NCBI RefSeq assembly: GCF_011762185.1
Contig: NZ_JAASQJ010000006.1
Location: forward strand, 62,001-126,000
Direction: 5' to 3'
Length of the DNA: 64,000 nucleotides
DNA from: Dyadobacter arcticus
GTDB lineage: Bacteria; Bacteroidota; Bacteroidia; Cytophagales; Spirosomataceae
In this document: piece by piece, positions 1-64,000 of the stretch
Numbering within the stretch: the stretch's first letter is position 1
How the letters are laid out: each line of letters opens with the position of its first letter
Made by a program: the position numbers and the translations under genes
Notes under the pieces: model-generated
The model's input: only the letters and a program-made list of their open reading frames with translations
The model's database searches: none
What the model was told of the DNA's origin: nothing

Positions 1-68
1 TTTTGGCAGGAGCTTATGGTGAAAGCCATTACTCCAATTGCCAGCAATGTTGTTACTAAATGCTTCAT
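1..68 (-). CDS. Lipoprotein, N-terminal fragment (runs off the window)
   Basis: On the minus strand an ATG at 68 opens a frame that continues past base 1. The 22 visible residues form a typical lipoprotein signal peptide: MKH, a hydrophobic run (LVTTLLAIGVMAF), then the lipobox ISSC and Gln. It lies downstream of susD on the same strand, separated by a hairpin terminator, so it may be a separate unit or a distal gene of the same polysaccharide/nutrient uptake locus. The function cannot be read from this fragment. Confidence 0.7.
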   Translation of the reverse strand, partial: MKHLVTTLLAIGVMAFTISSCQ

Positions 69-85
69 CTAATGGGTAAAAAAAC

Positions 86-114
86 AAAAATGCTCGAAGG
101 CATCGAGCATTTTT
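86..114 (-). terminator. Rho-independent terminator after susD
   Basis: A perfect stem (AAAAATGCTCGA paired with TCGAGCATTTTT) with a 5-nt loop lies 22 bases downstream of the susD stop. Because A-run and T-run flank the stem it can work in both directions; the minus-strand reading matches the susD transcript. Confidence 0.8.
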
Positions 115-136
115 GTCAATAAAAAAGTTTTTAAAA

Positions 137-1627
137 TCAATATCCTGGATTCTGAACAAGGTTTGCGTTAGAAACCAATGCGGCAGACGGAATCGGGTAA
201 AGCACTGTGTAAGGTTCTTTTACGGAAGCACCTACGCCAGTCGTAAATTTACCAAAGCGGATTTCGGCGGTTCTTTTTCCACCTTCCCAGTACAATTCCC
301 TTCCTATTTCAGCAAACAAAGTTTCGTCTGTCAACGATGCCAGTGCAGTTGCTCCACGTGCCGTCCTTAACGCGTTAACATGCGTTACTGCGCCTGCTGC
401 ATTGCCGCTTCTAAGCAACGCTTCCGTCTTTATAAGATAGGCCTCAGCATAACGCATTAAAATATATTTCCCGGAATTGGCTGGGTGATATTTAATAACC
501 CGGATACCCTTATCTGTCGCCGCACCTGCCAAAGGCACGTCCCTTGTAAATTGCAATGGTCTCTGAGTTCTTGTATCTACAATCTGAGCGCCTTTATCAT
601 CAAACTGCTGGCCGATAAGAAAACCTGTGCCGATACCTGAATAAGCTTTACCGTCTTTTTTAGCGGGAGCTCCGATACGGGTATCTTTTGGTTCAAACGT
701 GTCATAAAAATCCGCCAGAGTAGAAAAACCATTCCATCCGGAAGGGTTCTGGTTGTAGTGAAGTGTCATAAACCAGCGGTTTTGAGCAGTTCCTTCCAAA
801 ACGACGAAGATAGGTTCTGTCTTAGCAGAGGCGGAGAATGCGGTGAAATAATCTTTTTCAAGAGAATAACCATCTGCAGTGATCGCGTCAACATAGGCAA
901 CTACTTTATCCATATCTGCTTTGTCGAAAGTATAAGGACCTTCTGGTGCAGCGCTTTTGTAAACAGCTTTGTTGAGATAAAGTTTAGCCAGTAAAAAATT
1001 AGCAGCTGCTTTGGTGGCAGTTCCGTTGGTCACAGATGGGCCCGATTTTGGGAGGCCCGGAAGTGCTTCTTCCAGATCTTTTACTATAAAATCAAATGCT
1101 TCGGCTCTGGTCAAAACCTTTGGCAATTCATCCGCTCCCTGGGTTACTTCCCTGAAAGGAACAACGCCCCAATAATCCATTACCCAAAACATGTTGTAAG
1201 CACGCAGGAATTGCGCTTCTGCTTTCTGTACTGCCGTCGGGTTCGATGCGATAATCTCGGTTGACCTGTACGCTCTCTGGTTCAACGCATTCCAAGCGCT
1301 CAGAATGTATGAGTGAGAAGCATCCCAAGTATGTGCGTCCAATGTACGCCAAACCCCGTTATCTCCCCAGTCAACACCGCGAGTTGGCGGGATCATTTCA
1401 GCAGTGGTATGCTCGCCAAGAGCATAAATACCAGCCTGATCGGAATAAGTAGACAAATCCTTATATGCAGAGGCCAAAGCCTCAGTCACAATCACAGGGG
1501 CAAAACCACCATCAGCGTCTTTGTTGACGACCGAATCCTTTTCTTCATTGACAAGGTCAGTACAAGCAGACAAAACCGCTATACTCATCCCTGCTACCAA
1601 AACTTTATAAATTTTACCAGTTTTCAT
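137..1627 (-). CDS. SusD/RagB family nutrient-binding outer-membrane lipoprotein
   Basis: The 496-residue protein starts with a lipoprotein signal (lipobox LSAC near residue 22) and has the SusD architecture: N-terminal TPR-like helices (NALNQRAYRSTEII, AEAQFLRAYNMFWVMDYWG), then the C-terminal half ending in the family-typical ILMRYAEAYLIKTEALLRSG and ELYWEGGKRTAEIRFGKF. SusD proteins sit on the cell surface as the lid of a SusC channel and hold oligomeric substrates. It follows the susC gene by 21 bp, so the two are co-transcribed. No glycoside hydrolase, sulfatase or sigma/anti-sigma pair is adjacent in the visible sequence, so the substrate cannot be predicted. Confidence 0.93.
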   Translation of the reverse strand: MKTGKIYKVLVAGMSIAVLSACTDLVNEEKDSVVNKDADGGFAPVIVTEALASAYKDLSTYSDQAGIYALGEHTTAEMIPPTRGVDWGDNGVWRTLDAHTWDASHSYILSAWNALNQRAYRSTEIIASNPTAVQKAEAQFLRAYNMFWVMDYWGVVPFREVTQGADELPKVLTRAEAFDFIVKDLEEALPGLPKSGPSVTNGTATKAAANFLLAKLYLNKAVYKSAAPEGPYTFDKADMDKVVAYVDAITADGYSLEKDYFTAFSASAKTEPIFVVLEGTAQNRWFMTLHYNQNPSGWNGFSTLADFYDTFEPKDTRIGAPAKKDGKAYSGIGTGFLIGQQFDDKGAQIVDTRTQRPLQFTRDVPLAGAATDKGIRVIKYHPANSGKYILMRYAEAYLIKTEALLRSGNAAGAVTHVNALRTARGATALASLTDETLFAEIGRELYWEGGKRTAEIRFGKFTTGVGASVKEPYTVLYPIPSAALVSNANLVQNPGY

Positions 1628-1648
1628 TTGTGTGAATTTTAAAATGAT

Positions 1649-4600
1649 TTAGAATGAGACATTTACGCCAACAGTCCATGTTCTTGCCCTTGGATATGCT
1701 GTATAGTCAATACCAAACGAAGGAATGTCATTCAATGATTTGTTAGTACTTACCTCAGGATCTTGTCCGCTGTACTTTGTGATTGTAAATAGATTTTGTC
1801 CGGAAACAAATACACGTGCGTTGGTCAGGACTTTGTTACTCTTCATTGGAACACGATATCCCAGTGAGAAGTTTTGCATCCTGATGAAATCACCTTTTTC
1901 CAAAAAGCGGGTAGAAACGTCAGGCGCGTTCAATGCTCCTTCTCCGTTGCCGATCACATCCTTGGTTACGTTACGTCCATTAGAAAACGAACCTTGTGTG
2001 AAAAACGCATTGGCTGTATTGGAATAAAGATAATTGCCGAATACGCCGTTAAAGAATACACTCAGGTCGAAATTTCCGTATTTCAAATTGTTGGTTAAAC
2101 CAGCATTCACTTTTGGAAGCGGGCTCTTTCCGTTCAGGAATTGCTGAAAGTCACCGTTCGGATAAAGGGAGTTACCATTTTCATCAAACCCACCAAATTC
2201 ACGAAGGAACCATGCAAACAAAGGCTGCCCCTCAGCCAAACGTTGTGCAAACGCACCGGATAAGCCTTGTCCGTTGATCTCACCCGTATCGTAAGTACCG
2301 ATCAGGTTTTTAACAAGGTTTTTGTTATAAGAAGCATTTACCAACACTTCCCACGAAAATTTCTTACCATCAACAACAACCGCATTCAATGCGAGCTCGA
2401 TACCCCTGTTCTGGATATCTGTGTCCAGATTCCTGTAAACAAATGGGTTTGGAGCAGGCTGAGCTGCAACTACTTTAAATAAAAGGTCTTTTGTGCTCTT
2501 ATTATAAACATCGATGCTACCGCCTAATCGGCCTTTCAGGATTGAAAAGTCAAGACCGATATTTAATGCAGCAGTGGACTCCCATTTCAGATCAGGGTTG
2601 TTGAAGGCTACTGCGCTCAAACCACCACCTGAAATGTTTGTTCCTGTATCATTGATAGAATAATCCCCGTAACGGTCTCGCCGGTCGTAAACATTGTGCG
2701 GGATAGCCTGGTTACCCGTCACACCATAACCTACTCTCAAAGAAAGGTCGGTGAAAACGGTTTTAGGAATAAAATCTTCCTCTACCAATTTCCATTTAAA
2801 TGCTCCGGACGGGAAGTAACCATATTTGTTGTTACCCCCGAATTTGGAAGAACCATCCACACGTAATGTACCAGTAAACAGGTACTTACTACCAAAACCA
2901 AGATTAAGACGTCCGAAATAGGATTGCAACTCGTCTTTTGTATAACTGGAATTCTGAATAATAGAACCCACAGTCGCAACAGATGTCGCATCGTTCGGCG
3001 TTACAGTTCCTGCTATACCCAGGTTATTCACCATCAGATCCAAGTTACTTGTCCGAAATCTTGTAGCAGCTACGTTTTTGGTACCGTATTCAAAACTCTG
3101 ATAAGAATATCCAAGCAATGCATTCAATGTTACACTGCCGATTTCTTTATCATAGGTAAAGTAATTCTCCATCAACTGGTTATCGGTTTCAACATCCCGA
3201 ACGTAAACACGGCCCAGATCGCGGATACCAGTTACAAAAAGATCTCTTGAATAAGCCTGCTTTCTAGAAGACATCGATTTATCAAAGCCAAGTACGGTCT
3301 TGAATTTTAAGCCGCTGATAATTTCCAGTTCTGCATTGATGTTACCCAGGGCACGCAATGTGTTGTTTTTATCTTTCGACAAATTAACAAATGCTGCCGG
3401 GTTCGGCTCGGAGTTGGTTACCTGATTGTAAACGCCAGGAGCTGAAAAAACGGATCTTGTAGGGTTGGCTTTCAGAATACTACCCATCAAATCACCTTCA
3501 AAACCAATGTTTTCAGAAATAGGAACACCCGTGTCCTGTGTATTCGCAAAATTCAGGTTACTTCCTATTGTCAGTTTGTCGCCAATGAATTTCTTCTGTC
3601 CAGAAAAACCAACGCTGTAACGTTTCACATTGGAAGTCTGCACGATACCATCCTGGTTAAGATAGCCAAGAGAGAAACGATAATTTCCCGAAGCATCGCC
3701 GCCGCCATAGGAAAGATTATGTTGTTGCGTTTGCGCAGTCCGGAAAAGTTCGTCCTGCCAATCCGTAACAGCTCCCTGGTCCTGGCCGCCTGCCGCACGG
3801 TACTCTGCTGCATCCAGAAGGTCATATTTCTTGGTAACGTTGCTGATACCCAGAGAATACCCATAATCGAGCGTTCCTTTTCCTCTTCCTCTTTTCGTTG
3901 TGATCAAAACCACACCATTTGCACCCCTTGAACCATAAATCGCAGTTGCCGAAGCATCCTTCAGGATGTCCATGCTCTGGATATCGTCCGGGTTCAGAAA
4001 GTTCAGTGGGTTTTTAGCAGGCTGACGACCAACTCCTTGGTTATCACCACCGCTGGATGTATTATCGCCACTTAATGGCACACCGTCAATTACAAATAAA
4101 GGGTTGTTTCCACCCAAAACTGACGACGTTCCCCGGATACGTACGTTAATACCGCCCCCAGGCTCTCCGCTTTGCTGCGTGATCTGAACACCCGCAACGC
4201 GTCCTTGCATCAATTGTTCAGGAGAAGTAACGATGCCTTTTTGGAAGTCTTTGGAGCCAAGCGCTGAAACTGCACCCGTTGCATCCTTCTTTTTTACTGT
4301 TCCATACCCCACAACCACTACTTCCTCCAAAGCTTTCACATCTTCGGAAAGCGAAACATCCACAACTGACTTGTTTCCAACTGTCACATCTTTGGTGATG
4401 TACCCGATCGCGCTGTATGTCAAAGTTGTGTTTGCCGGAACGCTGATCTGGTAATTTCCATCCACATCCGTGTTCGTTCCTCTTGTACTTCCCTTTACCG
4501 TTACGGTAACTCCGGGAATACCTCCCGCCTTCGAATCAGTAACTTTCCCACCCACATTCACGTCCTGTGCAAGTACAGATGTAAACTGAATAAGCGCTAA

Positions 4601-4711
4601 TAAAATCGTAAAAAGCCCTGATTTTCTGATTGATAATTTTCTCTTGGCCGCCCGTGCCGGTGCATCCGGAAAATCATGTTGACGAAGTACTTTACTGGAT
4701 AAATTCATCAT
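1649..4711 (-). CDS. SusC/RagA family TonB-linked outer-membrane channel
   Basis: This 1020-residue protein has a signal peptide ending near residue 49 (after a long basic n-region), a carboxypeptidase D-like beta-sandwich (about 52-130, VTDSKAGGIPGVTVTVKG), a TonB-box region (ALEEVVVVGYG), a plug domain (about 140-260, with the SusC signature NPLNFLNPDDIQSMDILKD and ATAIYGSRGANGVV), and a beta-barrel ending in aromatic residues (WTVGVNVSF). It is the TonB-driven transporter partner of the SusD protein encoded 21 bp downstream. There is no N-terminal STN domain, so control by a FecI/FecR-type cascade is not indicated. Substrate unknown. Confidence 0.94.
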   Translation of the reverse strand: MMNLSSKVLRQHDFPDAPARAAKRKLSIRKSGLFTILLALIQFTSVLAQDVNVGGKVTDSKAGGIPGVTVTVKGSTRGTNTDVDGNYQISVPANTTLTYSAIGYITKDVTVGNKSVVDVSLSEDVKALEEVVVVGYGTVKKKDATGAVSALGSKDFQKGIVTSPEQLMQGRVAGVQITQQSGEPGGGINVRIRGTSSVLGGNNPLFVIDGVPLSGDNTSSGGDNQGVGRQPAKNPLNFLNPDDIQSMDILKDASATAIYGSRGANGVVLITTKRGRGKGTLDYGYSLGISNVTKKYDLLDAAEYRAAGGQDQGAVTDWQDELFRTAQTQQHNLSYGGGDASGNYRFSLGYLNQDGIVQTSNVKRYSVGFSGQKKFIGDKLTIGSNLNFANTQDTGVPISENIGFEGDLMGSILKANPTRSVFSAPGVYNQVTNSEPNPAAFVNLSKDKNNTLRALGNINAELEIISGLKFKTVLGFDKSMSSRKQAYSRDLFVTGIRDLGRVYVRDVETDNQLMENYFTYDKEIGSVTLNALLGYSYQSFEYGTKNVAATRFRTSNLDLMVNNLGIAGTVTPNDATSVATVGSIIQNSSYTKDELQSYFGRLNLGFGSKYLFTGTLRVDGSSKFGGNNKYGYFPSGAFKWKLVEEDFIPKTVFTDLSLRVGYGVTGNQAIPHNVYDRRDRYGDYSINDTGTNISGGGLSAVAFNNPDLKWESTAALNIGLDFSILKGRLGGSIDVYNKSTKDLLFKVVAAQPAPNPFVYRNLDTDIQNRGIELALNAVVVDGKKFSWEVLVNASYNKNLVKNLIGTYDTGEINGQGLSGAFAQRLAEGQPLFAWFLREFGGFDENGNSLYPNGDFQQFLNGKSPLPKVNAGLTNNLKYGNFDLSVFFNGVFGNYLYSNTANAFFTQGSFSNGRNVTKDVIGNGEGALNAPDVSTRFLEKGDFIRMQNFSLGYRVPMKSNKVLTNARVFVSGQNLFTITKYSGQDPEVSTNKSLNDIPSFGIDYTAYPRARTWTVGVNVSF

Positions 4712-5068
4712 AGGTTAGATATTTGATATGTCAATTTCGCCATTTATTGTATCATTTTAACATTGTCATCGACTCGCTAAGAAAATGCGCCTGATTAAGC
4801 TAAACGGCTGTTTTCCTGAACTTAACGATGATATTGTTTAAATAATACATTAAAGCTTATGCAAAATAATATAAAATAACCCTATAATGCAATAAGCGGT
4901 GACTAAAATTGATACATTAAAATCATTTTAATTTCATATCCCAGCTTATATCTGGCTAGAGTTCAAATTATGTATTTGAGAAGTGCAATCGGTGATTTCT
5001 GGCCTCAGCTTAAATAAATTGTTAATTTCTGTCCGTATAAAAATGGCTGGGAGTTATCACAAGAATAG
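4712..5068. other. Intergenic region between divergent susC and dehydrogenase genes
   Basis: This stretch is AT-rich, with no convincing gene on either strand. It should contain the susC promoter (minus strand), but no clean TAnnTTTG/TTTG pair was found for it. The promoter for the plus-strand neighbour lies just beyond the right end. Confidence 0.5.
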
Positions 5069-5100
5069 TTGGCAATCCTTTCATGTTGTCTGTAACTTTG
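5069..5100 (+). promoter_or_regulatory. Bacteroidota-type promoter of the FAD dehydrogenase gene
   Basis: TTGG at 5069-5072 and TAACTTTG at 5093-5100 match the -33/-7 pattern TTG-N17-23-TAnnTTTG with a 20-bp spacer. Transcription would start about 5107, giving a leader of roughly 24 nt before the ATG at 5131. This is motif evidence only. Confidence 0.55.
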
Positions 5101-5130
5101 GCAACCGAATTTCCTCAGTAAATCATATTT

Positions 5131-8112
5131 ATGACATCACCGCAGCCCGTATTACAACCCGACCTTGGCATTCTTGCCAAAAGCCTGGAAGGTGACTTGT
5201 ATTTCGACAATACAATGAGAACACTATACGCCACAGACGCATCCGCTTATCGCGAAATGCCGCTGGCCGTAGCCATCCCTAAATCAGAAAAAGACTTAAA
5301 AACGCTTATTTCTTTTGCTACCGAAAACAGGATTTCCCTGATTCCAAGGACGGCTGGAACTTCTCTTGCAGGCCAGGTAGTGGGTAACGGTATAGTGGTA
5401 GACGTTTCAAAAAACTTTAATAAAATCATTGAGATCAATGAGCAAGAGCGATGGGTGCGGGTGCAGCCTGGTGTCGTGAGAGATGAGCTAAATATGGCAG
5501 TGAAGCCTTATGGGCTGTATTTTGGGCCTGAAACTTCCACGGCCAACCGTGCGATGATAGGCGGAATGGTAGGGAATAACTCCTGCGGTTCCAATTCAAT
5601 CGTATATGGTAGTACGAGGGAGCATACATTGGAGGTTAAGGCAATATTAGCCGATGGCTCCAATGCAGAGTTTAAAAATATAGGTCAAATCCATTTTCAG
5701 GCGCTGCTCCAACAAGTCAGAACCCTGAATGGCAGCGCAACATTGTTGGATAAAATTTATCTCAAAACTAATGAGATCCTTTTTTCACCTGAAAACCAGG
5801 CTGAAATCCGGAAAAATTTTCCAAAACCATCTGTCGAAAGGCGTAATACAGGGTATGCCCTGGATATGCTGCTGAGTACGGAACCATATCAGGATAAATC
5901 TGCTGGAACGGACGCTGCGCCATTCAATATGTGTAGGCTGATCGCCGGCTCGGAGGGTACGCTTTGCTTTTTGACCGAAATAAAACTAAACCTTGTACCA
6001 CTACCTCCCAAAACGCAGGGACTGGTGTGCGTCCATTGCTACACCATTGACGAGGCATTGCGTGCAACGATTCTTACATTAAAATACCAGCCACAAGCCG
6101 TTGAATTGATCGACGATTATGTTTTGGAATGTGCCACAACCAATGCTGAGCAGAAGAAAAATGCATTTTTTGTAAAAAATAAGCCGGATGGAAAATTCCC
6201 CGCCATCCTGGTGGTCGACCTTTCTCGTGAAACCAAAGAAGAAGTTGAGTCTTTGGCGTCAGCCTTGGAAACCGAATTAAGAGAGGCGAATATTGGTTTT
6301 CATTATCCATTGCTCTTTGGGGACGATACAAAAAAAATCTGGACGTTAAGAAAGGCGGGATTGGGCTTACTTGCTAATATCCCGGGCGATGAAAAAGCGG
6401 TCGCTGTCATTGAGGACACCGCGATTGACGTTTACGATCAACCGGAATACATCCGGGATTTCAATGAGATATTAAAAAAACACGGCATGTCCGCTGTGCA
6501 TTATGCGCATGCGGGCTCAGGAGAGCTCCATTTGCGACCTATCATCAACCTAAAAACCGCCGAAGGCCATCGCCAATTCAGGATGATCGCAGAGGAGATT
6601 GCGGACCTGGTGAAAAAGTATGATGGCTCACTTTCGGGTGAACATGGCGATGGGCGTTTACGGGGGGAATTTATTCCAAAAATGGTGGGCGAACATAACT
6701 ACCAGCTTTTTAAGGAAATCAAAAAAACCTGGGACCCGCATAACATTTTCAATCCGGGTAAGATTGTGGATACGGCCCCAATGGATACGTTTCTACGCTA
6801 CGAAGCCGATCAGAGAACGCCTGAATTTAAAACCTATTTTCGTTTCCAGGACCAGGACATTTTGCAGCATGCCGAGCAATGCAATGGGTCAGGCGATTGC
6901 CGTAAAACGGAGCTGAGCGGCGGTACTATGTGCCCTAGTTTTATGGCTACCCGCAATGAAAAGGACACAACGCGCGCGCGCGCAAACATTCTTCGCGAAA
7001 TGCTCACACGTTCGCCCAAAGAAAACCGGTTTGACAATCAGGAAATAAAAGAAGTGTATGATCTATGCCTGGCTTGCAAAGGCTGCAAGGGCGAATGTCC
7101 GTCCAATGTGGATGTGGCCAAACTGAAAATGGAGTTTCTTCAGCAATACCATGATGTACACGGCGTACCGCTGAGGTCTTGGCTGGTTGGCAATTTTTCA
7201 AAAATGACGGGTATTGCAAGTTATGTCCCCTGGGCCTATAACCTGATTTTCAAAAATGCACCTTTACGCAAAATCGCCAATCGTGTAGTCGGTTTCCATC
7301 CGGAGCGGACTATGCCATTGTTGCATAATACGACATTGAAGAAATGGTATGATCAGAGAAGGCAGGATGCTGTGAAGTCCGACCGGAAGGTTTACCTTTT
7401 CTGTGATGAATTTACCAATTATAATGATGTGGAAATTGGTAAAAAATCCATTTTGGCGCTTGAGAAGCTTGGTTATGAAGTGATTATACCACATCATGCA
7501 CCGTCTGGACGCCCCCAGCTGTCTAAAGGACTTTTGAAAGACGCGAAAAAGATAGCCGAAGAGAATATCCGGTTGCTCAAAGACATTATTTCACACAATA
7601 CCCCACTCATTGGGATTGAACCGTCCGCTATCCTGACTTTCAGGGACGAATATCCGGACTTGGTAAGTGTCGATTTGGTGGAAGAAGCAAAAAAGCTAGC
7701 GCAAAATTGCCTGCAGTTTGACGAATTCATTGCTCGCGAAATTGAATTAAAGAATGTCTCGAAGAGCCAGTTTACCCAGGAGAAGCGCCTGATTAAATTA
7801 CATGGACATTGTCAGCAAAAGGCTATTTCGAGTGTTATTCCCACCAAAAAAATGCTCTCCCTTCCCGAGAACTACACAGTTCAACTCATCCCGTCTGGCT
7901 GCTGCGGGATGGCCGGGTCTTTTGGTTATGAAAAAGAACATTACGATATCTCCATGCAAATAGGCGAACTGGTATTGTTTCCGGCAGTTCGCCAGCAACC
8001 CTTGGAGGTAATCATTGCCGCCCCGGGTACCAGTTGCCGCCACCAGATCCACGACGGAACTGGTAGGAAAGCACTGCATCCAGCAGAGATCTTGTGGGAG
8101 GCGTTAATCTGA
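5131..8112 (+). CDS. FAD-binding and 4Fe-4S D-2-hydroxyacid dehydrogenase (YdiJ/D-lactate dehydrogenase-like)
   Basis: The 993-residue fusion carries an FAD-binding PCMH domain (about 40-215; PRTAGTSLAGQVVGNGIVVD, GGMVGNNSCGSNS), an FAD-oxidase C domain (to about 550; HYAHAGSGELHLRP and GSLSGEHGDGRLRGEF near 503), a ferredoxin-like 4Fe-4S region (cysteines at about 583-600 and CLACKGCKGECPSN near 645), and a C-terminal cysteine-rich CCG domain (LHGHCQQKA near 889, SGCCGMAGSFGYE near 922). This is the order of the YdiJ family, which oxidises D-2-hydroxyglutarate or D-lactate and passes electrons to the respiratory chain. The full length agrees with that family. Which hydroxyacid it uses here is not visible. 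It is monocistronic, with its own promoter. Confidence 0.9.
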   Translation: MTSPQPVLQPDLGILAKSLEGDLYFDNTMRTLYATDASAYREMPLAVAIPKSEKDLKTLISFATENRISLIPRTAGTSLAGQVVGNGIVVDVSKNFNKIIEINEQERWVRVQPGVVRDELNMAVKPYGLYFGPETSTANRAMIGGMVGNNSCGSNSIVYGSTREHTLEVKAILADGSNAEFKNIGQIHFQALLQQVRTLNGSATLLDKIYLKTNEILFSPENQAEIRKNFPKPSVERRNTGYALDMLLSTEPYQDKSAGTDAAPFNMCRLIAGSEGTLCFLTEIKLNLVPLPPKTQGLVCVHCYTIDEALRATILTLKYQPQAVELIDDYVLECATTNAEQKKNAFFVKNKPDGKFPAILVVDLSRETKEEVESLASALETELREANIGFHYPLLFGDDTKKIWTLRKAGLGLLANIPGDEKAVAVIEDTAIDVYDQPEYIRDFNEILKKHGMSAVHYAHAGSGELHLRPIINLKTAEGHRQFRMIAEEIADLVKKYDGSLSGEHGDGRLRGEFIPKMVGEHNYQLFKEIKKTWDPHNIFNPGKIVDTAPMDTFLRYEADQRTPEFKTYFRFQDQDILQHAEQCNGSGDCRKTELSGGTMCPSFMATRNEKDTTRARANILREMLTRSPKENRFDNQEIKEVYDLCLACKGCKGECPSNVDVAKLKMEFLQQYHDVHGVPLRSWLVGNFSKMTGIASYVPWAYNLIFKNAPLRKIANRVVGFHPERTMPLLHNTTLKKWYDQRRQDAVKSDRKVYLFCDEFTNYNDVEIGKKSILALEKLGYEVIIPHHAPSGRPQLSKGLLKDAKKIAEENIRLLKDIISHNTPLIGIEPSAILTFRDEYPDLVSVDLVEEAKKLAQNCLQFDEFIAREIELKNVSKSQFTQEKRLIKLHGHCQQKAISSVIPTKKMLSLPENYTVQLIPSGCCGMAGSFGYEKEHYDISMQIGELVLFPAVRQQPLEVIIAAPGTSCRHQIHDGTGRKALHPAEILWEALI

Positions 8113-8115
8113 AAC

Positions 8116-8179
8116 TTACTTTTCGGGAATAGATTCCCAAAAAGTAATGACTTTTTGGGAATCTATTCCCGAAAAGTAA
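8116..8179. repeat. Two contiguous 32-bp palindromes (probable operator)
   Basis: Two 32-bp units (8116-8147 and 8148-8179) lie head to tail and agree at 27 of 32 positions. Each is itself a near-perfect dyad with half-site TTACTTTTyGGGAAT around a 2-bp centre. As a whole, 8116-8145 is also an exact inverted repeat of 8150-8179 (30 of 30 bases, 4-bp spacer). The right unit contains the -33 element of the promoter of the following ATPase gene, so a repressor bound here would block it. It could also form a strong hairpin after the dehydrogenase gene, but no T-run follows. Confidence 0.9.
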
Positions 8180-8187
8180 TATTTTTG
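8154..8187 (+). promoter_or_regulatory. Promoter of the AAA_14/DUF4143 gene
   Basis: TTTG at 8154-8157 and TATTTTTG at 8180-8187 fit the -33/-7 consensus exactly, with a 22-bp spacer. The -33 box lies inside the second palindrome. A start near 8193 would give a leader of about 12 nt. Confidence 0.6.
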
Positions 8188-8204
8188 CATCATATGTTTT
8201 AGAT

Positions 8205-9326
8205 ATGATCGAGCGAAGCCTCCAATTAAATATTGAATCAAGACTGTATGACGGAAAAGCTATCATACTTTTGGGTGCCCGTCAAGTTGGAAAAACTACT
8301 TTATTATCGAAGCTTTTTCCAAATCAGCAGGATACGCTATGGCTCAATGGAGATGAACCAGATGTCAGGGCCCTGTTCGAAACAGCTACGTCCTCGCGTT
8401 TCCGTCAATTATTTATAGGTAAACGGAATGTTGTGATCGACGAAGCACAACGAATTCCGGATATTGGTTTAAAATTAAAACTGATAACAGACAATCTTAA
8501 AGATATTCAGCTTATCGCGACGGGAAGTTCATCGTTTGAACTTGCTAACAAAGTCAATGAACCACTAACTGGTCGGAAATGGGAATATAAAATGTTCCCC
8601 CTTTCATTTGGCGAAATGGTTGCTCATCATGGCCTGCTCGAAGAAAAAAGGTTGCTAACCCAAAGACTTGTTTACGGATATTACCCTGACATCATCAATC
8701 ACCCTGGTGAAGAAAAAGAAACTTTAAAGCAACTCACGGACAGCTATTTATACAAAGACGTATTGATGTGGGAGAATATTCAAAAACCCGAAAAACTATT
8801 AAGATTACTTCAGGCCCTGGCTTTTCAGGTGGGTTCACAAGTATCATTCAGCGAATTGGGACAAATTTCTGGACTTGATAACAAAACAGTCGAAAAGTAT
8901 ATCAATTTATTGGAACAGGTATTCGTCATCTTTAGACTAGGGTCTTTCAGTAGAAATTTGAGAAATGAACTCAAAAACAGTCGCAAATTCTACTTTTATG
9001 ATAATGGGGTTAGGAATGCATTAATAGCCAATTTCTCCCAACCAGAGCTCCGAACTGATATCGGTGCTTTGTGGGAAAACTTCATTGTGTCGGAGCGGAT
9101 GAAATTTATCAGCTACAATGGAATTTGGGCAAACCATTATTACTGGCGGACAAAACAACAAACTGAAATCGATTATTTAGAAGAGACTGACGGCAAGCTC
9201 TACGCTTACGAGTTTAAATGGAGTCCAAAAGCCAGGGCGACATTCTCGAAAGCTTTTTCCAATGCGTACCCTCAAAGTGAATTCAAAGTGATCAACAGCG
9301 AAAACTTTGATGAATTCCTTTTATAA
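8205..9326 (+). CDS. AAA_14 ATPase with DUF4143 (PD-(D/E)XK-like) C-terminal domain
   Basis: The 373-residue protein has a Walker A motif (GARQVGKTT, residues 24-32), a Walker B/DEAx motif (VVIDEAQRIPDIG, near 78), sensor-like TGSSSFEL, and then DUF4143 (YLYKDVLMWENIQKP; a winged-helix-like SQVSFSELGQISGLDNKTVEKYINLLEQ). The C-terminal part keeps a nuclease-like signature: Glu in WENFIVSE, Asp in TEIDYL, and E-x-K in YEFKW. The family is widespread and poorly characterised; roles in DNA transactions or defence have been suggested, and none is shown here. It stands alone, convergent with the next gene (12-bp gap). Regulation is probably by the palindromes upstream, perhaps by the protein itself. 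Confidence 0.88.
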   Translation: MIERSLQLNIESRLYDGKAIILLGARQVGKTTLLSKLFPNQQDTLWLNGDEPDVRALFETATSSRFRQLFIGKRNVVIDEAQRIPDIGLKLKLITDNLKDIQLIATGSSSFELANKVNEPLTGRKWEYKMFPLSFGEMVAHHGLLEEKRLLTQRLVYGYYPDIINHPGEEKETLKQLTDSYLYKDVLMWENIQKPEKLLRLLQALAFQVGSQVSFSELGQISGLDNKTVEKYINLLEQVFVIFRLGSFSRNLRNELKNSRKFYFYDNGVRNALIANFSQPELRTDIGALWENFIVSERMKFISYNGIWANHYYWRTKQQTEIDYLEETDGKLYAYEFKWSPKARATFSKAFSNAYPQSEFKVINSENFDEFLL

Positions 9327-9338
9327 AGTTTCTCCCCC

Positions 9339-12086
9339 CTAATTCCTTCCCAAATTAATATTCATGGTAGTCCCAATCCTGAAAACGGTGTTTTTATACT
9401 TAAACCCTTCAAAGCTATTGGCCACTTCGATGCGAAATGGGAAGCGGATGCCTACGTCGAGGCCGTAGCCTAGTTCGGTGTAATTGTCGGAGGCTGGGGT
9501 GGCCAGGTAATGCAGGAAGAAGTTTTCCTTGATTCCCATGATCCTGAACCAGGTGATTTGTGTCAGCAGGAATTTGCGGAATTCGCTTAAGACGTGGGCT
9601 TCGAAAAATTCTTTCGCAGTGCTGTATTTATAGTAATCCAGCATTCTGAAAGTGCTAACTGGATCGCCAAACTGAAAAAAGAATTGATTGCCTGCAAAAT
9701 GCTGAAAATCCGGAAAGCGGACATTGGCATCATTCAAAAACTTACCGGCAGCCAGCTTATATCGCAACTTGCTTCTCACACCTGTTTCAAATCCGTGCTG
9801 CATGCCGATTTGAACAAAATCATAATCCACATCGCTTCCAAAAGCATCATTGATCCCTTTGCGATAAGTCAACGACAGCTCCGGTGAATCGTCGTCGTAA
9901 AAAGTGGTTTTGCCGCTTTTAATTTTGTACTTCTGCCACGGCTTGTACGAAGCGGTTAAGCCTAAGGTAAGAGCCTGGTGCGGCCGCATCTCGAAGGATG
10001 CTGTACCCGTTTCATCTGTCAGTTCCGCATTAAATGGGATATTGGAAGTAAATGCGCGACGTTTCCAGTCGATCCAGTTGTAGGGGTTCATATCTTTTAC
10101 ATTTCGCAATGCACGTCTGTCGGCATATTCAATGTTCGCTTTTAGTTCGAAATGTTCGTTTTCACGATCGGTTTTAAAATCCAGCCGAACAAAATCTTTT
10201 TCGTATATCTTGATAAAATTCCTTTCCAGGAAAAGCGTCGTAAATGTGTTAAGTAAAGGATGCATGGGGTTTTCACCATTGTACTGCGATATGGCGCTTC
10301 CGCCAGAAAAATTGAATTTATTTCTCTTCCAGCCATAATCGATACCCCCTGTCGCAAGTAACTTTTGTCTGGCGAAGGAGTATCGTGTCAGCGCATTGAT
10401 CGACAAATCCTGCCGTATTTTCGTCTCCCCATTCGCCTTTTTTCCTGCCCCGCTATATTTCAATTTCAGCCCGCCGCCATTCAGTGCAAGACCTTCAACC
10501 GTGTTGATCTGCGCGCCGTAAATCGGACTCACGTAATCCAACCGCCACGGACTTTTCTTGCCCAACCTAAAACTATGGCCGGTAAATACATCCCCGAAAA
10601 ACCCGAAAAAGCTACCCCGACCTTTTTTGTTACTTTTTGTTGTGTCCGATTTGCTTGGCTTTGAATTGCCGTCCTGCGGTTTACTTTTCTCCTGAACTAC
10701 AATAATGCTATCAAGACGAGTATAACTTTTTAATTCCGCCGTCGTCAGCGGCACAGTGCGGATAGAATCCCAAAATGCCATCGTTCGTTTGCTGGCCATG
10801 GTATCCACGGTTGTTGAGTCGTTTCTTGTAAAATTCAGGTCGATGTCTTCACCCTTTTCCTCTTTGGCTTTTAAGTCCTGCTTTTCGTATTCCTTCATCA
10901 GTTTTCGAAGGTTTTTAGCAGAAAATTCCTTTTGCTTGCCGACAACTTCTTCCAATTTCTGAGTTTTAATCTCACGCCCTGAAAGCTTCACTTTTTTGGC
11001 TTCCTCCTTCTCCTTTTTTCCATCGACGACTACTATGTCCGGCCTGAATGTTGGGTTGATCTTCACATTTGTAAATGATTGGGAGATCACAAAATCACCT
11101 TTTCCTTTCAATCCGTAAATACCTCCGGCAACATGAAATTGCTGATTGACAGGCATCCAGGCGCCTTGAACAGGACTGTAAACCTGCTTAATGTCAATGT
11201 TAAAACCGGTGTTTACCGTTTGCAGATCGAGACTGTAAATGCTCCATTCGCCTTCAATGATATGAATAGTACCACGATAAACGCCCTCGCCATAGGATCT
11301 CGGGGTTACCTTGATTTTATTCACTTCGATACCATTTTCCCGAAAAGCACCCTGGTATTCAAACTTATAGTAGGCAAATGCGCGCGGAGATAAGGGCGAT
11401 ACCGCTTTTACAACTTCAGGCTGATAAAAACTGGCGAGTAGATAAGCATTAGGATTGGCGAAACCTTTATCCTGGCTGTTCCGCGCCGCAATCACACGTT
11501 GTTTGTATGAGTTAGGTTGGCGGAAAGTAACTTCTGACACGCTTTCGTTGAGAATAGGTACGCCTTTTTTGAAATTTGTCTCCTTTTCTACCTCTTTTAG
11601 TTCTTTTTTATATAAAAACTCCATCGGCAGATCGGTGATCACAATGGAGGATTTTGAGTAGGCTTTTGCAACATAACTATCCACCTGAAGCAAATGATAG
11701 CGACTCTTCGCGATCGCCCGCCTCATAATAGTATACGCCGGATCTTCATCCCGGTTGCCAATGCGAACCTCGCCCAGGTTAAGCGCCTGCTCTTCCATGG
11801 TAAGGTCAAAAATTTCCATTTTATTTTCAATAGTAAATGCTTTCAACCCGGTTTTAAACCCTAAGTATTGGAAGATAACTTCATGATAACCAGGCTTTAA
11901 ATCGAGCTGATATTTCCCTTCCTCGTTGGAGATCGTGCTGATCTCCGTGCCTTTTACAATGATAGCTGCAAATGGAAGGGGCTCTCCCTTGGTTGTTTTA
12001 ATAACTCCCTTGACGCCACTCTGGGAAAATGCATGGCCAATGGTAATCAAAAGAAGAAAGAAACAAAGCAGGTAACGATTGAGCAT
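9339..12086 (-). CDS. DUF5686 family outer-membrane protein with carboxypeptidase-like N-terminal domain
   Basis: The 915 residues start with a signal peptide (MLNRYLLCFFLLLITIGHAFS) followed by a carboxypeptidase regulatory-like domain (about 24-105; GVIKTTKGEPLPFAAIIVKG) and a long DUF5686 region that ends as a beta-barrel-like stretch (FEGFKYKNTVFRIGTTMNINLGRN). A charged, Lys/Glu-rich insert lies around 370-440. These proteins are common in Bacteroidota and lack the TonB-plug signature; the function is unknown and probably envelope-associated. It follows the helicase gene on the same strand after 94 bp. Confidence 0.85.
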   Translation of the reverse strand: MLNRYLLCFFLLLITIGHAFSQSGVKGVIKTTKGEPLPFAAIIVKGTEISTISNEEGKYQLDLKPGYHEVIFQYLGFKTGLKAFTIENKMEIFDLTMEEQALNLGEVRIGNRDEDPAYTIMRRAIAKSRYHLLQVDSYVAKAYSKSSIVITDLPMEFLYKKELKEVEKETNFKKGVPILNESVSEVTFRQPNSYKQRVIAARNSQDKGFANPNAYLLASFYQPEVVKAVSPLSPRAFAYYKFEYQGAFRENGIEVNKIKVTPRSYGEGVYRGTIHIIEGEWSIYSLDLQTVNTGFNIDIKQVYSPVQGAWMPVNQQFHVAGGIYGLKGKGDFVISQSFTNVKINPTFRPDIVVVDGKKEKEEAKKVKLSGREIKTQKLEEVVGKQKEFSAKNLRKLMKEYEKQDLKAKEEKGEDIDLNFTRNDSTTVDTMASKRTMAFWDSIRTVPLTTAELKSYTRLDSIIVVQEKSKPQDGNSKPSKSDTTKSNKKGRGSFFGFFGDVFTGHSFRLGKKSPWRLDYVSPIYGAQINTVEGLALNGGGLKLKYSGAGKKANGETKIRQDLSINALTRYSFARQKLLATGGIDYGWKRNKFNFSGGSAISQYNGENPMHPLLNTFTTLFLERNFIKIYEKDFVRLDFKTDRENEHFELKANIEYADRRALRNVKDMNPYNWIDWKRRAFTSNIPFNAELTDETGTASFEMRPHQALTLGLTASYKPWQKYKIKSGKTTFYDDDSPELSLTYRKGINDAFGSDVDYDFVQIGMQHGFETGVRSKLRYKLAAGKFLNDANVRFPDFQHFAGNQFFFQFGDPVSTFRMLDYYKYSTAKEFFEAHVLSEFRKFLLTQITWFRIMGIKENFFLHYLATPASDNYTELGYGLDVGIRFPFRIEVANSFEGFKYKNTVFRIGTTMNINLGRN

Positions 12087-12180
12087 AGCGGTTACTTTTC
12101 CGGTTTGAACATGGCTTTTTCAGGCAAGATGCTTTTAAATATAAAGCGGTTGCATGTAAAACAAAACAGAAAGGCAAAAA

Positions 12181-14106
12181 CTAAATGTCGGCAAATTCCC
12201 ATGCGCTCTGATAAGCATTCAGATTTTCGGCATAGGTGATGAAATCCGTGTAAAATTTTAATTGGGAGAGGGTAGCGCTGTCTCCGATCACGACCAGCTT
12301 TTTCTTCGCGCGGGTCATCGCAACATTCATCCTTCGAATGTCAGACAAAAAGCCGATTTCGCCCTCCGCATTGCTCCTGGTCATACTTATATAAACAACA
12401 TCCCTTTCCTGGCCCTGAAAACTATCGATGGTATTGACCGAAATTTTGTCCAGAAACGGCTGCAAGGCCGAAGAATTCGAAAGTTGATCTTTGAGAATGC
12501 TGATCTGCTGTTTGTATGGGGAAATGATGGCGATTGTTGGGAAGTTGTTCGGGTTGGTTCGAGGGTTTGGGATTGCTTCGATGAGCGATGTAACGAGCTG
12601 GGATAAATGTTTGAATAGAAATGCGGCTTCATCTGGGTTTGTTGAGCTGGTGCCTTCGATTTTTTCGTCAAAACCGCAGCCAGCAGTATCAATGAATGTA
12701 AGCGGCTGATCTGTCGGAAACAATGTCCGGTTAGCTACCGAAGCGTGTGCTTTTAATTTATTTTGATAAAATTCTTGGGAAGAAAATCCCATAATCGCCT
12801 CATTCATACGGTACTGCTCTTCCAAAAGAACGACAGACTCCGGATGCAGCTCCACACATTTTTCCAATAGTGTTTTACTCAAACCATTCCTTGCCGCCTC
12901 GCTCGATTTGATCGTCGGTGCGAGTTGAAAATGATCTCCTGCCAGTATTACCTTTTCAGCTTTTAAAATTGTTATCCAGCAAGCCGGTTCCAACGCCTGC
13001 CCTGCTTCATCAATGACGACTGTATCGTACTTGAGGTTCCTAACCGTGTAATGATTGGCGCCGACCAACGTAGCGGTCACTACCTGCGCTTTTTCCAATA
13101 CGTCGTCAATCACATATTGTTCGATTTTCCCCACGTCTTTCATGATCCGGTGGGCTTCATCAAAAAGGGCTTTCCGCTGATCGCGCTCCGATTTTCCAAA
13201 CTGACGTTTGTACTTATGCGCCAGATTCTTGTATTCACTTGCCTGTTTCTTCAAGGTTTTCACTTCCTTCATTCCCGCGTGCGACGTCATTTTGCTGTCC
13301 AGCGTAAGCGACATTAACCGCTCCGAAACACGGATCGGGTTGCCCACACGGATGACATTAAGACCTTCTTCGCTCAATTTTTCGCTTAAAAGATCCACGG
13401 CGGTGTTACTGGGCGCAACCACCAGTATTTTCTTGTGATCGCGTTCGATCAATTCCTTTATTGCCTGAACCAAAGTAGTCGTCTTTCCGGTGCCGGGCGG
13501 CCCATGGACAATTGCCAGCTCGTTTCCCGAAAGGATTTTGGTGACTGCTTCATTTTGAAAAGCATTCAGTTTTGGATTTTCGACCCTGATTAGGGAAGGG
13601 TGAAATGTCGGTGCTTTTTCGCCAATCAGTACTTTCACCAAATGACCTTCTTTTTCGTCCTCGGCCATTGCATCAGCGGCTTTGAGCGCATTTTGCATCT
13701 CATCGTAGCTGTTATCATCGAAAAGCAAATCCACTCCCAGCTTTCCGTCTCTTGACCATTCGGGTAGTTCGTCGGCACGTAATGTGATTTTCAGCCGGTT
13801 GCCGCTCTGGTGGGAAATGATTCCTTCAACACGGTCCTTTTTCGGATCGTGGTTGCTGAACAAAACGGCAGGCATACCAAAACGCAATTGATGCGGGACA
13901 TCCAAATGTGTCGTTCTTTCGATTTCAACGGAAACGTAATCGCCTCTTGTCATTTCGTTTCCCCGGATGGCGATAGGGTACCATGCCAGCCCGTTCGCAC
14001 GACGCTCGGAAACAGAAGACATCTCGGTAAGCCGTAAATAGGATTGCTTGTCCTCTTCCCGCTCAGTTTTTAGTAACTCGGATAGCTTCTTGAAATATGA
14101 ATTCAT
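12181..14106 (-). CDS. Superfamily 1 DNA/RNA helicase (UPF1/IGHMBP2-like)
   Basis: Motifs of the UPF1-like SF1 group are all present: Walker A (VHGPPGTGKTTTL, about residue 200), motif Ia/Ib (VVAPSNTAVDLL), Walker B DEAG (VVIDEAGQALEPA), motif III (GDHFQLAPT), motif IV (LLEEQYRMNEAIMGF), and motifs V and VI (VNTIDSFQGQERDVV, RRMNVAMTRAKKKLVVIGD). An N-terminal beta-barrel-like region precedes the ATPase, as in IGHMBP2. The ATG at 14106 (MNSYFKK) is chosen over a TTG eight codons upstream, which would overlap the exporter stop. Predicted cytoplasmic; the substrate (DNA or RNA) is not settled. Confidence 0.9.
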   Translation of the reverse strand: MNSYFKKLSELLKTEREEDKQSYLRLTEMSSVSERRANGLAWYPIAIRGNEMTRGDYVSVEIERTTHLDVPHQLRFGMPAVLFSNHDPKKDRVEGIISHQSGNRLKITLRADELPEWSRDGKLGVDLLFDDNSYDEMQNALKAADAMAEDEKEGHLVKVLIGEKAPTFHPSLIRVENPKLNAFQNEAVTKILSGNELAIVHGPPGTGKTTTLVQAIKELIERDHKKILVVAPSNTAVDLLSEKLSEEGLNVIRVGNPIRVSERLMSLTLDSKMTSHAGMKEVKTLKKQASEYKNLAHKYKRQFGKSERDQRKALFDEAHRIMKDVGKIEQYVIDDVLEKAQVVTATLVGANHYTVRNLKYDTVVIDEAGQALEPACWITILKAEKVILAGDHFQLAPTIKSSEAARNGLSKTLLEKCVELHPESVVLLEEQYRMNEAIMGFSSQEFYQNKLKAHASVANRTLFPTDQPLTFIDTAGCGFDEKIEGTSSTNPDEAAFLFKHLSQLVTSLIEAIPNPRTNPNNFPTIAIISPYKQQISILKDQLSNSSALQPFLDKISVNTIDSFQGQERDVVYISMTRSNAEGEIGFLSDIRRMNVAMTRAKKKLVVIGDSATLSQLKFYTDFITYAENLNAYQSAWEFADI

Positions 14107-14126
14107 TGTTATTTCTTCAAATCTTC

Positions 14127-15356
14127 TCAATGCATAACTCCTGCATCCGCGCCTTCCTGTACTGCTACTTTCTGCGTAATAAATCGCCTTCCCACCAATA
14201 GGATCATCAGCGCAATGGAAGCGGAAATTGCCATTGAACCTACCATCGGAACAATTGAAGGTACTTCAAACAGACTTATGGCGATGGAAATGAGCGTTCC
14301 AGCGCCCATTTGAAACGCACCCATCAAAGCGGAGGCACTTCCTGCATTTTTCGAGAAGGGCGCCAGGGATAGCGCTGCCGCATTGGGGTAAGTATAACCG
14401 ACGCAGCAGAGAAAAAAGAATAAGAAGACAATGGTGGTAGGTAATGTGAGCAGACCATTTGATGCGGCTGCCAGAAAAGTAAACGAAATGATAACCTGGC
14501 AGATCAATGCCAGATTAACCACCTGCTCACTGCTGAATTTTCTCAAAAACAGAGTATTAAGCTGACTGGATCCAATAAAACCAACGGATAGGAAGGCAAA
14601 GATCCACCCATACGTCTGTTCATTGGTATGAAAAACCTCCATAAAAACCAGAGGCGATCCTGATACATAAGCGAACAGCCCCGCAAATGCGACTGCACCG
14701 GTTAATGAATAAGTAATGAATTGCGGCTCGCGGACGACAGCAATGAAATTCTGAATGATCGGTCCGGGTTTTAAAGACATTGATTTATCCGGTTTATAGC
14801 TGTCTGGCAGCCACAGAATGGTTGCAGCCAATATGGCGACGCCCATGACGGCCAATATCCAGAACACTGCATGCCAGCCAAATGCCGAGGTAACGTATCC
14901 ACCCACCGTCGGCGCGATCATTGGAGAAACGCCTACTACCAGAAGCAGCAAAGAAAAGACTTTAGCATTTTCATTGACCGGAAAAAGATCGCGAACCATT
15001 GCAACGGAAGCCACAGTAGCCGCACAGCTTCCAATCGCCTGGATGATCCGAAGTACGATCAAACCTTCAATGCTATCAGTTAATGCACAGCCAATGGATG
15101 CAATAATGTAAATGCAAAGTCCGATAAACAACGGCTTTTTACGCCCAAACCTGTCCAGGAGCGGGCCATATAACAATTGGCCGAATGATATTCCGATAAA
15201 AAACCCGGATAATGAGAGGGATACTTTGGCGGCAGTGGTGTGCAGGTCTTTGGCTATTGCCGGAAAACCCGGTAGGTACATATCAATGGAAAAAGGGCCG
15301 AGTGCAGTAAGACTTCCGAGAATAAGAATTAAAAAAAAGTATGTTTTTTTAGTCAT
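14127..15356 (-). CDS. Bcr/CflA-type multidrug MFS exporter
   Basis: This protein has twelve hydrophobic segments and the hallmark of the Bcr/CflA drug:H+ antiporter group in TM1 (GPFSIDMYLPGFP), plus the MFS loop motif A (GPLLDRFGRKKPLFIG) and motif C-like VGVSPMIAPTVGGYV. The start MTKKTYFF at 15356 is preferred over an upstream in-frame codon because the signal-like TM1 follows directly; this gives 409 residues, normal for the family. The helicase gene starts 20 bp downstream, so the two may be co-transcribed. Substrate unknown; it could export drugs or metabolites. Confidence 0.88.
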   Translation of the reverse strand: MTKKTYFFLILILGSLTALGPFSIDMYLPGFPAIAKDLHTTAAKVSLSLSGFFIGISFGQLLYGPLLDRFGRKKPLFIGLCIYIIASIGCALTDSIEGLIVLRIIQAIGSCAATVASVAMVRDLFPVNENAKVFSLLLLVVGVSPMIAPTVGGYVTSAFGWHAVFWILAVMGVAILAATILWLPDSYKPDKSMSLKPGPIIQNFIAVVREPQFITYSLTGAVAFAGLFAYVSGSPLVFMEVFHTNEQTYGWIFAFLSVGFIGSSQLNTLFLRKFSSEQVVNLALICQVIISFTFLAAASNGLLTLPTTIVFLFFFLCCVGYTYPNAAALSLAPFSKNAGSASALMGAFQMGAGTLISIAISLFEVPSIVPMVGSMAISASIALMILLVGRRFITQKVAVQEGADAGVMH

Positions 15357-15448
15357 CAGGATTATTGTGGTGTAGAACCGGGATAACGTGGATGCCCACT
15401 GGCAGGTTCGGGAATACACGCACATTCACGATTAAGTGCAATAAAAAC

Positions 15449-15476
15449 AAAAAAGGCGCCGGTTTTTGCCGATGCC
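15449..15476 (-). terminator. Rho-independent terminator of the small-gene unit
   Basis: Read on the minus strand, GGCATCGG pairs with CCGGCGCC (one mismatch, one G-T) around a CAAAAA loop and is followed by six T and further T-rich sequence. It lies about 100 bp after the stop of the 63-residue gene and before the exporter start. Confidence 0.65.
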
Positions 15477-15508
15477 CTCTTCACTTTCATGGTAACAGAT
15501 AATTACGC

Positions 15509-15592
15509 TGCGACCTTTTGTATGCGACCTTTTCTAGGCGACCTTTTCTAGGCGACCTCTTCTAGGCGACCTTTTCTAGGCGACCCATTCTA
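15509..15592. repeat. Six tandem copies of a 14-bp unit
   Basis: Units of consensus GGCGACCTTTTCTA run without gaps at 15509, 15523, 15537, 15551, 15565 and 15579. Copies 3 and 5 are identical and the others differ at 1-3 positions. On the minus strand the array begins in the last codons of the 63-residue gene, supplies its TAG stop, and continues through the 3' untranslated part up to the terminator. The unit length is not a multiple of three, so it cannot be a protein repeat. Confidence 0.95.
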
Positions 15593-15767
15593 ATTTGCTA
15601 TAAACTTCTCTTTGAGTTTCACTTACGGCATACGGCACCTTATTTTTTAAATAAATAATGCAACCGCGGCCCTTCTTAATCGGTGCTATTTTTACTACGT
15701 CTTCCCTGTGAATGATAATATTGATGAGCTTTTGCCCAAGTAACCTGAAAGTACCTGACTGTACCAT
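15576..15767 (-). CDS. Small unknown protein, 63 aa
   Basis: ATG at 15767. The protein is short and basic, without signal peptide or membrane segment, with beta-strand-like alternation (INIIIHREDVVKIAPIKK, CIIYLKNKVPYAV), reminiscent in layout only of small FlbD/LytTR-like beta folds. It follows a second small gene by 27 bp and ends inside the 14-bp repeat array, which provides the stop. A good terminator downstream supports real transcription. No family recognised. Confidence 0.5.
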   Translation of the reverse strand: MVQSGTFRLLGQKLINIIIHREDVVKIAPIKKGRGCIIYLKNKVPYAVSETQREVYSKLEWVA

Positions 15768-15794
15768 AACTGTTTGATCAAAAAAGTTTGTGCT

Positions 15795-16043
15795 TTATGC
15801 AATACCACTTAATGAACTTCCCGACTTCAAATACAACAAAAAGTAATCTTTGGAAATTAAGAAATAACCCAGGTCATGCCTGTTACTTGATTGTAGAAAA
15901 TCTGCCACCTCTCTTTGGGCATCTGATTCAGTTTTGGCACCGGATACGGTAAGTACTGCGCCTGGCTTAAGTGTATTAATTGCGTTGTTACCTAATGAAG
16001 CAACCATAGCGATATTTGGGTTAAGGTTTATTCTTCCGTTCAA
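15795..16043 (-). CDS. Small unknown protein, about 70-82 aa
   Basis: The frame can start at a TTG (16043) or, more conventionally, at an ATG at 16007, giving 82 or 70 residues. The sequence has no signal peptide, a Gly/Ser-containing C-terminus and a central amphipathic part (TESDAQREVADFLQSS). It is the first of two small genes with 27-bp spacing on one strand. No family recognised; coding status rests on the open frame, spacing and shared terminator. Confidence 0.4.
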   Translation of the reverse strand: MNGRINLNPNIAMVASLGNNAINTLKPGAVLTVSGAKTESDAQREVADFLQSSNRHDLGYFLISKDYFLLYLKSGSSLSGIA

Positions 16044-16324
16044 TTGATTTCGATCTGTTTTAGAAATAAATGTGCCAGACTAACAGAATTTTTAAACGTA
16101 TAGAATATCCAAATAGCTATGATGTTTAACTTTTGAATGAAAATACAGAACTAAATATTTGAATACAAGCATTTTACGAAATTTGGTAAAAAGTTTAAAA
16201 ACTTTGTAACCGGCTACACTTCATACGCTTTCTCATACACTTCGACCAGCCAATTCTAAACTTCGGTTGACTTCGGTTTTCGGTGCTTTTTTTTCTGTCC
16301 AATTTTGGGTAAAACAAAAGCAAA

Positions 16325-18499
16325 ATGAAAACCTATCTGATCTCCCTGCTTCTATTAATCGCTTCCATTGCGTCGGCGCAAACGACGATTTCCGGAAAAG
16401 TGACAGATCAAAAAGGCGAGGCAATCCCAGGCGCGAATGTTACGCTGAAAGGTACTTATGATGGTACTTCCTCGGACGCTGATGGAAACTTCGCGTTCGC
16501 CACCGACGAAACCGGCTTACAAGTTGTCAGCATTCAGGCACTTGGATTTAAGACGCAGGAAATAAGCATTACCTGCTCCGGCCAGCCAGTCAATTTGAAA
16601 ACAGCGCTTGCGGAGAGCATTAACCTGCTCACGGCTGTTACCATTACAGCTGGTGCCATGGAAGCCAATGATGAGAAAAAGTCGGTTGTTTTGAAACCAA
16701 TAGATATCGTCACCACTTCCGGCGCAATGGGCGATATCACGGCCGCATTGCTCACATTACCAGGAACTTCAACGGTCGGCAACGATGGGCGGTTGTTTGT
16801 GAGAGGCGGCGATGCTTCCGAAACCGCTATTTACATCGATGGCTTGCAAGTAGGCAATGCATTTGGCAGTACTGCTTCCAATGTTCCGACCAGGACCCGT
16901 TTCAGCCCAAACCTCTTCAAAGGATCGTTTTTCAGCACAGGCGGATATTCCGCGGAATACGGACAGGCACTTTCCTCAGCCTTAGCCCTGAATACACTCG
17001 ATTTACCATTGCGAAATCAGGGTGATATCAGCGTTATGTCGCTTGGAGGCGGCTATTCGCAGACTTTGGTTGGCAAACAAAATGCGTTGAATGCTTCCGG
17101 GAATTACTATAACCTTGCTCCTTACCAATCATTGGTGAAACAAAATTTTGATTGGGAAAAAAGCCCGTCCAGCTGGGATTCAGAGATTTCATTAAGACAA
17201 AAGTGGGGAAATGCGGAAAAAGGTAGATCAGGTTTTATCAAAGCCTACTTCCATACTGAAGGAAACGGGATGACGATCTGGCAAAAAGTGCCGGGTGGGT
17301 CGGCGGGCGATGGCCGTGGTGATCGCGTTCAACTCAATAACCGCTATTCTTATGGCAACATTTCATTGAAACATTCAGGAAATAAGGGCTGGTTTTTTTA
17401 TGGCGGGATGGCTTTTTCTCATAACCGCGATAAATTCAACATTAATCTGGATCCGATCCGCCAGATCAACCAGCTCGTTCATACCAAAGCAGTTGCGGTT
17501 AAAGATTTCTCGCCGCAGTTTTCTCTGAAAAATGGATTGGAATGGTATGTAAAATCTTACTCTGAAGCGTTGCCTAACGCAAACCTAAAAAGAAGGTACA
17601 CTGATCACCAGGTCAACCATTTCATCGAGGCAACTTACTATTTCAGCAACCGGCTGATTATGGTGGGTGGATTGAGAACGGGACACAGCTCTTTGGCCAA
17701 TCAGACCTGGGTTACGCCAAGATTTTCGGTTGCCTATAAACTAGAAAATCAGGGGCAGTTCTCTTTTGCGGCTGGAAAATTCAAACAGTTACCAGAGGAG
17801 AAAATCAGGGTTTTGCAAACAGACCTGAGAAATACAGCCGCCACACATTACATTCTTAATTACTTCATCGTCAGCAACAATCGCACATTCAGGGCTGAAT
17901 CTTTTTACAAGATTTATGATAACCTTGTTACATACAAAGGATTACCAGCTAACCCAAAAAACATTACCCAGAATGGCGCCGGGTTTGCAAGAGGAATTGA
18001 TTTTTTCTATCGGGACAAAAAAACCATCGGCGGCACCGATTTCTGGATCACATATAGTTTTGTAGACAGCAAACGCCGGTTTGCCAATTATGAAACAAAA
18101 GTGCAGCCATCCTTTGCGCCCAAACACAATGGCTCAGTGGTAGCCAAATATTTCGTAAGTGCATTGAAATCACAGCTCGGCACTTCCTGGTCATGGAATA
18201 GCGGCTATCCTTTCAATAACCCAAATCTTGCGGATGAAATGCAAAGCAAAACAAAGGTTTACTCCGACCTGAGTTTAAGCTGGAGTTACCTGCCCAAACC
18301 AAATGTGATCGTTCACGTCGCCTGCTCCAATGTACTCGGCAGAAGCAATGTATTTGGTTACCGCTACGCTTCGCAGCCCGATGAAACCGGCACATTCCAG
18401 AGCCTTCCGATAAGCCAGGGCGCCAAGCGGTTTGCATTCATCGGACTCTTCATTACCCTTTCCAAAGACAAAGCAGCAAACAATCTGAACAACTTATAA
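16325..18499 (+). CDS. TonB-dependent receptor with carboxypeptidase-like N-terminal domain
   Basis: The 724 residues start with a signal peptide (cleavage near ASAQ, residue 19), then a carboxypeptidase regulatory-like domain (about 20-100; VTDQKGEAIPGANVTLKG), a plug domain (about 125-220; DITAALLTLPGTSTVGNDG, LFVRGGDASETAIYIDGL) and a beta-barrel. It is shorter than SusC and has no SusD partner. It heads a four-gene plus-strand series (TPR protein, LytS kinase, LytTR regulator), with 23 bp to the next gene. Substrate unknown; the neighbours suggest that signal and transport may be linked. Confidence 0.9.
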   Translation: MKTYLISLLLLIASIASAQTTISGKVTDQKGEAIPGANVTLKGTYDGTSSDADGNFAFATDETGLQVVSIQALGFKTQEISITCSGQPVNLKTALAESINLLTAVTITAGAMEANDEKKSVVLKPIDIVTTSGAMGDITAALLTLPGTSTVGNDGRLFVRGGDASETAIYIDGLQVGNAFGSTASNVPTRTRFSPNLFKGSFFSTGGYSAEYGQALSSALALNTLDLPLRNQGDISVMSLGGGYSQTLVGKQNALNASGNYYNLAPYQSLVKQNFDWEKSPSSWDSEISLRQKWGNAEKGRSGFIKAYFHTEGNGMTIWQKVPGGSAGDGRGDRVQLNNRYSYGNISLKHSGNKGWFFYGGMAFSHNRDKFNINLDPIRQINQLVHTKAVAVKDFSPQFSLKNGLEWYVKSYSEALPNANLKRRYTDHQVNHFIEATYYFSNRLIMVGGLRTGHSSLANQTWVTPRFSVAYKLENQGQFSFAAGKFKQLPEEKIRVLQTDLRNTAATHYILNYFIVSNNRTFRAESFYKIYDNLVTYKGLPANPKNITQNGAGFARGIDFFYRDKKTIGGTDFWITYSFVDSKRRFANYETKVQPSFAPKHNGSVVAKYFVSALKSQLGTSWSWNSGYPFNNPNLADEMQSKTKVYSDLSLSWSYLPKPNVIVHVACSNVLGRSNVFGYRYASQPDETGTFQSLPISQGAKRFAFIGLFITLSKDKAANNLNNL

Positions 18500-18522
18500 T
18501 CAATCAATTAACCAACAAAAAA

Positions 18523-19176
18523 ATGAAAAAGCTAACCATTATCCTGGCATTATTATTCCTGAATGTATGCTTTGCAATCGCACAGGATTCGCCTTACCAA
18601 AAAGCGATGAAAAAGGAAATCGCCAAAGTCATTGAAGCCGATTCTCTTCCGGAATTGCAACAATCCGCCAATGCATTTGCAAGGATTTCCGAACTTAACC
18701 TCAAAGAATGGCAGCCGCTGTATTACAATGCACTGGCTTATACTTATCAGGGACTAAATGCCACTCTCACATCCGATAAAAAAGATGAAGCGCTTGACGC
18801 TGCCGACGCATTGGTCAAAAAAGCGGATGCGCTTTCTCCAAATAATGTAGAAATCGTCACTTTGCAGGGATTTGTGATCATGGCAAAACTAAGCGCCGAT
18901 CCTGCCAGCAGAGGCCAAAGTTTATCAGGCCAGGTGATGCAAACATTTGGTCGGGCTTTGAGTATCGACAATAAAAATCCGCGCGCTCTGATACTAATGG
19001 CGCAAATGGAAGCGGGTATGGCGAAATTCTTTGGCACAGGTCCCGAAAAAGCGTGTGGCCTGGCAAAGCAAAGTGCCGACATATTCGTCGCACAGGACGA
19101 GGAAGCATTAAAAGCGGCTATATTGCCAACCTGGGGAAAAAGTCTTGCGGAACAAATGGTTAAAAATTGCAAATAA
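18523..19176 (+). CDS. Periplasmic TPR-like protein of unknown function
   Basis: The 217 residues comprise a signal peptide (MKKLTIILALLFLNVCFAIAQ) and an all-helical Ala-rich body with TPR-like pairs (LKEWQPLYYNALAYTYQG, ALDAADALVKKADALSPNN, NKNPRALILMAQMEAGMAKF). Four cysteine-free helices and a C-terminal WGKSLAEQMVKNCK follow. It lies 23 bp after the TonB receptor and 4 bp before the kinase gene, so it is part of the same unit. The role is perhaps as a periplasmic partner of the receptor or the sensor; this is inference. Confidence 0.75.
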   Translation: MKKLTIILALLFLNVCFAIAQDSPYQKAMKKEIAKVIEADSLPELQQSANAFARISELNLKEWQPLYYNALAYTYQGLNATLTSDKKDEALDAADALVKKADALSPNNVEIVTLQGFVIMAKLSADPASRGQSLSGQVMQTFGRALSIDNKNPRALILMAQMEAGMAKFFGTGPEKACGLAKQSADIFVAQDEEALKAAILPTWGKSLAEQMVKNCK

Positions 19177-19180
19177 TGGT

Positions 19181-20281
19181 ATGTCAATAGCAACACCAGT
19201 GGAAACCAACATCTCTGACACGCTTTATCCACGATCAACCAAAGGGTCCAGGAAATTCTGGAATTTTTCACCCGGCTTCATTGGTGTCAACTTCCTGATT
19301 GGAATTGCGATCACACTATCATCTTGCCCTTCTTGCTTCCTAAGTTTATCCGGCATTCGGGATATTTGGGATAACATTTTGGAGTCATTTGTGATGTCAT
19401 GTGTGCTGAGTTATGGTGGCTTCATGTTTGAAGATTATTTTGACAGGACCATTTCCTGGATCCAATTTCCGGTTAAAAGGCTTGTGCTGGAATGCTTGTG
19501 CTACTTTTTATATGTGTTTGTTGCCAGCTTCATTATCATTTTTATCATCCTTTATTTTTTTCGCGAATCGTTTACATTAAGGAATATTCCGTGGAAAGAC
19601 ATGGTCAATTGGACTAAATTCCCCATGCAGATCTCCTTCGTGATAACATTTATATTGATCAGCCGATCGTTTCTGCTGGAATGGCGCAAGGCTGCTATTG
19701 AGGCGGAACAACTTAAAACGGAGCGTTTTGCACAGCAATTTCAGTCGCTGAAAGACCAATTAAATCCTCATTTTCTTTTCAATTCGCTGAATGTACTGAG
19801 TAACCTGGTTTATGAAAATGCGGATACGTCGGCGCGGTTTATTAATAAATTGTCGAAGATTTACCGGTATGTCCTGGATGTACAGCAGGAGGAATTGGTA
19901 TCATTGGAAAAGGAGCTTGACTTCGCTGAAAATTATCTGTCGCTGCAAAAGATCCGGTTTGAGGAAAGCTTGCAATACCATATTGATGTTGGTCAAAAGA
20001 CGGGTTTCCTGCCGCCACTATCATTGCAATTGCTATTGGAAAATGCGATCAAGCATAACATTGCATCCGTCGAAAAGCCATTGAAAATCGAAATAGCAAT
20101 GGCTGATCAGGTTTTGACCGTGAAAAATAATCTTCAATTGAAAAGCAGCATTTCGGAAGATTCGACTGGCATTGGGCTTTCAAATATCAGCAAACGATAT
20201 GAGTTGTTGAGCAAGGAGCGGATTTCGATTTTGAATGATGGGGATTCGTTTATTGTGAAATTGCCGTTGTTGAGTGTTTGA
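19181..20281 (+). CDS. LytS-type sensor histidine kinase
   Basis: The start ATG at 19181 is chosen (4 bp after the previous stop) over an upstream TTG that would overlap it. About four membrane segments fill residues 25-175. They are followed by the His_kinase domain with the phosphorylatable His in LNPHFLFNSLN, the segment SLEKELDFAENYLSLQKIRFE, and an ATPase domain (N box LLLENAIKHNI, G box STGIGLSNISKRYELL). No extracytoplasmic sensor domain is visible, so the signal is probably sensed in the membrane. The cognate regulator is encoded 37 bp downstream. Confidence 0.92.
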   Translation: MSIATPVETNISDTLYPRSTKGSRKFWNFSPGFIGVNFLIGIAITLSSCPSCFLSLSGIRDIWDNILESFVMSCVLSYGGFMFEDYFDRTISWIQFPVKRLVLECLCYFLYVFVASFIIIFIILYFFRESFTLRNIPWKDMVNWTKFPMQISFVITFILISRSFLLEWRKAAIEAEQLKTERFAQQFQSLKDQLNPHFLFNSLNVLSNLVYENADTSARFINKLSKIYRYVLDVQQEELVSLEKELDFAENYLSLQKIRFEESLQYHIDVGQKTGFLPPLSLQLLLENAIKHNIASVEKPLKIEIAMADQVLTVKNNLQLKSSISEDSTGIGLSNISKRYELLSKERISILNDGDSFIVKLPLLSV

Positions 20282-20317
20282 AGATAATTCCCTCCGTTTT
20301 AATAAAATGCCTTGTAA

Positions 20318-21067
20318 ATGAAAATTTTGATCATCGAAGACGAGAAGCCCGCCGCCCGCCGTCTCATACAACTCTTAACGGAAAAACTACCGCAATCCGA
20401 AATTCTGGGGAACCTGGATACGGTGACGGCGGCTGTGGATTGGTTTACCAAAAATCCCCAACCTGACCTGATCTTTCTTGACATTCAACTAGCAGACGGC
20501 ATCAGTTTCGAAATTTTTGAAAAGGCTAAGGTTACTGCTCCTATCATTTTCTGCACCGCCTTTGACCAATATGCAATTAAGGCCTTCAAGCTCAACAGCA
20601 TTGATTATCTCCTCAAACCAATTGATCCCGAAGAATTGGGGAATGCACTGGATAAATTTCAGTCGGGTAGGAAGGAGCGTGCTATCTCCCTTGAACAGAT
20701 CAGAAACCTGATCCAACCTACAAAAACTTTTAAAAACCGCTTTCTGGTAAAAATCGGCGAACGTATTCAGACCATCGATGTACACGACATTGCGTACTTT
20801 TTCAGTGAGGAAAAGGTGACGCTGCTGCAAACGAGGCAGTCCAAGAAATACATTGTGGATTATACGTTGGATGAAATCGAGGATATGGTTTCGCCGGAGC
20901 AATTTTTCAGGCTTAATCGGAAGTATATCAGCGCTATTGGGGCGATTAAGGAGGTTTTTACTTATTCAAATAGCCGGTTGAAAATCCATTTGGAGCATTG
21001 TACTGATAATGATATTCTGATCAGTCGGGAGAAGATGGGGGCTTTTAAGGAATGGCTGGGGCAGTAG
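20318..21067 (+). CDS. LytTR-family response regulator
   Basis: This 249-residue protein has a receiver domain (about 1-120; acidic pocket IIEDE, phospho-acceptor Asp55 in LIFLDIQLADG, conserved Lys in YLLKPID) and a C-terminal LytTR DNA-binding domain (about 140-245; DIAYFFSEEKVTLLQT, FFRLNRKYISAIGAI). It is the partner of the LytS-type kinase just upstream. LytTR regulators usually bind paired direct repeats upstream of target promoters; no such pair was identified with certainty here. Confidence 0.93.
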   Translation: MKILIIEDEKPAARRLIQLLTEKLPQSEILGNLDTVTAAVDWFTKNPQPDLIFLDIQLADGISFEIFEKAKVTAPIIFCTAFDQYAIKAFKLNSIDYLLKPIDPEELGNALDKFQSGRKERAISLEQIRNLIQPTKTFKNRFLVKIGERIQTIDVHDIAYFFSEEKVTLLQTRQSKKYIVDYTLDEIEDMVSPEQFFRLNRKYISAIGAIKEVFTYSNSRLKIHLEHCTDNDILISREKMGAFKEWLGQ

Positions 21068-21083
21068 GAATTTCTCTTTTTCT

Positions 21084-21144
21084 TGCCACGAATGCACAAA
21101 TGGAGCACGAATGCTTTTCGTGCTTCATTCGTGCATTCGTGGCA
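21084..21144. repeat. Nested inverted repeat after the LytTR gene
   Basis: The outer arms TGCCACGAATGCAC (21084-21097) and its complement (21131-21144) enclose a second pair, AGCACGAA (21104-21111) and TTCGTGCT (21117-21124). The octamer CGAATGCA-type motif recurs in both, so the element looks like a decayed array of short repeats folded into a hairpin. It may end transcription of the two-component genes, although no long T-run follows. Confidence 0.85.
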
Positions 21145-21202
21145 TTAAACCATTAAGGCACGGATTTTGAGAACATTATCTTGTAAATTTTTTCAGAAGA
21201 TT

Positions 21203-21976
21203 ATGAGAGCAATATGGTCAGGGTCGATTGGGTTCGGCCTCGTTAATATTCCCGTCAAACTTTTCAGCGCAACGCAAGGCAGCGAGCTGGATCTTGACAT
21301 GCTGGACAAAAAAGATCACGCCAATATTAAATTCCACCGCGTTAATGCCAATACAGGCAAGGAAGTCGAGTGGGAAAACATTGTCAAAGGATATAAAGTA
21401 GAGGATGATTATGTGATTCTGGATGACAAGGATTTTGAAAAAGCCAGTCCTGAAAAAACCAAGATCATCGAAATTGCTGAATTTATCAATGAAAAAGACA
21501 TTGACAGCATTTACTACGAAACCCCTTATTATCTCCAGCCTGAAAAATCAGGCGCAAAACCCTACGCGCTCCTTCGTGAAGCTTTAAAAAAAACGGGTAA
21601 GGCCGGTTTAGGAACGTACGTCCTTCGAAACCGGGAAAGTCTTGTATTGATCAAACCACAGGGTGACCTATTGATTCTGAATAAAATCCGGTTTCAGGAA
21701 GAGATAAGAGATACCGTAGACCTGAACATTCCTGACATCGCAGTAAAACCTGCCGAAATGAATATGGCAATCCAGCTGATCGAGCAGCTTACCACCGACT
21801 TCGACATTTCCAGATATAAGGATACGTATAATGAAAATCTGCTAAAACTCATCATGGCGAAGGCAAAAGGCAAGAAACCAGCCTCGCCAAAAATGAAGAT
21901 TGTCCATTCGAAAAGTAAGGATCTGATGGCGCAATTGAAAGAAAGTCTTGCGGCTCCAAAAAGAAAGGCATCATGA
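21203..21976 (+). CDS. ku: Ku protein, bacterial non-homologous end joining
   Basis: The start at 21203 (MRAIWSGSIGFGLVNIPVKL) gives the canonical Ku N-terminus, and the upstream in-frame codon is rejected. The 257 residues cover the Ku core (FHRVNANTGKEVEWENIVKGY, FEKASPEKTKIIEI, YYLQPEKSGAKPYALLREAL, GLGTYVLRNRESLVLIKPQG) with a basic C-terminal tail rich in Lys. Ku forms a dimer ring that binds broken DNA ends and recruits LigD. Its stop overlaps the start of the LigD polymerase gene (ATGA), so the two are translationally coupled. Confidence 0.95.
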   Translation: MRAIWSGSIGFGLVNIPVKLFSATQGSELDLDMLDKKDHANIKFHRVNANTGKEVEWENIVKGYKVEDDYVILDDKDFEKASPEKTKIIEIAEFINEKDIDSIYYETPYYLQPEKSGAKPYALLREALKKTGKAGLGTYVLRNRESLVLIKPQGDLLILNKIRFQEEIRDTVDLNIPDIAVKPAEMNMAIQLIEQLTTDFDISRYKDTYNENLLKLIMAKAKGKKPASPKMKIVHSKSKDLMAQLKESLAAPKRKAS

Positions 21977-22884
21977 AAAAGAAAGCCGAGTTAACACATT
22001 TGGACAAAATATATTGGCCCGACGAGAAGATTACCAAAGGCGACCTGCTGGAATATTACAGTAAAATTGCCCCCTATATCCTGCCTTACCTGAAAAACAG
22101 GGCATTGTCGATGAGGCGAAACCCAAATGGCATTAACGAGCCAGGCTTTTTCCAGAAGGATGTCGGTGACCATGCTCCTGATTGGTTAACAACAGCGGAA
22201 ATACATGCAGAGTCGACTGATAAGATGGTTAATTACTTGGTTGTTAATGATGTAGATAGCTTGTTGTATGCTGCCAATCTCGGCTGCATTGAGATGAACC
22301 CCTGGAATTCGACCATTAATAAGCTGGAATATCCGGATTACATTGTCATGGATATCGACCCGTCCCCAAAAAACACCTTCGACGATGTGATAGAAGTTGC
22401 CCTTACGATTAAAGACATCCTTGACCGGATCGGCATTGACGGTTATTGCAAAACTTCCGGGTCAAGAGGGTTGCATGTTTACATTCCTTTTCACAAAAAA
22501 TATGATTATGATGCTGCCCGAAGTTTCGCCGAAATCCTGGCAAGCTTGGTAACTGAATACCTCCCGGGCCTAACTACATTGGAACGATCACTTGCCAAGC
22601 GTAAGAAAAATCACATTTATGTCGATTTCCTTCAAAATCGGATCGCACAGACGCTTGCTTGTGCGTACAGTGTCCGCCCCAAACCGGGCGCAACAGTTTC
22701 TGCTCCGCTGGAATGGAGCGAGGTAAAAAAGGGTTTGAGCCCGAAGCAATTTACGATCAATAATATGCTGGACAGGGTGAAAGAAAAGGGCGACCTTTTC
22801 AAAGGCGTCCTTGGAAAAGGAATAGATCTCCAGAAAGCATTGCAACAACTGGACGCATTGCATGAGACAAAAAGCTCGCAATAA
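21973..22884 (+). CDS. LigD-type polymerase (primase-polymerase) domain protein, stand-alone
   Basis: The 303 residues match the archaeo-eukaryotic primase-like PolDom of LigD: IYWPDEKITKGDLLEYY at the N-terminus, the metal-binding D127-x-D129 in YIVMDIDPS, the SGSRGLHVYIP motif, a third acidic residue in HIYVDFLQN, and RPKPGATVSAPLEWSEV. This domain fills gaps and adds ribonucleotides during end joining. The ATP-dependent ligase and the phosphoesterase domain, often fused in LigD, are absent here, so a ligase must come from elsewhere. It overlaps ku by 4 bp. Confidence 0.93.
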   Translation: MKKKAELTHLDKIYWPDEKITKGDLLEYYSKIAPYILPYLKNRALSMRRNPNGINEPGFFQKDVGDHAPDWLTTAEIHAESTDKMVNYLVVNDVDSLLYAANLGCIEMNPWNSTINKLEYPDYIVMDIDPSPKNTFDDVIEVALTIKDILDRIGIDGYCKTSGSRGLHVYIPFHKKYDYDAARSFAEILASLVTEYLPGLTTLERSLAKRKKNHIYVDFLQNRIAQTLACAYSVRPKPGATVSAPLEWSEVKKGLSPKQFTINNMLDRVKEKGDLFKGVLGKGIDLQKALQQLDALHETKSSQ

Positions 22885-22962
22885 TGCGATTTTGTTTTCG
22901 GACAGATTAGGAGTTGCTATGAAGTAATATTTACTTTAACGCCTCAACTGTTTCAAATCATC

Positions 22963-24123
22963 ATGAACCTGCCTAACATTAGCAAAACCTTTTTATTCTC
23001 ACTATTTACGGCTCTTTCATCATTTGCAATTTTCACCGGATGCAAATCCGAAGAGAAAAAAGAGGTAGAAACGCAAACTAAATCCAAGCCAGCTGTCATT
23101 GGATATGTCGGTGGATTCCACGGCTTACTCGACACAGATGATATCGAAGCAGATAAGCTCACGCATATTAATTATGCCTTCGTCGACGTGAAGGATGGCA
23201 AAGCTTTTCTTTCGAACCTGAAAACCGACTCGTCGAACTTTCGCAAGCTGAATTTATTAAAAGCAAAGAATCCCGATCTCAAAATCCTCATTTCCCTGGG
23301 TGGGTGGACGTGGAGCGAAAACTTTTCCAATGCAGTTTTAACCGACGCCGCCCGCAAAATTTTTGCCAAAAGCTCCGTTGACTTAATCAGAAAATACGAT
23401 CTGGATGGCGTGGATATTGATTGGGAATATCCAGGAATTCCTGGTGAAGACGGGAATGTATATCGCCCGGACGACAAGCAGAATTACACCTTCATGTTCG
23501 AAGCATTGCGCCGGGAGCTTGACTTTTTTGAAAAAAAAAGCGGTAAAAAGAAATTGCTTACTACTGCCACGGCCGGGTTTATATCTTTTCTGAATACCAC
23601 CGAAATGGGAAAAGCTGCCCAATACCTGGATTTTGTCAACCTGATGACTTACGATCTTTTTCAGGGGGATACTGTGGTGCATCATGCAAACCTTTATCAA
23701 AGCAAATTGTACAATTCGCAACATTCTGTTGACAAGGCAGTTAAAGCTTTTCATGCTGCCGGCGTTCCTATCAATAAGCTGGTCGTGGGAATTCCCTTTT
23801 ATGGCCGGAAGTTCACAGTGGCGAAGCTCGACAAGGGTTTTGGACAGAAGCAAACCGCTCAGGAATATATGGACGGATATACATACTTTAAAGACAGTTT
23901 GGTAAACAAAAAAGGGTTCAAAGCATTCAGGGATGATGTTGCCAAAGTGCCTTACCTCGTAAACGCAACGACCCGCGAAATCCTGATGTATGAGGACGAA
24001 GAGTCAGTGAAAGAGAAATGCAAATATGTATTGGATCAAAAGCTAGGCGGCGTCATGTTTTGGGAATATGGCTCGGATCCGAAACATTACCTGCTGGACG
24101 CGATTGATGAAGTGATGAAATGA
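22963..24123 (+). CDS. GH18 chitinase-like lipoprotein
   Basis: The 386 residues begin with a lipoprotein signal (lipobox FTGC near residue 30), followed by one GH18 TIM barrel. The catalytic DxxDxDxE motif is intact (LDGVDIDWEYPG, residues 147-158, Glu155 as acid), as are SLGGWTWS, NLMTYD and the final MFWEYGSDP. The enzyme would cleave chitin or other beta-1,4-GlcNAc polymers at the surface or in the periplasm. No binding module or SusCD neighbour is present, so this is a single enzyme, not a utilisation locus. It is monocistronic, with a palindromic repeat after its stop. Confidence 0.92.
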   Translation: MNLPNISKTFLFSLFTALSSFAIFTGCKSEEKKEVETQTKSKPAVIGYVGGFHGLLDTDDIEADKLTHINYAFVDVKDGKAFLSNLKTDSSNFRKLNLLKAKNPDLKILISLGGWTWSENFSNAVLTDAARKIFAKSSVDLIRKYDLDGVDIDWEYPGIPGEDGNVYRPDDKQNYTFMFEALRRELDFFEKKSGKKKLLTTATAGFISFLNTTEMGKAAQYLDFVNLMTYDLFQGDTVVHHANLYQSKLYNSQHSVDKAVKAFHAAGVPINKLVVGIPFYGRKFTVAKLDKGFGQKQTAQEYMDGYTYFKDSLVNKKGFKAFRDDVAKVPYLVNATTREILMYEDEESVKEKCKYVLDQKLGGVMFWEYGSDPKHYLLDAIDEVMK

Positions 24124-24137
24124 CTGGAATTTACCAC

Positions 24138-24268
24138 CTAAGAGCCAGAGGCTCGATCGATATCATAAAGACGGATTTCAATCCGTCAATTTAAAAATCT
24201 GACCTGTCCATGGTCCACTGGGTTGAAACCCGGTGCTTCGGAGGATCGGTCGAGCCTCTGGCTCTTGG
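24138..24268. repeat. Compound intergenic palindromic element, full copy
   Basis: Terminal arms AAGAGCCAGAGGCTCGA (24140-24156) and its exact complement (24250-24266) enclose two further hairpins: GACGGATT-TC-AATCCGTC (24170-24187) and ACTGGGTT-GA-AACCCGGT (24217-24234). A related shorter element with the same GCCAGAGGC start and CGGATTTCAATCCG core lies at 34327-34380, so this is a dispersed repeat family. It separates the convergent GH18 and endonuclease V genes. Confidence 0.85.
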
Positions 24269-24298
24269 ATCGCCAAGTTGACGCTTTACCGGTTACAA

Positions 24299-25039
24299 TC
24301 AGAACAACCGCAAGTCATTTACCTCATGATATCCTTCTCTTAACTCCCCAGTCCTGAATAGATTGACATATTCGTGTGCCCGGCGCGTTGGTTCTGGCAG
24401 GCGGTGTTTGCTGATACACTTCATTGCAATTTCCAGGCTGTCCTGAAGGCTCATGTTGTTACCGGGCGAGATAAAAACAGGCTTAAGATTATTTTTGGTT
24501 CTTAACGCAAAGCCAATTTCTTCCTGACGATCTATGACCGAACAATACCTACCCTTTTCATCACCTGGTTCATCATATTTCCCGACCAGCTTTTTTTTCG
24601 CGCAACCCATTGTTACTGTGTCTGTCAAAATCCCAAAATGAGAAGCAATACCCATTCTTCTTGCATGAAGGATGCCATTTCCATCAAACATCACAACATC
24701 AGGTTTATCCGAAATTTGTTCATATGCCTTTAACAGTGCCGGAATTTCTCGGAATGCCAGGTAACCAGGTGCATATGGAAAAGTCGTACTGCTTTTGATC
24801 AGTGAATAACTAACGGGTTGCAGATCCGGGAAACTCAAAATGACGATTCCCGCAAAAACCGTTTCACTATGCAGCGACAGAGAAATATCGGCCCCAGCTA
24901 TGGTTCGGATAGGTCCCAGATATGGATTCAGGTTTAAATATTTTTTCAAATCCTGCTGGACCAGCGTCGCTTCCGCAATGGTCAGCTGATCGTAATTCGA
25001 CTCTGGTGTCTGAACGGTTTGGATTAATTCAGCTGGCAT
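24299..25039 (-). CDS. nfi: Endonuclease V (deoxyinosine 3' endonuclease)
   Basis: The 246 residues carry the family residues in order: Asp51 in IAGADIS, the strand-separating wedge (FPYAPGYLAFRE, with the catalytic Glu), and the metal site and base pocket PDVVMFDGNGILHARRMGIASHFG, followed by TVTMGCAKKKLVGKY. Endonuclease V nicks DNA next to deaminated adenine (inosine) and starts repair. The C-terminus (LPEPTRRAHEYVNLFR) is also typical. Its start is 57 bp from the divergent small membrane-protein gene. Confidence 0.93.
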   Translation of the reverse strand: MPAELIQTVQTPESNYDQLTIAEATLVQQDLKKYLNLNPYLGPIRTIAGADISLSLHSETVFAGIVILSFPDLQPVSYSLIKSSTTFPYAPGYLAFREIPALLKAYEQISDKPDVVMFDGNGILHARRMGIASHFGILTDTVTMGCAKKKLVGKYDEPGDEKGRYCSVIDRQEEIGFALRTKNNLKPVFISPGNNMSLQDSLEIAMKCISKHRLPEPTRRAHEYVNLFRTGELREGYHEVNDLRLF

Positions 25040-25096
25040 GATATTTCCTGTTTAGTGTTGTATTTTATTCAATCATATAAAAACCAGACCATCCGT

Positions 25097-25603
25097 ATGG
25101 AACCTGTTACTGTTAAGCGCAAATGGGCAAATTGGAAGTTTATCGCATTCATTGTGGTATTAATAGCCATTTTCGTGAAATTCTTTGTCCTTAATGACCA
25201 TGATGAGAATGCTCCGGTTACCGTTGAAATGGACCTTTCGCAAGTAGCGTTCCGAAATCAGGATGAAGTGGAGGCGGTTTTAGGAAAAGGAAAGTTAGAC
25301 AGCTACTATAAGGATGAAGAAGCTGGTTGTGACAAATGCCCGAAGATGATTTATCGGGACGGTAAGATTGAGATCATCTACATTAGCGAGATCGCCGACA
25401 GGATTATGCTCAAAGATCTTTCCGATTATGATTTCGAAAACCGGGTTATTCTAGGCCTTCTAAATTTAAAGGAAAATATTGCTCCGAAACTCGACGAGGA
25501 TAAGCTGAAAAGATGGGATAATTACGAAAAGTTTACCCAGATTTCAGCGTTCTCTAATGGTAATGATCTTGACTACATCCTGATAAAGGCCAAGACGAAG
25601 TAA
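25097..25603 (+). CDS. Small single-span membrane protein of unknown function
   Basis: ATG at 25097 (MEPVTVKRK) is preferred over a GTG 14 codons upstream. The 168 residues comprise a short basic N-terminus, one membrane helix (about 12-32) and an exported acidic domain with a CDKCPKM motif (CxxC) and a conserved-looking YRDGKIEIIYISEI strand. It resembles Bacteroidota-restricted anchored proteins; no family is recognised. It is convergent with the DUF5690 gene (105-bp gap). Confidence 0.65.
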   Translation: MEPVTVKRKWANWKFIAFIVVLIAIFVKFFVLNDHDENAPVTVEMDLSQVAFRNQDEVEAVLGKGKLDSYYKDEEAGCDKCPKMIYRDGKIEIIYISEIADRIMLKDLSDYDFENRVILGLLNLKENIAPKLDEDKLKRWDNYEKFTQISAFSNGNDLDYILIKAKTK

Positions 25604-25708
25604 TGCTGCCAGACACGCCTCCCCCGCCCAGAAAGCTGCCATCGTGGAGCTGAAACTGGCAAAATAAGCTGAAATAGATTAAAAGGTGAAATTGAGATTC
25701 TGGCTTTC

Positions 25709-27010
25709 TCACGTGACAGCCATTGTTGAATTACTTTCCCGGCGATTTTTTCCAGTCCTGTACCTTTCAAAATAAATGTTACTCAATGTGAGCAACAACA
25801 GCCCGACGCCAAATTGTACATAGGAAAACTGCATCAAGACCTTAGACCAACTCAGGTCTTTCATGAAAAACTCCTTATATAGAAGCAGTCCGACGCTTCC
25901 CAGATAACCAATGCTTTCGCAGATGTAAACGAAAAAACCAGCATTGGCTTTAACGCGGAACAAGGCAATCATCCGGTCGAAAACAACAGTTTGAAGCACA
26001 GTGTAAGCCAGAAACATCCCCAGCCCGATTAGCAACATCCAGAAAAACCCATTGATCAGGTTTCTTTCAAACAAAAAAGTCGACAGCCCAATCAGGCACA
26101 TTCCCGTGAACAATATGAGATTGGTAAGCCTGAAACCCAATACATTGTCACGCACAAAAGCCAGGGAACCGATCACCGCCAGCACGATAACACCCGTAAT
26201 CATCTCTGTGGTTGTCAGCACACTACTACCCCAACCCGCGTCGATTTCATTCCAGATTTCAATGGTGAAATTATCCCGAAAGTCGCGGACAACAACGAGG
26301 GTAGCATAGAAAATGACGAGGCAAATAATGGGAAGCCCGAGCTGCTTCATCACAAGTCGCTTATCCTGCTTCGTCATTGGCAACCGTTCCGTCCGGAGTT
26401 TAATATCCTCCAATGTGGGCTCCGGGATCACCGATAGCATCCATACAAAAAGAAAAAACAGCGGTAAGAAGAGAAGCCCCATCAAAAATGGCATCCAGAA
26501 TTCTGATATTCCAGGCAATAAAGTATGTATTTCAATATAAGTGGTTTTAAGAATCCCGGAAGCAACTACTACGCTGATATTCAACCCCATAGCAAGCATT
26601 TCCGTAAACTTCCTACCTTCCAGAAAACTAAAAACAACACCCCAAACCATTCCCAGCGGAAGGCCATTAAAGAACAGGAAGATAAAATTATATGGATATG
26701 GGACGAGCCCAAACAGCAGCAGGGCAGTTTCCGCAAACAAGATTAGTCCAATCACCAGCGGAACCCGGGAGCCTGGTTTTAATTCTGAAATGATCTTGAT
26801 ACCCGCAAATTTCGAAAGTGTATATCCTGCGACCTGCGAAATGATCAGGATTGCTTTATAACTGATATCCCAAACTTCCAGCCCGTTATAAAGCCCTGCA
26901 TTAAAAGGCTTTCTGAACGCATACATACAGAAATAAGCCCCGAAAGAGGCTACCAGCGCCCAAATAATGAAAAAGGTATTTGATCGCAGTAGTGATTCTT
27001 TCAGTCGCAT
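25709..27010 (-). CDS. DUF5690 family MFS-like transporter (candidate phosphonate/aminophosphonate carrier)
   Basis: The 433 residues form about 12 membrane segments. The N-terminus (ASFGAYFCMYAFRKPFNAGLY) and the loop FLEGRKFTEMLAMGLNIS resemble organophosphate:phosphate antiporter-like MFS proteins, and a conserved charged stretch (VVRDFRDNFTIEIWNEI) lies mid-protein. The family (DUF5690) has no assigned substrate that I know of. It is the last gene of the phosphonate-type operon, 18 bp after the PbfA-like gene, so uptake of an aminophosphonate or export of a product is the natural guess. Confidence 0.85.
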   Translation of the reverse strand: MRLKESLLRSNTFFIIWALVASFGAYFCMYAFRKPFNAGLYNGLEVWDISYKAILIISQVAGYTLSKFAGIKIISELKPGSRVPLVIGLILFAETALLLFGLVPYPYNFIFLFFNGLPLGMVWGVVFSFLEGRKFTEMLAMGLNISVVVASGILKTTYIEIHTLLPGISEFWMPFLMGLLFLPLFFLFVWMLSVIPEPTLEDIKLRTERLPMTKQDKRLVMKQLGLPIICLVIFYATLVVVRDFRDNFTIEIWNEIDAGWGSSVLTTTEMITGVIVLAVIGSLAFVRDNVLGFRLTNLILFTGMCLIGLSTFLFERNLINGFFWMLLIGLGMFLAYTVLQTVVFDRMIALFRVKANAGFFVYICESIGYLGSVGLLLYKEFFMKDLSWSKVLMQFSYVQFGVGLLLLTLSNIYFERYRTGKNRRESNSTMAVT

Positions 27011-27028
27011 AACATTGGTTTTTGTGAT

Positions 27029-28387
27029 TCAGACTAGTGTTGATGCTTTTTCAAGGGCGTCTTCCAGAATCCGCAAAGCTTCGCTCAGCTGTTCGCGGGT
27101 AATAATCAAAGGCGGAGAGAGTTGGAGCACATTTCCCTGAGATACCTTAAAACTCAAACCATTTTTAAGACATTCGTACATGACAACTTCCGCCTGCATG
27201 ACCGCCTTCTCACGACTTTCCCGGTTGGTTACCAATTCAATACCCCATAGCAAGCCGATTCCTCGAATGTCGCCGATTATGGGAAATTTGCTTTTCAGTT
27301 TCTCCAATGCTTTCTGCATAAATAAAGCATCGGCCTCTACTTTTTCCAGAATGTGATTCTGCTCTATATATTCGAACATAGCCAGCGCCGCCACACTTCC
27401 CAATGGACTTTTCTCATGGGTAAAATGACCCAGCGAAACTTCTTGGGCAATGTTATAACTATCCCTTGCAACAATTGCGGCCATTGGCATTATGCCTCCT
27501 CCAAGTCCTTTCCCCAGACAAATAATATCCGGCTCAATGCCGTAATGCTCAAATGCGAACATCTTTCCAGTGCGCCCAAATGCGATGGGAATTTCATCGA
27601 GGATCAGCAGGACTTTGTGTCTGGAACAAATGCTTCTTACCCTTTCCCAATAAGCCTGAGATGGGATTTGAACATCTGTATTTCTGATCGTTTCAATCAA
27701 AAATGCACCTATATCTCCCTCTTTTGCAATTACATATTCGAGGTAATCGGCATAGGGCAGGTCACCATTATTTGCATTGATGAATGGGCCACGATAAGTC
27801 ATGGGAGGCGGAATTCTTTCCACTCCCGGCATCAGTGGACCCATATCTTTCCTGAAATCCAGTTCGCCTCCGGCAGAAATCGCATCAAGTGAAGCGCCGT
27901 GAAAGGAATCCCAAAGTGAGATCACTTTGTGTTTGCCTGTCACGATCCGTGCCAGCTTTAATGCCATACTAATGGCAGAAGTGCCGCCAGGAGCAAATAA
28001 AACGCGGTTAAGATCGCCTGGCAGCAGGCTGCCTAGTTTTTTGGCCAATTCGATGGCGGGCACATTGGTATATCTTCTTGGGGAAAAAGGCAGGATATCG
28101 AGCTGTTTTTTTAGCGCTTCCATTATAAATGGATTGCGGTAACCGAGCTGGTGTACATTGTTACCATGAAAATCCATATATTTTTTCCCTTGAATGTCGG
28201 TTAGGTAAATGCCTTCGCAAGAAGCTAACACATCCAGGCAGGGCGTTGACAGGGATTGGTGAAGAAAATGTTCCTCATCCTCACGCAGATATGAAACGGT
28301 CGCAGGATCGTCCATCACCGCATACCATTCATTGCGCGCGCGTGATAAGTTGACATCCCCTTCCGTCCTGTTTTGCGCCTCGGTCAT
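27029..28387 (-). CDS. pbfA: PbfA-like PLP enzyme, (R)-1-hydroxy-2-aminoethylphosphonate ammonia-lyase
   Basis: This 452-residue class-III aminotransferase fold enzyme has the PLP phosphate loop PGGTSAISMALKLAR (133-147), WDSFHGASLDAISAG (159-173), Asp264 in LLILDEIPIAFGRTG, and the Schiff-base Lys293 in CLGKGLGGGIMPMAAIV. The N-terminal FLHQSLSTPCLDVL and MDFHGNNVHQLGYRNP resemble the PbfA group, which removes ammonia from 1-hydroxy-2-aminoethylphosphonate to give phosphonoacetaldehyde rather than transaminating. The adjoining phosphonatase-like gene supports this. Start overlaps the stop of the phosphatase-fold gene (ATGA). The alternative is a class-III aminotransferase on another substrate. 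Confidence 0.8.
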   Translation of the reverse strand: MTEAQNRTEGDVNLSRARNEWYAVMDDPATVSYLREDEEHFLHQSLSTPCLDVLASCEGIYLTDIQGKKYMDFHGNNVHQLGYRNPFIMEALKKQLDILPFSPRRYTNVPAIELAKKLGSLLPGDLNRVLFAPGGTSAISMALKLARIVTGKHKVISLWDSFHGASLDAISAGGELDFRKDMGPLMPGVERIPPPMTYRGPFINANNGDLPYADYLEYVIAKEGDIGAFLIETIRNTDVQIPSQAYWERVRSICSRHKVLLILDEIPIAFGRTGKMFAFEHYGIEPDIICLGKGLGGGIMPMAAIVARDSYNIAQEVSLGHFTHEKSPLGSVAALAMFEYIEQNHILEKVEADALFMQKALEKLKSKFPIIGDIRGIGLLWGIELVTNRESREKAVMQAEVVMYECLKNGLSFKVSQGNVLQLSPPLIITREQLSEALRILEDALEKASTLV

Positions 28388-30048
28388 TTTAAAAATAATT
28401 TATCAGCCGGGATCAGTTGCTTGGCGATTTTAGGGCCTTTGTAGAATGCATCAAGCCAGAATCCACCGCCATTGTTGTAATATTCCACCCGGATCGGATG
28501 TTTGCCGGCCGTCAATTCAATAGTGCCCGTTTCTTCCTGTACGCCGTGGTTACCGTCATTGTCCACCACTTCTTTGCCATCGATATACAATTTACTTCCG
28601 TCATCTGATTGGGTTGTGAAAAGGTATTTTCCCGGCTCGTCAATTTGGATTAGTCCTTCGAATTTAGCTGCGAAACTTTCATTCCCTTTTTCCAATAACT
28701 TATTGATATCGTCGCGGTTTAAAGCGAATTCGGGACTTGTCCAGGATGCGCCCTTTTTTATTTTGTTAAAATCAGGCAACTTTTTCAAATCATCACCCTG
28801 ATAGAATGTAGCAGACAATCCGTTGCCGAGGCCCGTCTTGACGATTCTGAAATAAGCAGTTGAAAGGATACTTGGATTGCCTTTTTCATCGTATGACCTT
28901 GACTTTACAACCGAGGTTTTATCGAGTTTAAAAGGCTTTTCATACAAAGGAGACTTCGTATTCGGGTCCGTGCCGTCGATCGTGTACCTGGTCGTGCTTT
29001 TATCAATCCTTCTCTCAATTTTCACGGTTGGTATCTCATCAATATAAAGCCCCCCGGCCTGCTGATACAATTTTCTGTCCGGGTAAATGACCGGTGCTTC
29101 CACCGCTTTCTCTCCTAACCAAAGGTTTGCAGGCTCATTAAATTCTTCAAAAACTGCTTTAACCGGGCGCCCGATCCAGGCGTAAGGCTGCTGCACGCCC
29201 AATGCAAATGCCATCGTTGATGCCAGATCATAGGTGTAAACCTGTTGCTCGATCTTATATCCTTTTTTTACATCCTTACCATAAAATACGCCCGTGATTT
29301 CGGCTTCCTGTGGGGTAGCGCCGCCATGTCCGTAACCGATGCCACCGTGATCTGCCCAAAGGATTATTAATGTTTTGTCCATTATTCCGGCGTCTTTAAT
29401 TCCTGCGAGAATTTTCCCGATCAATGAATCCGCTTTTACAACCGACTTATAATACTCTTCCGAACCATGTCCACCGTGATGCCCCGCATGATCGACATGA
29501 TCAAAATGCACAAATCCCAAGGCAGGTTTTTTTGCTTTGATATAGTTAATGAAATCGGTGGCAGTAGAATCTTCTGTGGAAAAACGCTTGTCATAATTTA
29601 CCGCGTTTTTTTGAAATAACCTTCCAAAACCATCCCAGTGGTAAACTACACCGATTTCTGCTTCGGGCTTCGCTTTGTGGAAAATACTGAAAATGGTCGG
29701 AAAACGCCCGTCGGCTTCGTTGACGATCGGGGGCAGGGTATGATCATCCATTTCCCAATCATTATTAATAATTCCGTGCTGTTCAGGTCCTGCACCCATG
29801 ATCATCGAAGCCCAGTTCTGGCTGCTCGCGGAGGTAAGCACCGTTCTCACATTCCATTTCACGCTTCCATTTGCTATCATATCGTCAATCACTGGCGTCT
29901 CTGCTTTTTTGATGCCATCAGGACTCAGACCATCGATCCCAATCACGATCACATGTTCGATCCCGGCAGGCTTTTCCTCCGATTTTTCTTTACAGGACAC
30001 AAAGAACAGGAACGCCGCTGGTAACAGAAACGTGGTTTTGGGGAACAT
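28384..30048 (-). CDS. Alkaline-phosphatase-fold lipoprotein with CHB_HEX_C-like and PA14 domains
   Basis: The 554 residues comprise a lipoprotein signal (FFVSC, Cys19), then a phosphodiesterase/alkaline phosphatase superfamily domain (about 30-330): metal Asp39 in IGIDGLSPDG, a Ser nucleophile region TSASSQNWASMIMG (72-85), HFDHVDHAGHHGGHG and LWADHGGIGYGHGG metal ligands. A chitobiase C-terminal-like module (YTIDGTDPNTKSPLYEKPF) and a PA14 module (about 410-550; TQSDDGSKLYIDGKEVVDN) follow. It lies inside the phosphonate operon, so it may release phosphonate head groups or phosphate from esters at the cell surface, with PA14 binding glycan. Substrate is inference. Confidence 0.85.
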   Translation of the reverse strand: MFPKTTFLLPAAFLFFVSCKEKSEEKPAGIEHVIVIGIDGLSPDGIKKAETPVIDDMIANGSVKWNVRTVLTSASSQNWASMIMGAGPEQHGIINNDWEMDDHTLPPIVNEADGRFPTIFSIFHKAKPEAEIGVVYHWDGFGRLFQKNAVNYDKRFSTEDSTATDFINYIKAKKPALGFVHFDHVDHAGHHGGHGSEEYYKSVVKADSLIGKILAGIKDAGIMDKTLIILWADHGGIGYGHGGATPQEAEITGVFYGKDVKKGYKIEQQVYTYDLASTMAFALGVQQPYAWIGRPVKAVFEEFNEPANLWLGEKAVEAPVIYPDRKLYQQAGGLYIDEIPTVKIERRIDKSTTRYTIDGTDPNTKSPLYEKPFKLDKTSVVKSRSYDEKGNPSILSTAYFRIVKTGLGNGLSATFYQGDDLKKLPDFNKIKKGASWTSPEFALNRDDINKLLEKGNESFAAKFEGLIQIDEPGKYLFTTQSDDGSKLYIDGKEVVDNDGNHGVQEETGTIELTAGKHPIRVEYYNNGGGFWLDAFYKGPKIAKQLIPADKLFLK

Positions 30049-30121
30049 AGAGGGTAAGGGTTAAAGGGTCAAAAGGTTGAGGGTATAGAGTAGGATTTAG
30101 GAATAGTTGGGATTTCAAGTT

Positions 30122-31252
30122 TTAAGATGGTGTGTAGCTACCTCCTACCACTTCGTCGCAGAGGCCAAAAGAGAGGGTCATTCCATTGCCGCCGAGGCCG
30201 TTGATGATGGTGACACCACTTTCCGGTTTGATTACAATTTCGGTTGCGCCGTTGGTCAATTTGGGATAGATACCATGCCAGGTTTGGAAAACTTTTGGAG
30301 ATTTGAACCGGGCAAATGTGGCCAGATAATCCAGGATCATGGTGTTGATAAATTCCCTGTCGAACGGATCGAAGGTTAATGCATATTCGTGGGAATCTCC
30401 CACGGTAATTTCGCCCAAGCCATTTTGTGAAGCCATCACATGGATTCCCCACTTTAAATGTTCAGCATATTCAGCTTCGTAGCGGGCTTTCAATCCGGGT
30501 AATGATGCGGCTGCTTTGAAGCCGTGGTAATGTATGAGGGACAGTCCGCCGCACAATGCCGGACCAATTCTCCAATTATCCGGCTGCGCTTCCAGGCGAA
30601 GCATTTGGAGTTTACATTTTGTTAACGGAGCTTCTGAAAAATGTTCCGGATATAATGTCTCAAAATCCTGGCCGCTGCAGACAAAAATTTCATCCGCAGA
30701 CCAGCTTTTTACTCCTGAATAAACATTGGGATACGATATGTCCGAAATTGCGGTGTTCCAGATGAAAGTAACACCGAGTTTGGCGGTCAGGTAACCGGGA
30801 ATGGCAGCGATGGCTTCCCGAGGATCAACGATCATTTCATCTTCGGAATACAGAGAGCCTAATAATCCGTTCCCATTTACCGCAGGCGACTTTTCCAGTG
30901 TTTCAAAAGCATTCAGAATGCTCACGGGACGATAACTGCTCACCTCGACAAACTGCTGCAACACTTCAAATTCGTCATTTTGATAAGCCATGTGAAGACT
31001 TCCACCTTCATAAGACCAGCATTTCGCCCCTTCAAGCACTTCTTTCCAAATGCTTTTTGCATGAAGTGCCCTTTCATATAAAGTACCCTCCGGCTGACCA
31101 ATAGGCCATACCATACCAAAATTCCTGATGGAGGCACCAATCGCTTTCGAAGATCTTTCAATTACTGTTACCTGATAATTCCTTGACGCCAAAGCTCTTG
31201 CTGTCGCAAGCCCAACGATCCCTGCTCCTATGACAATAGCAGATTTGCTCAT
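30122..31252 (-). CDS. TIGR03364-type FAD-dependent oxidoreductase (aminophosphonate oxidase candidate)
   Basis: The 376 residues form a DAO-family flavoprotein: dinucleotide-binding GxGxxG (AIVIGAGIVGLATARAL), the second FAD motif VIERSSKAIGAS, NFGMVWPIGQPEG near the active site, and the C-terminal GLGGNGMTLSFGLCDEVV flavin loop. The TIGR03364 group is repeatedly encoded beside phosphonate genes, and members are proposed or shown to oxidise aminoethylphosphonate or its N-methyl form to phosphonoacetaldehyde. Here it sits between the phosphatase-fold gene (73 bp) and the phosphonatase-like gene (27 bp). Exact substrate not determined. Confidence 0.85.
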   Translation of the reverse strand: MSKSAIVIGAGIVGLATARALASRNYQVTVIERSSKAIGASIRNFGMVWPIGQPEGTLYERALHAKSIWKEVLEGAKCWSYEGGSLHMAYQNDEFEVLQQFVEVSSYRPVSILNAFETLEKSPAVNGNGLLGSLYSEDEMIVDPREAIAAIPGYLTAKLGVTFIWNTAISDISYPNVYSGVKSWSADEIFVCSGQDFETLYPEHFSEAPLTKCKLQMLRLEAQPDNWRIGPALCGGLSLIHYHGFKAAASLPGLKARYEAEYAEHLKWGIHVMASQNGLGEITVGDSHEYALTFDPFDREFINTMILDYLATFARFKSPKVFQTWHGIYPKLTNGATEIVIKPESGVTIINGLGGNGMTLSFGLCDEVVGGSYTPS

Positions 31253-31279
31253 CCCAATGAATTTTAATTGATATAGAGA

Positions 31280-31987
31280 TTAACTCTTCTGAGCCGCGAA
31301 GGCATGGCTGGCTGAAATGATGCCGATGACATCAGCAATGTTGTCAATGATGTGTGTCGGCTTGTAAGGAAGCAGCTCTTCGCGGGTAAATGCACCGGTT
31401 GTAATGCCAATCACATATTTGCAGCCTGCATTGATTCCCTCATTGACATCTACCTCAGTATCACCTACTTTGGCCACATTATCCGGAGAGTTTACGCCCA
31501 GTTCTGTCATAATTCGTCGAATCATATCCGGGTAAGGGCGACCAAATGGCACTTCATCGCTGGCAACCATCAAATCTATTTTGTCTTTCCATCCCAGACG
31601 ATCAATAATCACATCTGCAATGTCTTTCGAAAAACCGGTATTGAGGGCGATTTTGATTCCGTCAGCGCGAAGCGTTGCAAACGTTTCCTCCACGTTGGGT
31701 AGTGGGGCGATTTCCTGGGTACTTTTATAAAATGCAATCATTCCCTCCACAAAATGGGTGTGGATTTCGGTAACGAGCTCATCCGTGATTTTTGATTTGT
31801 TGACTTCACGAACTTCAAGCATCATTTTAATAGCCAGGGGTTTTTCGTATCCCATCAGCGGATTTACATCGTCAATTGCGATATCATATCCCTGCGATTT
31901 CATGGCCTGCTGAAAGGCGATCCCTACAAAATTTTTGTCGCTGACAGTGGTTCCGGCCATATCGAAAACAACAAGTTCTATTGACAT
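31280..31987 (-). CDS. Phosphonatase-like HAD hydrolase (PhnX-like)
   Basis: The 235-residue HAD enzyme has motif I VVFDMAGTT: nucleophile Asp9 and Ala rather than Asp at +2, as in true phosphonatase (PhnX, DxAGT). The cap has MGYEK with Lys49 at the spacing of the Schiff-base lysine in PhnX (MGxxK). Motif II (NTGFSKDIAD), motif III with Arg (FGRPYPDMI) and motif IV (KVGDTEVDVNEGINAG) are intact. It probably cleaves the C-P bond of phosphonoacetaldehyde to acetaldehyde and phosphate. It is the first gene of the minus-strand operon, 161 bp after the regulator gene. Confidence 0.85.
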   Translation of the reverse strand: MSIELVVFDMAGTTVSDKNFVGIAFQQAMKSQGYDIAIDDVNPLMGYEKPLAIKMMLEVREVNKSKITDELVTEIHTHFVEGMIAFYKSTQEIAPLPNVEETFATLRADGIKIALNTGFSKDIADVIIDRLGWKDKIDLMVASDEVPFGRPYPDMIRRIMTELGVNSPDNVAKVGDTEVDVNEGINAGCKYVIGITTGAFTREELLPYKPTHIIDNIADVIGIISASHAFAAQKS

Positions 31988-32148
31988 TTTGAACGTATAA
32001 TTGGTGAACTAATACTGAACCTTCCAAGATAACATAGCGTGTATACGACAAAAATAGAGAGCGCTAACCAAAAATACATTATTCAAATGTTAATTAATAT
32101 TTAACTTTCTGCTTCAAAGTTAAGGTCAAATTTATACTCATCCGGCCA

Positions 32149-32724
32149 TTAAGCTTCATTAAAAAAGTAGATGACGAGCAGTAACACTTCGTCCCCGTTG
32201 ATGCATTTCGGATTGTGAAGTTCATTGGCATCAAAAAACATAGAATCGCCCTGATTAAGAATGTACTTGTTTTTTCCAACCGTGTATTCGACCGAACCCT
32301 GCAGCACATATTTGAATTCATAGGCATTGGTGCGAACCATCGGTCTTCGCGCATCTTTTTCCAGCCGAAGGAGGACCACATCAATATGGTTATCCTTAAA
32401 CTGCTTGCTGAAGATGCGTAGGTAATGATATCCTTTGGCGTTTTCCTTGGTGAATGGCTGGTAATCTTCCTTTCGCCTGATTAAAACATTATCTCCCGGG
32501 GCGGTTGAAATGATGTCTTTAAAAAAAACATTAAGGTCGATATCCAGCGCCTTGATCAGCCCCAACATGACAGGCAGAGAAGGAATGGTCCTGCTGTTTT
32601 CAATCTGAGAAACCAGGCTTTTCGTAACACCGGCCTCATCGGCAATTTCCTGAAGTGTTACCCCTTTATTTTTCCTTGCCTCCTTTAATTTATTACTGAT
32701 CTGGAAAAGAATGTCTTCCTGCAT
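32149..32724 (-). CDS. XRE-family regulator with C-terminal cupin
   Basis: The start at 32724 (MQEDILFQISNKLKEARK) gives 191 residues. The helix-turn-helix (about 8-65; GVTLQEIADEAGVTKSLVSQIENSRTIPSL) is followed by a linker and a cupin_2 ligand-binding domain (about 110-188; VLQGSVEYTVGKNKYILNQGDSMFFDANELHNPKC). This type usually controls an adjacent catabolic operon with the cupin sensing a substrate. It lies directly upstream of the phosphonate genes on the same strand, 161 bp away; the gap contains several TAnnTTTG-like boxes on the minus strand (for example at 32049-32056), so the operon may have its own promoter. Confidence 0.88.
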   Translation of the reverse strand: MQEDILFQISNKLKEARKNKGVTLQEIADEAGVTKSLVSQIENSRTIPSLPVMLGLIKALDIDLNVFFKDIISTAPGDNVLIRRKEDYQPFTKENAKGYHYLRIFSKQFKDNHIDVVLLRLEKDARRPMVRTNAYEFKYVLQGSVEYTVGKNKYILNQGDSMFFDANELHNPKCINGDEVLLLVIYFFNEA

Positions 32725-32931
32725 GCTAATGCTGTTTAGATAATTGGAATTGACGCAACGAAAGGTCAAAGTAAATTTTAATTTAAGATTATACGAAACT
32801 ACCTTGTATCCAAATTGTCCACATCAGCAATATTCTTTGCATCTTTCTTTAACCAAACATTACCGCTAAATAAATTTTATCGACCACACAACAACTAATT
32901 CATAATATTTATTTTCCTTATGAAACTAACA

Positions 32932-32955
32932 ACGTCAAAAATCTAAGTTTGACGT
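32932..32955. promoter_or_regulatory. 8-8-8 inverted repeat in the divergent regulator/glycosyltransferase interval
   Basis: ACGTCAAA at 32932-32939 and TTTGACGT at 32948-32955 form a perfect dyad with an 8-bp spacer, 52 bp before the glycosyltransferase start and about 210 bp before the regulator start. The size fits a dimeric regulator's operator. No binding protein is known. Confidence 0.45.
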
Positions 32956-33007
32956 GAGACAGTAGCACTCAGTGAACCCACAGCAATACCCCCCTCATAA
33001 TCATCAA

Positions 33008-34111
33008 ATGCGAATTTTACATATCGTTACTCTGGCTGAAATCGGAGGCGCACAATCAGTAGTTTTAAATCTGGCAAAAGAATCAGCCGTGTTCGGCAAT
33101 CAAGTCATGGTTGCGTCATCTGTGAAAGGCGAATTATGGAACTTGCTGCCGAAAGAAGTCCTTCAATGGAAAATACCATCACTGAAGAGAAGCATTAGGC
33201 TTGGTGATGATCTGCGGGTCATTCGCGAATTACGAAAAATCAATATAACCTTTCGTCCGGACGTTATTCATCTCCACTCATCCAAGATCGGAGTTTTGGG
33301 TCGGCTTGCTTTCCCGACTCAAAAAATAGTTTATACCGTTCACGGCTTCGATTCCATACGCCTTGCATTTCGAAAATTCCTTTATCTCGAAAAATTACTC
33401 CAGACGCGCTCAAAACATATTGTCGGCGTAAGCAAATATGATGTCAACAATTTGATGGCGGAGGGTATCAAAAGCAATGTAAAGTGCATTTACAATGGAA
33501 TAAGTGATTTTTTCCAATTTCATAAGGAAAAAGAAACTGAACTTGATGAAGAACTGCGACATGCCATACAATCAAAGAAAGGCTTCAAGGTCCTGTGCAT
33601 AGCGCGGATTTCGGCGCAAAAGAAGTTTGATTTATTCTGTGAGGTTGCGGAGCAGATGAAGGACTATCCGGTTCACTTTTTTTGGATAGGTAATAAGGAG
33701 CAAGTATATGATACGCCCGAAAATGTGCATTGCCTGGGACAAGTTGAAAATGCCCACCGCTTTCTGAAATATGTGGATTTATTCATGCTTCCTTCCAATT
33801 ACGAGGGAATGCCAGTATCAATTATTGAAGCCCTTTGCTATTCGGTTCCCGTGGTAGCGTCTAATGTGGGTGGCATTCCTGAAATGCTCAACGGAAGAAA
33901 TGGGGTAGCTTTAAAAAACGACAGAAGCACGTTTGTATCTGCAATTTCCGAATACATTGAAAACAAAGACTTACTTGATTCATCCCGGTTTGAAGCCAGA
34001 AAATCTTATGAAAATTTCTTCACGATCCGGATCATGTTTGAGGCTTATATGAAGTTGTACGAGTCCATCTACTCAGAGAATCATCCGCTTTTGGTCCACT
34101 CTATTCTGTAA
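33008..34111 (+). CDS. GT4-family glycosyltransferase
   Basis: The 367 residues start at MRILHIVTLAEIGGAQ (33008); a GTG 12 codons upstream is possible but less likely because the nucleotide-fold strand begins at MRILHIV. The N-terminal GT-B half has GGAQSVVLNLAKES and RPDVIHLHSSKIG; the C-terminal half has LCIARISAQKKFDLFCEVA and the donor-binding motif MLPSNYEGMPVSIIEALCYSVPVVASNVGGIPE (E-x7-E). A retaining transferase, probably making surface polysaccharide or glycolipid. No other glycan genes adjoin it, so the acceptor is unknown. Confidence 0.9.
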   Translation: MRILHIVTLAEIGGAQSVVLNLAKESAVFGNQVMVASSVKGELWNLLPKEVLQWKIPSLKRSIRLGDDLRVIRELRKINITFRPDVIHLHSSKIGVLGRLAFPTQKIVYTVHGFDSIRLAFRKFLYLEKLLQTRSKHIVGVSKYDVNNLMAEGIKSNVKCIYNGISDFFQFHKEKETELDEELRHAIQSKKGFKVLCIARISAQKKFDLFCEVAEQMKDYPVHFFWIGNKEQVYDTPENVHCLGQVENAHRFLKYVDLFMLPSNYEGMPVSIIEALCYSVPVVASNVGGIPEMLNGRNGVALKNDRSTFVSAISEYIENKDLLDSSRFEARKSYENFFTIRIMFEAYMKLYESIYSENHPLLVHSIL

Positions 34112-34326
34112 TTCCAGCTGTCATTCTACGCTCCACAAATACACTGACGACAGCAATTCGCTGGCTGGTTTCTCCACAACTCCCGGCTGCCAATTACGTA
34201 ATCAAACCTTACTTAGCCTGAGCATTGACTGCAAAAGGAAAAAGAAGGCGCATTGCAGGCCATCTATTTTGCTTTCACTAGGCGCACCGTCAGTCTGTGG
34301 ACATTTAAAGTTGGAGAGCTAATAAA

Positions 34327-34380
34327 TGCCAGAGGCATGACCTATTTCCTACCCCCGGATTTCAATCCGGGGATTTAAAA
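34327..34380. repeat. Partial copy of the dispersed palindromic element
   Basis: It begins with TGCCAGAGGC, carries the hairpin CCCCGGATT-TC-AATCCGGGG (34353-34372) and ends in ATTTAAAA. The same order (GCCAGAGGC, CGGATTTCAATCCG, ATTTAAAA) occurs in the first half of the element at 24138-24268. It ends right at the stop codon of the next minus-strand gene and may also act as its 3' hairpin. The remainder of 34112-34326 shows no gene. Confidence 0.75.
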
Positions 34381-34749
34381 TCAAATACGCTTCAAATCGG
34401 GATCGTAAAATCCTTTCCAGATTGCGAGAGCCTCCTCAGGCCACTCGGGCGGCGATTGCAGATATGCCTTAATTTTGGCCAGATTTTCAGATGAACAATC
34501 CTTCACCGAATATTTTACAAGATCAACCAAAACCTGATCGATCCTGGCGGTACTAATCTGCCAGTTTCTGCTGTATTTGGTATACCAATCTTCATTCAAG
34601 AAAACAAATCCCGAATATCTGTAAACGTCGGAAAAACCGAATGCATCGATTACGACCGGTTCAGTCGGCCATTCCGCATCTAACTCCTCATCGCTGTACC
34701 GTTCCCGACCATCTCCGAGGAGGGCTATGAATCTGTATGTTTTTACCAT
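34381..34749 (-). CDS. Unknown cytoplasmic protein, 122 aa
   Basis: ATG at 34749. It is acidic, without signal peptide or membrane helix, rich in Trp and Tyr, with SDEELDAEWPTEPVVIDAFGF near the N-terminus and a helical C-terminal half (ARIDQVLVDLVKYSVKD, SSENLAKIKAYLQSPPEWPEEALAIW). No family recognised. Coding is supported by an open frame with a sensible amino-acid composition and a hairpin after the stop. It is divergent from the 166-residue gene. Confidence 0.6.
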   Translation of the reverse strand: MVKTYRFIALLGDGRERYSDEELDAEWPTEPVVIDAFGFSDVYRYSGFVFLNEDWYTKYSRNWQISTARIDQVLVDLVKYSVKDCSSENLAKIKAYLQSPPEWPEEALAIWKGFYDPDLKRI

Positions 34750-34845
34750 TATACTTCTTTGATTTAAATAATCTGCATAAGTCCAGGCAAAATTATCATG
34801 CCGCTTTTTGAGTATTTTAAATTTAGTGTTAAGCTAAATTGAATA

Positions 34846-34878
34846 ACATGTCCAATTGTTGGCGAAAATTGGACATGT
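34846..34878. promoter_or_regulatory. 12-bp inverted repeat upstream of the 166-aa gene (operator candidate)
   Basis: ACATGTCCAATT (34846-34857) and its exact complement (34867-34878) flank a 9-nt spacer. The repeat ends 6 bp before the -33-like box of the promoter that reads into the gene at 34935. A second part-copy, TGTCC, follows at 34889. Confidence 0.55.
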
Positions 34879-34883
34879 ATCAA

Positions 34884-34912
34884 TTTCTGTCCATTTATTG
34901 AACATACATTTG
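34884..34912 (+). promoter_or_regulatory. Promoter candidate of the 166-aa gene
   Basis: TACATTTG at 34905-34912 matches the -7 box; an imperfect -33 box (TTTC, 34884) lies 17 bp upstream. The ATG at 34935 is 22 nt downstream. Confidence 0.4.
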
Positions 34913-34934
34913 CTCAATCCTAGCCATTTCCCCA

Positions 34935-35435
34935 ATGATCCGCATCTCAACACTCCCCCTAATCGAAAACACCTCTCAATTTAATGCGGCGAAACTAATA
35001 CTGCTTGTCGACGTCCTGCTGGTGGGCGACGCGCCACGAAGTATGCGGGAACATATTAAAAACAACTATGGCGGATTTATTTATGACAAGAAAACTTACA
35101 TCCCCATAACCCTGACAGGCACACCGGAAAGCCTGCTGAACAATGTTGGAAAGCCCATACATTTCAAATTCGACCATGGTTTTGAGAATCATTATCATTT
35201 TGATGGCGATCTGAATGCTGCATTCTGGCATAAGAAACTGTATGATATGTCTGCATTTGCTGGCGAACAGGGAATTTCTTTCGAACGCGAGGAATCGTTT
35301 ATCATTAATAGATATATTACCGGACATCGAGATTACATTGAATCACACCCCATTACCAGTCTGCTAACACTCCCGAAACAACCCGCTTCTATTGGCACCA
35401 AACCGATGCTCGGGCTGAAACCAGTTCGAAAATAA
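34935..35435 (+). CDS. Unknown protein, 166 aa
   Basis: ATG at 34935. No signal peptide. The first half has LILLVDVLLVGDAPRSMREHIKNNYGGFIYDKKTYIPITLTG; the middle is His/Phe-rich (FKFDHGFENHYHFDGDLNAAFWHKKLYDM) and the end Pro/Lys-rich. No family recognised. A promoter and a 12-bp inverted repeat upstream suggest regulated single-gene expression. It is convergent with the SDR gene (9-bp gap). Confidence 0.65.
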   Translation: MIRISTLPLIENTSQFNAAKLILLVDVLLVGDAPRSMREHIKNNYGGFIYDKKTYIPITLTGTPESLLNNVGKPIHFKFDHGFENHYHFDGDLNAAFWHKKLYDMSAFAGEQGISFEREESFIINRYITGHRDYIESHPITSLLTLPKQPASIGTKPMLGLKPVRK

Positions 35436-35444
35436 ATGTCCAGA

Positions 35445-36896
35445 TTATCCAGCATCCCTAAACCCGATCACATTATTAACCATTCCTTCAAAAACAAAAA
35501 AGTGAAAAGGCAGCACGGAATACCAGTACAATCTGCCCAATAATCCCTTCGGACGGAAGGTGGCTGTTTGCTGAAGGTAATTTTTAGAGTCTTTGGTGAC
35601 TATTTTGAATTCCAGCCAGGCTTCGCCGGGGAGTTTCATTTCTGCATATAAGAGCAGCCTTTTGTTGAGCTTGTCTGCGGCGAGTACGCGCCAGAAATCC
35701 AATGTATCACCGCTGTGAATATTGTGGGCATTGGTCCTGCCGCGCCGCAAGCCTACGCCTCCAACCATTTTATCCATAAACCCTCTCAAATTCCACATCC
35801 AATTTCCGTAATACCAGCCGCGACGGCCACCGATGGACCAGATGTTTTCGACCACCTGATCCACATCTTCCTTAATTTCCTTTTGTCGCTTATCCGTAAA
35901 ACAGCCGGCTTTGGGAATACGGATATGTTCGATCATATAACTGTTCACGTAACTGGATACGAACGAATCTTTCCAGCTTGAAACCACATTATTTTGCTCG
36001 ATCTTCTGAAAAGCCATAGAAACAGATTCCTTGTAGGATATTGGCTTGATACCCAGCATTTCCTCCAATTCATTGTTCTCAGGCACAACGTCTACTTTCA
36101 TGCTGTTAACGAGATTGGAAGCAAGCTTAAAGGACGTAGAAGTCACAAAATAAAGCCAATAAGAAGACAGTTTGGGCGTCATCACCGGCACTGTAAGGAT
36201 GTACCTTTTCAAGCCACGTACTTCTGCAAATTGCAACAGCATTTCCCGGTAAGTCAGCACTTCCGGGCCGCCCACATCAAACGAACGTCCAAATGTTTTT
36301 TCATTCAGTAACACCCCATTCAAATATTCCAGAATGTTCCGGATTGCGATTGGCTTGCTTTTGGTGTTGAGCCATTTCGGCGTTACCATTACCGGCAGCT
36401 TCTCAACCAGATCACGTATGATTTCAAAGGATGCGCTGCCGGATCCTACAATAATCCCGGCCTTTATGGCGGTGAGCGGGATAGCAGTTCGACCAAGTAC
36501 TTCTTCGACTTTCTTCCTGGAAGACAAATGTTTGGACAACTCTTTGCTATTAGTAATCCCTCCCAGATAAATGATCTGCCTGATACCCGAATTTGTGATA
36601 AGCGTGATGAAATTTCTGGCAGAAAGCTCCTCCATTTTCTCAAAATCCCCAGAATCTGAGCTCATGGAATGAATGAGATAATAGGCAATGTCAATGCCTT
36701 CCGGCAACGTTTCGCTGAACGCATCGTTCAGAAAATCAACTTCATACAGTGAAATACCAGGCTGGGCATAAATGCCCTCTGTGGGAAACCGGTTTTTATC
36801 GCGGACGCAGCATACTATTTCATGCCCGTTTTCGAGGAGGACGGGAAGCAGTCGCTTACCAATATAGCCGGTAGCGCCGGTGAGGAGAATTTTCAT
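35445..36896 (-). CDS. SDR-family NAD(P)-binding protein with DUF2867
   Basis: The 483-residue fusion has an atypical SDR domain (about 1-300) with TGATGYIGKRLLPVLLENGHE at the N-terminus and PEVLTYREMLLQFAEVRGLKR, and a C-terminal DUF2867 (about 330-480; WSIGGRRGWYYGNWMWNLRGFMDKMVGG, GDTLDFWRV, LPGEAWLEFKI). This two-domain protein is common in Bacteroidota and its reaction is unknown; related SDRs act on quinone- or nucleotide-sugar-like substrates. Its start lies 26 bp from the upstream SGNH gene, which shares the strand. Confidence 0.85.
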   Translation of the reverse strand: MKILLTGATGYIGKRLLPVLLENGHEIVCCVRDKNRFPTEGIYAQPGISLYEVDFLNDAFSETLPEGIDIAYYLIHSMSSDSGDFEKMEELSARNFITLITNSGIRQIIYLGGITNSKELSKHLSSRKKVEEVLGRTAIPLTAIKAGIIVGSGSASFEIIRDLVEKLPVMVTPKWLNTKSKPIAIRNILEYLNGVLLNEKTFGRSFDVGGPEVLTYREMLLQFAEVRGLKRYILTVPVMTPKLSSYWLYFVTSTSFKLASNLVNSMKVDVVPENNELEEMLGIKPISYKESVSMAFQKIEQNNVVSSWKDSFVSSYVNSYMIEHIRIPKAGCFTDKRQKEIKEDVDQVVENIWSIGGRRGWYYGNWMWNLRGFMDKMVGGVGLRRGRTNAHNIHSGDTLDFWRVLAADKLNKRLLLYAEMKLPGEAWLEFKIVTKDSKNYLQQTATFRPKGLLGRLYWYSVLPFHFFVFEGMVNNVIGFRDAG

Positions 36897-36922
36897 GCAA
36901 GTTCATCATCGAAAATCGTGCC

Positions 36923-37678
36923 TTACAAGATTGCTTTCGCAATGGCCTTTCCCCAATATTGACCCAAGATCGCGACCCCTTCTACATTTGGATGCAGGTA
37001 GAAAACGCCTTGCTGGCCATTTTCCGCCTTAAATAACTCCTTCGCGTGTTTTTTAAAATACTTAAACGCTTTGGTATCGCCTTTAAAAACCCGGTCGGGA
37101 TTCGTACTCCTATATTCCTTTACCATCGCATCAAGCTCCGGGATATAGCTTTCCAATCTTTCCAAGCCTTCCGCCAGGTATTTTGAACGGTTGTAGGTAT
37201 TGGTACTGTACCAGATCGGATGCTGGACAACCACCTTACTTCCCGGGTACTTGTTCATTAAATCAGAAATGATTGCCTGCATATTTTTCTTATAAATCTC
37301 TTTCGAAACCGGCGCCCCATTCGGACCTTCAATGGCGCTATCATTGGTGCCTAGCTTCATTGAAAACACCAGCTGATGATCCTTTTGGGCAAACAGACTG
37401 TCCGCTGCCTTTGTTGCCAGCTCAAAAAATTTACCACTGACAGGAAGCCAATCCAATGTCGTAGACCCACTCCTGCCCACGTTCATGAACTTGACATCTT
37501 CCACGCCTTTTTGTTCCTTCAAATAATTTACTGCGTGGGTGGGTGGTGGGAAACCATTATCGCCTCCTTTTCCCTGGGTAATGCTGTTGCCTATAAAAAC
37601 TATGGAAAGTTTAGTCTGACCGAAAGTCAGTTCAGAAACCAGCAGGAACAGAACGAGTATTGCGGATTTTATTTTCAT
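36923..37678 (-). CDS. SGNH/GDSL-type secreted hydrolase
   Basis: The 251 residues comprise a signal peptide (to about residue 21, LTFGQ) and an SGNH fold with block I FIGNSITQG (nucleophile Ser32), block II Gly in GRSGSTT, block III LGTNDS, and block V His in YLHPN. Such enzymes are esterases, often acetyl-xylan, rhamnogalacturonan or peptidoglycan deacetylases. Block V lacks the usual Asp two or three residues before His, so the catalytic acid may differ. No glycan-degrading neighbours. Confidence 0.82.
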   Translation of the reverse strand: MKIKSAILVLFLLVSELTFGQTKLSIVFIGNSITQGKGGDNGFPPPTHAVNYLKEQKGVEDVKFMNVGRSGSTTLDWLPVSGKFFELATKAADSLFAQKDHQLVFSMKLGTNDSAIEGPNGAPVSKEIYKKNMQAIISDLMNKYPGSKVVVQHPIWYSTNTYNRSKYLAEGLERLESYIPELDAMVKEYRSTNPDRVFKGDTKAFKYFKKHAKELFKAENGQQGVFYLHPNVEGVAILGQYWGKAIAKAIL

Positions 37679-37707
37679 TAGGTATTTCGGGGAGGTTTAA
37701 ATAGGTT

Positions 37708-38238
37708 TTATTCAATTCTACCCAATGCCAACTGGACGTGCGCAAAATGATGGGACACATGCCAGGCCGACATGGCTAATGCGTGTTGCTGGCTCAGCCA
37801 AATTTTTCTGACCGGATGGAAGTAGGCGATTTCGAGTTGCTCCGGTGTGAGGGTTTTGGCTAGATAAATATATCTGTACCCGATATTTTCGAAGATGGTA
37901 AGCGAAGGTTCGATCGGCATCACGGATGCTTCCGGGGTTTTTGCCCAACCGTCCATATTGATGAGGGTAACTTCCTTATAATCAGGCTCAGTCAGCGCTT
38001 TTTTCATTCTGAGAAAGTGTAGTAGATGAATGTCTGCCACATGATGGATTAATTGCCGGACATTCCAGCTTCCTTCCCGGTAAGTATTTTCTAAATCGCT
38101 TTCAGATAAACTTTCGACAAGACTTCGATAGTCAGCCGGGGCTTTTTCAATGGTGGCAATAAGCCCGGCAATTTCTTGGTCTGTGTAACTATCTTGAGGA
38201 TTAAAGGTGCCAATCGGATATTTGCGGTCTGTGATCAT
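37708..38238 (-). CDS. YfiT/DinB-superfamily metal-dependent S-transferase-like protein
   Basis: This 176-residue four-helix-bundle protein of the DinB/YfiT type has the metal-binding His residues visible in NVRQLIHHVADIH and SAWHVSHHFAHVQLALG. It starts with MITDRKYPIGTF, typical of the BstA/YfiT group, which transfer bacillithiol or act as thiol-dependent detoxification enzymes. Its ATG overlaps the stop of the YfhO-type gene (4 bp), so the two are co-translated. Function by family only. Confidence 0.83.
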   Translation of the reverse strand: MITDRKYPIGTFNPQDSYTDQEIAGLIATIEKAPADYRSLVESLSESDLENTYREGSWNVRQLIHHVADIHLLHFLRMKKALTEPDYKEVTLINMDGWAKTPEASVMPIEPSLTIFENIGYRYIYLAKTLTPEQLEIAYFHPVRKIWLSQQHALAMSAWHVSHHFAHVQLALGRIE

Positions 38239-40730
38239 GAGGCCAGGCTTTTTTTAGTTTTAATTTCCATGAAAACGGCCCCGGCAATCAAGCCCAACAG
38301 CAAAACGGAGCTTACGAGATCAACCTTGCTTCCGGTTGCTACAGATATGGGCTCGAACCGGAAATTGATCGTATGTTTTCCTGCGGGAACACGCAATGCC
38401 CGAAGGATATAATTCGCGCGCAGCAGATCTGCGGGTTTGCCGTCAATCGTGATTTTCCATTCATCCCGAACATTATAGTAGATCTCTGAGAAAACCGCCA
38501 GCCCTTCACATTTTGAATTACTCTCATAAACCACTTCATTCGGCTTGTAGGATATCAGGTTTATTTTATCTGTCGAATCCGGCTCTAATTTCAAGCCGTT
38601 TAATTTACCTGCAAAACGCTGATCCAGTACTGCTTCCTGCCGAAGATTTAATGAACTCAAAGCACTCATTTCCGCATCAGCATTAGGAACTAACTTATAA
38701 TTTTTCACGAACCAGGCATGGCCGTAAGCCTGAGGATTAGGCTGCGCCACTTTATTTCCCTGCTGATCCGCAGTAATGATATACTTGGTATTCAGCATAT
38801 TAATGATTTCCATGTTCGGTTTTTCCGTCGCGATCTGGCGTTCAAACAATTCCTGATAGCGACGCATTTTGGCACCATGGTATCCCCCAAGCGATTTGTG
38901 AAAATAAGAGGCATCGGCGCTATTGAAGGGTCCCTGACTCGAAGCAACATCATATACCCGGTAGTCCGGGTCGGTGTCTTTCAGTATCTGCTCATCCGCT
39001 GGTGAGGGTGTGATGTTACCCTGAGCCACGTAATTGCTTACAAAATCTTCATTATTGAGGTATCTCTTATCCACCCCGAAAAGGTCGAAAATGATGAGTA
39101 GCAGCAGTGCTCCATACATCATAACAGGCTTGATTTTATCTTTCATCCAAAGCCAGATCAACCCTGCAATCAGCAACACGAAGATCAGGCTTCTTAATGC
39201 ATCGCCTTTCATCAGCCCTGCCCGGTCTTGAACGATTGCATTGATGATCTGCTGCGCAAACGCCTTATCCTGTGTTTGCTGGGCAAACCTTTCGAGATTC
39301 TGAACATCGCTGGCTGCCTGAAAATTGAAGAAAATCGTCGGCATCATTGCAAGAATTAGCATTAACCCGCCAGTTATGCCAAGCGTTATAATAAACGGTC
39401 TTTGCAAATCATGCCAGGTAATTTTCTTTTGGACAATGTTGATCAGCGCAAGTACGCCGAGTGTTACCATCAGCAACTGTGCAAGCGAAACCACCATGGT
39501 CATGGCCCTGAACTTATTGAACATTGGGAAATAATCGAAGAAGAGATAATTGATTGGGGCGAAACTCTTACCCAATGCCCAAATAATGTAGAGCAAAACG
39601 ACACCAACTATCCAGCCTTTAAATGGGCTTTTGACAATAAAAACCCCAAAAACAAATAAGAAAAACACGATAGCGCTGATGTAGTTGGGGCCGCCCATAA
39701 TAGGCTGATCACCCCAGTACAAAGGCATTTGCTTCACAATATTCTGTGCAGCAGAAGGATCTACACCTTTCGTTGTCAGCGTTTTATACGTTTCGGAGTC
39801 TGTTGAAAGCGGCCCATAGGAAGTACCTCCGTAAGCATTAGGGATAATTAACGTCAGCAATTCCCCTATACCGTAACTATATGTAAAAGCATATTCCTTA
39901 TCCAGGCCGCTTCCCTGCGCCCCGGCTTGTGTTTTGTCCCGGGCGGTCAGTTCGGACTTGCCCCGGATAGTTTCTTTAGTATAATCATATGCGTTCCAAA
40001 GTCTGGTGGTATGTGTTCCAACTGCCACGACTGCCGCGAATGTCAAGCCGCCCAGAATCAGCAGCAGATCTTTCAGCATTCCTTTTTTCAGGAAGGAAAT
40101 GCTTTCAACAATAACCAAAATCACAATTCCGATCCCAAGATAATAGGTGATCTGAACGTGGTTGGCATATAATTCGAGCGAAAGAAACAATCCGGCAACG
40201 GCAGATCCGGCCAGCCAATGCTTGCGAAAAGCCAGGATAACCCCAGCCATTACACCCGGCGCGTACATAATGGCAATGACCTGAGAAACGTGACCGGCTT
40301 CCAGATTAATTACATTGAAGGCCGAAAATGCAAATGCTATGGCACCAGCCGCAGAAAGCCAGCCACCAGCCCCCAATACAATAAAAAGAATGTAAGCACT
40401 TACTAATCCAATCAAAAAATAGTTGGCAGGTGCCGGTAAAATCCTGTTGATTCCCTGTCCCAGTTTCGTGGAGATACTGGTTGGATAATCGGCGGCGACA
40501 AGGTAAGCGGGCATGCCCGAAAACATGCCATTTGTCCATGCCGACCATTCCCCAGTTTGCTTGTGGTAATCGAGTACTTCGCGGGCTGCACCTTTCGCCA
40601 TAAAATCATCCGTCGCTACCAATTTCCTGCCTTGTAAAACAGGAGAAACATATATAAGTGATAGGATCATGAACCCAAGAACTGCAACCAGATGCGGCCA
40701 GGCGCGTTGCCAGGAAAATAGATTTTTCAT
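38235..40730 (-). CDS. YfhO-family large membrane protein
   Basis: The 831 residues comprise about 12-13 membrane segments and an exported C-terminal domain (about 620-800) that ends with a final membrane helix. The N-terminus (SPVLQGRKLVATDDFMAKG), WTNGMFSGMPAYLVAA and GGPNYISAIVFFLFVFGVF are typical of Bacteroidota YfhO proteins. Family members in Gram-positives are needed for glycosylation of teichoic acids (GT-C-like); in Bacteroidota the role is likely lipid-linked sugar transfer in the envelope, not proven. It heads a unit with the YfiT-like gene. Confidence 0.85.
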   Translation of the reverse strand: MKNLFSWQRAWPHLVAVLGFMILSLIYVSPVLQGRKLVATDDFMAKGAAREVLDYHKQTGEWSAWTNGMFSGMPAYLVAADYPTSISTKLGQGINRILPAPANYFLIGLVSAYILFIVLGAGGWLSAAGAIAFAFSAFNVINLEAGHVSQVIAIMYAPGVMAGVILAFRKHWLAGSAVAGLFLSLELYANHVQITYYLGIGIVILVIVESISFLKKGMLKDLLLILGGLTFAAVVAVGTHTTRLWNAYDYTKETIRGKSELTARDKTQAGAQGSGLDKEYAFTYSYGIGELLTLIIPNAYGGTSYGPLSTDSETYKTLTTKGVDPSAAQNIVKQMPLYWGDQPIMGGPNYISAIVFFLFVFGVFIVKSPFKGWIVGVVLLYIIWALGKSFAPINYLFFDYFPMFNKFRAMTMVVSLAQLLMVTLGVLALINIVQKKITWHDLQRPFIITLGITGGLMLILAMMPTIFFNFQAASDVQNLERFAQQTQDKAFAQQIINAIVQDRAGLMKGDALRSLIFVLLIAGLIWLWMKDKIKPVMMYGALLLLIIFDLFGVDKRYLNNEDFVSNYVAQGNITPSPADEQILKDTDPDYRVYDVASSQGPFNSADASYFHKSLGGYHGAKMRRYQELFERQIATEKPNMEIINMLNTKYIITADQQGNKVAQPNPQAYGHAWFVKNYKLVPNADAEMSALSSLNLRQEAVLDQRFAGKLNGLKLEPDSTDKINLISYKPNEVVYESNSKCEGLAVFSEIYYNVRDEWKITIDGKPADLLRANYILRALRVPAGKHTINFRFEPISVATGSKVDLVSSVLLLGLIAGAVFMEIKTKKSLAS

Positions 40731-41051
40731 TGGAATATTTTTGAACTAGCGGGTTGGTTTTAGGTCTTTAACGAGGCTATAAACTAAATTATTAAAAATA
40801 TAATTTTTCAAACAGTGACGCATTGGTCAGAATACTTTGATCGAATATTATATTTCCGTTAACTGGCGCAAATATATAAGTATTGATATATGTTTAGGGT
40901 GTAAAATATAATTCTGCATCCGGCATTTTTTTAACATAATTAAGAATATGGACATATATTTAAAGGAAATACCGGATAAATTTGTGGAAATTGTGCCTTT
41001 AAGGTTTGATCACAAGAAGACAGAGCTAGCTTAGAAGTAACCCGAAATTAA
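40731..41051. other. Divergent intergenic region, yfhO-like and pfkA
   Basis: The 321 bp are AT-rich and have no gene. A TAAATTTG at 40977-40984 fits the -7 box for pfkA, without a clear -33 partner. On the minus strand TATATTTG (40876 back to 40869) could be the -7 box for the YfhO-type gene, also without a strong -33 box. Confidence 0.4.
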
Positions 41052-42026
41052 ATGAAAAGAATTGGAGTATTTACCTCAGGAGGAGATGCCCCCGGTATGA
41101 ATGCCTGTATCAGGGCGGTAGTCCGTGGAGCTGTCTACCATGGTATCGAAGTATATGGTATAAGAAGAGGATATAGCGGAATGATTGCCGGGGATGTTTA
41201 TAAAATGGAATCGCACTCGGTAAGCAATATAGTACAAAGAGGGGGAACGATTCTAAAATCAGCAAGAAGCAAAGATTTCATGACTCCGGAGGGGAGAAAA
41301 AAAGCATACGATAATCTGGTTGAACTAGGGATTGAAGGATTAGTAGCGATTGGAGGTAACGGTACTTTTACGGGTGCAATGATTTTTGGGAACGAATATG
41401 GCATTCCTACCGTGGGAGCACCCGGAACCATTGATAACGACTTATACGGAACAGACTACACTATTGGTTTTGACACGGCTGTTAATACCGCACTCGACGC
41501 GATAGACCGGATACGTGATACTGCCAGCTCACACGACAGGATTTTCTTTATTGAAGTAATGGGACGTGACTCGGGATACATTGCAGTGCAATCTGGTATC
41601 GCCGGAGGTGCGGAATTGGTGATGGTGCCGGAAGTGCTTACCCCTATTTCTGAGGTGGTTGAAACCTTAAAACAAGGGTGGAGCCGTTCTAAATCTTCCT
41701 CTATTATTATTGTCGCGGAGGGTGACGAAGAAGGCAGCGCGCAGGAAGTTGCCGACAAGATCAAAACACAGGTAGATGAAAATGCAGATATCAGGGTAAC
41801 CACATTGGGGCATACGCAACGTGGCGGGCCACCATCCGCTTACGACCGAATTTTGGCAAGCCGTCTCGGACTCGGCGCATTGGAAGGGTTAATTGGCGGA
41901 CAAAAAAATGTTATGGCTGGTATTATTAACAACGACCTCGTTTATACGCCTTTTGAAGACACGATCCGCCTGCCAAAACCAATCAACGAAGATTTGCTTA
42001 GGATGGTGAAGATTCTGAGTGTCTGA
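41052..42026 (+). CDS. pfkA: 6-phosphofructokinase, ATP-type, with altered GGDG motif
   Basis: The 324-residue glycolytic enzyme phosphorylates fructose 6-phosphate. Visible motifs are GGDAPGMNACIRAVVRGA (N-terminus), PGTIDNDLYGTD with catalytic Asp, MGRDSGYIA, and VTTLGHTQRGGPPSAYDR. Gly residues at the two positions that separate ATP- from PPi-dependent enzymes (after GG-x at 104, and in APGT at 125) indicate ATP use. Residue 103 is Asn (IGGNGTF), where the family normally has the Mg-ATP-binding Asp (GGDG); the codon is AAC. The start is the only good ATG. Monocistronic. Confidence 0.95.
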   Translation: MKRIGVFTSGGDAPGMNACIRAVVRGAVYHGIEVYGIRRGYSGMIAGDVYKMESHSVSNIVQRGGTILKSARSKDFMTPEGRKKAYDNLVELGIEGLVAIGGNGTFTGAMIFGNEYGIPTVGAPGTIDNDLYGTDYTIGFDTAVNTALDAIDRIRDTASSHDRIFFIEVMGRDSGYIAVQSGIAGGAELVMVPEVLTPISEVVETLKQGWSRSKSSSIIIVAEGDEEGSAQEVADKIKTQVDENADIRVTTLGHTQRGGPPSAYDRILASRLGLGALEGLIGGQKNVMAGIINNDLVYTPFEDTIRLPKPINEDLLRMVKILSV

Positions 42027-42037
42027 TACTGCTTGAA

Positions 42038-42808
42038 CTAGCAATAACCTACCACTTTATATACAAGATAACCGACTACCTCGTGCCATAATGTATTAAA
42101 ATCCGCCAAGGCACCCGGATCCGGTTGAAATCCAGTTTCAAAGGTTAATTCATTGTAGCCTCCATAAAAGTCGGCTGGAAAAATGTCCGTTTTGATGCCC
42201 GCTTTATCAAAACAACCCGCCGACCTTCGCATGTGAAATGCCGAAGTGATCAGAAGATACTTTCCTGTGGGAAAACTGGTCCTCAATATCGCAGCTGAAA
42301 AAAGTGCGTTCTCACGCGTATTTCTGGCCCTTTCTTCAAATAAAATATCGCCGGGAGTAACTCCCCACTCTACCAGTAATCCGGCAGCGGATCTGGTTTC
42401 TCCCTTTCGTTTTTTCATCATAAAATCCTGGCTGATACCCGTAATCAGAATCTTTTTAATCTTTCCGGCTTTATAAAGTTGGAATGTCTGCAACACCCTG
42501 TCACCGCGGCTTCCCAGGTAAATATGGTCGGCATTCGGCTTTTTTGAAGCAATGAGTCCTCCCGATAACAATATTCCAACCTCGTATTGCTGCAATGTGC
42601 TAATGTTAATAGAACGCGGCTCCCACCAGTTAAAGGCCTTCTTGACCAGAAAAGAATTGGAAATCAGGAGCAGCAAAATCAGAACTAGAAAAATTGTTTG
42701 ACGGCGCTTTCGGCTGTTTCGTATAATCAAAGCATATCCCAGCAGCAACAGAATGATGCTTAGTGGCATGACCAAAAAGTCAATGGCTTTGGAGAGAAAA
42801 TAAAACAT
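42038..42808 (-). CDS. YdcF/SanA-like DUF218 membrane protein
   Basis: The 256 residues comprise two N-terminal membrane helices (about 8-28 and 38-58) and a DUF218 domain (about 75-240) with VGILLSGGLI, DRVLQTFQLYKAGKIKKILITG, ARNTRENALFSA and LLITSAFHMRRSAGCFDKAG. ElyC/SanA/YdcF proteins influence envelope polysaccharide or lipid-carrier metabolism; the precise reaction is unknown. It is convergent with pfkA, 11 bp apart. Confidence 0.85.
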   Translation of the reverse strand: MFYFLSKAIDFLVMPLSIILLLLGYALIIRNSRKRRQTIFLVLILLLLISNSFLVKKAFNWWEPRSINISTLQQYEVGILLSGGLIASKKPNADHIYLGSRGDRVLQTFQLYKAGKIKKILITGISQDFMMKKRKGETRSAAGLLVEWGVTPGDILFEERARNTRENALFSAAILRTSFPTGKYLLITSAFHMRRSAGCFDKAGIKTDIFPADFYGGYNELTFETGFQPDPGALADFNTLWHEVVGYLVYKVVGYC

Positions 42809-42910
42809 TTAGATAAGAACCTGACTGAAGTTGTCGTTTTGAAATTAATTTTGTGCCTTTGACGCTTCAATTAATCAAATAAACAAATCATAAGCAAACT
42901 GCCCGATCTG

Positions 42911-44317
42911 ATGAAAGTATATACCCACACTGCTCTTTTATTCATAATATTCACTTTCACACTGCTCACCAATGCATCTGCCCAGGGCTATCACATTGAG
43001 GCGACCATCAAGGGGATACGGGATTCTTCACTGGTGATCGGGCATTATAATCGAAGCCATAATCAATTTGTACCCAAGGATACCGCGAAAGCAGACGCGA
43101 ACGGTAAGATGCTTTTTGAAGGAAATACTGCTTTGCCAGGCGGACTTTATGTCGTTCTTTTTCCGGGAAATCAGCGTTGGGTTGAACTGGTTTATTCAGG
43201 GAAAGAAACCAATTTTTCTATTGAAACCGATACAACAGATATCATTGGCAATATGAAGGTAACGGGTTCAAAGGAGAATGAGCTTTTTTATAATTATCAG
43301 AGGGAATTACGAAACGGTTCAAAGCAGCTGGAAATACTTGGCAAAAGCAGCAGCGTAGATTCGAAAAGTCAGATGAAAACCATCCAAGACAGTTTTTCTG
43401 CATACCGACTGAAAATGTTGAAAGAAAACCAGGATAGCTTCACAGTCAAGCTTCTGAACATGTCTGCTGATCCTGAAATACCAGCGGCCCCAAAGCTTAC
43501 AAATGGCAAAACAGATTCGATCTGGGTGTTTAATTACTACAAATCACATTACTGGGACTCGTTTGATTTTGCAGATACCAGAATTGTGAACACGCCGTTT
43601 CTGGAACCCAAAATGGAACGCTACTTTAAAAATCTGGTTGTTCAAACCCCTGATTCCCTCATTAAGGAGGCTGACTACATGGTAAGAAAGGTTTCTGCCA
43701 ATAAAGACGCCAAAAATTGGCTCATTTTTTACATTGCCAATCAGTATGAAAATCCAAAAACGGTTGGTACTGAGGCTGTGTGGGTACATATGGCCAACAA
43801 GTATTATCTGTCAGGTGAAATGAATGTAGCAGACGATAACCGCAAGCGTATAGCGGAGAAGGTGAATACATTAAAAGACCTTTTGGTAAACAAAACTTTT
43901 CCCGCTCTGACCTTGACAGACCCTACTGGGAAGAAAGTAAGTGTTCAGACCATTCAGGCTAACTACACTGTTCTTTTCTTCTTTGCCCCAACCTGCGGAC
44001 ATTGTAAAGAAGCCTCTCCGGCGCTCAAAGCATTTTATGATAAAAACAAAGCCAATGGTGTGAAAGTGATGACCATTTCAACCGAGCATAATATGGAAGA
44101 ATGGAAGTCCTTCATCAAAACATATCATTTCGAGGAGCTTATCAATGGTTACGATGCATTGAAACAGATCGATTTCAACAGGAAGTTTGATGTCGTTACC
44201 ACTCCAATGATCTATGTTTTGGATAAAAACAAAAAGATCATTGCCCGCAAAATGCCTATTGAGCAATTGGAGGATTTTTTGAATTACTACCAAAACAAAA
44301 TCGCAAGAAAGCTATAA
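42911..44317 (+). CDS. Thioredoxin-like protein with DUF4369 and DUF5106 (periplasmic thiol-disulfide oxidoreductase)
   Basis: The 468 residues comprise a signal peptide (cleavage near ASAQ, residue 25), a DUF4369-like beta domain (about 27-130; IEATIKGIRDSSLVIGHY), a helical DUF5106-like middle (about 190-320) and a C-terminal thioredoxin/TlpA domain with active site PTCGHC (about 360-365). The family reduces disulfides of exported proteins or of c-type cytochrome apoproteins; the client here is unknown. The last bases overlap the convergent lactonase gene by 6 bp. Confidence 0.88.
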   Translation: MKVYTHTALLFIIFTFTLLTNASAQGYHIEATIKGIRDSSLVIGHYNRSHNQFVPKDTAKADANGKMLFEGNTALPGGLYVVLFPGNQRWVELVYSGKETNFSIETDTTDIIGNMKVTGSKENELFYNYQRELRNGSKQLEILGKSSSVDSKSQMKTIQDSFSAYRLKMLKENQDSFTVKLLNMSADPEIPAAPKLTNGKTDSIWVFNYYKSHYWDSFDFADTRIVNTPFLEPKMERYFKNLVVQTPDSLIKEADYMVRKVSANKDAKNWLIFYIANQYENPKTVGTEAVWVHMANKYYLSGEMNVADDNRKRIAEKVNTLKDLLVNKTFPALTLTDPTGKKVSVQTIQANYTVLFFFAPTCGHCKEASPALKAFYDKNKANGVKVMTISTEHNMEEWKSFIKTYHFEELINGYDALKQIDFNRKFDVVTTPMIYVLDKNKKIIARKMPIEQLEDFLNYYQNKIARKL

Positions 44318-45415
44318 GAATGTAATGCAGATAGGCAATTTAACGCCAATGCTTTCATGCTTGAAGGTTAATTTTCCAGTAACGGGATCCACATCATAGA
44401 CCACCAGATTATCCGCCGACTGATTGGCAACGATCATTAATTTGCCCGTCGGATCAACATTAAAATCGCGTGGTGTAGCGATTGATTTGATCTGCTGATC
44501 TACCATTTCCAATTCTCCATTTTCTTTTATCTTGAATGCGCTGATGGAATTATGGCCTCTGTTTGAGACATATACAAACTTACCATTCGGATGGAGATGT
44601 ATCGCCGAACTGGTATTGGCGCCTGTAAAATCAGCCGGAATGGTCGGATAAGTATTCAGTGCTGTAATCACGCCGTTTTTATCAATTGTACACGAGGTAA
44701 GCGTCGCTTCCAGCTCGTTAAGTAGAAATAATGATTTACCGGAGGGATGAATGATCAAATGCCTCGGACCTGAACCTGGTTTTCCGGAGAAAAATGGCTG
44801 TGCGGGATTGGGAGTAAGTTTGCCTGCCTTTGTATCAGCTACATAATTCATAATCTTATCACTTCCAAGATCCGTCACGTAAACGAATTTTCCATCCGGA
44901 CTGGCAGTAGCAAAATGTGCGTGGGCTTTCTCCTGACGCTTCACATTTGGACCGGTTCCGGTAAATTGTTCGGTATAAACAGGCGCATTCACTTTTCCAT
45001 CAGGCTGTAACGTGTAGGTAGTAAAACTTCCGCCCGTATAATTAGCGGCAAAAGCCATTTTTCCGGAAGGATGCACCGAAACATGACAAGGATTCAATCC
45101 CTCGGAAGGTTGGCTGTTGATGTATGTCAATTTCTTATCCGCTCCTATTGAAAATGCACTTATTTTATGATCGCCTGAAACGGCATATAAGTTCTTTTTA
45201 TTGGGAGAAAGCGCCAAGTAACCGGGCCCGACGCAATTGTTAAATGTATCAAGTTGGGTTATTTGCCCGGTTGCGAGGTTAAGTTCGCACAATGTAATGG
45301 ATGAGTTGGCACCTTTATCCTGCGTTCCAATGTAAAAAGGAATGGTTTTATCCTGAAAAGAAAGGGTTATCAAAGCGATAATCAATAGTATTGGCAGCAG
45401 GAGGAGCTTTTTCAT
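44312..45415 (-). CDS. Lactonase-family beta-propeller protein (6-phosphogluconolactonase-like)
   Basis: The 367 residues comprise an N-terminal signal anchor (MKKLLLLPILLIIALITLSF) and a seven-bladed propeller of YbhE type with recurrent blade motifs (GPGYLALSPNKKNLYAVSG, NPCHVSVHPSGKMAFAANY, GPRHLIIHPSGKSLFLLNEL, IHLHPNGKFVYVSNRGHNSI). Cytoplasmic relatives hydrolyse 6-phosphogluconolactone; here the signal makes it an exported protein, so the substrate is probably another lactone or it is a structural propeller. Not part of a pentose pathway cluster. Confidence 0.85.
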   Translation of the reverse strand: MKKLLLLPILLIIALITLSFQDKTIPFYIGTQDKGANSSITLCELNLATGQITQLDTFNNCVGPGYLALSPNKKNLYAVSGDHKISAFSIGADKKLTYINSQPSEGLNPCHVSVHPSGKMAFAANYTGGSFTTYTLQPDGKVNAPVYTEQFTGTGPNVKRQEKAHAHFATASPDGKFVYVTDLGSDKIMNYVADTKAGKLTPNPAQPFFSGKPGSGPRHLIIHPSGKSLFLLNELEATLTSCTIDKNGVITALNTYPTIPADFTGANTSSAIHLHPNGKFVYVSNRGHNSISAFKIKENGELEMVDQQIKSIATPRDFNVDPTGKLMIVANQSADNLVVYDVDPVTGKLTFKHESIGVKLPICITFL

Positions 45416-45487
45416 GGTTTTAATTTTAAAATGAAATAGGTACGTTAGGGAAAGTGGTTTGTTGGGGTAATTTAATGTCGTTTTTCT

Positions 45488-46480
45488 TCAATTTCTTTGA
45501 TTGATCAGGCTCACTACAACTTTAATCATTGTGTCTTTTTCCTCTGGCCGACTTTCTGCAATCATCAATGTTAATGCAACCAAGGCATTATCTGCCATTC
45601 GTTTAGAGCCGTCTGATTTGTATAGAATTTTATTACGCTCCATGAACCAAATAAAAATCAGTGCAGCAATTCTCTTGTTCCCATCGCTAAAAGAATGGTT
45701 TTTAACTACGAAATAAAGCAAATGTGCGGCCTTCTCTTCGATGCTTTGGTATAGATCTACGCCGTCGAAAGTTTGATAAATGTTCTCGATTGAGCCTTTG
45801 AACGAATCATCCTTTTCGTTACCAAAAAGGCGATGATCTCCAAATTTGATTCTCAAACCTTTAATACCAGAAATCGCTTCCTGATATGTAATCCTATGGC
45901 ATTCCCTGTTTGATGTAGATTCAATCGTTAGGTTTTGATGATCATATTTATCAAGAAGATCCAGGGCATATGCGAAATTTGTAACCACGAGCAGTAGGCC
46001 ATTGGCTTCATCAACTGTTAATTCTTTCTGCTGCAATACATTGGAAAGAAGTCCAACGGTCTCCTTTAGCTGCTGCAATTGTTCGAATTTAATTTTATCC
46101 TGAATCGCAAATCCCCTGACCAATACATCTTTCAGCTTCTTAGTTGCCCAAATCCGAAATTGGGTACCTCGTTTTGACTTAACCCTGTATCCGACGGAAA
46201 TAATGACATCAAGGCTATAATACGCGACTGGCTTATCCGAAAAGGCAATGTGCAAAAAATGCACATTGCCTTCCTTTTCAAGTTCATTTTCTCTAAAAAC
46301 GTGATTAAGATGTTTTGAAATGACCGATCTCTCCTTACCGAATAAGTCCGCCATTTGGGCCTGCGTTAGCCATACGGTATCATTTTCTAACTGAACTTCC
46401 AGTGAAGCGTCTCCGCCTTCGGTCTCATAAATTATAATCCTGCTTTGTCCTTCAGTTGCTGCAATCCGACTTCCAAGCAT
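45488..46480 (-). CDS. RhuM-family protein with C-terminal Fic/Doc domain
   Basis: ATG at 46480 is preferred over a TTG two codons upstream; 330 residues. The N-terminal RhuM domain has a helix-turn-helix-like TQAQMADLFGKERSVISKHLNHVF and YYSLDVIISVGYRVKSKRGTQFRIW. The C-terminal Fic/Doc domain keeps the catalytic motif HSFSDGNKRIAALI (from His262). Fic/Doc proteins transfer AMP or phosphate to targets and often serve as toxins. No separate antitoxin gene is adjacent; the fused RhuM part may regulate it. It is flanked by an unrelated lactonase gene and the metal cluster. Confidence 0.88.
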   Translation of the reverse strand: MLGSRIAATEGQSRIIIYETEGGDASLEVQLENDTVWLTQAQMADLFGKERSVISKHLNHVFRENELEKEGNVHFLHIAFSDKPVAYYSLDVIISVGYRVKSKRGTQFRIWATKKLKDVLVRGFAIQDKIKFEQLQQLKETVGLLSNVLQQKELTVDEANGLLLVVTNFAYALDLLDKYDHQNLTIESTSNRECHRITYQEAISGIKGLRIKFGDHRLFGNEKDDSFKGSIENIYQTFDGVDLYQSIEEKAAHLLYFVVKNHSFSDGNKRIAALIFIWFMERNKILYKSDGSKRMADNALVALTLMIAESRPEEKDTMIKVVVSLINQRN

Positions 46481-46662
46481 GTCCAAATACCATTTAAGTG
46501 AAACACCATTTGATACTTAGACGCTGCCTTTTCAAAAAAGTAACAGCCAAAAACTTTGTAATTCATTTTGATAATTCTGTAACACTCGCGAATGCGTTGC
46601 TGGCGATATTTGCATTGTAATAATCTTTAACTGGCAGACCCAATTTCGGCGATGCTTATCAA

Positions 46663-46872
46663 ATGGAAACGCTAAAGTTTAAAACCAATATCAAATGCAG
46701 CGGCTGTGTGGCCACCGTTACCCCTTTTTTTAATAAAGACAATGCAATTGAGAACTGGCAGGTGGACTTGTTAAGTCCCGAAAGGTTGCTGAAAGTAGAA
46801 ACCAGCCACACCTCGAATGAAATAGCCGATCTTATGAAAAGGGCTGGTTATACCGCCGAAGAAATAGCCTGA
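46663..46872 (+). CDS. HMA-domain metallochaperone, 69 aa
   Basis: This small cytoplasmic protein is a single heavy-metal-associated domain: TNIKCSGCVATVTPFF has the CxxC metal site (Cys12, Cys15) and the C-terminal part RLLKVETSHTSNEIADLMKRAGYTAEEIA completes the fold. Such proteins carry Cu(I) (or Zn/Cd) to transporters. First gene of a six-gene plus-strand metal cluster. Confidence 0.85.
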   Translation: METLKFKTNIKCSGCVATVTPFFNKDNAIENWQVDLLSPERLLKVETSHTSNEIADLMKRAGYTAEEIA

Positions 46873-46892
46873 TTATTTATATCTTTGAGTTA

Positions 46893-47345
46893 ATGAAAAA
46901 CAACTTTCACCGATCCATTACCATTTTCATGGCCTTTCTGGTTCTGCTCAGCAGCACCGGATTTGCGCTCATTGAACATGAGTGTATGATGAAAGGAAAG
47001 TTGGTTAAGCTTCTCCAAGAAGGAAAATCAGCTTCTGAAAGCTCATCCTGCTGTGCCAAAAGCAGAGAACTTAAAGAATTCAAAGGCATTTTCCTGAAAA
47101 AAACGGATTGCTGCAAGGAAAGCCAGAAATTCGAAAAACTGGATGTAACATCTTCTGGCACACAGGTTAATGCAACGTTGCTCAAAGTATTTGCTGACAT
47201 TATCCCCTGGTCAGTCAAATCATATGCATTCATTCAGGCCGAGTGGATACTTCCGTCTGCTAAGCTTATCTCCCCCGACATATCCTTTTCTTCCATGCTT
47301 CATGGGAGAAGTCTGCGCTGTTTCATACAGTCGTTTATAATCTGA
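46893..47345 (+). CDS. HYC_CC_PP-family-like exported protein
   Basis: The 150 residues have a signal sequence (about 1-25), the motif IEHECMM near the mature N-terminus, and two Cys-Cys pairs (SSCCAKS, TDCCKES) in a short exported domain. This matches the Bacteroidota HYC_CC_PP group, found beside TonB receptors and HMA proteins; the Cys/His content suggests Cu or other soft-metal binding. The C-terminus (from 110) is hydrophobic, without clear PP motif. It lies 20 bp after the HMA gene and 80 bp before the receptor. Confidence 0.72.
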   Translation: MKNNFHRSITIFMAFLVLLSSTGFALIEHECMMKGKLVKLLQEGKSASESSSCCAKSRELKEFKGIFLKKTDCCKESQKFEKLDVTSSGTQVNATLLKVFADIIPWSVKSYAFIQAEWILPSAKLISPDISFSSMLHGRSLRCFIQSFII

Positions 47346-47425
47346 TATCATTGATTAAAAATCGTTTACGGTAGAATCTGAATGGATTTACCGCCGATTT
47401 CTATTTTCAATGATTAAGAAAACAT

Positions 47426-49651
47426 ATGATTAAGTACCTGATCGCGGGGTTCATTTTTACTTTTCCCCTATCCATTTCAGCCCAACGTATTACCGGCTCG
47501 GTGAATGAGCAAATTGTCAATACGAAGGACCTCAAACCAATCGCAGGCGCCAATGTGTATTGGTCGGGCACCTCACAGGCAACAGCTACCGATACCTCCG
47601 GCATGTTTAGCATTCCAAGGTCAGCACAATCCAATTCGCTGGTTGTTAGCTTTGTGGGTTTTCGCAACGATACCATTAAAATTGGTGCTGAAAGTGAATT
47701 GCAGATCGTTTTACAAAACGACCAGACACTCGGCGAGGTGACGGTACGCGGAAGCAACAATTCTATTGACCGGCTTTCGCCTCACCAAAGCGAAATTATT
47801 ACGACAAGAACGCTGGCAAAAGCAGCCTGCTGCAATTTGTCTGAAAGCTTTGAAACCAATGCTTCTGTTTCGGTATCGTACAGCGATGCTGTGACCGGCT
47901 CGAAGCAAATCCAGATGCTTGGACTTAATGGCACCTACATTCAGACTAATATTGAAAATATTCCTTCAATAAGGGGTCTTGCGTCCACTTTTGGTCTCAA
48001 TTTCATTCCTGGAACCTGGATCCAATCCATTGATGTAGGAAAGGGCGCCGGTTCCATTGTGAATGGTTATGAATCCATGACGGGGCAGATCAATGTGGAG
48101 CTTCAAAAGCCGGATACGCGTGAAAAGCTATATTTGAACACTTATGTGAACAACTTTGGCCGCGCGGAAGTCAATCTCAATTTGGCGCACCAGCTAAACA
48201 AAAAGTGGAGTACCGGGTTAATGACACATGGCAGCACCTTGCGGAACCGGATCGATAAAAATGGAGATGGGTTTCTGGATTTACCGCTTTATACCCAATA
48301 CAATGCGATAAACCGCTGGAAATATCAAAGTGAAAAAGTGATGGCCCAGTTTGGGTTCAAAGCTTTGTACGAAGACCGTTTGGGAGGCCAGAAAAATTTT
48401 GAGCGAGAAATGAAGGGAACAACGCAAGCTTATGGATTCGGGGCGCGGATCAACCGTTACGAATTTTTTTCCAAAATTGCCCGCCTGTTTCCTGATCAGC
48501 CCTACAAAGGTTTAGGATTTATTATGAATGCTTCTGTTCATGATTCCAAATCGTATTTTGGGTTAAATAATTACGACGGTCGCCAAAAAACGCTTTATGG
48601 AAATTTAATTTATCAATCCATCATCGGCAACACCAACCATACCTACAAAACTGGATTAAGCTATTTGCTTGACAATTATAATGAGCAATATAAGGATATC
48701 CGGCTGGCACGAAATGAGTCAGTACCAGGCGCTTTCTTTGAATACACTTATAACAATCTGGATAAGTTTGTGATGGTTGCCGGAGGTCGGGTCGATTTTC
48801 ACAACATTTACGGAACCCAATGGACGCCGCGGCTACATTTGAAATACAAATTGACCGAGCAGACAACATTGCGGGCTTCTGCTGGAAAAGGCTTCCGGGT
48901 TTCCAATCCGCTGGCCGAATACTATGGAAATCTGGTGAGTTCACGGAATGTTGTTTTTCGTGAAAGTATCAGGCCCGAGGTGTCATGGAATTTTGGAACG
49001 AGTGTCATTCAGGAGTTCAATATTGGTGAGATGAAAGGAAATGTCATTGCAGATTTTTACCGGACCAATTTCGAAAATCAGCTGGTGGCGGATTTGGAAG
49101 ATCCTCGTTACATCAAATTTTACAACTTGGCGGGTAAGGCTTATGCAAACAGCTTTCAGATCGAAACCAACATTACGCCGATCAGGCGCTTTGAACTGAA
49201 ACTGGCGTATCGGTTATTTGACGTAAAGCAAACATTGAGAAATAACCTGGATGAAAATATGCTGCTTCCGAGAATGATGGTAAGTCGCGACCGGGTGCTT
49301 TTTAATGCAGGATATGCATTGCCTTATGACAAATGGAAGTTCGATTTCACTGTTCAATGGAATGGAAAAAAACGGATACCGTTCATGGGAACAATGCCTG
49401 AACATCACATACCAACCGAATTCACTTCGACAATGGCGCCGTCTTTTTATAATTTCAATGCACAGTTGACCCGGACTTTTTCTAAATGGGATATCTATTT
49501 GGGTGGTGAAAACCTGGCTAATTTTCGGCAGAAAACGCCGATTATGGGTGCGAATGAGCCATTTGGAGAACATTTTGACGCAGGTATGGCTTGGGGACCG
49601 GTAGTAGGGCGAATGATTTATGCAGGAATACGTTATAAAATTGTCCGGTAG
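47426..49651 (+). CDS. TonB-dependent receptor of the metal cluster
   Basis: The 741 residues comprise a signal peptide (cleavage near SISAQ, residue 20), a carboxypeptidase-like domain (to about 98), a plug (about 110-225; MTGQINVELQKP at its end) and a barrel with typical C-terminus (MIYAGIRYKIVR). The plug contains a Cys-Cys pair (AKAACCNLSESFETN, Cys135-Cys136). Flanking genes are all metal-binding, so copper or a copper complex is a likely substrate; receptors of this type are also annotated for iron. It is followed after 29 bp by the HMA-AraC regulator. Confidence 0.88.
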   Translation: MIKYLIAGFIFTFPLSISAQRITGSVNEQIVNTKDLKPIAGANVYWSGTSQATATDTSGMFSIPRSAQSNSLVVSFVGFRNDTIKIGAESELQIVLQNDQTLGEVTVRGSNNSIDRLSPHQSEIITTRTLAKAACCNLSESFETNASVSVSYSDAVTGSKQIQMLGLNGTYIQTNIENIPSIRGLASTFGLNFIPGTWIQSIDVGKGAGSIVNGYESMTGQINVELQKPDTREKLYLNTYVNNFGRAEVNLNLAHQLNKKWSTGLMTHGSTLRNRIDKNGDGFLDLPLYTQYNAINRWKYQSEKVMAQFGFKALYEDRLGGQKNFEREMKGTTQAYGFGARINRYEFFSKIARLFPDQPYKGLGFIMNASVHDSKSYFGLNNYDGRQKTLYGNLIYQSIIGNTNHTYKTGLSYLLDNYNEQYKDIRLARNESVPGAFFEYTYNNLDKFVMVAGGRVDFHNIYGTQWTPRLHLKYKLTEQTTLRASAGKGFRVSNPLAEYYGNLVSSRNVVFRESIRPEVSWNFGTSVIQEFNIGEMKGNVIADFYRTNFENQLVADLEDPRYIKFYNLAGKAYANSFQIETNITPIRRFELKLAYRLFDVKQTLRNNLDENMLLPRMMVSRDRVLFNAGYALPYDKWKFDFTVQWNGKKRIPFMGTMPEHHIPTEFTSTMAPSFYNFNAQLTRTFSKWDIYLGGENLANFRQKTPIMGANEPFGEHFDAGMAWGPVVGRMIYAGIRYKIVR

Positions 49652-49680
49652 TAGCGGATTTCCTAAATAAGACTAAGACT

Positions 49681-50253
49681 ATGAAGTTATATATTAAAAA
49701 TATGGTCTGCGACCGCTGCAAACGCGTAGTCCGTGAGGAGCTAACTGGGCTTGGGATTGAGTTAATATCTGTTGAACTGGGTGAAATTGAGACGGTTGCG
49801 GGAATAAGTCCTGAAAAGTTGCAGGAAGTAAAAACGGTTTTGCTGGTGAATGGTTTTGAGGTAATTGATGACCGCAGGTTAGCATTGGTTGAAAACATAA
49901 AAACACTGATCATCGAAGAAATTCAGAATCTGAAAGGCCTGAAACCTGCCCAAATGAACTTCTCGGACTTTTTATCGGAAAAAATTGGGTACGAATATTC
50001 ATACATCAGTAACCTGTTTTCTTCTGAAACCGGGCTGACCATTGAGCATTATATCATAGCCCAAAAAGTGGAGAAAGTAAAAGAGTGGCTATCCTACAAC
50101 GAGCTGACGATGAGCGAAATCGCCTGGCGACTTTCTTACAGCAGCACCGCGCATTTGAGTAACCAGTTCAAAAAAGTGACGGGAATGACACCTGGTGATT
50201 TTAAGAAAAATAATGTGTCAAGAAAGGCGCTTGACAAAGTTGGAAGCTTCTGA
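49681..50253 (+). CDS. AraC-family regulator with N-terminal HMA-like metal-binding domain
   Basis: The 190 residues have an N-terminal ~65-residue HMA-like fold with the site MVCDRCKRVVREEL (Cys10-x-x-Cys13), joined to an AraC HTH (about 110-185; TIEHYIIAQKVEKVKEWLSYNE, MSEIAWRLSYSSTAHLSNQFKKVTGMTPGDFKK). A metal bound by the first domain could directly change DNA binding, making this a one-component metal sensor. It is translated just after the TonB receptor and before a metal-binding lipoprotein, so the probable targets are its own cluster. Confidence 0.85.
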   Translation: MKLYIKNMVCDRCKRVVREELTGLGIELISVELGEIETVAGISPEKLQEVKTVLLVNGFEVIDDRRLALVENIKTLIIEEIQNLKGLKPAQMNFSDFLSEKIGYEYSYISNLFSSETGLTIEHYIIAQKVEKVKEWLSYNELTMSEIAWRLSYSSTAHLSNQFKKVTGMTPGDFKKNNVSRKALDKVGSF

Positions 50254-50296
50254 CAAATCTTTTAAAATTGAATACCCCATCAAACCTTCAATCATT

Positions 50297-50536
50297 ATGA
50301 ACAAAGTTCTTTTAGCAGGATTTCTTTTATTAAACATTGCGTGCACAGGCAACAGCGGGAAGTCCGAACAAAAAATGGATTCTACTGCTACCACAGCCGA
50401 GGCTAAAAAATATGCTTGCCCAATGAATTGCGAAGGCGACAAAACCTACGCCGAAGCAGGCAAATGTCCTGTCTGCAAAATGGATTTACAGGAAGTAGCT
50501 TTGGCCGAAACCGATTCAACATCACACAATCATTGA
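50297..50536 (+). CDS. Lipoprotein with heavy-metal-binding (CPMxC...CPxCxM) domain, 79 aa
   Basis: The start at 50297 gives a lipoprotein signal (LLNIACTG) followed by the short heavy-metal-binding domain KYACPMNCEGDKTYAEAGKCPVCKMDLQEV: CPMxC and CPxCxM, as in the N-termini of CusB-like and CopZ-associated proteins. It ends in a His-rich tail (SHNH). It likely holds copper or silver in the periplasm. It starts 43 bp after the regulator stop and belongs to the same unit. Confidence 0.88.
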   Translation: MNKVLLAGFLLLNIACTGNSGKSEQKMDSTATTAEAKKYACPMNCEGDKTYAEAGKCPVCKMDLQEVALAETDSTSHNH

Positions 50537-50558
50537 CATACTATTAAACACTGAATCT

Positions 50559-50912
50559 ATGAAAACGACCATATTATCATTTTTAGCAGCATTTTTTCTT
50601 GGTGTTGCCAATGTTCATGCTAGCGACGACAAAGAAGTCAAAATCAAGACTTCCGCCATTTGCGAAATGTGCAAAGAGCGTATCGAACGTAATCTCGGCC
50701 TTTCAAAAGGTGTGAAGGAATCCAATCTGAACCTGAAAGACAAGGTGGTTACCGTCAAATACAACCCAAATAAAACAACCCCAGAAGCAATTAAAGCAAC
50801 CATTATTAATACAGGGTATGATGCTGACGAACAGTTGGCTAGCCAGAAAGCACATGATCGGTTGCCGGATTGTTGTCGGAAGACGGCGACTCCTGGGTTA
50901 ATGAAGAAGTAA
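50559..50912 (+). CDS. Periplasmic HMA-domain protein, 117 aa
   Basis: A signal peptide (to about residue 21, VHA) is followed by one HMA domain: IKTSAICEMCKERIERNLG carries CxxC (with Met between the cysteines: CEMC), then VKESNLNLKDKVVTVKYNPNKTTPEAIKATIINTGYDAD. A C-terminal DCC motif (LPDCCRK) adds ligands. It is probably a periplasmic copper carrier. Last gene of the cluster, 22 bp after the lipoprotein gene. Confidence 0.87.
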   Translation: MKTTILSFLAAFFLGVANVHASDDKEVKIKTSAICEMCKERIERNLGLSKGVKESNLNLKDKVVTVKYNPNKTTPEAIKATIINTGYDADEQLASQKAHDRLPDCCRKTATPGLMKK

Positions 50913-50955
50913 CTAGGCTTTTGTTTACATTTGGCCCCACCTAAACATCCCAATC

Positions 50956-51699
50956 TTGGCCTGGTACCATTCATATTTTAAAGGACTTCCGCAGCGCGCT
51001 TGGAAATTGCATCAAAATGAAGAATATACCGATTTTGAAGTCGATTTCTTGCGGGATGTCCTGGAAATAAAGGAAGGAAACAGAATATTGGATGTTTTGT
51101 CAGGTTATGGTCGTCACGCGATTCCGTTAGCCGAAGCTGGGTGTGAGCTGACCTGCATTGATATTTCGACAGAATATTGCGAGGAATTGCAAGCCGCTGT
51201 GAACTCGAAACAATTAGATATCGATGTGATATGTGCAGACGTGCTGGGCTACAATTTTCCTGAAAAATCGTTTAATGCGGCTTATTGTTTTGGAAACAGT
51301 TTTAGCTTTTTCCCTCGTCGCGAAACGCAGCAATTGATTACCGCCGTGGCCAACACCTTAAAGAAAGGTGGTTATTATGCAATTCAAACGGAAAACCTGG
51401 CGGAAAGTATCCTGCCTAACTTTCAAACTCGAAACTGGATGCCGGTTAAGGAAGGTATTATTTATCTTGCAGAAAACGATTACAGGCCTGAGGAAGGCTA
51501 CATCGAAGCTGAGCAAACATTTATATCCGGAGCGGAAAGCGTAACCCATATGGTCCGCCAGCACATTTACACACTCTCCGAAATCAGTTATATGTTCGAA
51601 ACTGCTGGCTTGCAGGTAACAGGCACATTTGGCAACCTGGAAGCAGATCCTTTCGTCCTCGGCGACGAGCAACTCTACCTGATTGCCAGGAAATTATAA
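50956..51699 (+). CDS. Class I SAM-dependent methyltransferase
   Basis: The 247 residues have motif I ILDVLSGYGRHAIPLAEAG, motif II acidic residue in LTCIDIS, VICADVLGYNFPEKSFNAAYC, and motif post-III ANTLKKGGYYAI. No in-frame ATG exists near the N-terminus; the TTG at 50956 (LAWYHSYFKGLP) is chosen, supported by a TACATTTG -7-like box at 50926-50933. The substrate is unknown. It begins 43 bp after the metal cluster and faces the sulfur genes, whose last stop abuts it (convergent, 0-bp gap). Confidence 0.82.
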   Translation: MAWYHSYFKGLPQRAWKLHQNEEYTDFEVDFLRDVLEIKEGNRILDVLSGYGRHAIPLAEAGCELTCIDISTEYCEELQAAVNSKQLDIDVICADVLGYNFPEKSFNAAYCFGNSFSFFPRRETQQLITAVANTLKKGGYYAIQTENLAESILPNFQTRNWMPVKEGIIYLAENDYRPEEGYIEAEQTFISGAESVTHMVRQHIYTLSEISYMFETAGLQVTGTFGNLEADPFVLGDEQLYLIARKL

Positions 51700-52221
51700 T
51701 CAATGCGGAAGTCTGGACCGCAACCAGCCATAGACCCATGTTCCTCCTATTGCACTCAGCAATGTTATACCAACCGCCAGAAAACCACTTCCTATCTGCG
51801 CGAAAAGTGGCCCCGGACAAGCTCCGGTAATCGCCCATCCAAATCCGAAAAGTAGCCCGCCGTAAATTTGCCCTTTGTTAAAAGTCTTTTCAGGAATACT
51901 TACTTCTTCTCCAGACAAAGTGCTGATCTTAAATTTTTTAATTAACCAGATTGACAACATTCCTACCGCCAGCGCTGATCCCATCACGCCAAACATGTGA
52001 AAGGAGTCAAACCTGAACATTTCCTGAATTCTGAACCAGGACACAATTTCAGCTTTAACAAAAACAACTCCGAAAAGCACGCCTACGATCAGATACTTAA
52101 GATTACCAATAAAGCTTTCGGCGGTTCTTTGTTGATTTGCCCCATCTGAACCGTCTTCCATAAGTAAATCCAGATCGCCATCATGTATGGCCGATGCAAA
52201 TCTATTTTTTAGTTTTTCCAT
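51700..52221 (-). CDS. YeeE/YedE-family membrane protein (sulfur transport), C-terminal half type
   Basis: The 173 residues have an acidic cytoplasmic N-terminus (about 1-38) and about four membrane helices. The conserved cysteine motif GWAITGACPGPLFAQIG marks the second half of the YeeE/YedE (PmpB) module. These proteins pass thiosulfate or sulfide-derived sulfur across the membrane. It lies 14 bp after its sister gene, which encodes the other half, and downstream of the rhodanese fusion. Confidence 0.88.
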   Translation of the reverse strand: MEKLKNRFASAIHDGDLDLLMEDGSDGANQQRTAESFIGNLKYLIVGVLFGVVFVKAEIVSWFRIQEMFRFDSFHMFGVMGSALAVGMLSIWLIKKFKISTLSGEEVSIPEKTFNKGQIYGGLLFGFGWAITGACPGPLFAQIGSGFLAVGITLLSAIGGTWVYGWLRSRLPH

Positions 52222-52235
52222 TGTTGAATTTTGAA

Positions 52236-52811
52236 TTAACTAACCAGTTCCAATAAAAACGGCAGCAGGAAATGTGTGCAAACCAGACCACCGAGCATGA
52301 AACTGATTGTCGCTACTAGCGAAGCCCATTGTAAGTTGGAAAGCCCCATGATCGCATGTCCGGAAGTACACCCGCCCGCATAACGTGTTCCAAATCCTAT
52401 CAGAAAGCCGCCAAAAACAAAAAAGATCAGGCCTTTTAAAGAAAATATATTGGTAGCATTGAAAATTTCAGATGGCATCAAACCTGAGAAATCCGTGACT
52501 CCTAAAGATGCTAAGGCACTTTGAGTTGACGGAGACACTACAATTGCATTCGGGTTAGCCAGGAAAAAATTAGCAACAAAACCGCCCAATGTTATTCCTG
52601 CCACAAAGAACAAGTTCCAGGATTCCTTTTTCCAATCGTATTTAAAAAAGGAAATATTAGCTGGAATAACAGCCGCACAAATGTGACGCAACGATGAAGA
52701 AATGCCAAAAGACTTATTCCCAAGCAATAACAACGCTGGCACAGTCAATCCAATCAATGGACCGGCAATATACCAGGGCCAAGGCTGGCGAATGAGATCA
52801 ATGATATTCAT
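52236..52811 (-). CDS. YeeE/YedE-family membrane protein (sulfur transport), N-terminal half type
   Basis: The start at 52811 ([13 protein letters not shown]) is preferred over an upstream codon that would overlap the rhodanese gene. The 191 residues have about five membrane helices and the family cysteine motif [18 protein letters not shown]. With the next gene it forms a two-part YeeE/YedE (PmpA/PmpB) transporter. It sits 16 bp after the stop of the MBL-rhodanese gene, so the three genes form one operon for sulfane-sulfur handling. Confidence 0.88.
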
Positions 52812-52827
52812 AGTGTAATTGGTTAAA

Positions 52828-54219
52828 TTAAACCCCTTCCAAAACCGGAACGCTTGTTTTCGACACTGCACCAAAGCCTCCTTCAATATTAACGACATCG
52901 TCAATACCTCTAGATTTCAGGATCGAGGCGGCGATCATGGAGCGATAGCCTCCGGCGCAATGGATATATAATGTTTTGTTTTTTGGGAATTCGGTCATCA
53001 GGTCATTAATGTAATCCAAAGGCAAATTTTTCGCGCCTTCAATGTGTCCTGACGAAAATTCGTCCGATTTGCGGACATCTATGACTTCTAAATTACCAGA
53101 ATTATATAGATCCGAAAATTCGGTAGCAGATACCGATTCCACCTTATCAACCCCTTTCCCCGATTCAACCCAACTTTCAAAACCGCCGTTTAAATAACCA
53201 ATGGTATGGTCATAGCCGACTCTGGCAAGGCGGGTAACGACCTCCTCCTCTTTGCCGGGCTCAGTAATAATGAGCAGGTTTTGTTTCAGGTCAGGGATTA
53301 ATGCTCCTACCCATGGTGCAAAGCTGCCGTCCATTCCAATATTAATTGAATTGGGGATGTAACCAGCGGCAAAATCCGAGGCATCTCTGGTATCCAGTAG
53401 TAATGCTCCGGTATTATTTGCCTTCGCTTCAAAAGCTTCGGCTGATAATGCCTGATCACCACGTTCCAAAACGTCATCAATACTTTCATATCCATCCCGG
53501 TTCATTTTAACATTCTCCGGAAAATATTGTGGGGGTTCAGGCAAGCCTGCGGTTACTTCCTTAATAAACTCTTCCCTGGACATATCCGCCCGTAATGCAT
53601 AGTTGAATCGTTTTTGGTTGCCCAAAGTATCGGAAGTTTCCTTGCTCATATTTTTTCCGCAAGCCGAGCCGGCACCGTGCGCGGGAAATACAGTGATATC
53701 GTCAGGTAAGGTCATAATCTTGGAACGCAGGCTGTCAAATAGCAATCCTGCGAGATCGTCCTTCGTTAAATCGCATTTCTGCGCAAGATCCGGGCGACCT
53801 ACATCTCCTATAAATAAGGTATCCCCACTGAAAAGTGCAGTTGGTTTTTTATCCTCATCAAACAGCAGATAACTTGTAGACTCCAATGTATGCCCGGGCG
53901 TATGTAATGCTTTTATCACAATGTCCCCCAATTTGAATTCCTCGCCATCCTTGGCTATATGTGCTTTGAAGCTGGTATTTGCATTAGGCCCATACACTAT
54001 ATCAGCGCCTGTTTTTTCTGACAAATCCAAATGTCCTGAGACAAAATCTGCATGAAAATGGGTTTCAAATACATACTTAATCTTAGCCCCAATTTTGGCC
54101 GCTTTTTGAATATACGGTTCAACTTCGCGCAACGGATCAATCACCGCCGCCTCTCCATTGGAAACAATAAAATAAGCGCCCTGAGCCAGGCATCCAGTAT
54201 ATATCTGTTCTATTTTCAT
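52828..54219 (-). CDS. Metallo-beta-lactamase-fold persulfide dioxygenase-like protein with two rhodanese domains
   Basis: The 463 residues comprise an MBL domain (about 1-240) with the metal motif FETHFHADFVSGHLDL (His54, His56, Asp58, His63) and LHTPGHTLES, matching the ETHE1/BlhA-type persulfide dioxygenase group; then two rhodanese modules (about 255-355 and 365-460). The second keeps the catalytic Cys loop (IHCAGGYRS); the first has no Cys in the loop (ITEPGKEEE) and is presumably structural. It would oxidise glutathione or protein persulfides and move sulfane sulfur. It leads the operon with two YeeE/YedE genes. Confidence 0.9.
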   Translation of the reverse strand: MKIEQIYTGCLAQGAYFIVSNGEAAVIDPLREVEPYIQKAAKIGAKIKYVFETHFHADFVSGHLDLSEKTGADIVYGPNANTSFKAHIAKDGEEFKLGDIVIKALHTPGHTLESTSYLLFDEDKKPTALFSGDTLFIGDVGRPDLAQKCDLTKDDLAGLLFDSLRSKIMTLPDDITVFPAHGAGSACGKNMSKETSDTLGNQKRFNYALRADMSREEFIKEVTAGLPEPPQYFPENVKMNRDGYESIDDVLERGDQALSAEAFEAKANNTGALLLDTRDASDFAAGYIPNSINIGMDGSFAPWVGALIPDLKQNLLIITEPGKEEEVVTRLARVGYDHTIGYLNGGFESWVESGKGVDKVESVSATEFSDLYNSGNLEVIDVRKSDEFSSGHIEGAKNLPLDYINDLMTEFPKNKTLYIHCAGGYRSMIAASILKSRGIDDVVNIEGGFGAVSKTSVPVLEGV

Positions 54220-54304
54220 GCAGTTTCTAACGTGTTTCGTAATATGTAAACCAAGAATATGGCATTTTTGTTTCGACCGACATCTCTACACGAGCAGTCA
54301 TTAA

Positions 54305-54392
54305 TAGTCATAAATTGTCATTCATAGCTCAAAAATATGATCTGCTATAAACTTATTGAAATCACATTTACACCCTTAACAATTTATGACTA
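54305..54392. repeat. Widely spaced inverted repeat before the sulfur operon
   Basis: TAGTCATAAATTGT (54305-54318) and its exact complement (54379-54392) are 60 bp apart; the motif GTCATT/AATGAC recurs on both flanks (54297, 54316, 54396, 54405). It lies between the MATE stop and the rhodanese-fusion start, both on the minus strand, so it may carry operator sites of the sulfur operon or end the MATE transcript. No TAnnTTTG box stands out. Confidence 0.6.
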
Positions 54393-54416
54393 TAAATGAC
54401 CACAAATGACTAAATT

Positions 54417-55802
54417 CTACACCTTCACCGCCTTCCAGCCACCAAGCCTGAAACGCCATATTCCCAAAGAAGCCAATGCAGACTCTGCGATAGGAACTGC
54501 CGCAAAAACACCTATCGGCCCCAGATCCAGAATGATGGCCAGCAGGTAGGCTGCAGGAATTTGAATCGTCCAAAAACAGATCAAATTCAGTACAGTCGGC
54601 GTTTTGGTGTCACCGGCTCCATTGAGCGACTGGATCACTACCATACCGTAGGCATAAAATCCATAACCAAGACATAAAACCCGAAGCGCCGTTTTTCCGG
54701 TTTCAACAACTTTTGCATTGGTACTGAACCAGCTAACAATGGTCTCAGCTCCCAAAAACATAAAAACGGACAATCCGACCAGGAAAATGAAATTGTAAAA
54801 CGCACATTTCCAGACCGATGCCTCTGCCCTTTCCGGCTTTTCCGCACCCAAATTTTGACCAACCAGGGTTGCAGCAGCATTGGCCAATCCCCAGGCCGGC
54901 AATAATGTGAACATGATAACCCGGATTGCAATGGTATAACCCGCTACTACGTCGCTGCCGAACTCTGAGAGTATACGCGTCAGGAAAATCCAGCTGGCAG
55001 AACCAATCAGAAACTGAACCGTCCCTCCGGCTGCAACTTTAAGAATCACCCGGATCGTCTCCGGATTGGGCCGCAGATCTTCCCAAACAAGTCCCAGCAT
55101 TTTGTTGACCCTGGTCAAGGAAAACAATTGGTAGCTTACGCCAATTGACCTGCCAATGGCCGTTGCAATAGCTGCCCCGGTTACACCCAATTCAGGAAAG
55201 GGCCCAATCCCAAAAATCAAAATCGGCCCGAGTACCATATTGAATCCATTGGCAATAATCAACGACCGCATGGCCGTGGCAGGAGACCCCGCGCCTCTTA
55301 AAGCGCCGCTCAATGAATATAACAAAACCACCACCGGGCTGCTCAGGAACTGTATTCTTGCGAAGTTGGTGCCGGTCGCGATGACCTTGTCGTCCGCGCC
55401 CATTAATCTCAGAATATCACCGGCCAGCACCGTCCCAACCACGGCAATGACAGATGAAATGGCAAGTGAAATGAGAATTACCTGACCAATTGCATGCCGC
55501 GCCTGGGCGGGATTGCCTTCACCAATGCGGCGGGCAATGGTCGCCGTAGCCGCGGTACTTAGGCCAATAGCAACGGAATACATTAAGGTAATCACGGACT
55601 CGGTAAGACCAACTGTCGCCACAGCCTCGGTACTTACTTTTGATACAAAAAAGATATCAACAACGGCAAACAATGACTCCATGACCATTTCCAGGATCAT
55701 GGGAACGGAAAGTAAAAATATAGCGCGATTAATGCTTCCCTCGGTAAAACTTTCTTCGGAGCCACGAACGGCCTGACGAAGTAGTTGAAACCACTTTTTC
55801 AT
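54417..55802 (-). CDS. MATE-family efflux transporter
   Basis: The start at 55802 (MKKWFQLLRQAV) gives 461 residues, normal for the family; the frame stays open upstream to a GTG at 55871, but that part is leader sequence. Twelve membrane segments and two MatE halves are visible (ILEMVMESLFAVVDIFFVSKVSTEAVATVGLTES; second half near VGQNLGAEKPERAEASVWK). It exports cationic drugs or metabolites by Na+ or H+ antiport; substrate unknown. The gene has a promoter at 55963-55995 and a roughly 160-nt leader with a short ORF and hairpins. Confidence 0.9.
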   Translation of the reverse strand: MKKWFQLLRQAVRGSEESFTEGSINRAIFLLSVPMILEMVMESLFAVVDIFFVSKVSTEAVATVGLTESVITLMYSVAIGLSTAATATIARRIGEGNPAQARHAIGQVILISLAISSVIAVVGTVLAGDILRLMGADDKVIATGTNFARIQFLSSPVVVLLYSLSGALRGAGSPATAMRSLIIANGFNMVLGPILIFGIGPFPELGVTGAAIATAIGRSIGVSYQLFSLTRVNKMLGLVWEDLRPNPETIRVILKVAAGGTVQFLIGSASWIFLTRILSEFGSDVVAGYTIAIRVIMFTLLPAWGLANAAATLVGQNLGAEKPERAEASVWKCAFYNFIFLVGLSVFMFLGAETIVSWFSTNAKVVETGKTALRVLCLGYGFYAYGMVVIQSLNGAGDTKTPTVLNLICFWTIQIPAAYLLAIILDLGPIGVFAAVPIAESALASLGIWRFRLGGWKAVKV

Positions 55803-55911
55803 GGGTAAAAAAAAATTGAAATGAGTAAATAATGAAAATTTGTGACCCCGTTGGATACCCGGTTGGATCACCTAAAACAAAAACGGAAAGGAGACCGTGA
55901 AGGTCGGGGGA

Positions 55912-55944
55912 CTAAGCTTGTAGTCCGAGTATTAAGAGCAGCAT
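55912..55944 (-). promoter_or_regulatory. Possible leader peptide ORF (MLLLILGLQA) in the MATE 5' leader
   Basis: In the MATE leader the minus strand reads an 11-codon frame, MLLLILGLQA then TAG, with five Leu codons. Its stop codon lies inside a hairpin (GGACTA paired with TAGTCC, 55909-55926); a second hairpin (GACC/GGTC, 55893-55905) follows. The layout is that of a ribosome-controlled attenuator, but there is no Shine-Dalgarno sequence and no experimental support. Confidence 0.3.
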
Positions 55945-55962
55945 CGGCTTTCGGAATTTGCG

Positions 55963-55995
55963 CAAATATACAAAACGGATCTTTTAAGAATCAAA
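55963..55995 (-). promoter_or_regulatory. Promoter of the MATE gene
   Basis: On the minus strand TTTG (55995-55992) and TATATTTG (55970-55963) form an exact -33/-7 pair with a 21-bp spacer. The leader to the ATG at 55802 is about 155 nt, long for Bacteroidota. Confidence 0.6.
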
Positions 55996-56139
55996 CAAAA
56001 AAATGGTTTTGTTAAAACTAAATGTAATTTCACGGCTCAGGCCGGTGAACTTTTGAAGTTTGCAAACCGTTGCCACTCTACTCTTTCCCGGTTGCATTTG
56101 AATTCCGATTAAATTTTTAGTATTAAAAAAAAACAATGC

Positions 56140-57375
56140 ATGATTGATAAAAAGAAACTGTACTCCACGGCTGAAAAACAAGAAACAGCTATTTTAGTGG
56201 CTGTTAGTACGCAAAAGCAACCCATTGAAAAAACAAAGGAATATCTGGAAGAGCTGGCTTTTCTGGCCACTACTCTTGGAGTTGAGACGGTTAAGACATT
56301 TACCCAAAACCTGGAAAGGCCCGATATCCGTACATACACTGGAAAGGGCAAACTGGAAGAGATTGTCACTTTCATAACCGCAAATCCAGTAGATATGGTC
56401 ATTTATGATGATGACCTAACTACCTCGCAGGTAAGGAACCTGGAAGAAACTTTCTCTGAAATAAAAGTGATTGATAGAAGCCTGCTGATTCTAGCAATTT
56501 TTGCGATGCGGGCGCAAACTGCACAGTCTAAATTGCAGGTGGAATTGGCGCAGTACCAATATATGTATCCAAGACTAACCCGATTATGGACGCACTTAAG
56601 TCGTCAATCGGGTGCCGGCGTCGGGATGCGCGGACCAGGGGAAACTGAACTGGAAACGGATAGGCGGATCGTTAAAGACCGGATCGCATTTCTGAAAGAA
56701 AAACTGGAAAAAGTTGATAAGCAAAGTGTTACCCGGAGAAAAGAACGTGACCGATTGGTAAGGGTCGTGATTGTGGGATATACAAACGTCGGGAAATCGA
56801 CGCTGATGCGCGGGCTGGCAAAAGCCGATGTTTTTGCTGAAAACAAACTATTTGCAACCGTCGACTCGACCGTAAGGAAGGTAAATATGGAAAACATCCC
56901 TTTCCTGCTGACTGATACAGTAGGGTTTATCCGTAAGCTCCCTACCATGCTGATTGAATCCTTTAAATCAACATTGGATGAAGTGCGTGAAGCGGATATT
57001 TTATTGCATGTTGTTGATATTTCGCATCCGTCTTTTGAGGAACATCTGGATGTTGTCAACAAAACGCTGGAAGAAATCGGTGCCGCAAACAAGCCTATTA
57101 TTCTGGTCTTCAACAAAATCGATATCTATAATCCTTCTTTCAATGCAGACGATGAGGAAGAGGAAGATGTCCCGGTAAAGGAAACTACTTTGGAGCAATT
57201 GAAAAGAAGTTATATCGCTGACAAAGCGGATCATGTGGTTTTTATTTCGGCAGAAAACAAGGAAAATATTGACGAGTTAAAAAACACGTTATTTTCAATG
57301 GTTAAGGAAAAACACTTCTCTATTTATCCCAATTGGCTTGATCTGGGCTATACAGCAGTACAAACGGAAGAATAA
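56140..57375 (+). CDS. hflX: GTPase HflX
   Basis: The 411 residues comprise the N-terminal HflX domain (about 20-190; TYTGKGKLEEIV, QTAQSKLQVELAQYQYMYPRL, GMRGPGETELETDRR) and a GTPase domain with G1 GYTNVGKST (about 213-221), G3 LLTDTVGFIRKLP, G4 NKID. HflX is a ribosome-associated GTPase that splits stalled or heat-damaged ribosomes. Length matches the family. It stands alone on the plus strand, divergent from the MATE gene, followed by the tRNA unit. Confidence 0.95.
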   Translation: MIDKKKLYSTAEKQETAILVAVSTQKQPIEKTKEYLEELAFLATTLGVETVKTFTQNLERPDIRTYTGKGKLEEIVTFITANPVDMVIYDDDLTTSQVRNLEETFSEIKVIDRSLLILAIFAMRAQTAQSKLQVELAQYQYMYPRLTRLWTHLSRQSGAGVGMRGPGETELETDRRIVKDRIAFLKEKLEKVDKQSVTRRKERDRLVRVVIVGYTNVGKSTLMRGLAKADVFAENKLFATVDSTVRKVNMENIPFLLTDTVGFIRKLPTMLIESFKSTLDEVREADILLHVVDISHPSFEEHLDVVNKTLEEIGAANKPIILVFNKIDIYNPSFNADDEEEEDVPVKETTLEQLKRSYIADKADHVVFISAENKENIDELKNTLFSMVKEKHFSIYPNWLDLGYTAVQTEE

Positions 57376-57379
57376 TCAC

Positions 57380-57410
57380 TTGTAATTGAAATGATTTTTC
57401 GCAAGTTTTG
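57380..57410 (+). promoter_or_regulatory. Promoter candidate of the tRNA unit
   Basis: TTG (57380-57382) and AAGTTTTG (57403-57410) lie 20 bp apart and fit the -33/-7 pattern except for the first base of the -7 box. The start would fall just before the truncated tRNA copy at 57423. Confidence 0.45.
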
Positions 57411-57422
57411 CACCCCAATTGG

Positions 57423-57487
57423 GACTGCGGAGTTCAACGGATAGAGCGCGCGGCGCCCGATAGGAGTTTCCTAAACTCTAGATATGG
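57423..57487 (+). pseudogene. Truncated tandem copy of the tRNA-Arg gene
   Basis: This unit repeats the 5' part of the tRNA-Arg that starts 72 bp downstream: same acceptor 5' strand (GACTGCG), same D-arm core (GTTCAACGGATAGA) and an identical stretch from TAGGAGTTT through ATATGG covering the anticodon arm with CCT. It differs by a GC-rich insertion of about 15 bp (around 57448-57462) after the D-arm and has no T-arm and no 3' acceptor strand. It cannot fold as a tRNA. It starts exactly one tRNA length (72 nt) before the intact gene. Confidence 0.75.
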
Positions 57488-57494
57488 TACAATA

Positions 57495-57566
57495 GACTGC
57501 GTAGTTCAACGGATAGAATAGGAGTTTCCTAAACTCTAGATATGGGTTCGATTCCCGTCGCGGTCA
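57495..57566 (+). tRNA. tRNA-Arg (anticodon CCT)
   Basis: The 72-nt cloverleaf has acceptor GACTGCG/CGCGGTC (one G-T), D-arm GTTC/GAAT, anticodon stem GGAGT/ACTCT with loop TTCCTAA (anticodon CCT, reads AGG), a 4-nt variable loop, T-arm ATGGG/CCCGT with loop TTCGATT, and discriminator A. CCA is not encoded. It is followed at once by two hairpin terminators. Confidence 0.93.
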
Positions 57567-57567
57567 C

Positions 57568-57594
57568 AAGCCAGGCATTTGCCTGGCTTTTTTT
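57568..57594 (+). terminator. Rho-independent terminator after tRNA-Arg
   Basis: AAGCCAGGC pairs with GCCTGGCTT around an ATTT loop and is followed by a run of T. It begins one base after the discriminator base. Confidence 0.9.
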
Positions 57595-57602
57595 GTGCAG
57601 CG

Positions 57603-57625
57603 GCGGACATTTCCTGTCCGCTTTT
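57603..57625 (+). terminator. Second terminator-like hairpin
   Basis: GCGGACA pairs with TGTCCGC around a TTTCC loop, followed by TTTT. It lies directly after the first terminator and may back it up. Confidence 0.65.
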
Positions 57626-57750
57626 GAACAATACTATAATTGAAGAAACAGCTTATCTGCTCACGATGGTGGTTTTTTTCTTTGGCAAAGTATTTGATAT
57701 ACGGAAATAGATGAAATAGATCACGATATTTATTTTTACTCGACATCGCA

Positions 57751-58098
57751 ATGAGAAGAAGTGATTTAGGTGAATTCGAAGAAATTGTGCTGCTTACCGT
57801 AGCGGCGACGACCCCGATGGCGTATTCGGTCGCCATAGCTGAGGAACTGGAGAAAGAAACCGGCCATGCAGTCAGCACCGGTGCTGTCCACGCGGCCTTG
57901 CAGCGGCTGGAACAAAAGGGTTACCTGAGCTCTTACTTGGGCGAGGCAACGCAGGAACGTGGCGGCAGGAGAAAACGATTGTTTACAATGACAGCTTACG
58001 GGGGAAAAATCCTGAGCGACGTCCGTTCGGTGAGGAACAATTTATGGAGCCGCATTGAACCGGAGACGCTCACCAAAATAGGTCTTGATTTTTCTTAA
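57751..58098 (+). CDS. PadR-family transcriptional regulator
   Basis: This 115-residue winged-helix protein has the PadR pattern: LGEFEEIVLLTVAATTPMAYSVAIAEELEKETG (helices), VSTGAVHAALQRLEQKGYLSSYLGE (recognition helix and wing), ERGGRRKRLFTMTAYGGKIL. It begins 17 bp before the permease gene, and in Bacteroidota this pair is a recurring arrangement in which the PadR protein controls the permease. Confidence 0.9.
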   Translation: MRRSDLGEFEEIVLLTVAATTPMAYSVAIAEELEKETGHAVSTGAVHAALQRLEQKGYLSSYLGEATQERGGRRKRLFTMTAYGGKILSDVRSVRNNLWSRIEPETLTKIGLDFS

Positions 58099-58115
58099 TT
58101 TCCAAAGCCACCTAT

Positions 58116-60800
58116 ATGACTCCTGACAAATCAAGTAAGCCCAATGCGCTGCCGCCTAGATGGCTGGATAAGCTTGCTTCAAAAATATGTGCGCCACATT
58201 TGCGTGAAGAATTGATCGGTGATCTTCAGGAACGCTACACCCTGCGTTTAAACCGCTACGGACGCCAAAAAGCGATTTTATTTTATGTTAAAGAAGTAAT
58301 CGCGCTTCTTCAATTTTCTATTTTAAAAAGAAAACCTTCTCCATATCCTTCTCTTCCCTTATTCAGCTTTGAAATGATCAGAAACTACATCAAAATCGGC
58401 TCGCGGGTACTTTTAAAAAACAAAGGATATACATTTATCCACCTGATCGGCCTCAGTATAGGGCTTTGGGCCTGTATGATGGTCGCGACAGTGGTCATCG
58501 ACAGCCTTTCTTATGACAAGCAATGGAGCCGTAGCAAAGACATTTACAGGATTGTTTCTGCAGACAAAAAAGGCGAAGGTATCGTTGAACGCATGTCTTC
58601 CTCTCACGAAGGATTGGCCCAAGAGTTGCAGAAACTCTATCCGGAAGTTCAGGCCTGGTCTATGTTCTCAAATCCGTCACGTTATTTCAAATTAAAAGGA
58701 ACAGATCCGGAAGGCATAAAAACCCAGTTGCTGAGAATGGATACAACAGCATGGGGAATGCTGGATATAAAAGTATTGTCGGGCAATCCCCGACATTTTG
58801 TAGACGGAACCAACAACATTGTCCTAACCAAAAGTTACGCTGCCAAATTTTTCCCAGGGCAGGATTTGACTGGCAAAATCATTTATGATATCCCAAGTTA
58901 TCAGTCAAAAGGCAATCCATATCTCATCACAGGTATCGTTGATGATTTACCTTATAATAGTCATTTACGGGCGGATGTGATCTGGGTGGAGCAAAATAAG
59001 CCAGAGGCATACGCAGCAGTAGGCTTTTATTCCTATTCTCAAAATTATGTGATGCTAAAACCCGGGACTGACATAGCGTCGTTCACATCCAGGGTTAACA
59101 AATGGTACTCGGCGGTAAATAAAGACAAGGGTGCCAAGCAAATTGAATTTCAGCCGATGGAAAGCATTTACCTGCATTCTGACTTTTCGGACGGCCAGCG
59201 GGTTAAGGGCGATGCGCGAATCATCCAGATTTTCTCGGGAACTGCATTGCTCCTTTTATTCATTGCTTGCGTCAATTTCGTCAATCTCAGCACCGCCCGG
59301 GCATTTGCGAGGCTCAAAGAAGCGGGAATGCGCAGGATATTGAGTGGCTCGCGTTATCAGCTGATCATACAATTCCTGACCGAAACATTGATCCTCTTTG
59401 CATTATCAGTCGCCGCCGCTGCCACGCTCTACTACCTTTCGCTACATTCCGTTGAAGATTTTCTGGGCCATCGGCTTGTGCAGACATTTACAACCAACCT
59501 GTCGCTGGCTGGATATGCCGTGCTTACCATTTTTGTAACCGGTTTGGTCACCGGCCTGTATCCTGCCTGGCTTATATCAGGTTTCAAACCTGCCAATACC
59601 CTGCGCGGGATCATTACCACAGCCGTGGGCCAAAATACTTTGCGAAAAAGTCTCGTGGTCCTGCAATTTTCAATTTCCATTGTAATCCTGCTTGCTACCA
59701 TTGTCGTTTGGAAACAGCTAAGTCTGATGGAAAACAAGAATTTGGGTTATGATAAAAACAACCTGCTCAGCATTGGCTCTGTTTCCTGGGACGGGAAAGC
59801 CGACGCCTTCAAAACCGAGCTGCTGCGCATTCCGGGCGTTGTCCGTGCAAGCACATCGCAATGGTTGCCTACCCAAGGTGGCGGCTACATGACCAAGGAA
59901 GTCCCTGATCCGATCAATGCGGAAAGGAGAATCCAGGTTTGGTTTATAGCCGGAGATGTGGACCTGCCCGCAACATTGGGATTGAAATTAGTCAGTGGCC
60001 GAATGTTCAGCAGCAGCTTCTCAACGGATGCATTGAATGCGGACTCATTACAGCAAGCTGATTTCGCCAAATATGAGCAAAGCTCGCTGATGCAGGCGTC
60101 GTTGATGACTGCTACTGCCGCGAAATTGCTGGGCGTCAAACAATTAAATGAACAGATAGCAAGTACGAAAACAGTACCGATTGGGACGATTGCGGATTTT
60201 AACAATGAATCTTTATATGAGCCGGTTAAGCCAACATTGATCCTTGCGCACCGTTCGCCGCAATATGGCGGAATGCTTATTCGTGTTCAGCCGGGAACGG
60301 AACGTCAGGTTACTGCGTCTGTTCAGCGACTTTGGAAGCAATTTTATCCATCCAAACTATTGGATATCAATGAGGTTAATGATCTTCTATTCAAACAATA
60401 TGAATCTGAAATCAAGCTTCAACAATTATTTATCTTTTTTAGCGGGCTTACCATGTTCCTGTCTGCATTAGGCATTTTTGGATTGGTGGTTCAGGCCGCC
60501 GAGCAACGTTCCAAGGAAGTGGGGATACGGAAGGTTTTGGGCGCGTCGGTTGCAGGCATCGTTGCGTTGCTTTCCAAAGATTTCCTCAAACTGGTCATGA
60601 TCGCCATCGTCGTTGCTTCTCCGCTCGCCTGGCTCAGCCTGACCAAATGGCTTGAACACTATCCTTTCCGTACTGACATTAATTGGTGGATTTTCGTAGT
60701 GACAGGAATTGGCGCCTTGGCAATGACGCTGCTGACGATCAGTTTTCAGGCTTTACGTGCTGCATTGGCCGATCCGGTCAAGAGTTTGAGGAACGAATAG
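58116..60800 (+). CDS. FtsX/MacB-type ABC transporter permease with N-terminal permease-prefix domain
   Basis: The 894 residues have an N-terminal soluble permease-prefix domain (about 10-90; PPRWLDKLASKICAPHLREELIGDLQERYTLRLNRYG), then two MacB-type periplasmic domains each followed by FtsX membrane segments (IQIFSGTALLLLFIACVNFVNLSTARAFARLKEAGMRRILSGS; C-terminal EQRSKEVGIRKVLGASVAGIVALLSKDF). The ABC ATPase is not encoded next to it, so either it recruits one from elsewhere or it works without. It may be a mechanotransmission complex for envelope stress or export. Controlled by the adjacent PadR protein. Confidence 0.88.
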   Translation: MTPDKSSKPNALPPRWLDKLASKICAPHLREELIGDLQERYTLRLNRYGRQKAILFYVKEVIALLQFSILKRKPSPYPSLPLFSFEMIRNYIKIGSRVLLKNKGYTFIHLIGLSIGLWACMMVATVVIDSLSYDKQWSRSKDIYRIVSADKKGEGIVERMSSSHEGLAQELQKLYPEVQAWSMFSNPSRYFKLKGTDPEGIKTQLLRMDTTAWGMLDIKVLSGNPRHFVDGTNNIVLTKSYAAKFFPGQDLTGKIIYDIPSYQSKGNPYLITGIVDDLPYNSHLRADVIWVEQNKPEAYAAVGFYSYSQNYVMLKPGTDIASFTSRVNKWYSAVNKDKGAKQIEFQPMESIYLHSDFSDGQRVKGDARIIQIFSGTALLLLFIACVNFVNLSTARAFARLKEAGMRRILSGSRYQLIIQFLTETLILFALSVAAAATLYYLSLHSVEDFLGHRLVQTFTTNLSLAGYAVLTIFVTGLVTGLYPAWLISGFKPANTLRGIITTAVGQNTLRKSLVVLQFSISIVILLATIVVWKQLSLMENKNLGYDKNNLLSIGSVSWDGKADAFKTELLRIPGVVRASTSQWLPTQGGGYMTKEVPDPINAERRIQVWFIAGDVDLPATLGLKLVSGRMFSSSFSTDALNADSLQQADFAKYEQSSLMQASLMTATAAKLLGVKQLNEQIASTKTVPIGTIADFNNESLYEPVKPTLILAHRSPQYGGMLIRVQPGTERQVTASVQRLWKQFYPSKLLDINEVNDLLFKQYESEIKLQQLFIFFSGLTMFLSALGIFGLVVQAAEQRSKEVGIRKVLGASVAGIVALLSKDFLKLVMIAIVVASPLAWLSLTKWLEHYPFRTDINWWIFVVTGIGALAMTLLTISFQALRAALADPVKSLRNE

Positions 60801-60882
60801 CACCGCGTTTTCAAAGTGAATTTCTCTTGCAAAGCATGGCACAACAATTGTATGTTGGTGGTATTACTTAAACCACGATACA

Positions 60883-62079
60883 ATGCAAATGCTTTCAGGT
60901 CTGGGCAACGCCAGATATTTACCTCTCCTCATTCTCCTGTCGCTTGCCATTTTACAATCCTGCCGGAAAGATCCAAAGGAAATGTCTAATCAGGAACTGG
61001 CGGAAGAACTTAGTAAGAACAAGAGCTACGAGAAGCTGCTGGAATTCACCAAAAATGCGGGCATTGATACAAATAAATTTGCCTCAACAGGTGATACTGC
61101 CCCGGTTTTTGCGTTGCTGGAAGAAACAGGTTTTGGACATAAACCCACTATTCGATATACCGAAAAGGTGATCAAAGCAGACACCTCGTTGATCCGTGAG
61201 GTAGCAGAACAATTAGTGAAGGGTGAATCTGTTGAAAAGGCTTTTCAGAAACTGGAACCTGTTTTTCCGGTTTATCATAACCTTAAAATTCACTATGCCA
61301 GGCTTCTAAAAGAAAATAAAAGGGATAGTGCTGCCTATGTTGCGGAAGCTTTGAATGCTTACCGCTGGATCCACCGCCAAGCCAAAGGCGCGCCAAGATT
61401 CGTACTGGTCAACATTCGAGGGGCATATCTGACGGCGATGGATTCGGCCGGGCAACATAGATTGTCCATGCGGACTGTTGTTGGAAAAATGGATACGCCT
61501 ACTCCTACCATTGATACTTATGCCACAAGCATTGTAACGCATCCTTATTGGAACGTGCCAAAAAGCATTGCAATCAAGGAAATTTTCCCAAAGGCAATGA
61601 AAGACGCTGAATATCTATCCAGAAACAAAATTGAGATTATTAATAACAAAGGCGAAGCGCTCAATCCGGAAGATATCGATTGGAAGGACTTAACTGCAGA
61701 GAAATTTCCATACCGTTTCAGGCAGGAAACGGGCGAAGACAATTCGTTGGGGTTATTGAAGGTCGAAATTAAAAATCCGCTCGCTATTTATTTGCATGAT
61801 ACCAATGCGAGATATCTGTTTGCAAGCGATTCGAGGTGGAGGAGTCATGGGTGCGTCAGAGTTCAAAGACCGACGGATCTAGCGAATTATATGGCTGGTA
61901 CCAAATTGCTGGACAATGATTTCATGACTGAACCTGATACCGTCTCAGTTCCGCCGAAATGGCACAAGCTACAAGTCAGAATACCTGTTTTCTTGCTTTA
62001 TCTGGGAGCTGATTGTAATGAAAAAGGGGAATTGCTTTACTTTCCTGATGTGTACAAAAGAGGATCTCCCAGGGTCTGA
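60883..62079 (+). CDS. L,D-transpeptidase (YkuD) lipoprotein
   Basis: The 398 residues comprise a lipoprotein signal (LAILQSC), an N-terminal region with repeat-like helices (about 35-130) and a YkuD domain (about 165-360) with the motif YLHDTNARYLFASDSRWRSHGCVRV (catalytic Cys324; His and Ser as usual). These enzymes cross-link peptidoglycan stem peptides (3-3 links) or attach lipoproteins. The last 43 bp overlap, in opposite direction, the end of a second L,D-transpeptidase gene. Confidence 0.9.
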   Translation: MQMLSGLGNARYLPLLILLSLAILQSCRKDPKEMSNQELAEELSKNKSYEKLLEFTKNAGIDTNKFASTGDTAPVFALLEETGFGHKPTIRYTEKVIKADTSLIREVAEQLVKGESVEKAFQKLEPVFPVYHNLKIHYARLLKENKRDSAAYVAEALNAYRWIHRQAKGAPRFVLVNIRGAYLTAMDSAGQHRLSMRTVVGKMDTPTPTIDTYATSIVTHPYWNVPKSIAIKEIFPKAMKDAEYLSRNKIEIINNKGEALNPEDIDWKDLTAEKFPYRFRQETGEDNSLGLLKVEIKNPLAIYLHDTNARYLFASDSRWRSHGCVRVQRPTDLANYMAGTKLLDNDFMTEPDTVSVPPKWHKLQVRIPVFLLYLGADCNEKGELLYFPDVYKRGSPRV

Positions 62080-62822
62080 CCCTGAATTTCAAGTTCAGGT
62101 AAAAGTCCTGACAAAAGAGGCGACGACTTGAAATATTTTTGGCTGGCAGAATAAATGAATAAACCTGCACCATTGTGCATCAGAGTAATCAGGTTTTTGG
62201 AATCCGCAATGGAAACAGCCGGACATCCCTGGCTTCTGCCCAGTCTGCCCGTATTTTTGATAAAATTTTCACTTACATAATCTGCTCCATGCATCACGAT
62301 CGCCCGTTCCAACGCGCGGTCGTTGATTCCCTTTTCCAAACCTTCCAAACGAAGCGATAAGCCGTGCTTCCCCTGGTATGTGCCCAAAGTTTTATAAAAA
62401 CCCAGGCTGGATTGAAAAGATGAATTATTATTAGAGAATTTATCAGCAAACTCCTCACCGGAATTACGTCCATGAGCCACGTAAGTGTTCAGTAAGACTT
62501 TTCTTTTGATCAAATCAATTACATAAAGTCTTTTGTTGCGGGAGGATTGGGTGAAATCAGCAATGGCCATGACGGAATTCTGCAATTTCATTTTTTGGAA
62601 GCCGTACCAGGCATAGTAAAATGCCTTTTCCGACAACCCTTGTTTTTTAAGGTTCAATGAATCGTAAAGCGCTATCCATTGTGGTTTTGCAATAGAGTCA
62701 GCCTTGATGACTGTGATGCCTTTTGAAGAAGAAAGATTGGAAAATGGATTGATCTGATGAATTCCGAAGGAAACGCTAAGCGCAATGAACGCTGCTACAA
62801 GAACCGCCTGAGCCTTTGTCAT
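62037..62822 (-). CDS. Murein L,D-transpeptidase catalytic-domain protein (exported)
   Basis: The 261 residues comprise a signal anchor (about 5-25), then a YkuD-like catalytic domain: YVIDLIKRKVLLNTYVAHG (substrate strand), LGFYKTLGTYQGKHGLSLRLEGLEKG, AIVMHGADYVSENF, and the active site LGRSQGCPAVSIADSK with the catalytic Cys. This is the short type with the C-terminus of the domain closing the fold. It overlaps the neighbouring YkuD gene tail to tail by 43 bp; the upstream bases to 62991 hold no gene. Confidence 0.88.
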   Translation of the reverse strand: MTKAQAVLVAAFIALSVSFGIHQINPFSNLSSSKGITVIKADSIAKPQWIALYDSLNLKKQGLSEKAFYYAWYGFQKMKLQNSVMAIADFTQSSRNKRLYVIDLIKRKVLLNTYVAHGRNSGEEFADKFSNNNSSFQSSLGFYKTLGTYQGKHGLSLRLEGLEKGINDRALERAIVMHGADYVSENFIKNTGRLGRSQGCPAVSIADSKNLITLMHNGAGLFIYSASQKYFKSSPLLSGLLPELEIQGQTLGDPLLYTSGK

Positions 62823-62935
62823 TTTTGATTGTTTAATTGAAAAATCTGCTTTCTTTCTTATGAAGGTAGGATCAAAAACAAGATGTCAGAGACGAAAGGT
62901 TAACAGCCACTTTTGCACCAATGGTTCCTAAAAGA

Positions 62936-62966
62936 TGAAAATTAGAATGTAATTACCTAATTTTCA
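62936..62966 (-). terminator. AT-rich hairpin after prephenate dehydrogenase
   Basis: TGAAAATTAG (62936-62945) and CTAATTTTCA (62957-62966) form a perfect 10-bp stem with an 11-nt loop, 26 bp after the stop of the dehydrogenase gene. On the minus strand TCTTTT follows. It is a weak but plausible terminator. Confidence 0.45.
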
Positions 62967-62991
62967 ATTAATTAAGAAATAAAACAGTTCC

Positions 62992-63849
62992 TTATTTTTT
63001 TTCAATACCTGCCAGGATGCGGCCGATATCATTTGCCCGGTTCATGAAATTCAGGCTCATATCCAGGTCTTCGCTATCAATGGCTTCTTTAAATTTTTTC
63101 AGCAGTTCAATATAATCTCCCAATGCTTTTGACACATTGGTTTTATTCTGGTCAAAAATCGGGGCCCACATTTGAGGCGAACTTTTGGCTAGACGCACTG
63201 TGGAAGAAAAACCGGTGCTCGCCATATCAAAAATCGCCTTTTCATCGCGTTCCTTATCTAATACCGTCAATCCCAACGCAAAAGAACTAATGTGGCTAAG
63301 GTGTGAAACGTAAGCAAGGTGCAGGTCATGTTCCACAGGCATCATATAATGAATTTGCATCCCGCTGTCGCGCAGGAATGTTTCCACCAAACCCAGGGAA
63401 TCGGGGTTGCTTTTCTCTTTATCGCAAATGATCACATTTTTGCCGGGTAGCAATTCCTTAAATGCAGCGCCCGGTCCTGAGTTTTCGGTACCAGCCATGG
63501 GATGGACCGCCACAAATTGTCCGCGTTTTGAATGTGTGTCGGCCAGTTTGCAAATCAGTTCTTTGGTTGAGCCTAAATCCATGATTGTCCGGCCTTCAGG
63601 CAAATGATCCAGCATATATGGTAGCAGGCTCGTGATAGCGTCCACAGGTGTTGCCAGCACATTGAGTTCCGAAATCTGTAACGCGGCTTCAAGGCTGACG
63701 ATTTCATTCACAATACCTTTTGCAAGCGCTATTTTTTGATTTACAGAAGAGTTATCGACGCCCACAAACCTGATATTCGGGTATTTTTCCCTTAATGCCA
63801 GTGCAAATGACCCACCCAATAAACCAATACCAATAATGCTGATAACCAT
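62992..63849 (-). CDS. tyrA: Prephenate dehydrogenase
   Basis: The 285 residues comprise an NAD(P) Rossmann domain at the N-terminus (ISIIGIGLLGGSFALAL) and a helical dimerisation domain. Motifs ATPVDAITSLLPYML, MDLGSTKELICKLAD, FVAVHPMAGTENSGPGAAF (catalytic His), and LAYVSHLSHISSFAL are typical. It converts prephenate to 4-hydroxyphenylpyruvate for tyrosine. There is no fused chorismate mutase or ACT domain. A probable aminotransferase gene lies 28 bp upstream on the same strand, as in the aromatic operons of Bacteroidota. Confidence 0.93.
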   Translation of the reverse strand: MVISIIGIGLLGGSFALALREKYPNIRFVGVDNSSVNQKIALAKGIVNEIVSLEAALQISELNVLATPVDAITSLLPYMLDHLPEGRTIMDLGSTKELICKLADTHSKRGQFVAVHPMAGTENSGPGAAFKELLPGKNVIICDKEKSNPDSLGLVETFLRDSGMQIHYMMPVEHDLHLAYVSHLSHISSFALGLTVLDKERDEKAIFDMASTGFSSTVRLAKSSPQMWAPIFDQNKTNVSKALGDYIELLKKFKEAIDSEDLDMSLNFMNRANDIGRILAGIEKK

Positions 63850-63877
63850 TTGAAAATATATCTTAATGAAAACAAGC

Positions 63878-64000
63878 CTAATCTTTTATCCTTTTTACCG
63901 CTTCCCAAATGCGCTCTTTTGGCATGCAGAGCGCGAGACGAATATAACGCTGTCCTTTTGGCCCAAAAATAAAGCCCGGCGCAATAAAAACATGCTTTTC
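63878..64000 (-). CDS. Class I/II aminotransferase, C-terminal fragment (runs off the window)
   Basis: The minus strand reads the last 40 residues of a protein to a TAG at 63878: it includes VFIAPGFIFGPKGQRYIRLALC and ends MPKERIWEAVKRIKD, with the conserved G-x-FG-x-x-G-x-x-YIR(L) pattern of fold-type I aminotransferases that binds substrate carboxylate via Arg. Its position before prephenate dehydrogenase suggests aromatic amino-acid synthesis. The N-terminal part is outside the window. Confidence 0.75.
   Translation of the reverse strand, partial: EKHVFIAPGFIFGPKGQRYIRLALCMPKERIWEAVKRIKD

Follow-up and report, generated by a model that had tools for sequence, protein, structure and literature searches.

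What does an operon that joins PbfA and a FAD oxidase to a PhnX-like hydrolase, a lipoprotein and a putative carrier do in Dyadobacter arcticus, a bacterium of soil type, and where would its substrates come from? The window, i.e., the whole stretch of 64,000 nucleotides analyzed, contains the following features of this operon.

32149..32724, minus strand: XRE-cupin regulator, first gene (Pfam HTH_3, 50.9 bits; Cupin_2, 42.7 bits)
32086..32105, minus strand: operator-like element of 20 bp, GTTAAATATTAATTAACATT, in the gap that separates the regulator from phnX
32049..32056, minus strand: TAnnTTTG-like promoter element downstream of the 20-bp motif, in conserved alignment columns
31280..31987, minus strand: PhnX-like, putative phosphonoacetaldehyde hydrolase of the HAD family (TIGR03351, 201.6 bits)
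30122..31252, minus strand: FAD oxidase of the TIGR03364/PbfD type (Pfam DAO; TIGR03364, 407.2 bits)
28384..30048, minus strand: AP-fold (NPP-like) lipoprotein (Pfam Phosphodiest, Fn3_assoc/CHB_HEX_C_1 and PA14)
27029..28387, minus strand: PbfA (Pfam Aminotran_3; NF049939, 726.8 bits)
25709..27010, minus strand: DUF5690, putative MFS-fold carrier (Pfam DUF5690, 485.3 bits)

The six open reading frames are transcribed in the order XRE-cupin, PhnX-like, oxidase, lipoprotein, PbfA and DUF5690, with intergenic gaps of 161, 27, 73, −4 (an overlap) and 18 bp. These coordinates bear out the earlier note, which had described six consecutive genes on one strand with short gaps or overlaps. Its gene assignments also stand in Pfam and NCBIfam, with the PhnX-like protein falling below both curated cut-offs. 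Its pathway interpretation is supported, although that picture included neither the outer-membrane arm nor the common DNA element. The PhnX-like, oxidase, lipoprotein, PbfA and DUF5690 genes occur together in all 25 named Dyadobacter loci; therefore, the grouping is not due to chance. Furthermore, the absence of PhnW and C-P lyase, noted previously for the window, extends to the whole host genome (99.93% complete). The best match to the PhnW model reached 36.3 bits, whereas the cut-off is 400.8, and a genome-wide search that detected the E. coli positive control found no PhnJ. No PhnZ-type HD protein was found in the host genome either.

We hold with high confidence that the operon serves aminophosphonate catabolism centered on phosphonoacetaldehyde (PAA). 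The sequences show the identities and order of the genes, the genome-wide absence of PhnW, the conservation of catalytic residues, the co-occurrence of the genes and the sharing of the element; all enzyme activities and substrates are predicted. At the cell surface, the lipoprotein would hydrolyze an ester in a glycan or lipid and so free an aminophosphonate, for which (R)-1-hydroxy-2-aminoethylphosphonate (R-HAEP) is the likeliest candidate. The freed product would cross the outer membrane, in relatives via a SusCD pair, and DUF5690 would carry it across the inner membrane. PbfA would convert R-HAEP to PAA. The FAD oxidase would convert N-methyl-AEP, and probably AEP too, to PAA, thereby standing in for PhnW. 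The PhnX-like enzyme would then cleave PAA to acetaldehyde and phosphate. This full explanation, in which the operon scavenges phosphorus from aminophosphonates and control by the XRE-cupin protein is the sixth step, appears probable to us.

The chemistry of this pathway is largely known, in contrast to release at the surface and uptake. PhnW-less catabolism by PbfD and PhnX has been described already; what is new here is the pairing of the lipoprotein, the link of DUF5690 and the 20-bp element. The PbfD2-PhnX pathway of Mariniblastus fucicola likewise forms PAA by a FAD oxidase without PhnW and cleaves it by PhnX; however, that report concerns the oxidases, whereas the Dyadobacter system adds PbfA, the lipoprotein, DUF5690 and, in relatives, SusCD (PMC10590968). 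The phnWX-pbfA clusters of Vibrio and Azospirillum plasmids also combine PbfA with a PAA hydrolase but possess PhnW and an AEP ABC importer, both of which are absent from the window operon (PMC8154272). In the PusCD systems of Flavobacterium, SusCD-like complexes lie beside phosphatases, phosphodiesterases and phosphonate-degrading enzymes, while PbfA, PbfD, DUF5690, the lipoprotein and the operator are unnamed in the cited parts of that report (PMC8115612). Unlike a PUS- or PUL-type locus, the window operon has no SusC-SusD pair, which is found instead in relatives' operons and element-bearing loci. Most bacterial phosphonates are predicted to reside on surface glycans and lipids (PMC6697681). 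In the cited portions of the phosphonate literature, catabolic enzymes act on free small molecules, and the release of bound phosphonates is not addressed. Literature searches for Dyadobacter with phosphonate returned nothing apparently related among the papers listed, and aminoethylphosphonate with SusD gave the term only inside a reference. Tentatively, we propose a surface-led Bacteroidota system, where the lipoprotein, together with PbfA or a PhnZ-type oxygenase, may be the first known enzyme to free glycan- or lipid-bound R-HAEP (e.g., of soil amoebae), DUF5690 may represent a new aminophosphonate carrier family, and in Dyadobacter the 20-bp operator may join this operon to an unlinked SusCD-hydrolase locus. 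The system offers a candidate enzyme for release, DUF5690 as a candidate family of carriers and a DNA element by which further members can be found; all three are testable in culturable Dyadobacter.

The hydrolase scored 201.6 bits with TIGR03351 (cut-off 218.9) and 129.8 bits with the phosphonatase model TIGR01422 (cut-off 220). Since both scores are under the cut-offs, we name it PhnX-like. Its closest solved relatives are phosphonoacetaldehyde hydrolases. In PhnX, a lysine of the cap forms the Schiff base, and an alanine lies two residues after the nucleophilic aspartate. This lysine is kept (the MGYEK lysine aligns with that of MGLLK), and both the cap lysine and the alanine are retained in each of the 17 PhnX-like sequences that were aligned.

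The lipoprotein carries a lipobox-like FVSC, read directly in the sequence, and a tail of Fn3_assoc/CHB_HEX and PA14 domains that is absent from 10 of the 25 Dyadobacter lipoproteins. Its structural model (pLDDT 86.8) has Xac NPP as the best PDB match, with which it shares the fold and the metal-site pattern. Residues D39, S75, D186, H190, D233, H234 and H241 are invariant in 28 lipoprotein sequences; in NPP-type members of the AP superfamily, such residues serve as metal ligands and as the Ser/Thr nucleophile. In NPP the nucleophile is threonine and a long insert precedes the last histidine, whereas the lipoprotein has serine, no such insert, and the Fn3/PA14 tail. Among 296 Bacteroidota genomes, the full-length lipoprotein (>400 bits) was found in 8, all of them among the 12 with PbfA over its cut-off (hypergeometric 4e-13, kinship ignored), and specifically those in which PbfA has a phosphonate setting. 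In a set of 81 lipoprotein loci, the fetched stretch, about 10 kb to either side, contained PbfA in 49 cases and a PhnZ-type HD protein in 6; no locus had both, and 26 had neither. For one such HD protein (locus L084), solved PhnZ is a better match (137.6 bits) than TmpB (113.4 bits). The neighbor labels cluster on the lipoprotein tree, with 10 changes versus 32 in shuffles; thus, the 49 PbfA-linked loci represent few independent events. A strict tie between lipoprotein and PbfA, which had held in 8 of 8 cases in the 296-genome sample, is broken by the 26 loci with neither enzyme. Since the lipoprotein pairs with PbfA or a PhnZ-type protein, both acting on R-HAEP, it may free R-HAEP from esters. 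We consider its release of R-HAEP or AEP from esters an evenly poised proposition.

The strongest competing explanation, a serious one that we rate somewhat short of even, is that the lipoprotein acts on organic phosphate as a general phosphodiesterase or phosphatase, being simply kept alongside other P-scavenging genes, and that the operon uses only free aminophosphonates. The nearest solved fold, a nucleotide pyrophosphatase/phosphodiesterase, is what this explanation would predict, and the lack of an R-HAEP enzyme near almost a third of the lipoprotein genes fits it as well. Besides, lipoprotein clusters hold further phosphatase-like proteins, and in the Flavobacterium PUS loci phosphonate-degrading enzymes are mixed with phosphatases and phosphodiesterases (PMC8115612). 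Against it, the lipoprotein is linked across several families to PbfA or, in place of PbfA, to a PhnZ-type HD protein, and every full-length carrier in the 296-genome sample has PbfA. PbfA also lies elsewhere in 15 of the 25 searchable neither-enzyme genomes, though 10 of these 15 are without a PhnX-like protein; in the other 10 of the 25, for which completeness is not given, no PbfA was found at E 1e-100.

The oxidase scored well above the curated TIGR03364 cut-off (285.1 bits), and a solved-structure search with it at E 1e-10 gave no match. PbfD1 of A. baumannii is annotated with the same model (PMC10590968). The proposal in the earlier note that PbfA and the oxidase both supply PAA is supported by the gene assignments, but the oxidative route in place of PhnW is not new, having been published already (PMC10590968). 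The oxidase might alternatively act only on N-methyl-AEP, so that the cell would use N-methyl-AEP and R-HAEP and not plain AEP. The strong preference of PbfC for N-methyl-AEP speaks for such a restriction; however, PbfD2 of Mariniblastus fucicola oxidizes AEP only 4-fold more slowly, and that genome, like the host genome, is apparently without PhnW (PMC10590968). We regard the restricted activity as unlikely.

The PbfA assignment rests on a score of 727 bits with the NF049939 equivalog model (cut-off 525) and on 61 to 63% identity over 97 to 98% to PbfA of Vibrio plasmids, one of which is encoded between phnW and phnX. Among the 296 Bacteroidota genomes, NF049939 scores drop from 595 bits to 308 bits, which is below the cut-off, except in G179, where two neighboring pieces (343 and 311 bits) resemble one PbfA gene in two frames. 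The enzyme belongs to the class III superfamily, and its nearest solved structures are class III aminotransferases, racemases and decarboxylases, which would suit an ordinary aminotransferase, e.g., an AEP transaminase in place of PhnW. A grouping with ordinary omega-aminotransferases had been named earlier as a result that would speak against PbfA; in a tree of 52 sequences, which leaves out the characterized V. splendidus protein, the enzyme groups instead with PbfA of phnWX clusters from Vibrio, apart from the host's other class III enzymes, with a distant Devosia protein falling inside the group on a long branch. Together with the model score and the score gap, this makes the aminotransferase alternative very improbable, even though relatives of the enzyme occur outside phosphonate clusters. 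Specifically, the suggested neighborhood search in Bacteroidota placed PbfA in a phosphonate setting in 8 of the 12 genomes but not in the other 4 (G126, G099, G190 and G292). Ten Chitinophagaceae-type genomes (G296 to G305) have close relatives of PbfA and of the AP protein, but a PhnX-like protein in none and TIGR03364 in one, and the stretches fetched from them hold no pathway gene beside PbfA. Hidden phosphonate clusters around Chitinophagaceae PbfA were considered and dropped: 0 of 20 stretches, a set that leaves out some second PbfA copies, contains a PhnX-like, oxidase or DUF5690 gene. In one of them (L141), PbfA is flanked by epimerase, redoxin, DUF2279 and LytB genes. Thus, membership of the PbfA family alone is no proof of the pathway.

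PAA is an intermediate in both synthesis and breakdown of phosphonates, but a role of the operon in recycling the cell's own phosphonates or in their biosynthesis is hardly credible, as a lipoprotein hydrolase, a carrier and a catabolic hydrolase share one operon, relatives have SusCD, and no biosynthetic phosphonate gene was found among the 19 window proteins scanned with Pfam.

We think it reasonably likely that DUF5690 is an inner-membrane importer of aminophosphonates. Phosphonate genes are near DUF5690 in 21 of 29 loci and not near in 8. Its model (pLDDT 87.6) has G6PT1 as the best PDB match; G6PT1/SLC37A4 gives TM values of 0.57 to 0.74, and other MFS proteins such as NorA rank third at 0.59 to 0.64. 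When its profile was compared with that of the PgtP-like carrier from locus L042, the probability was 0.7, over one short stretch. A plain organophosphate:phosphate antiporter (OPA) carrier was rejected as a description, since the fold leans toward OPA but the comparison with this one PgtP-like carrier does not. A solved-structure search with DUF5690 gave no match, and a literature search by that name found no mention among the papers covered.

The XRE-cupin protein is the likely pathway regulator and would control the operon via the 20-bp element, to which it is predicted to bind. Its relatives occur in 15 of 39 neighborhoods and in 20 of the 25 Dyadobacter loci; no XRE-cupin gene was recognized beside the element in the other 5. 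The window contains an exact copy of the element, where 0.02 would be expected by chance, and all 25 named Dyadobacter operon loci have it with no more than 2 mismatches. In this form, it was found in none of 55 other AP-lipoprotein loci outside Dyadobacter. Across 21 Dyadobacter genomes, all 21 sites with 0 to 1 mismatch precede phnX (15), SusC (5) or a c8-type hydrolase (1), the last being a second AP-fold hydrolase distinct from the operon lipoprotein. This distribution points to an unlinked outer-membrane arm; in Dyadobacter, the XRE-cupin protein may also control, through the same element, a second unlinked locus encoding this AP-fold hydrolase, with or without a preceding SusC-SusD pair. 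In 4 of the 5 SusC cases the element lies 404 to 438 bp upstream of SusC, and the start of a divergent ORF is nearer. The host genome has only two sites with at most 2 mismatches, neither at SusC, and SusCD lies within the operon in 5 of the 25 Dyadobacter loci. Finally, across 16 aligned Dyadobacter loci the ta..tttg columns of the promoter element are conserved, and this element resembles the −7 element of Bacteroidota.

Six consecutive minus-strand open reading frames, separated by gaps of 161, 27, 73, -4, and 18 bp, make up the operon, and a short element lies within its first gap.

25709-32724, minus strand: operon; in transcription order, XRE-cupin regulator, PhnX-like hydrolase, TIGR03364 (FAD) oxidase, AP-fold lipoprotein, PbfA, DUF5690 (putative carrier)
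32086-32105, minus strand: 20-bp operator-like element between the regulator gene and phnX

PbfA and the TIGR03364 oxidase exceeded their curated cut-offs. The PhnX-like protein fell below both of its own (201.6 versus 218.9 and 129.8 versus 220); among solved structures, phosphonoacetaldehyde hydrolases are its closest relatives, and its cap lysine lines up with theirs, as it does in all 17 PhnX-like proteins compared. The earlier note had described an operon without PhnW in the window, and this now extends to the whole genome (completeness 99.93%), where no PhnW match came above 36.3 bits (cut-off 400.8). Phn-HD and PhnJ also gave no match genome-wide (positive control for PhnJ, E. coli); the genome-wide searches covered PhnW, Phn-HD, and PhnJ.

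Previously, PbfA (PMC8154272), the FAD enzymes PbfB/C/D, including PbfD2 substituting for PhnW (PMC10590968), and the racemase PbfF, together with the remark that pbfA occurs with phnX beyond Proteobacteria (PMC12366243), have been described. Flavobacterium PusCD loci are reported to hold phosphatases and phosphonate-degrading enzymes (PMC8115612). Chemistry without PhnW is therefore already known, and SusCD near phosphonate genes has likewise been noted. A mostly title-level literature search, without supplements or subscription literature, found no publication naming DUF5690, the Dyadobacter element, or the association of this lipoprotein with PbfA. The core of the pathway is ordinary, and its setting is new. 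Among the new findings, most weight falls on the shared element and on the association of a single lipoprotein hydrolase with one or the other of two enzymes acting on (R)-1-hydroxy-2-aminoethylphosphonate (R-HAEP).

Full-length lipoprotein relatives (>400 bits) were found in 8 of 296 Bacteroidota genomes, all among the 12 with PbfA and exactly those with PbfA in a phosphonate setting; the chance of such an 8/8 overlap is 4e-13, kinship ignored. The two genes lie close together on one contig in seven of the eight and on separate contigs in genome G119. A named scan retained the best 80 of 407 candidate relatives (25 of the 80 titled Dyadobacter), and its top 13 entries, each 71-85% identical to the window's lipoprotein, came from Dyadobacter, which marks the window's genome as Dyadobacter-like. 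Counting the window as well, PbfA lay nearby in 49 of the 81 loci, a PhnZ-type HD protein in 6, both in none, and neither in 26, as labeled by phmmer with thresholds of our own setting and with some stretches shortened by contig ends. These labels were clustered on the lipoprotein tree (10 changes versus a shuffled mean of 32), so the 81-locus counts are not independent events. Among the "neither" genomes, PbfA occurred elsewhere in 15 of 25 and was absent at E 1e-100 in 10 (locus L082 left out), and one of five HD-locus genomes also held PbfA (L086 left out).

The six HD-protein loci belong to Chitinophaga, Pedobacter, and Puia. Against solved structures, the HD protein of L084 scored higher with PhnZ (137.6 bits) than with TmpB (113.4). 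That of L018 scored 214.1 on the Phn-HD family, marginally below the cut-off of 214.6, and the remaining five were assigned solely from resemblance to it. In a published survey, no cluster carries PbfA together with PhnZ, and R-HAEP is a substrate of both enzymes (PMC8154272). Since the lipoprotein is accompanied by either R-HAEP enzyme, our analysis points to R-HAEP as its candidate product.

The predicted lipoprotein model is of good quality (pLDDT 86.8) and has the Xac nucleotide pyrophosphatase/phosphodiesterase as its closest solved fold. D39, S75, D186, H190, D233, H234, and H241 were unchanged across 28 sequences, a pattern consistent with an AP site that binds two metals and uses Ser as its nucleophile; the metal-ligand roles of these conserved residues are presumed. 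Domain content varies: the AP domain is doubled in tandem at L042:6539-8995 and L043:6886-9351, beside PbfA and PhnA-, PhnY-, and oxidase-like genes. A short form (312-330 aa; AP domain without the Fn3/PA14 tail) occurs in 10 of 25 Dyadobacter loci (L100, L102, L103, L105-L109, L116, and L124). Two records titled Pseudomonadota (L091 and L128) place their AP lipoprotein inside Bacteroidota clades, and their titles are probably wrong.

Alignment of 16 Dyadobacter loci revealed one strongly conserved element between the regulator and phnX, of which the window holds an exact copy (chance 0.02). With up to two mismatches allowed, all 25 named Dyadobacter operon loci have it, and none of the 55 other loci does. 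At this threshold, 21 Dyadobacter genomes contained 35 sites, versus 7 for the reversed pattern. All 21 sites with zero or one mismatch lie upstream of phnX (15), SusC (5), or a second AP-fold hydrolase distinct from the lipoprotein, the c8 type (1). Ten of the 14 two-mismatch sites were inspected: five precede phnX, one falls in an already counted phnX gap, two precede SusC, both on the opposite strand, and two precede nothing recognised. The 15 and 5 phnX sites together place the element at phnX in 20 of 21 genomes, all but G335, which is counted whether or not it carries the operon. In 5 of the 25 Dyadobacter loci, no XRE-cupin gene was seen beside the element, which there carries two mismatches.

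The c8-hydrolase site belongs to the window's own genome; the start codon is 75 bp downstream of the site, into which the preceding ORF extends. This hydrolase shares 45% identity with the PbfA-adjacent one in L021 and 39% with that in L110. Element-bearing loci L195-L198 are ordered SusC-SusD-c8 hydrolase, with the site 404-438 bp upstream of SusC and a divergent ORF start nearer (146 bp; 21 bp in L197). Their SusC scored 852-863 against the PbfA-cluster SusC of L021, versus 78-112 for unrelated SusC-like genes of Dyadobacter loci, and the SusCD type of L199 is the same as in the operon of L062. The shared element would connect the operon to an unlinked SusCD-hydrolase locus; the distance and nearer divergent ORF in L195-L198, the opposite-strand SusC sites, and the loci without a neighboring XRE-cupin gene weaken this reading. 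Five of the 25 named Dyadobacter loci (L062, L063, L065, L066, and L068) have a SusC-SusD pair between oxidase and lipoprotein, whereas these genes are just 73 bp apart in the window. In 21 Flavobacteriaceae-type loci, SusC-SusD is followed by the lipoprotein, PbfA, and a purple-acid-phosphatase-like protein, and 20 of them also have a c8-type hydrolase.

The earlier note's assignment of the PLP enzyme held: rather than grouping with ordinary omega-aminotransferases, it falls inside the PbfA group with Vibrio plasmid proteins in a 52-sequence tree, its own genome's class III paralogs being separate. Identity to the Vibrio proteins is 61-63%, and one of them is encoded between phnW and phnX, adjoining a 2-aminoethylphosphonate ABC importer. 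The PbfA cut-off was passed in 12 of 296 genomes, the lowest at 595 bits. Below it, what looks like one PbfA gene split over two frames in G179 (L044) gave neighboring fragments of 343 and 311 bits, and the next score was 308 bits.

PbfA copies outside phosphonate clusters are among the weakest points of the overall reading. Four of the 12 genomes (G126, G099, G190, and G292) have PbfA outside any phosphonate setting. Genomes G296-G305 (Chitinophagaceae and the like) hold close relatives (best copy 728-747 bits), with no PhnX-like, oxidase, or DUF5690 gene near them in the stretches fetched; a PhnX-like protein occurs in none of these ten genomes and TIGR03364 in only one. Loci L139-L151 hold PbfA relatives away from phosphonate clusters, mostly in Chitinophagaceae-type genomes that lack a PhnX-like protein. 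A second, remoter group above the cut-off (L038, L040, L147, and L156-L158) is separate from the group with cluster-linked PbfA, and the stretch fetched around the distant copy L157 contains SusCD.

DUF5690 was found in 30 of 296 genomes (above cut-off in 29), including 10 of the 12 PbfA genomes, and in the control genome Caulobacter vibrioides. Within the stretches fetched, 29 DUF5690 loci showed a phosphonate gene in 21, an AP-fold protein in 17, SusC in 9, an HD protein in 8, PbfA in 5 (6 counting L036, an extension of L006), HD protein and PbfA together in none, and no recognised gene in 8. The predicted fold is MFS (pLDDT 87.6); structurally, it comes closest to the glucose-6-phosphate carrier G6PT1, narrowly followed by other MFS carriers. 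PbfA clusters L042 and L043 have a PgtP-like carrier in place of DUF5690 (163 bits in L042, under the family cut-off), and profile comparison of DUF5690 with the L042 carrier gave no real match.

Elsewhere in the window, an Endonuclease V homolog (24299-25039, minus strand) lies close to the operon end, with a small ORF without Pfam match between. Ku and a stand-alone LigD primase-polymerase domain protein (21167-22884, plus strand; 4-bp overlap) form a non-homologous end-joining pair, and 9339-12086 (minus strand) encodes a protein with DUF5686 and a CarboxypepD_reg-like domain (637 bits).
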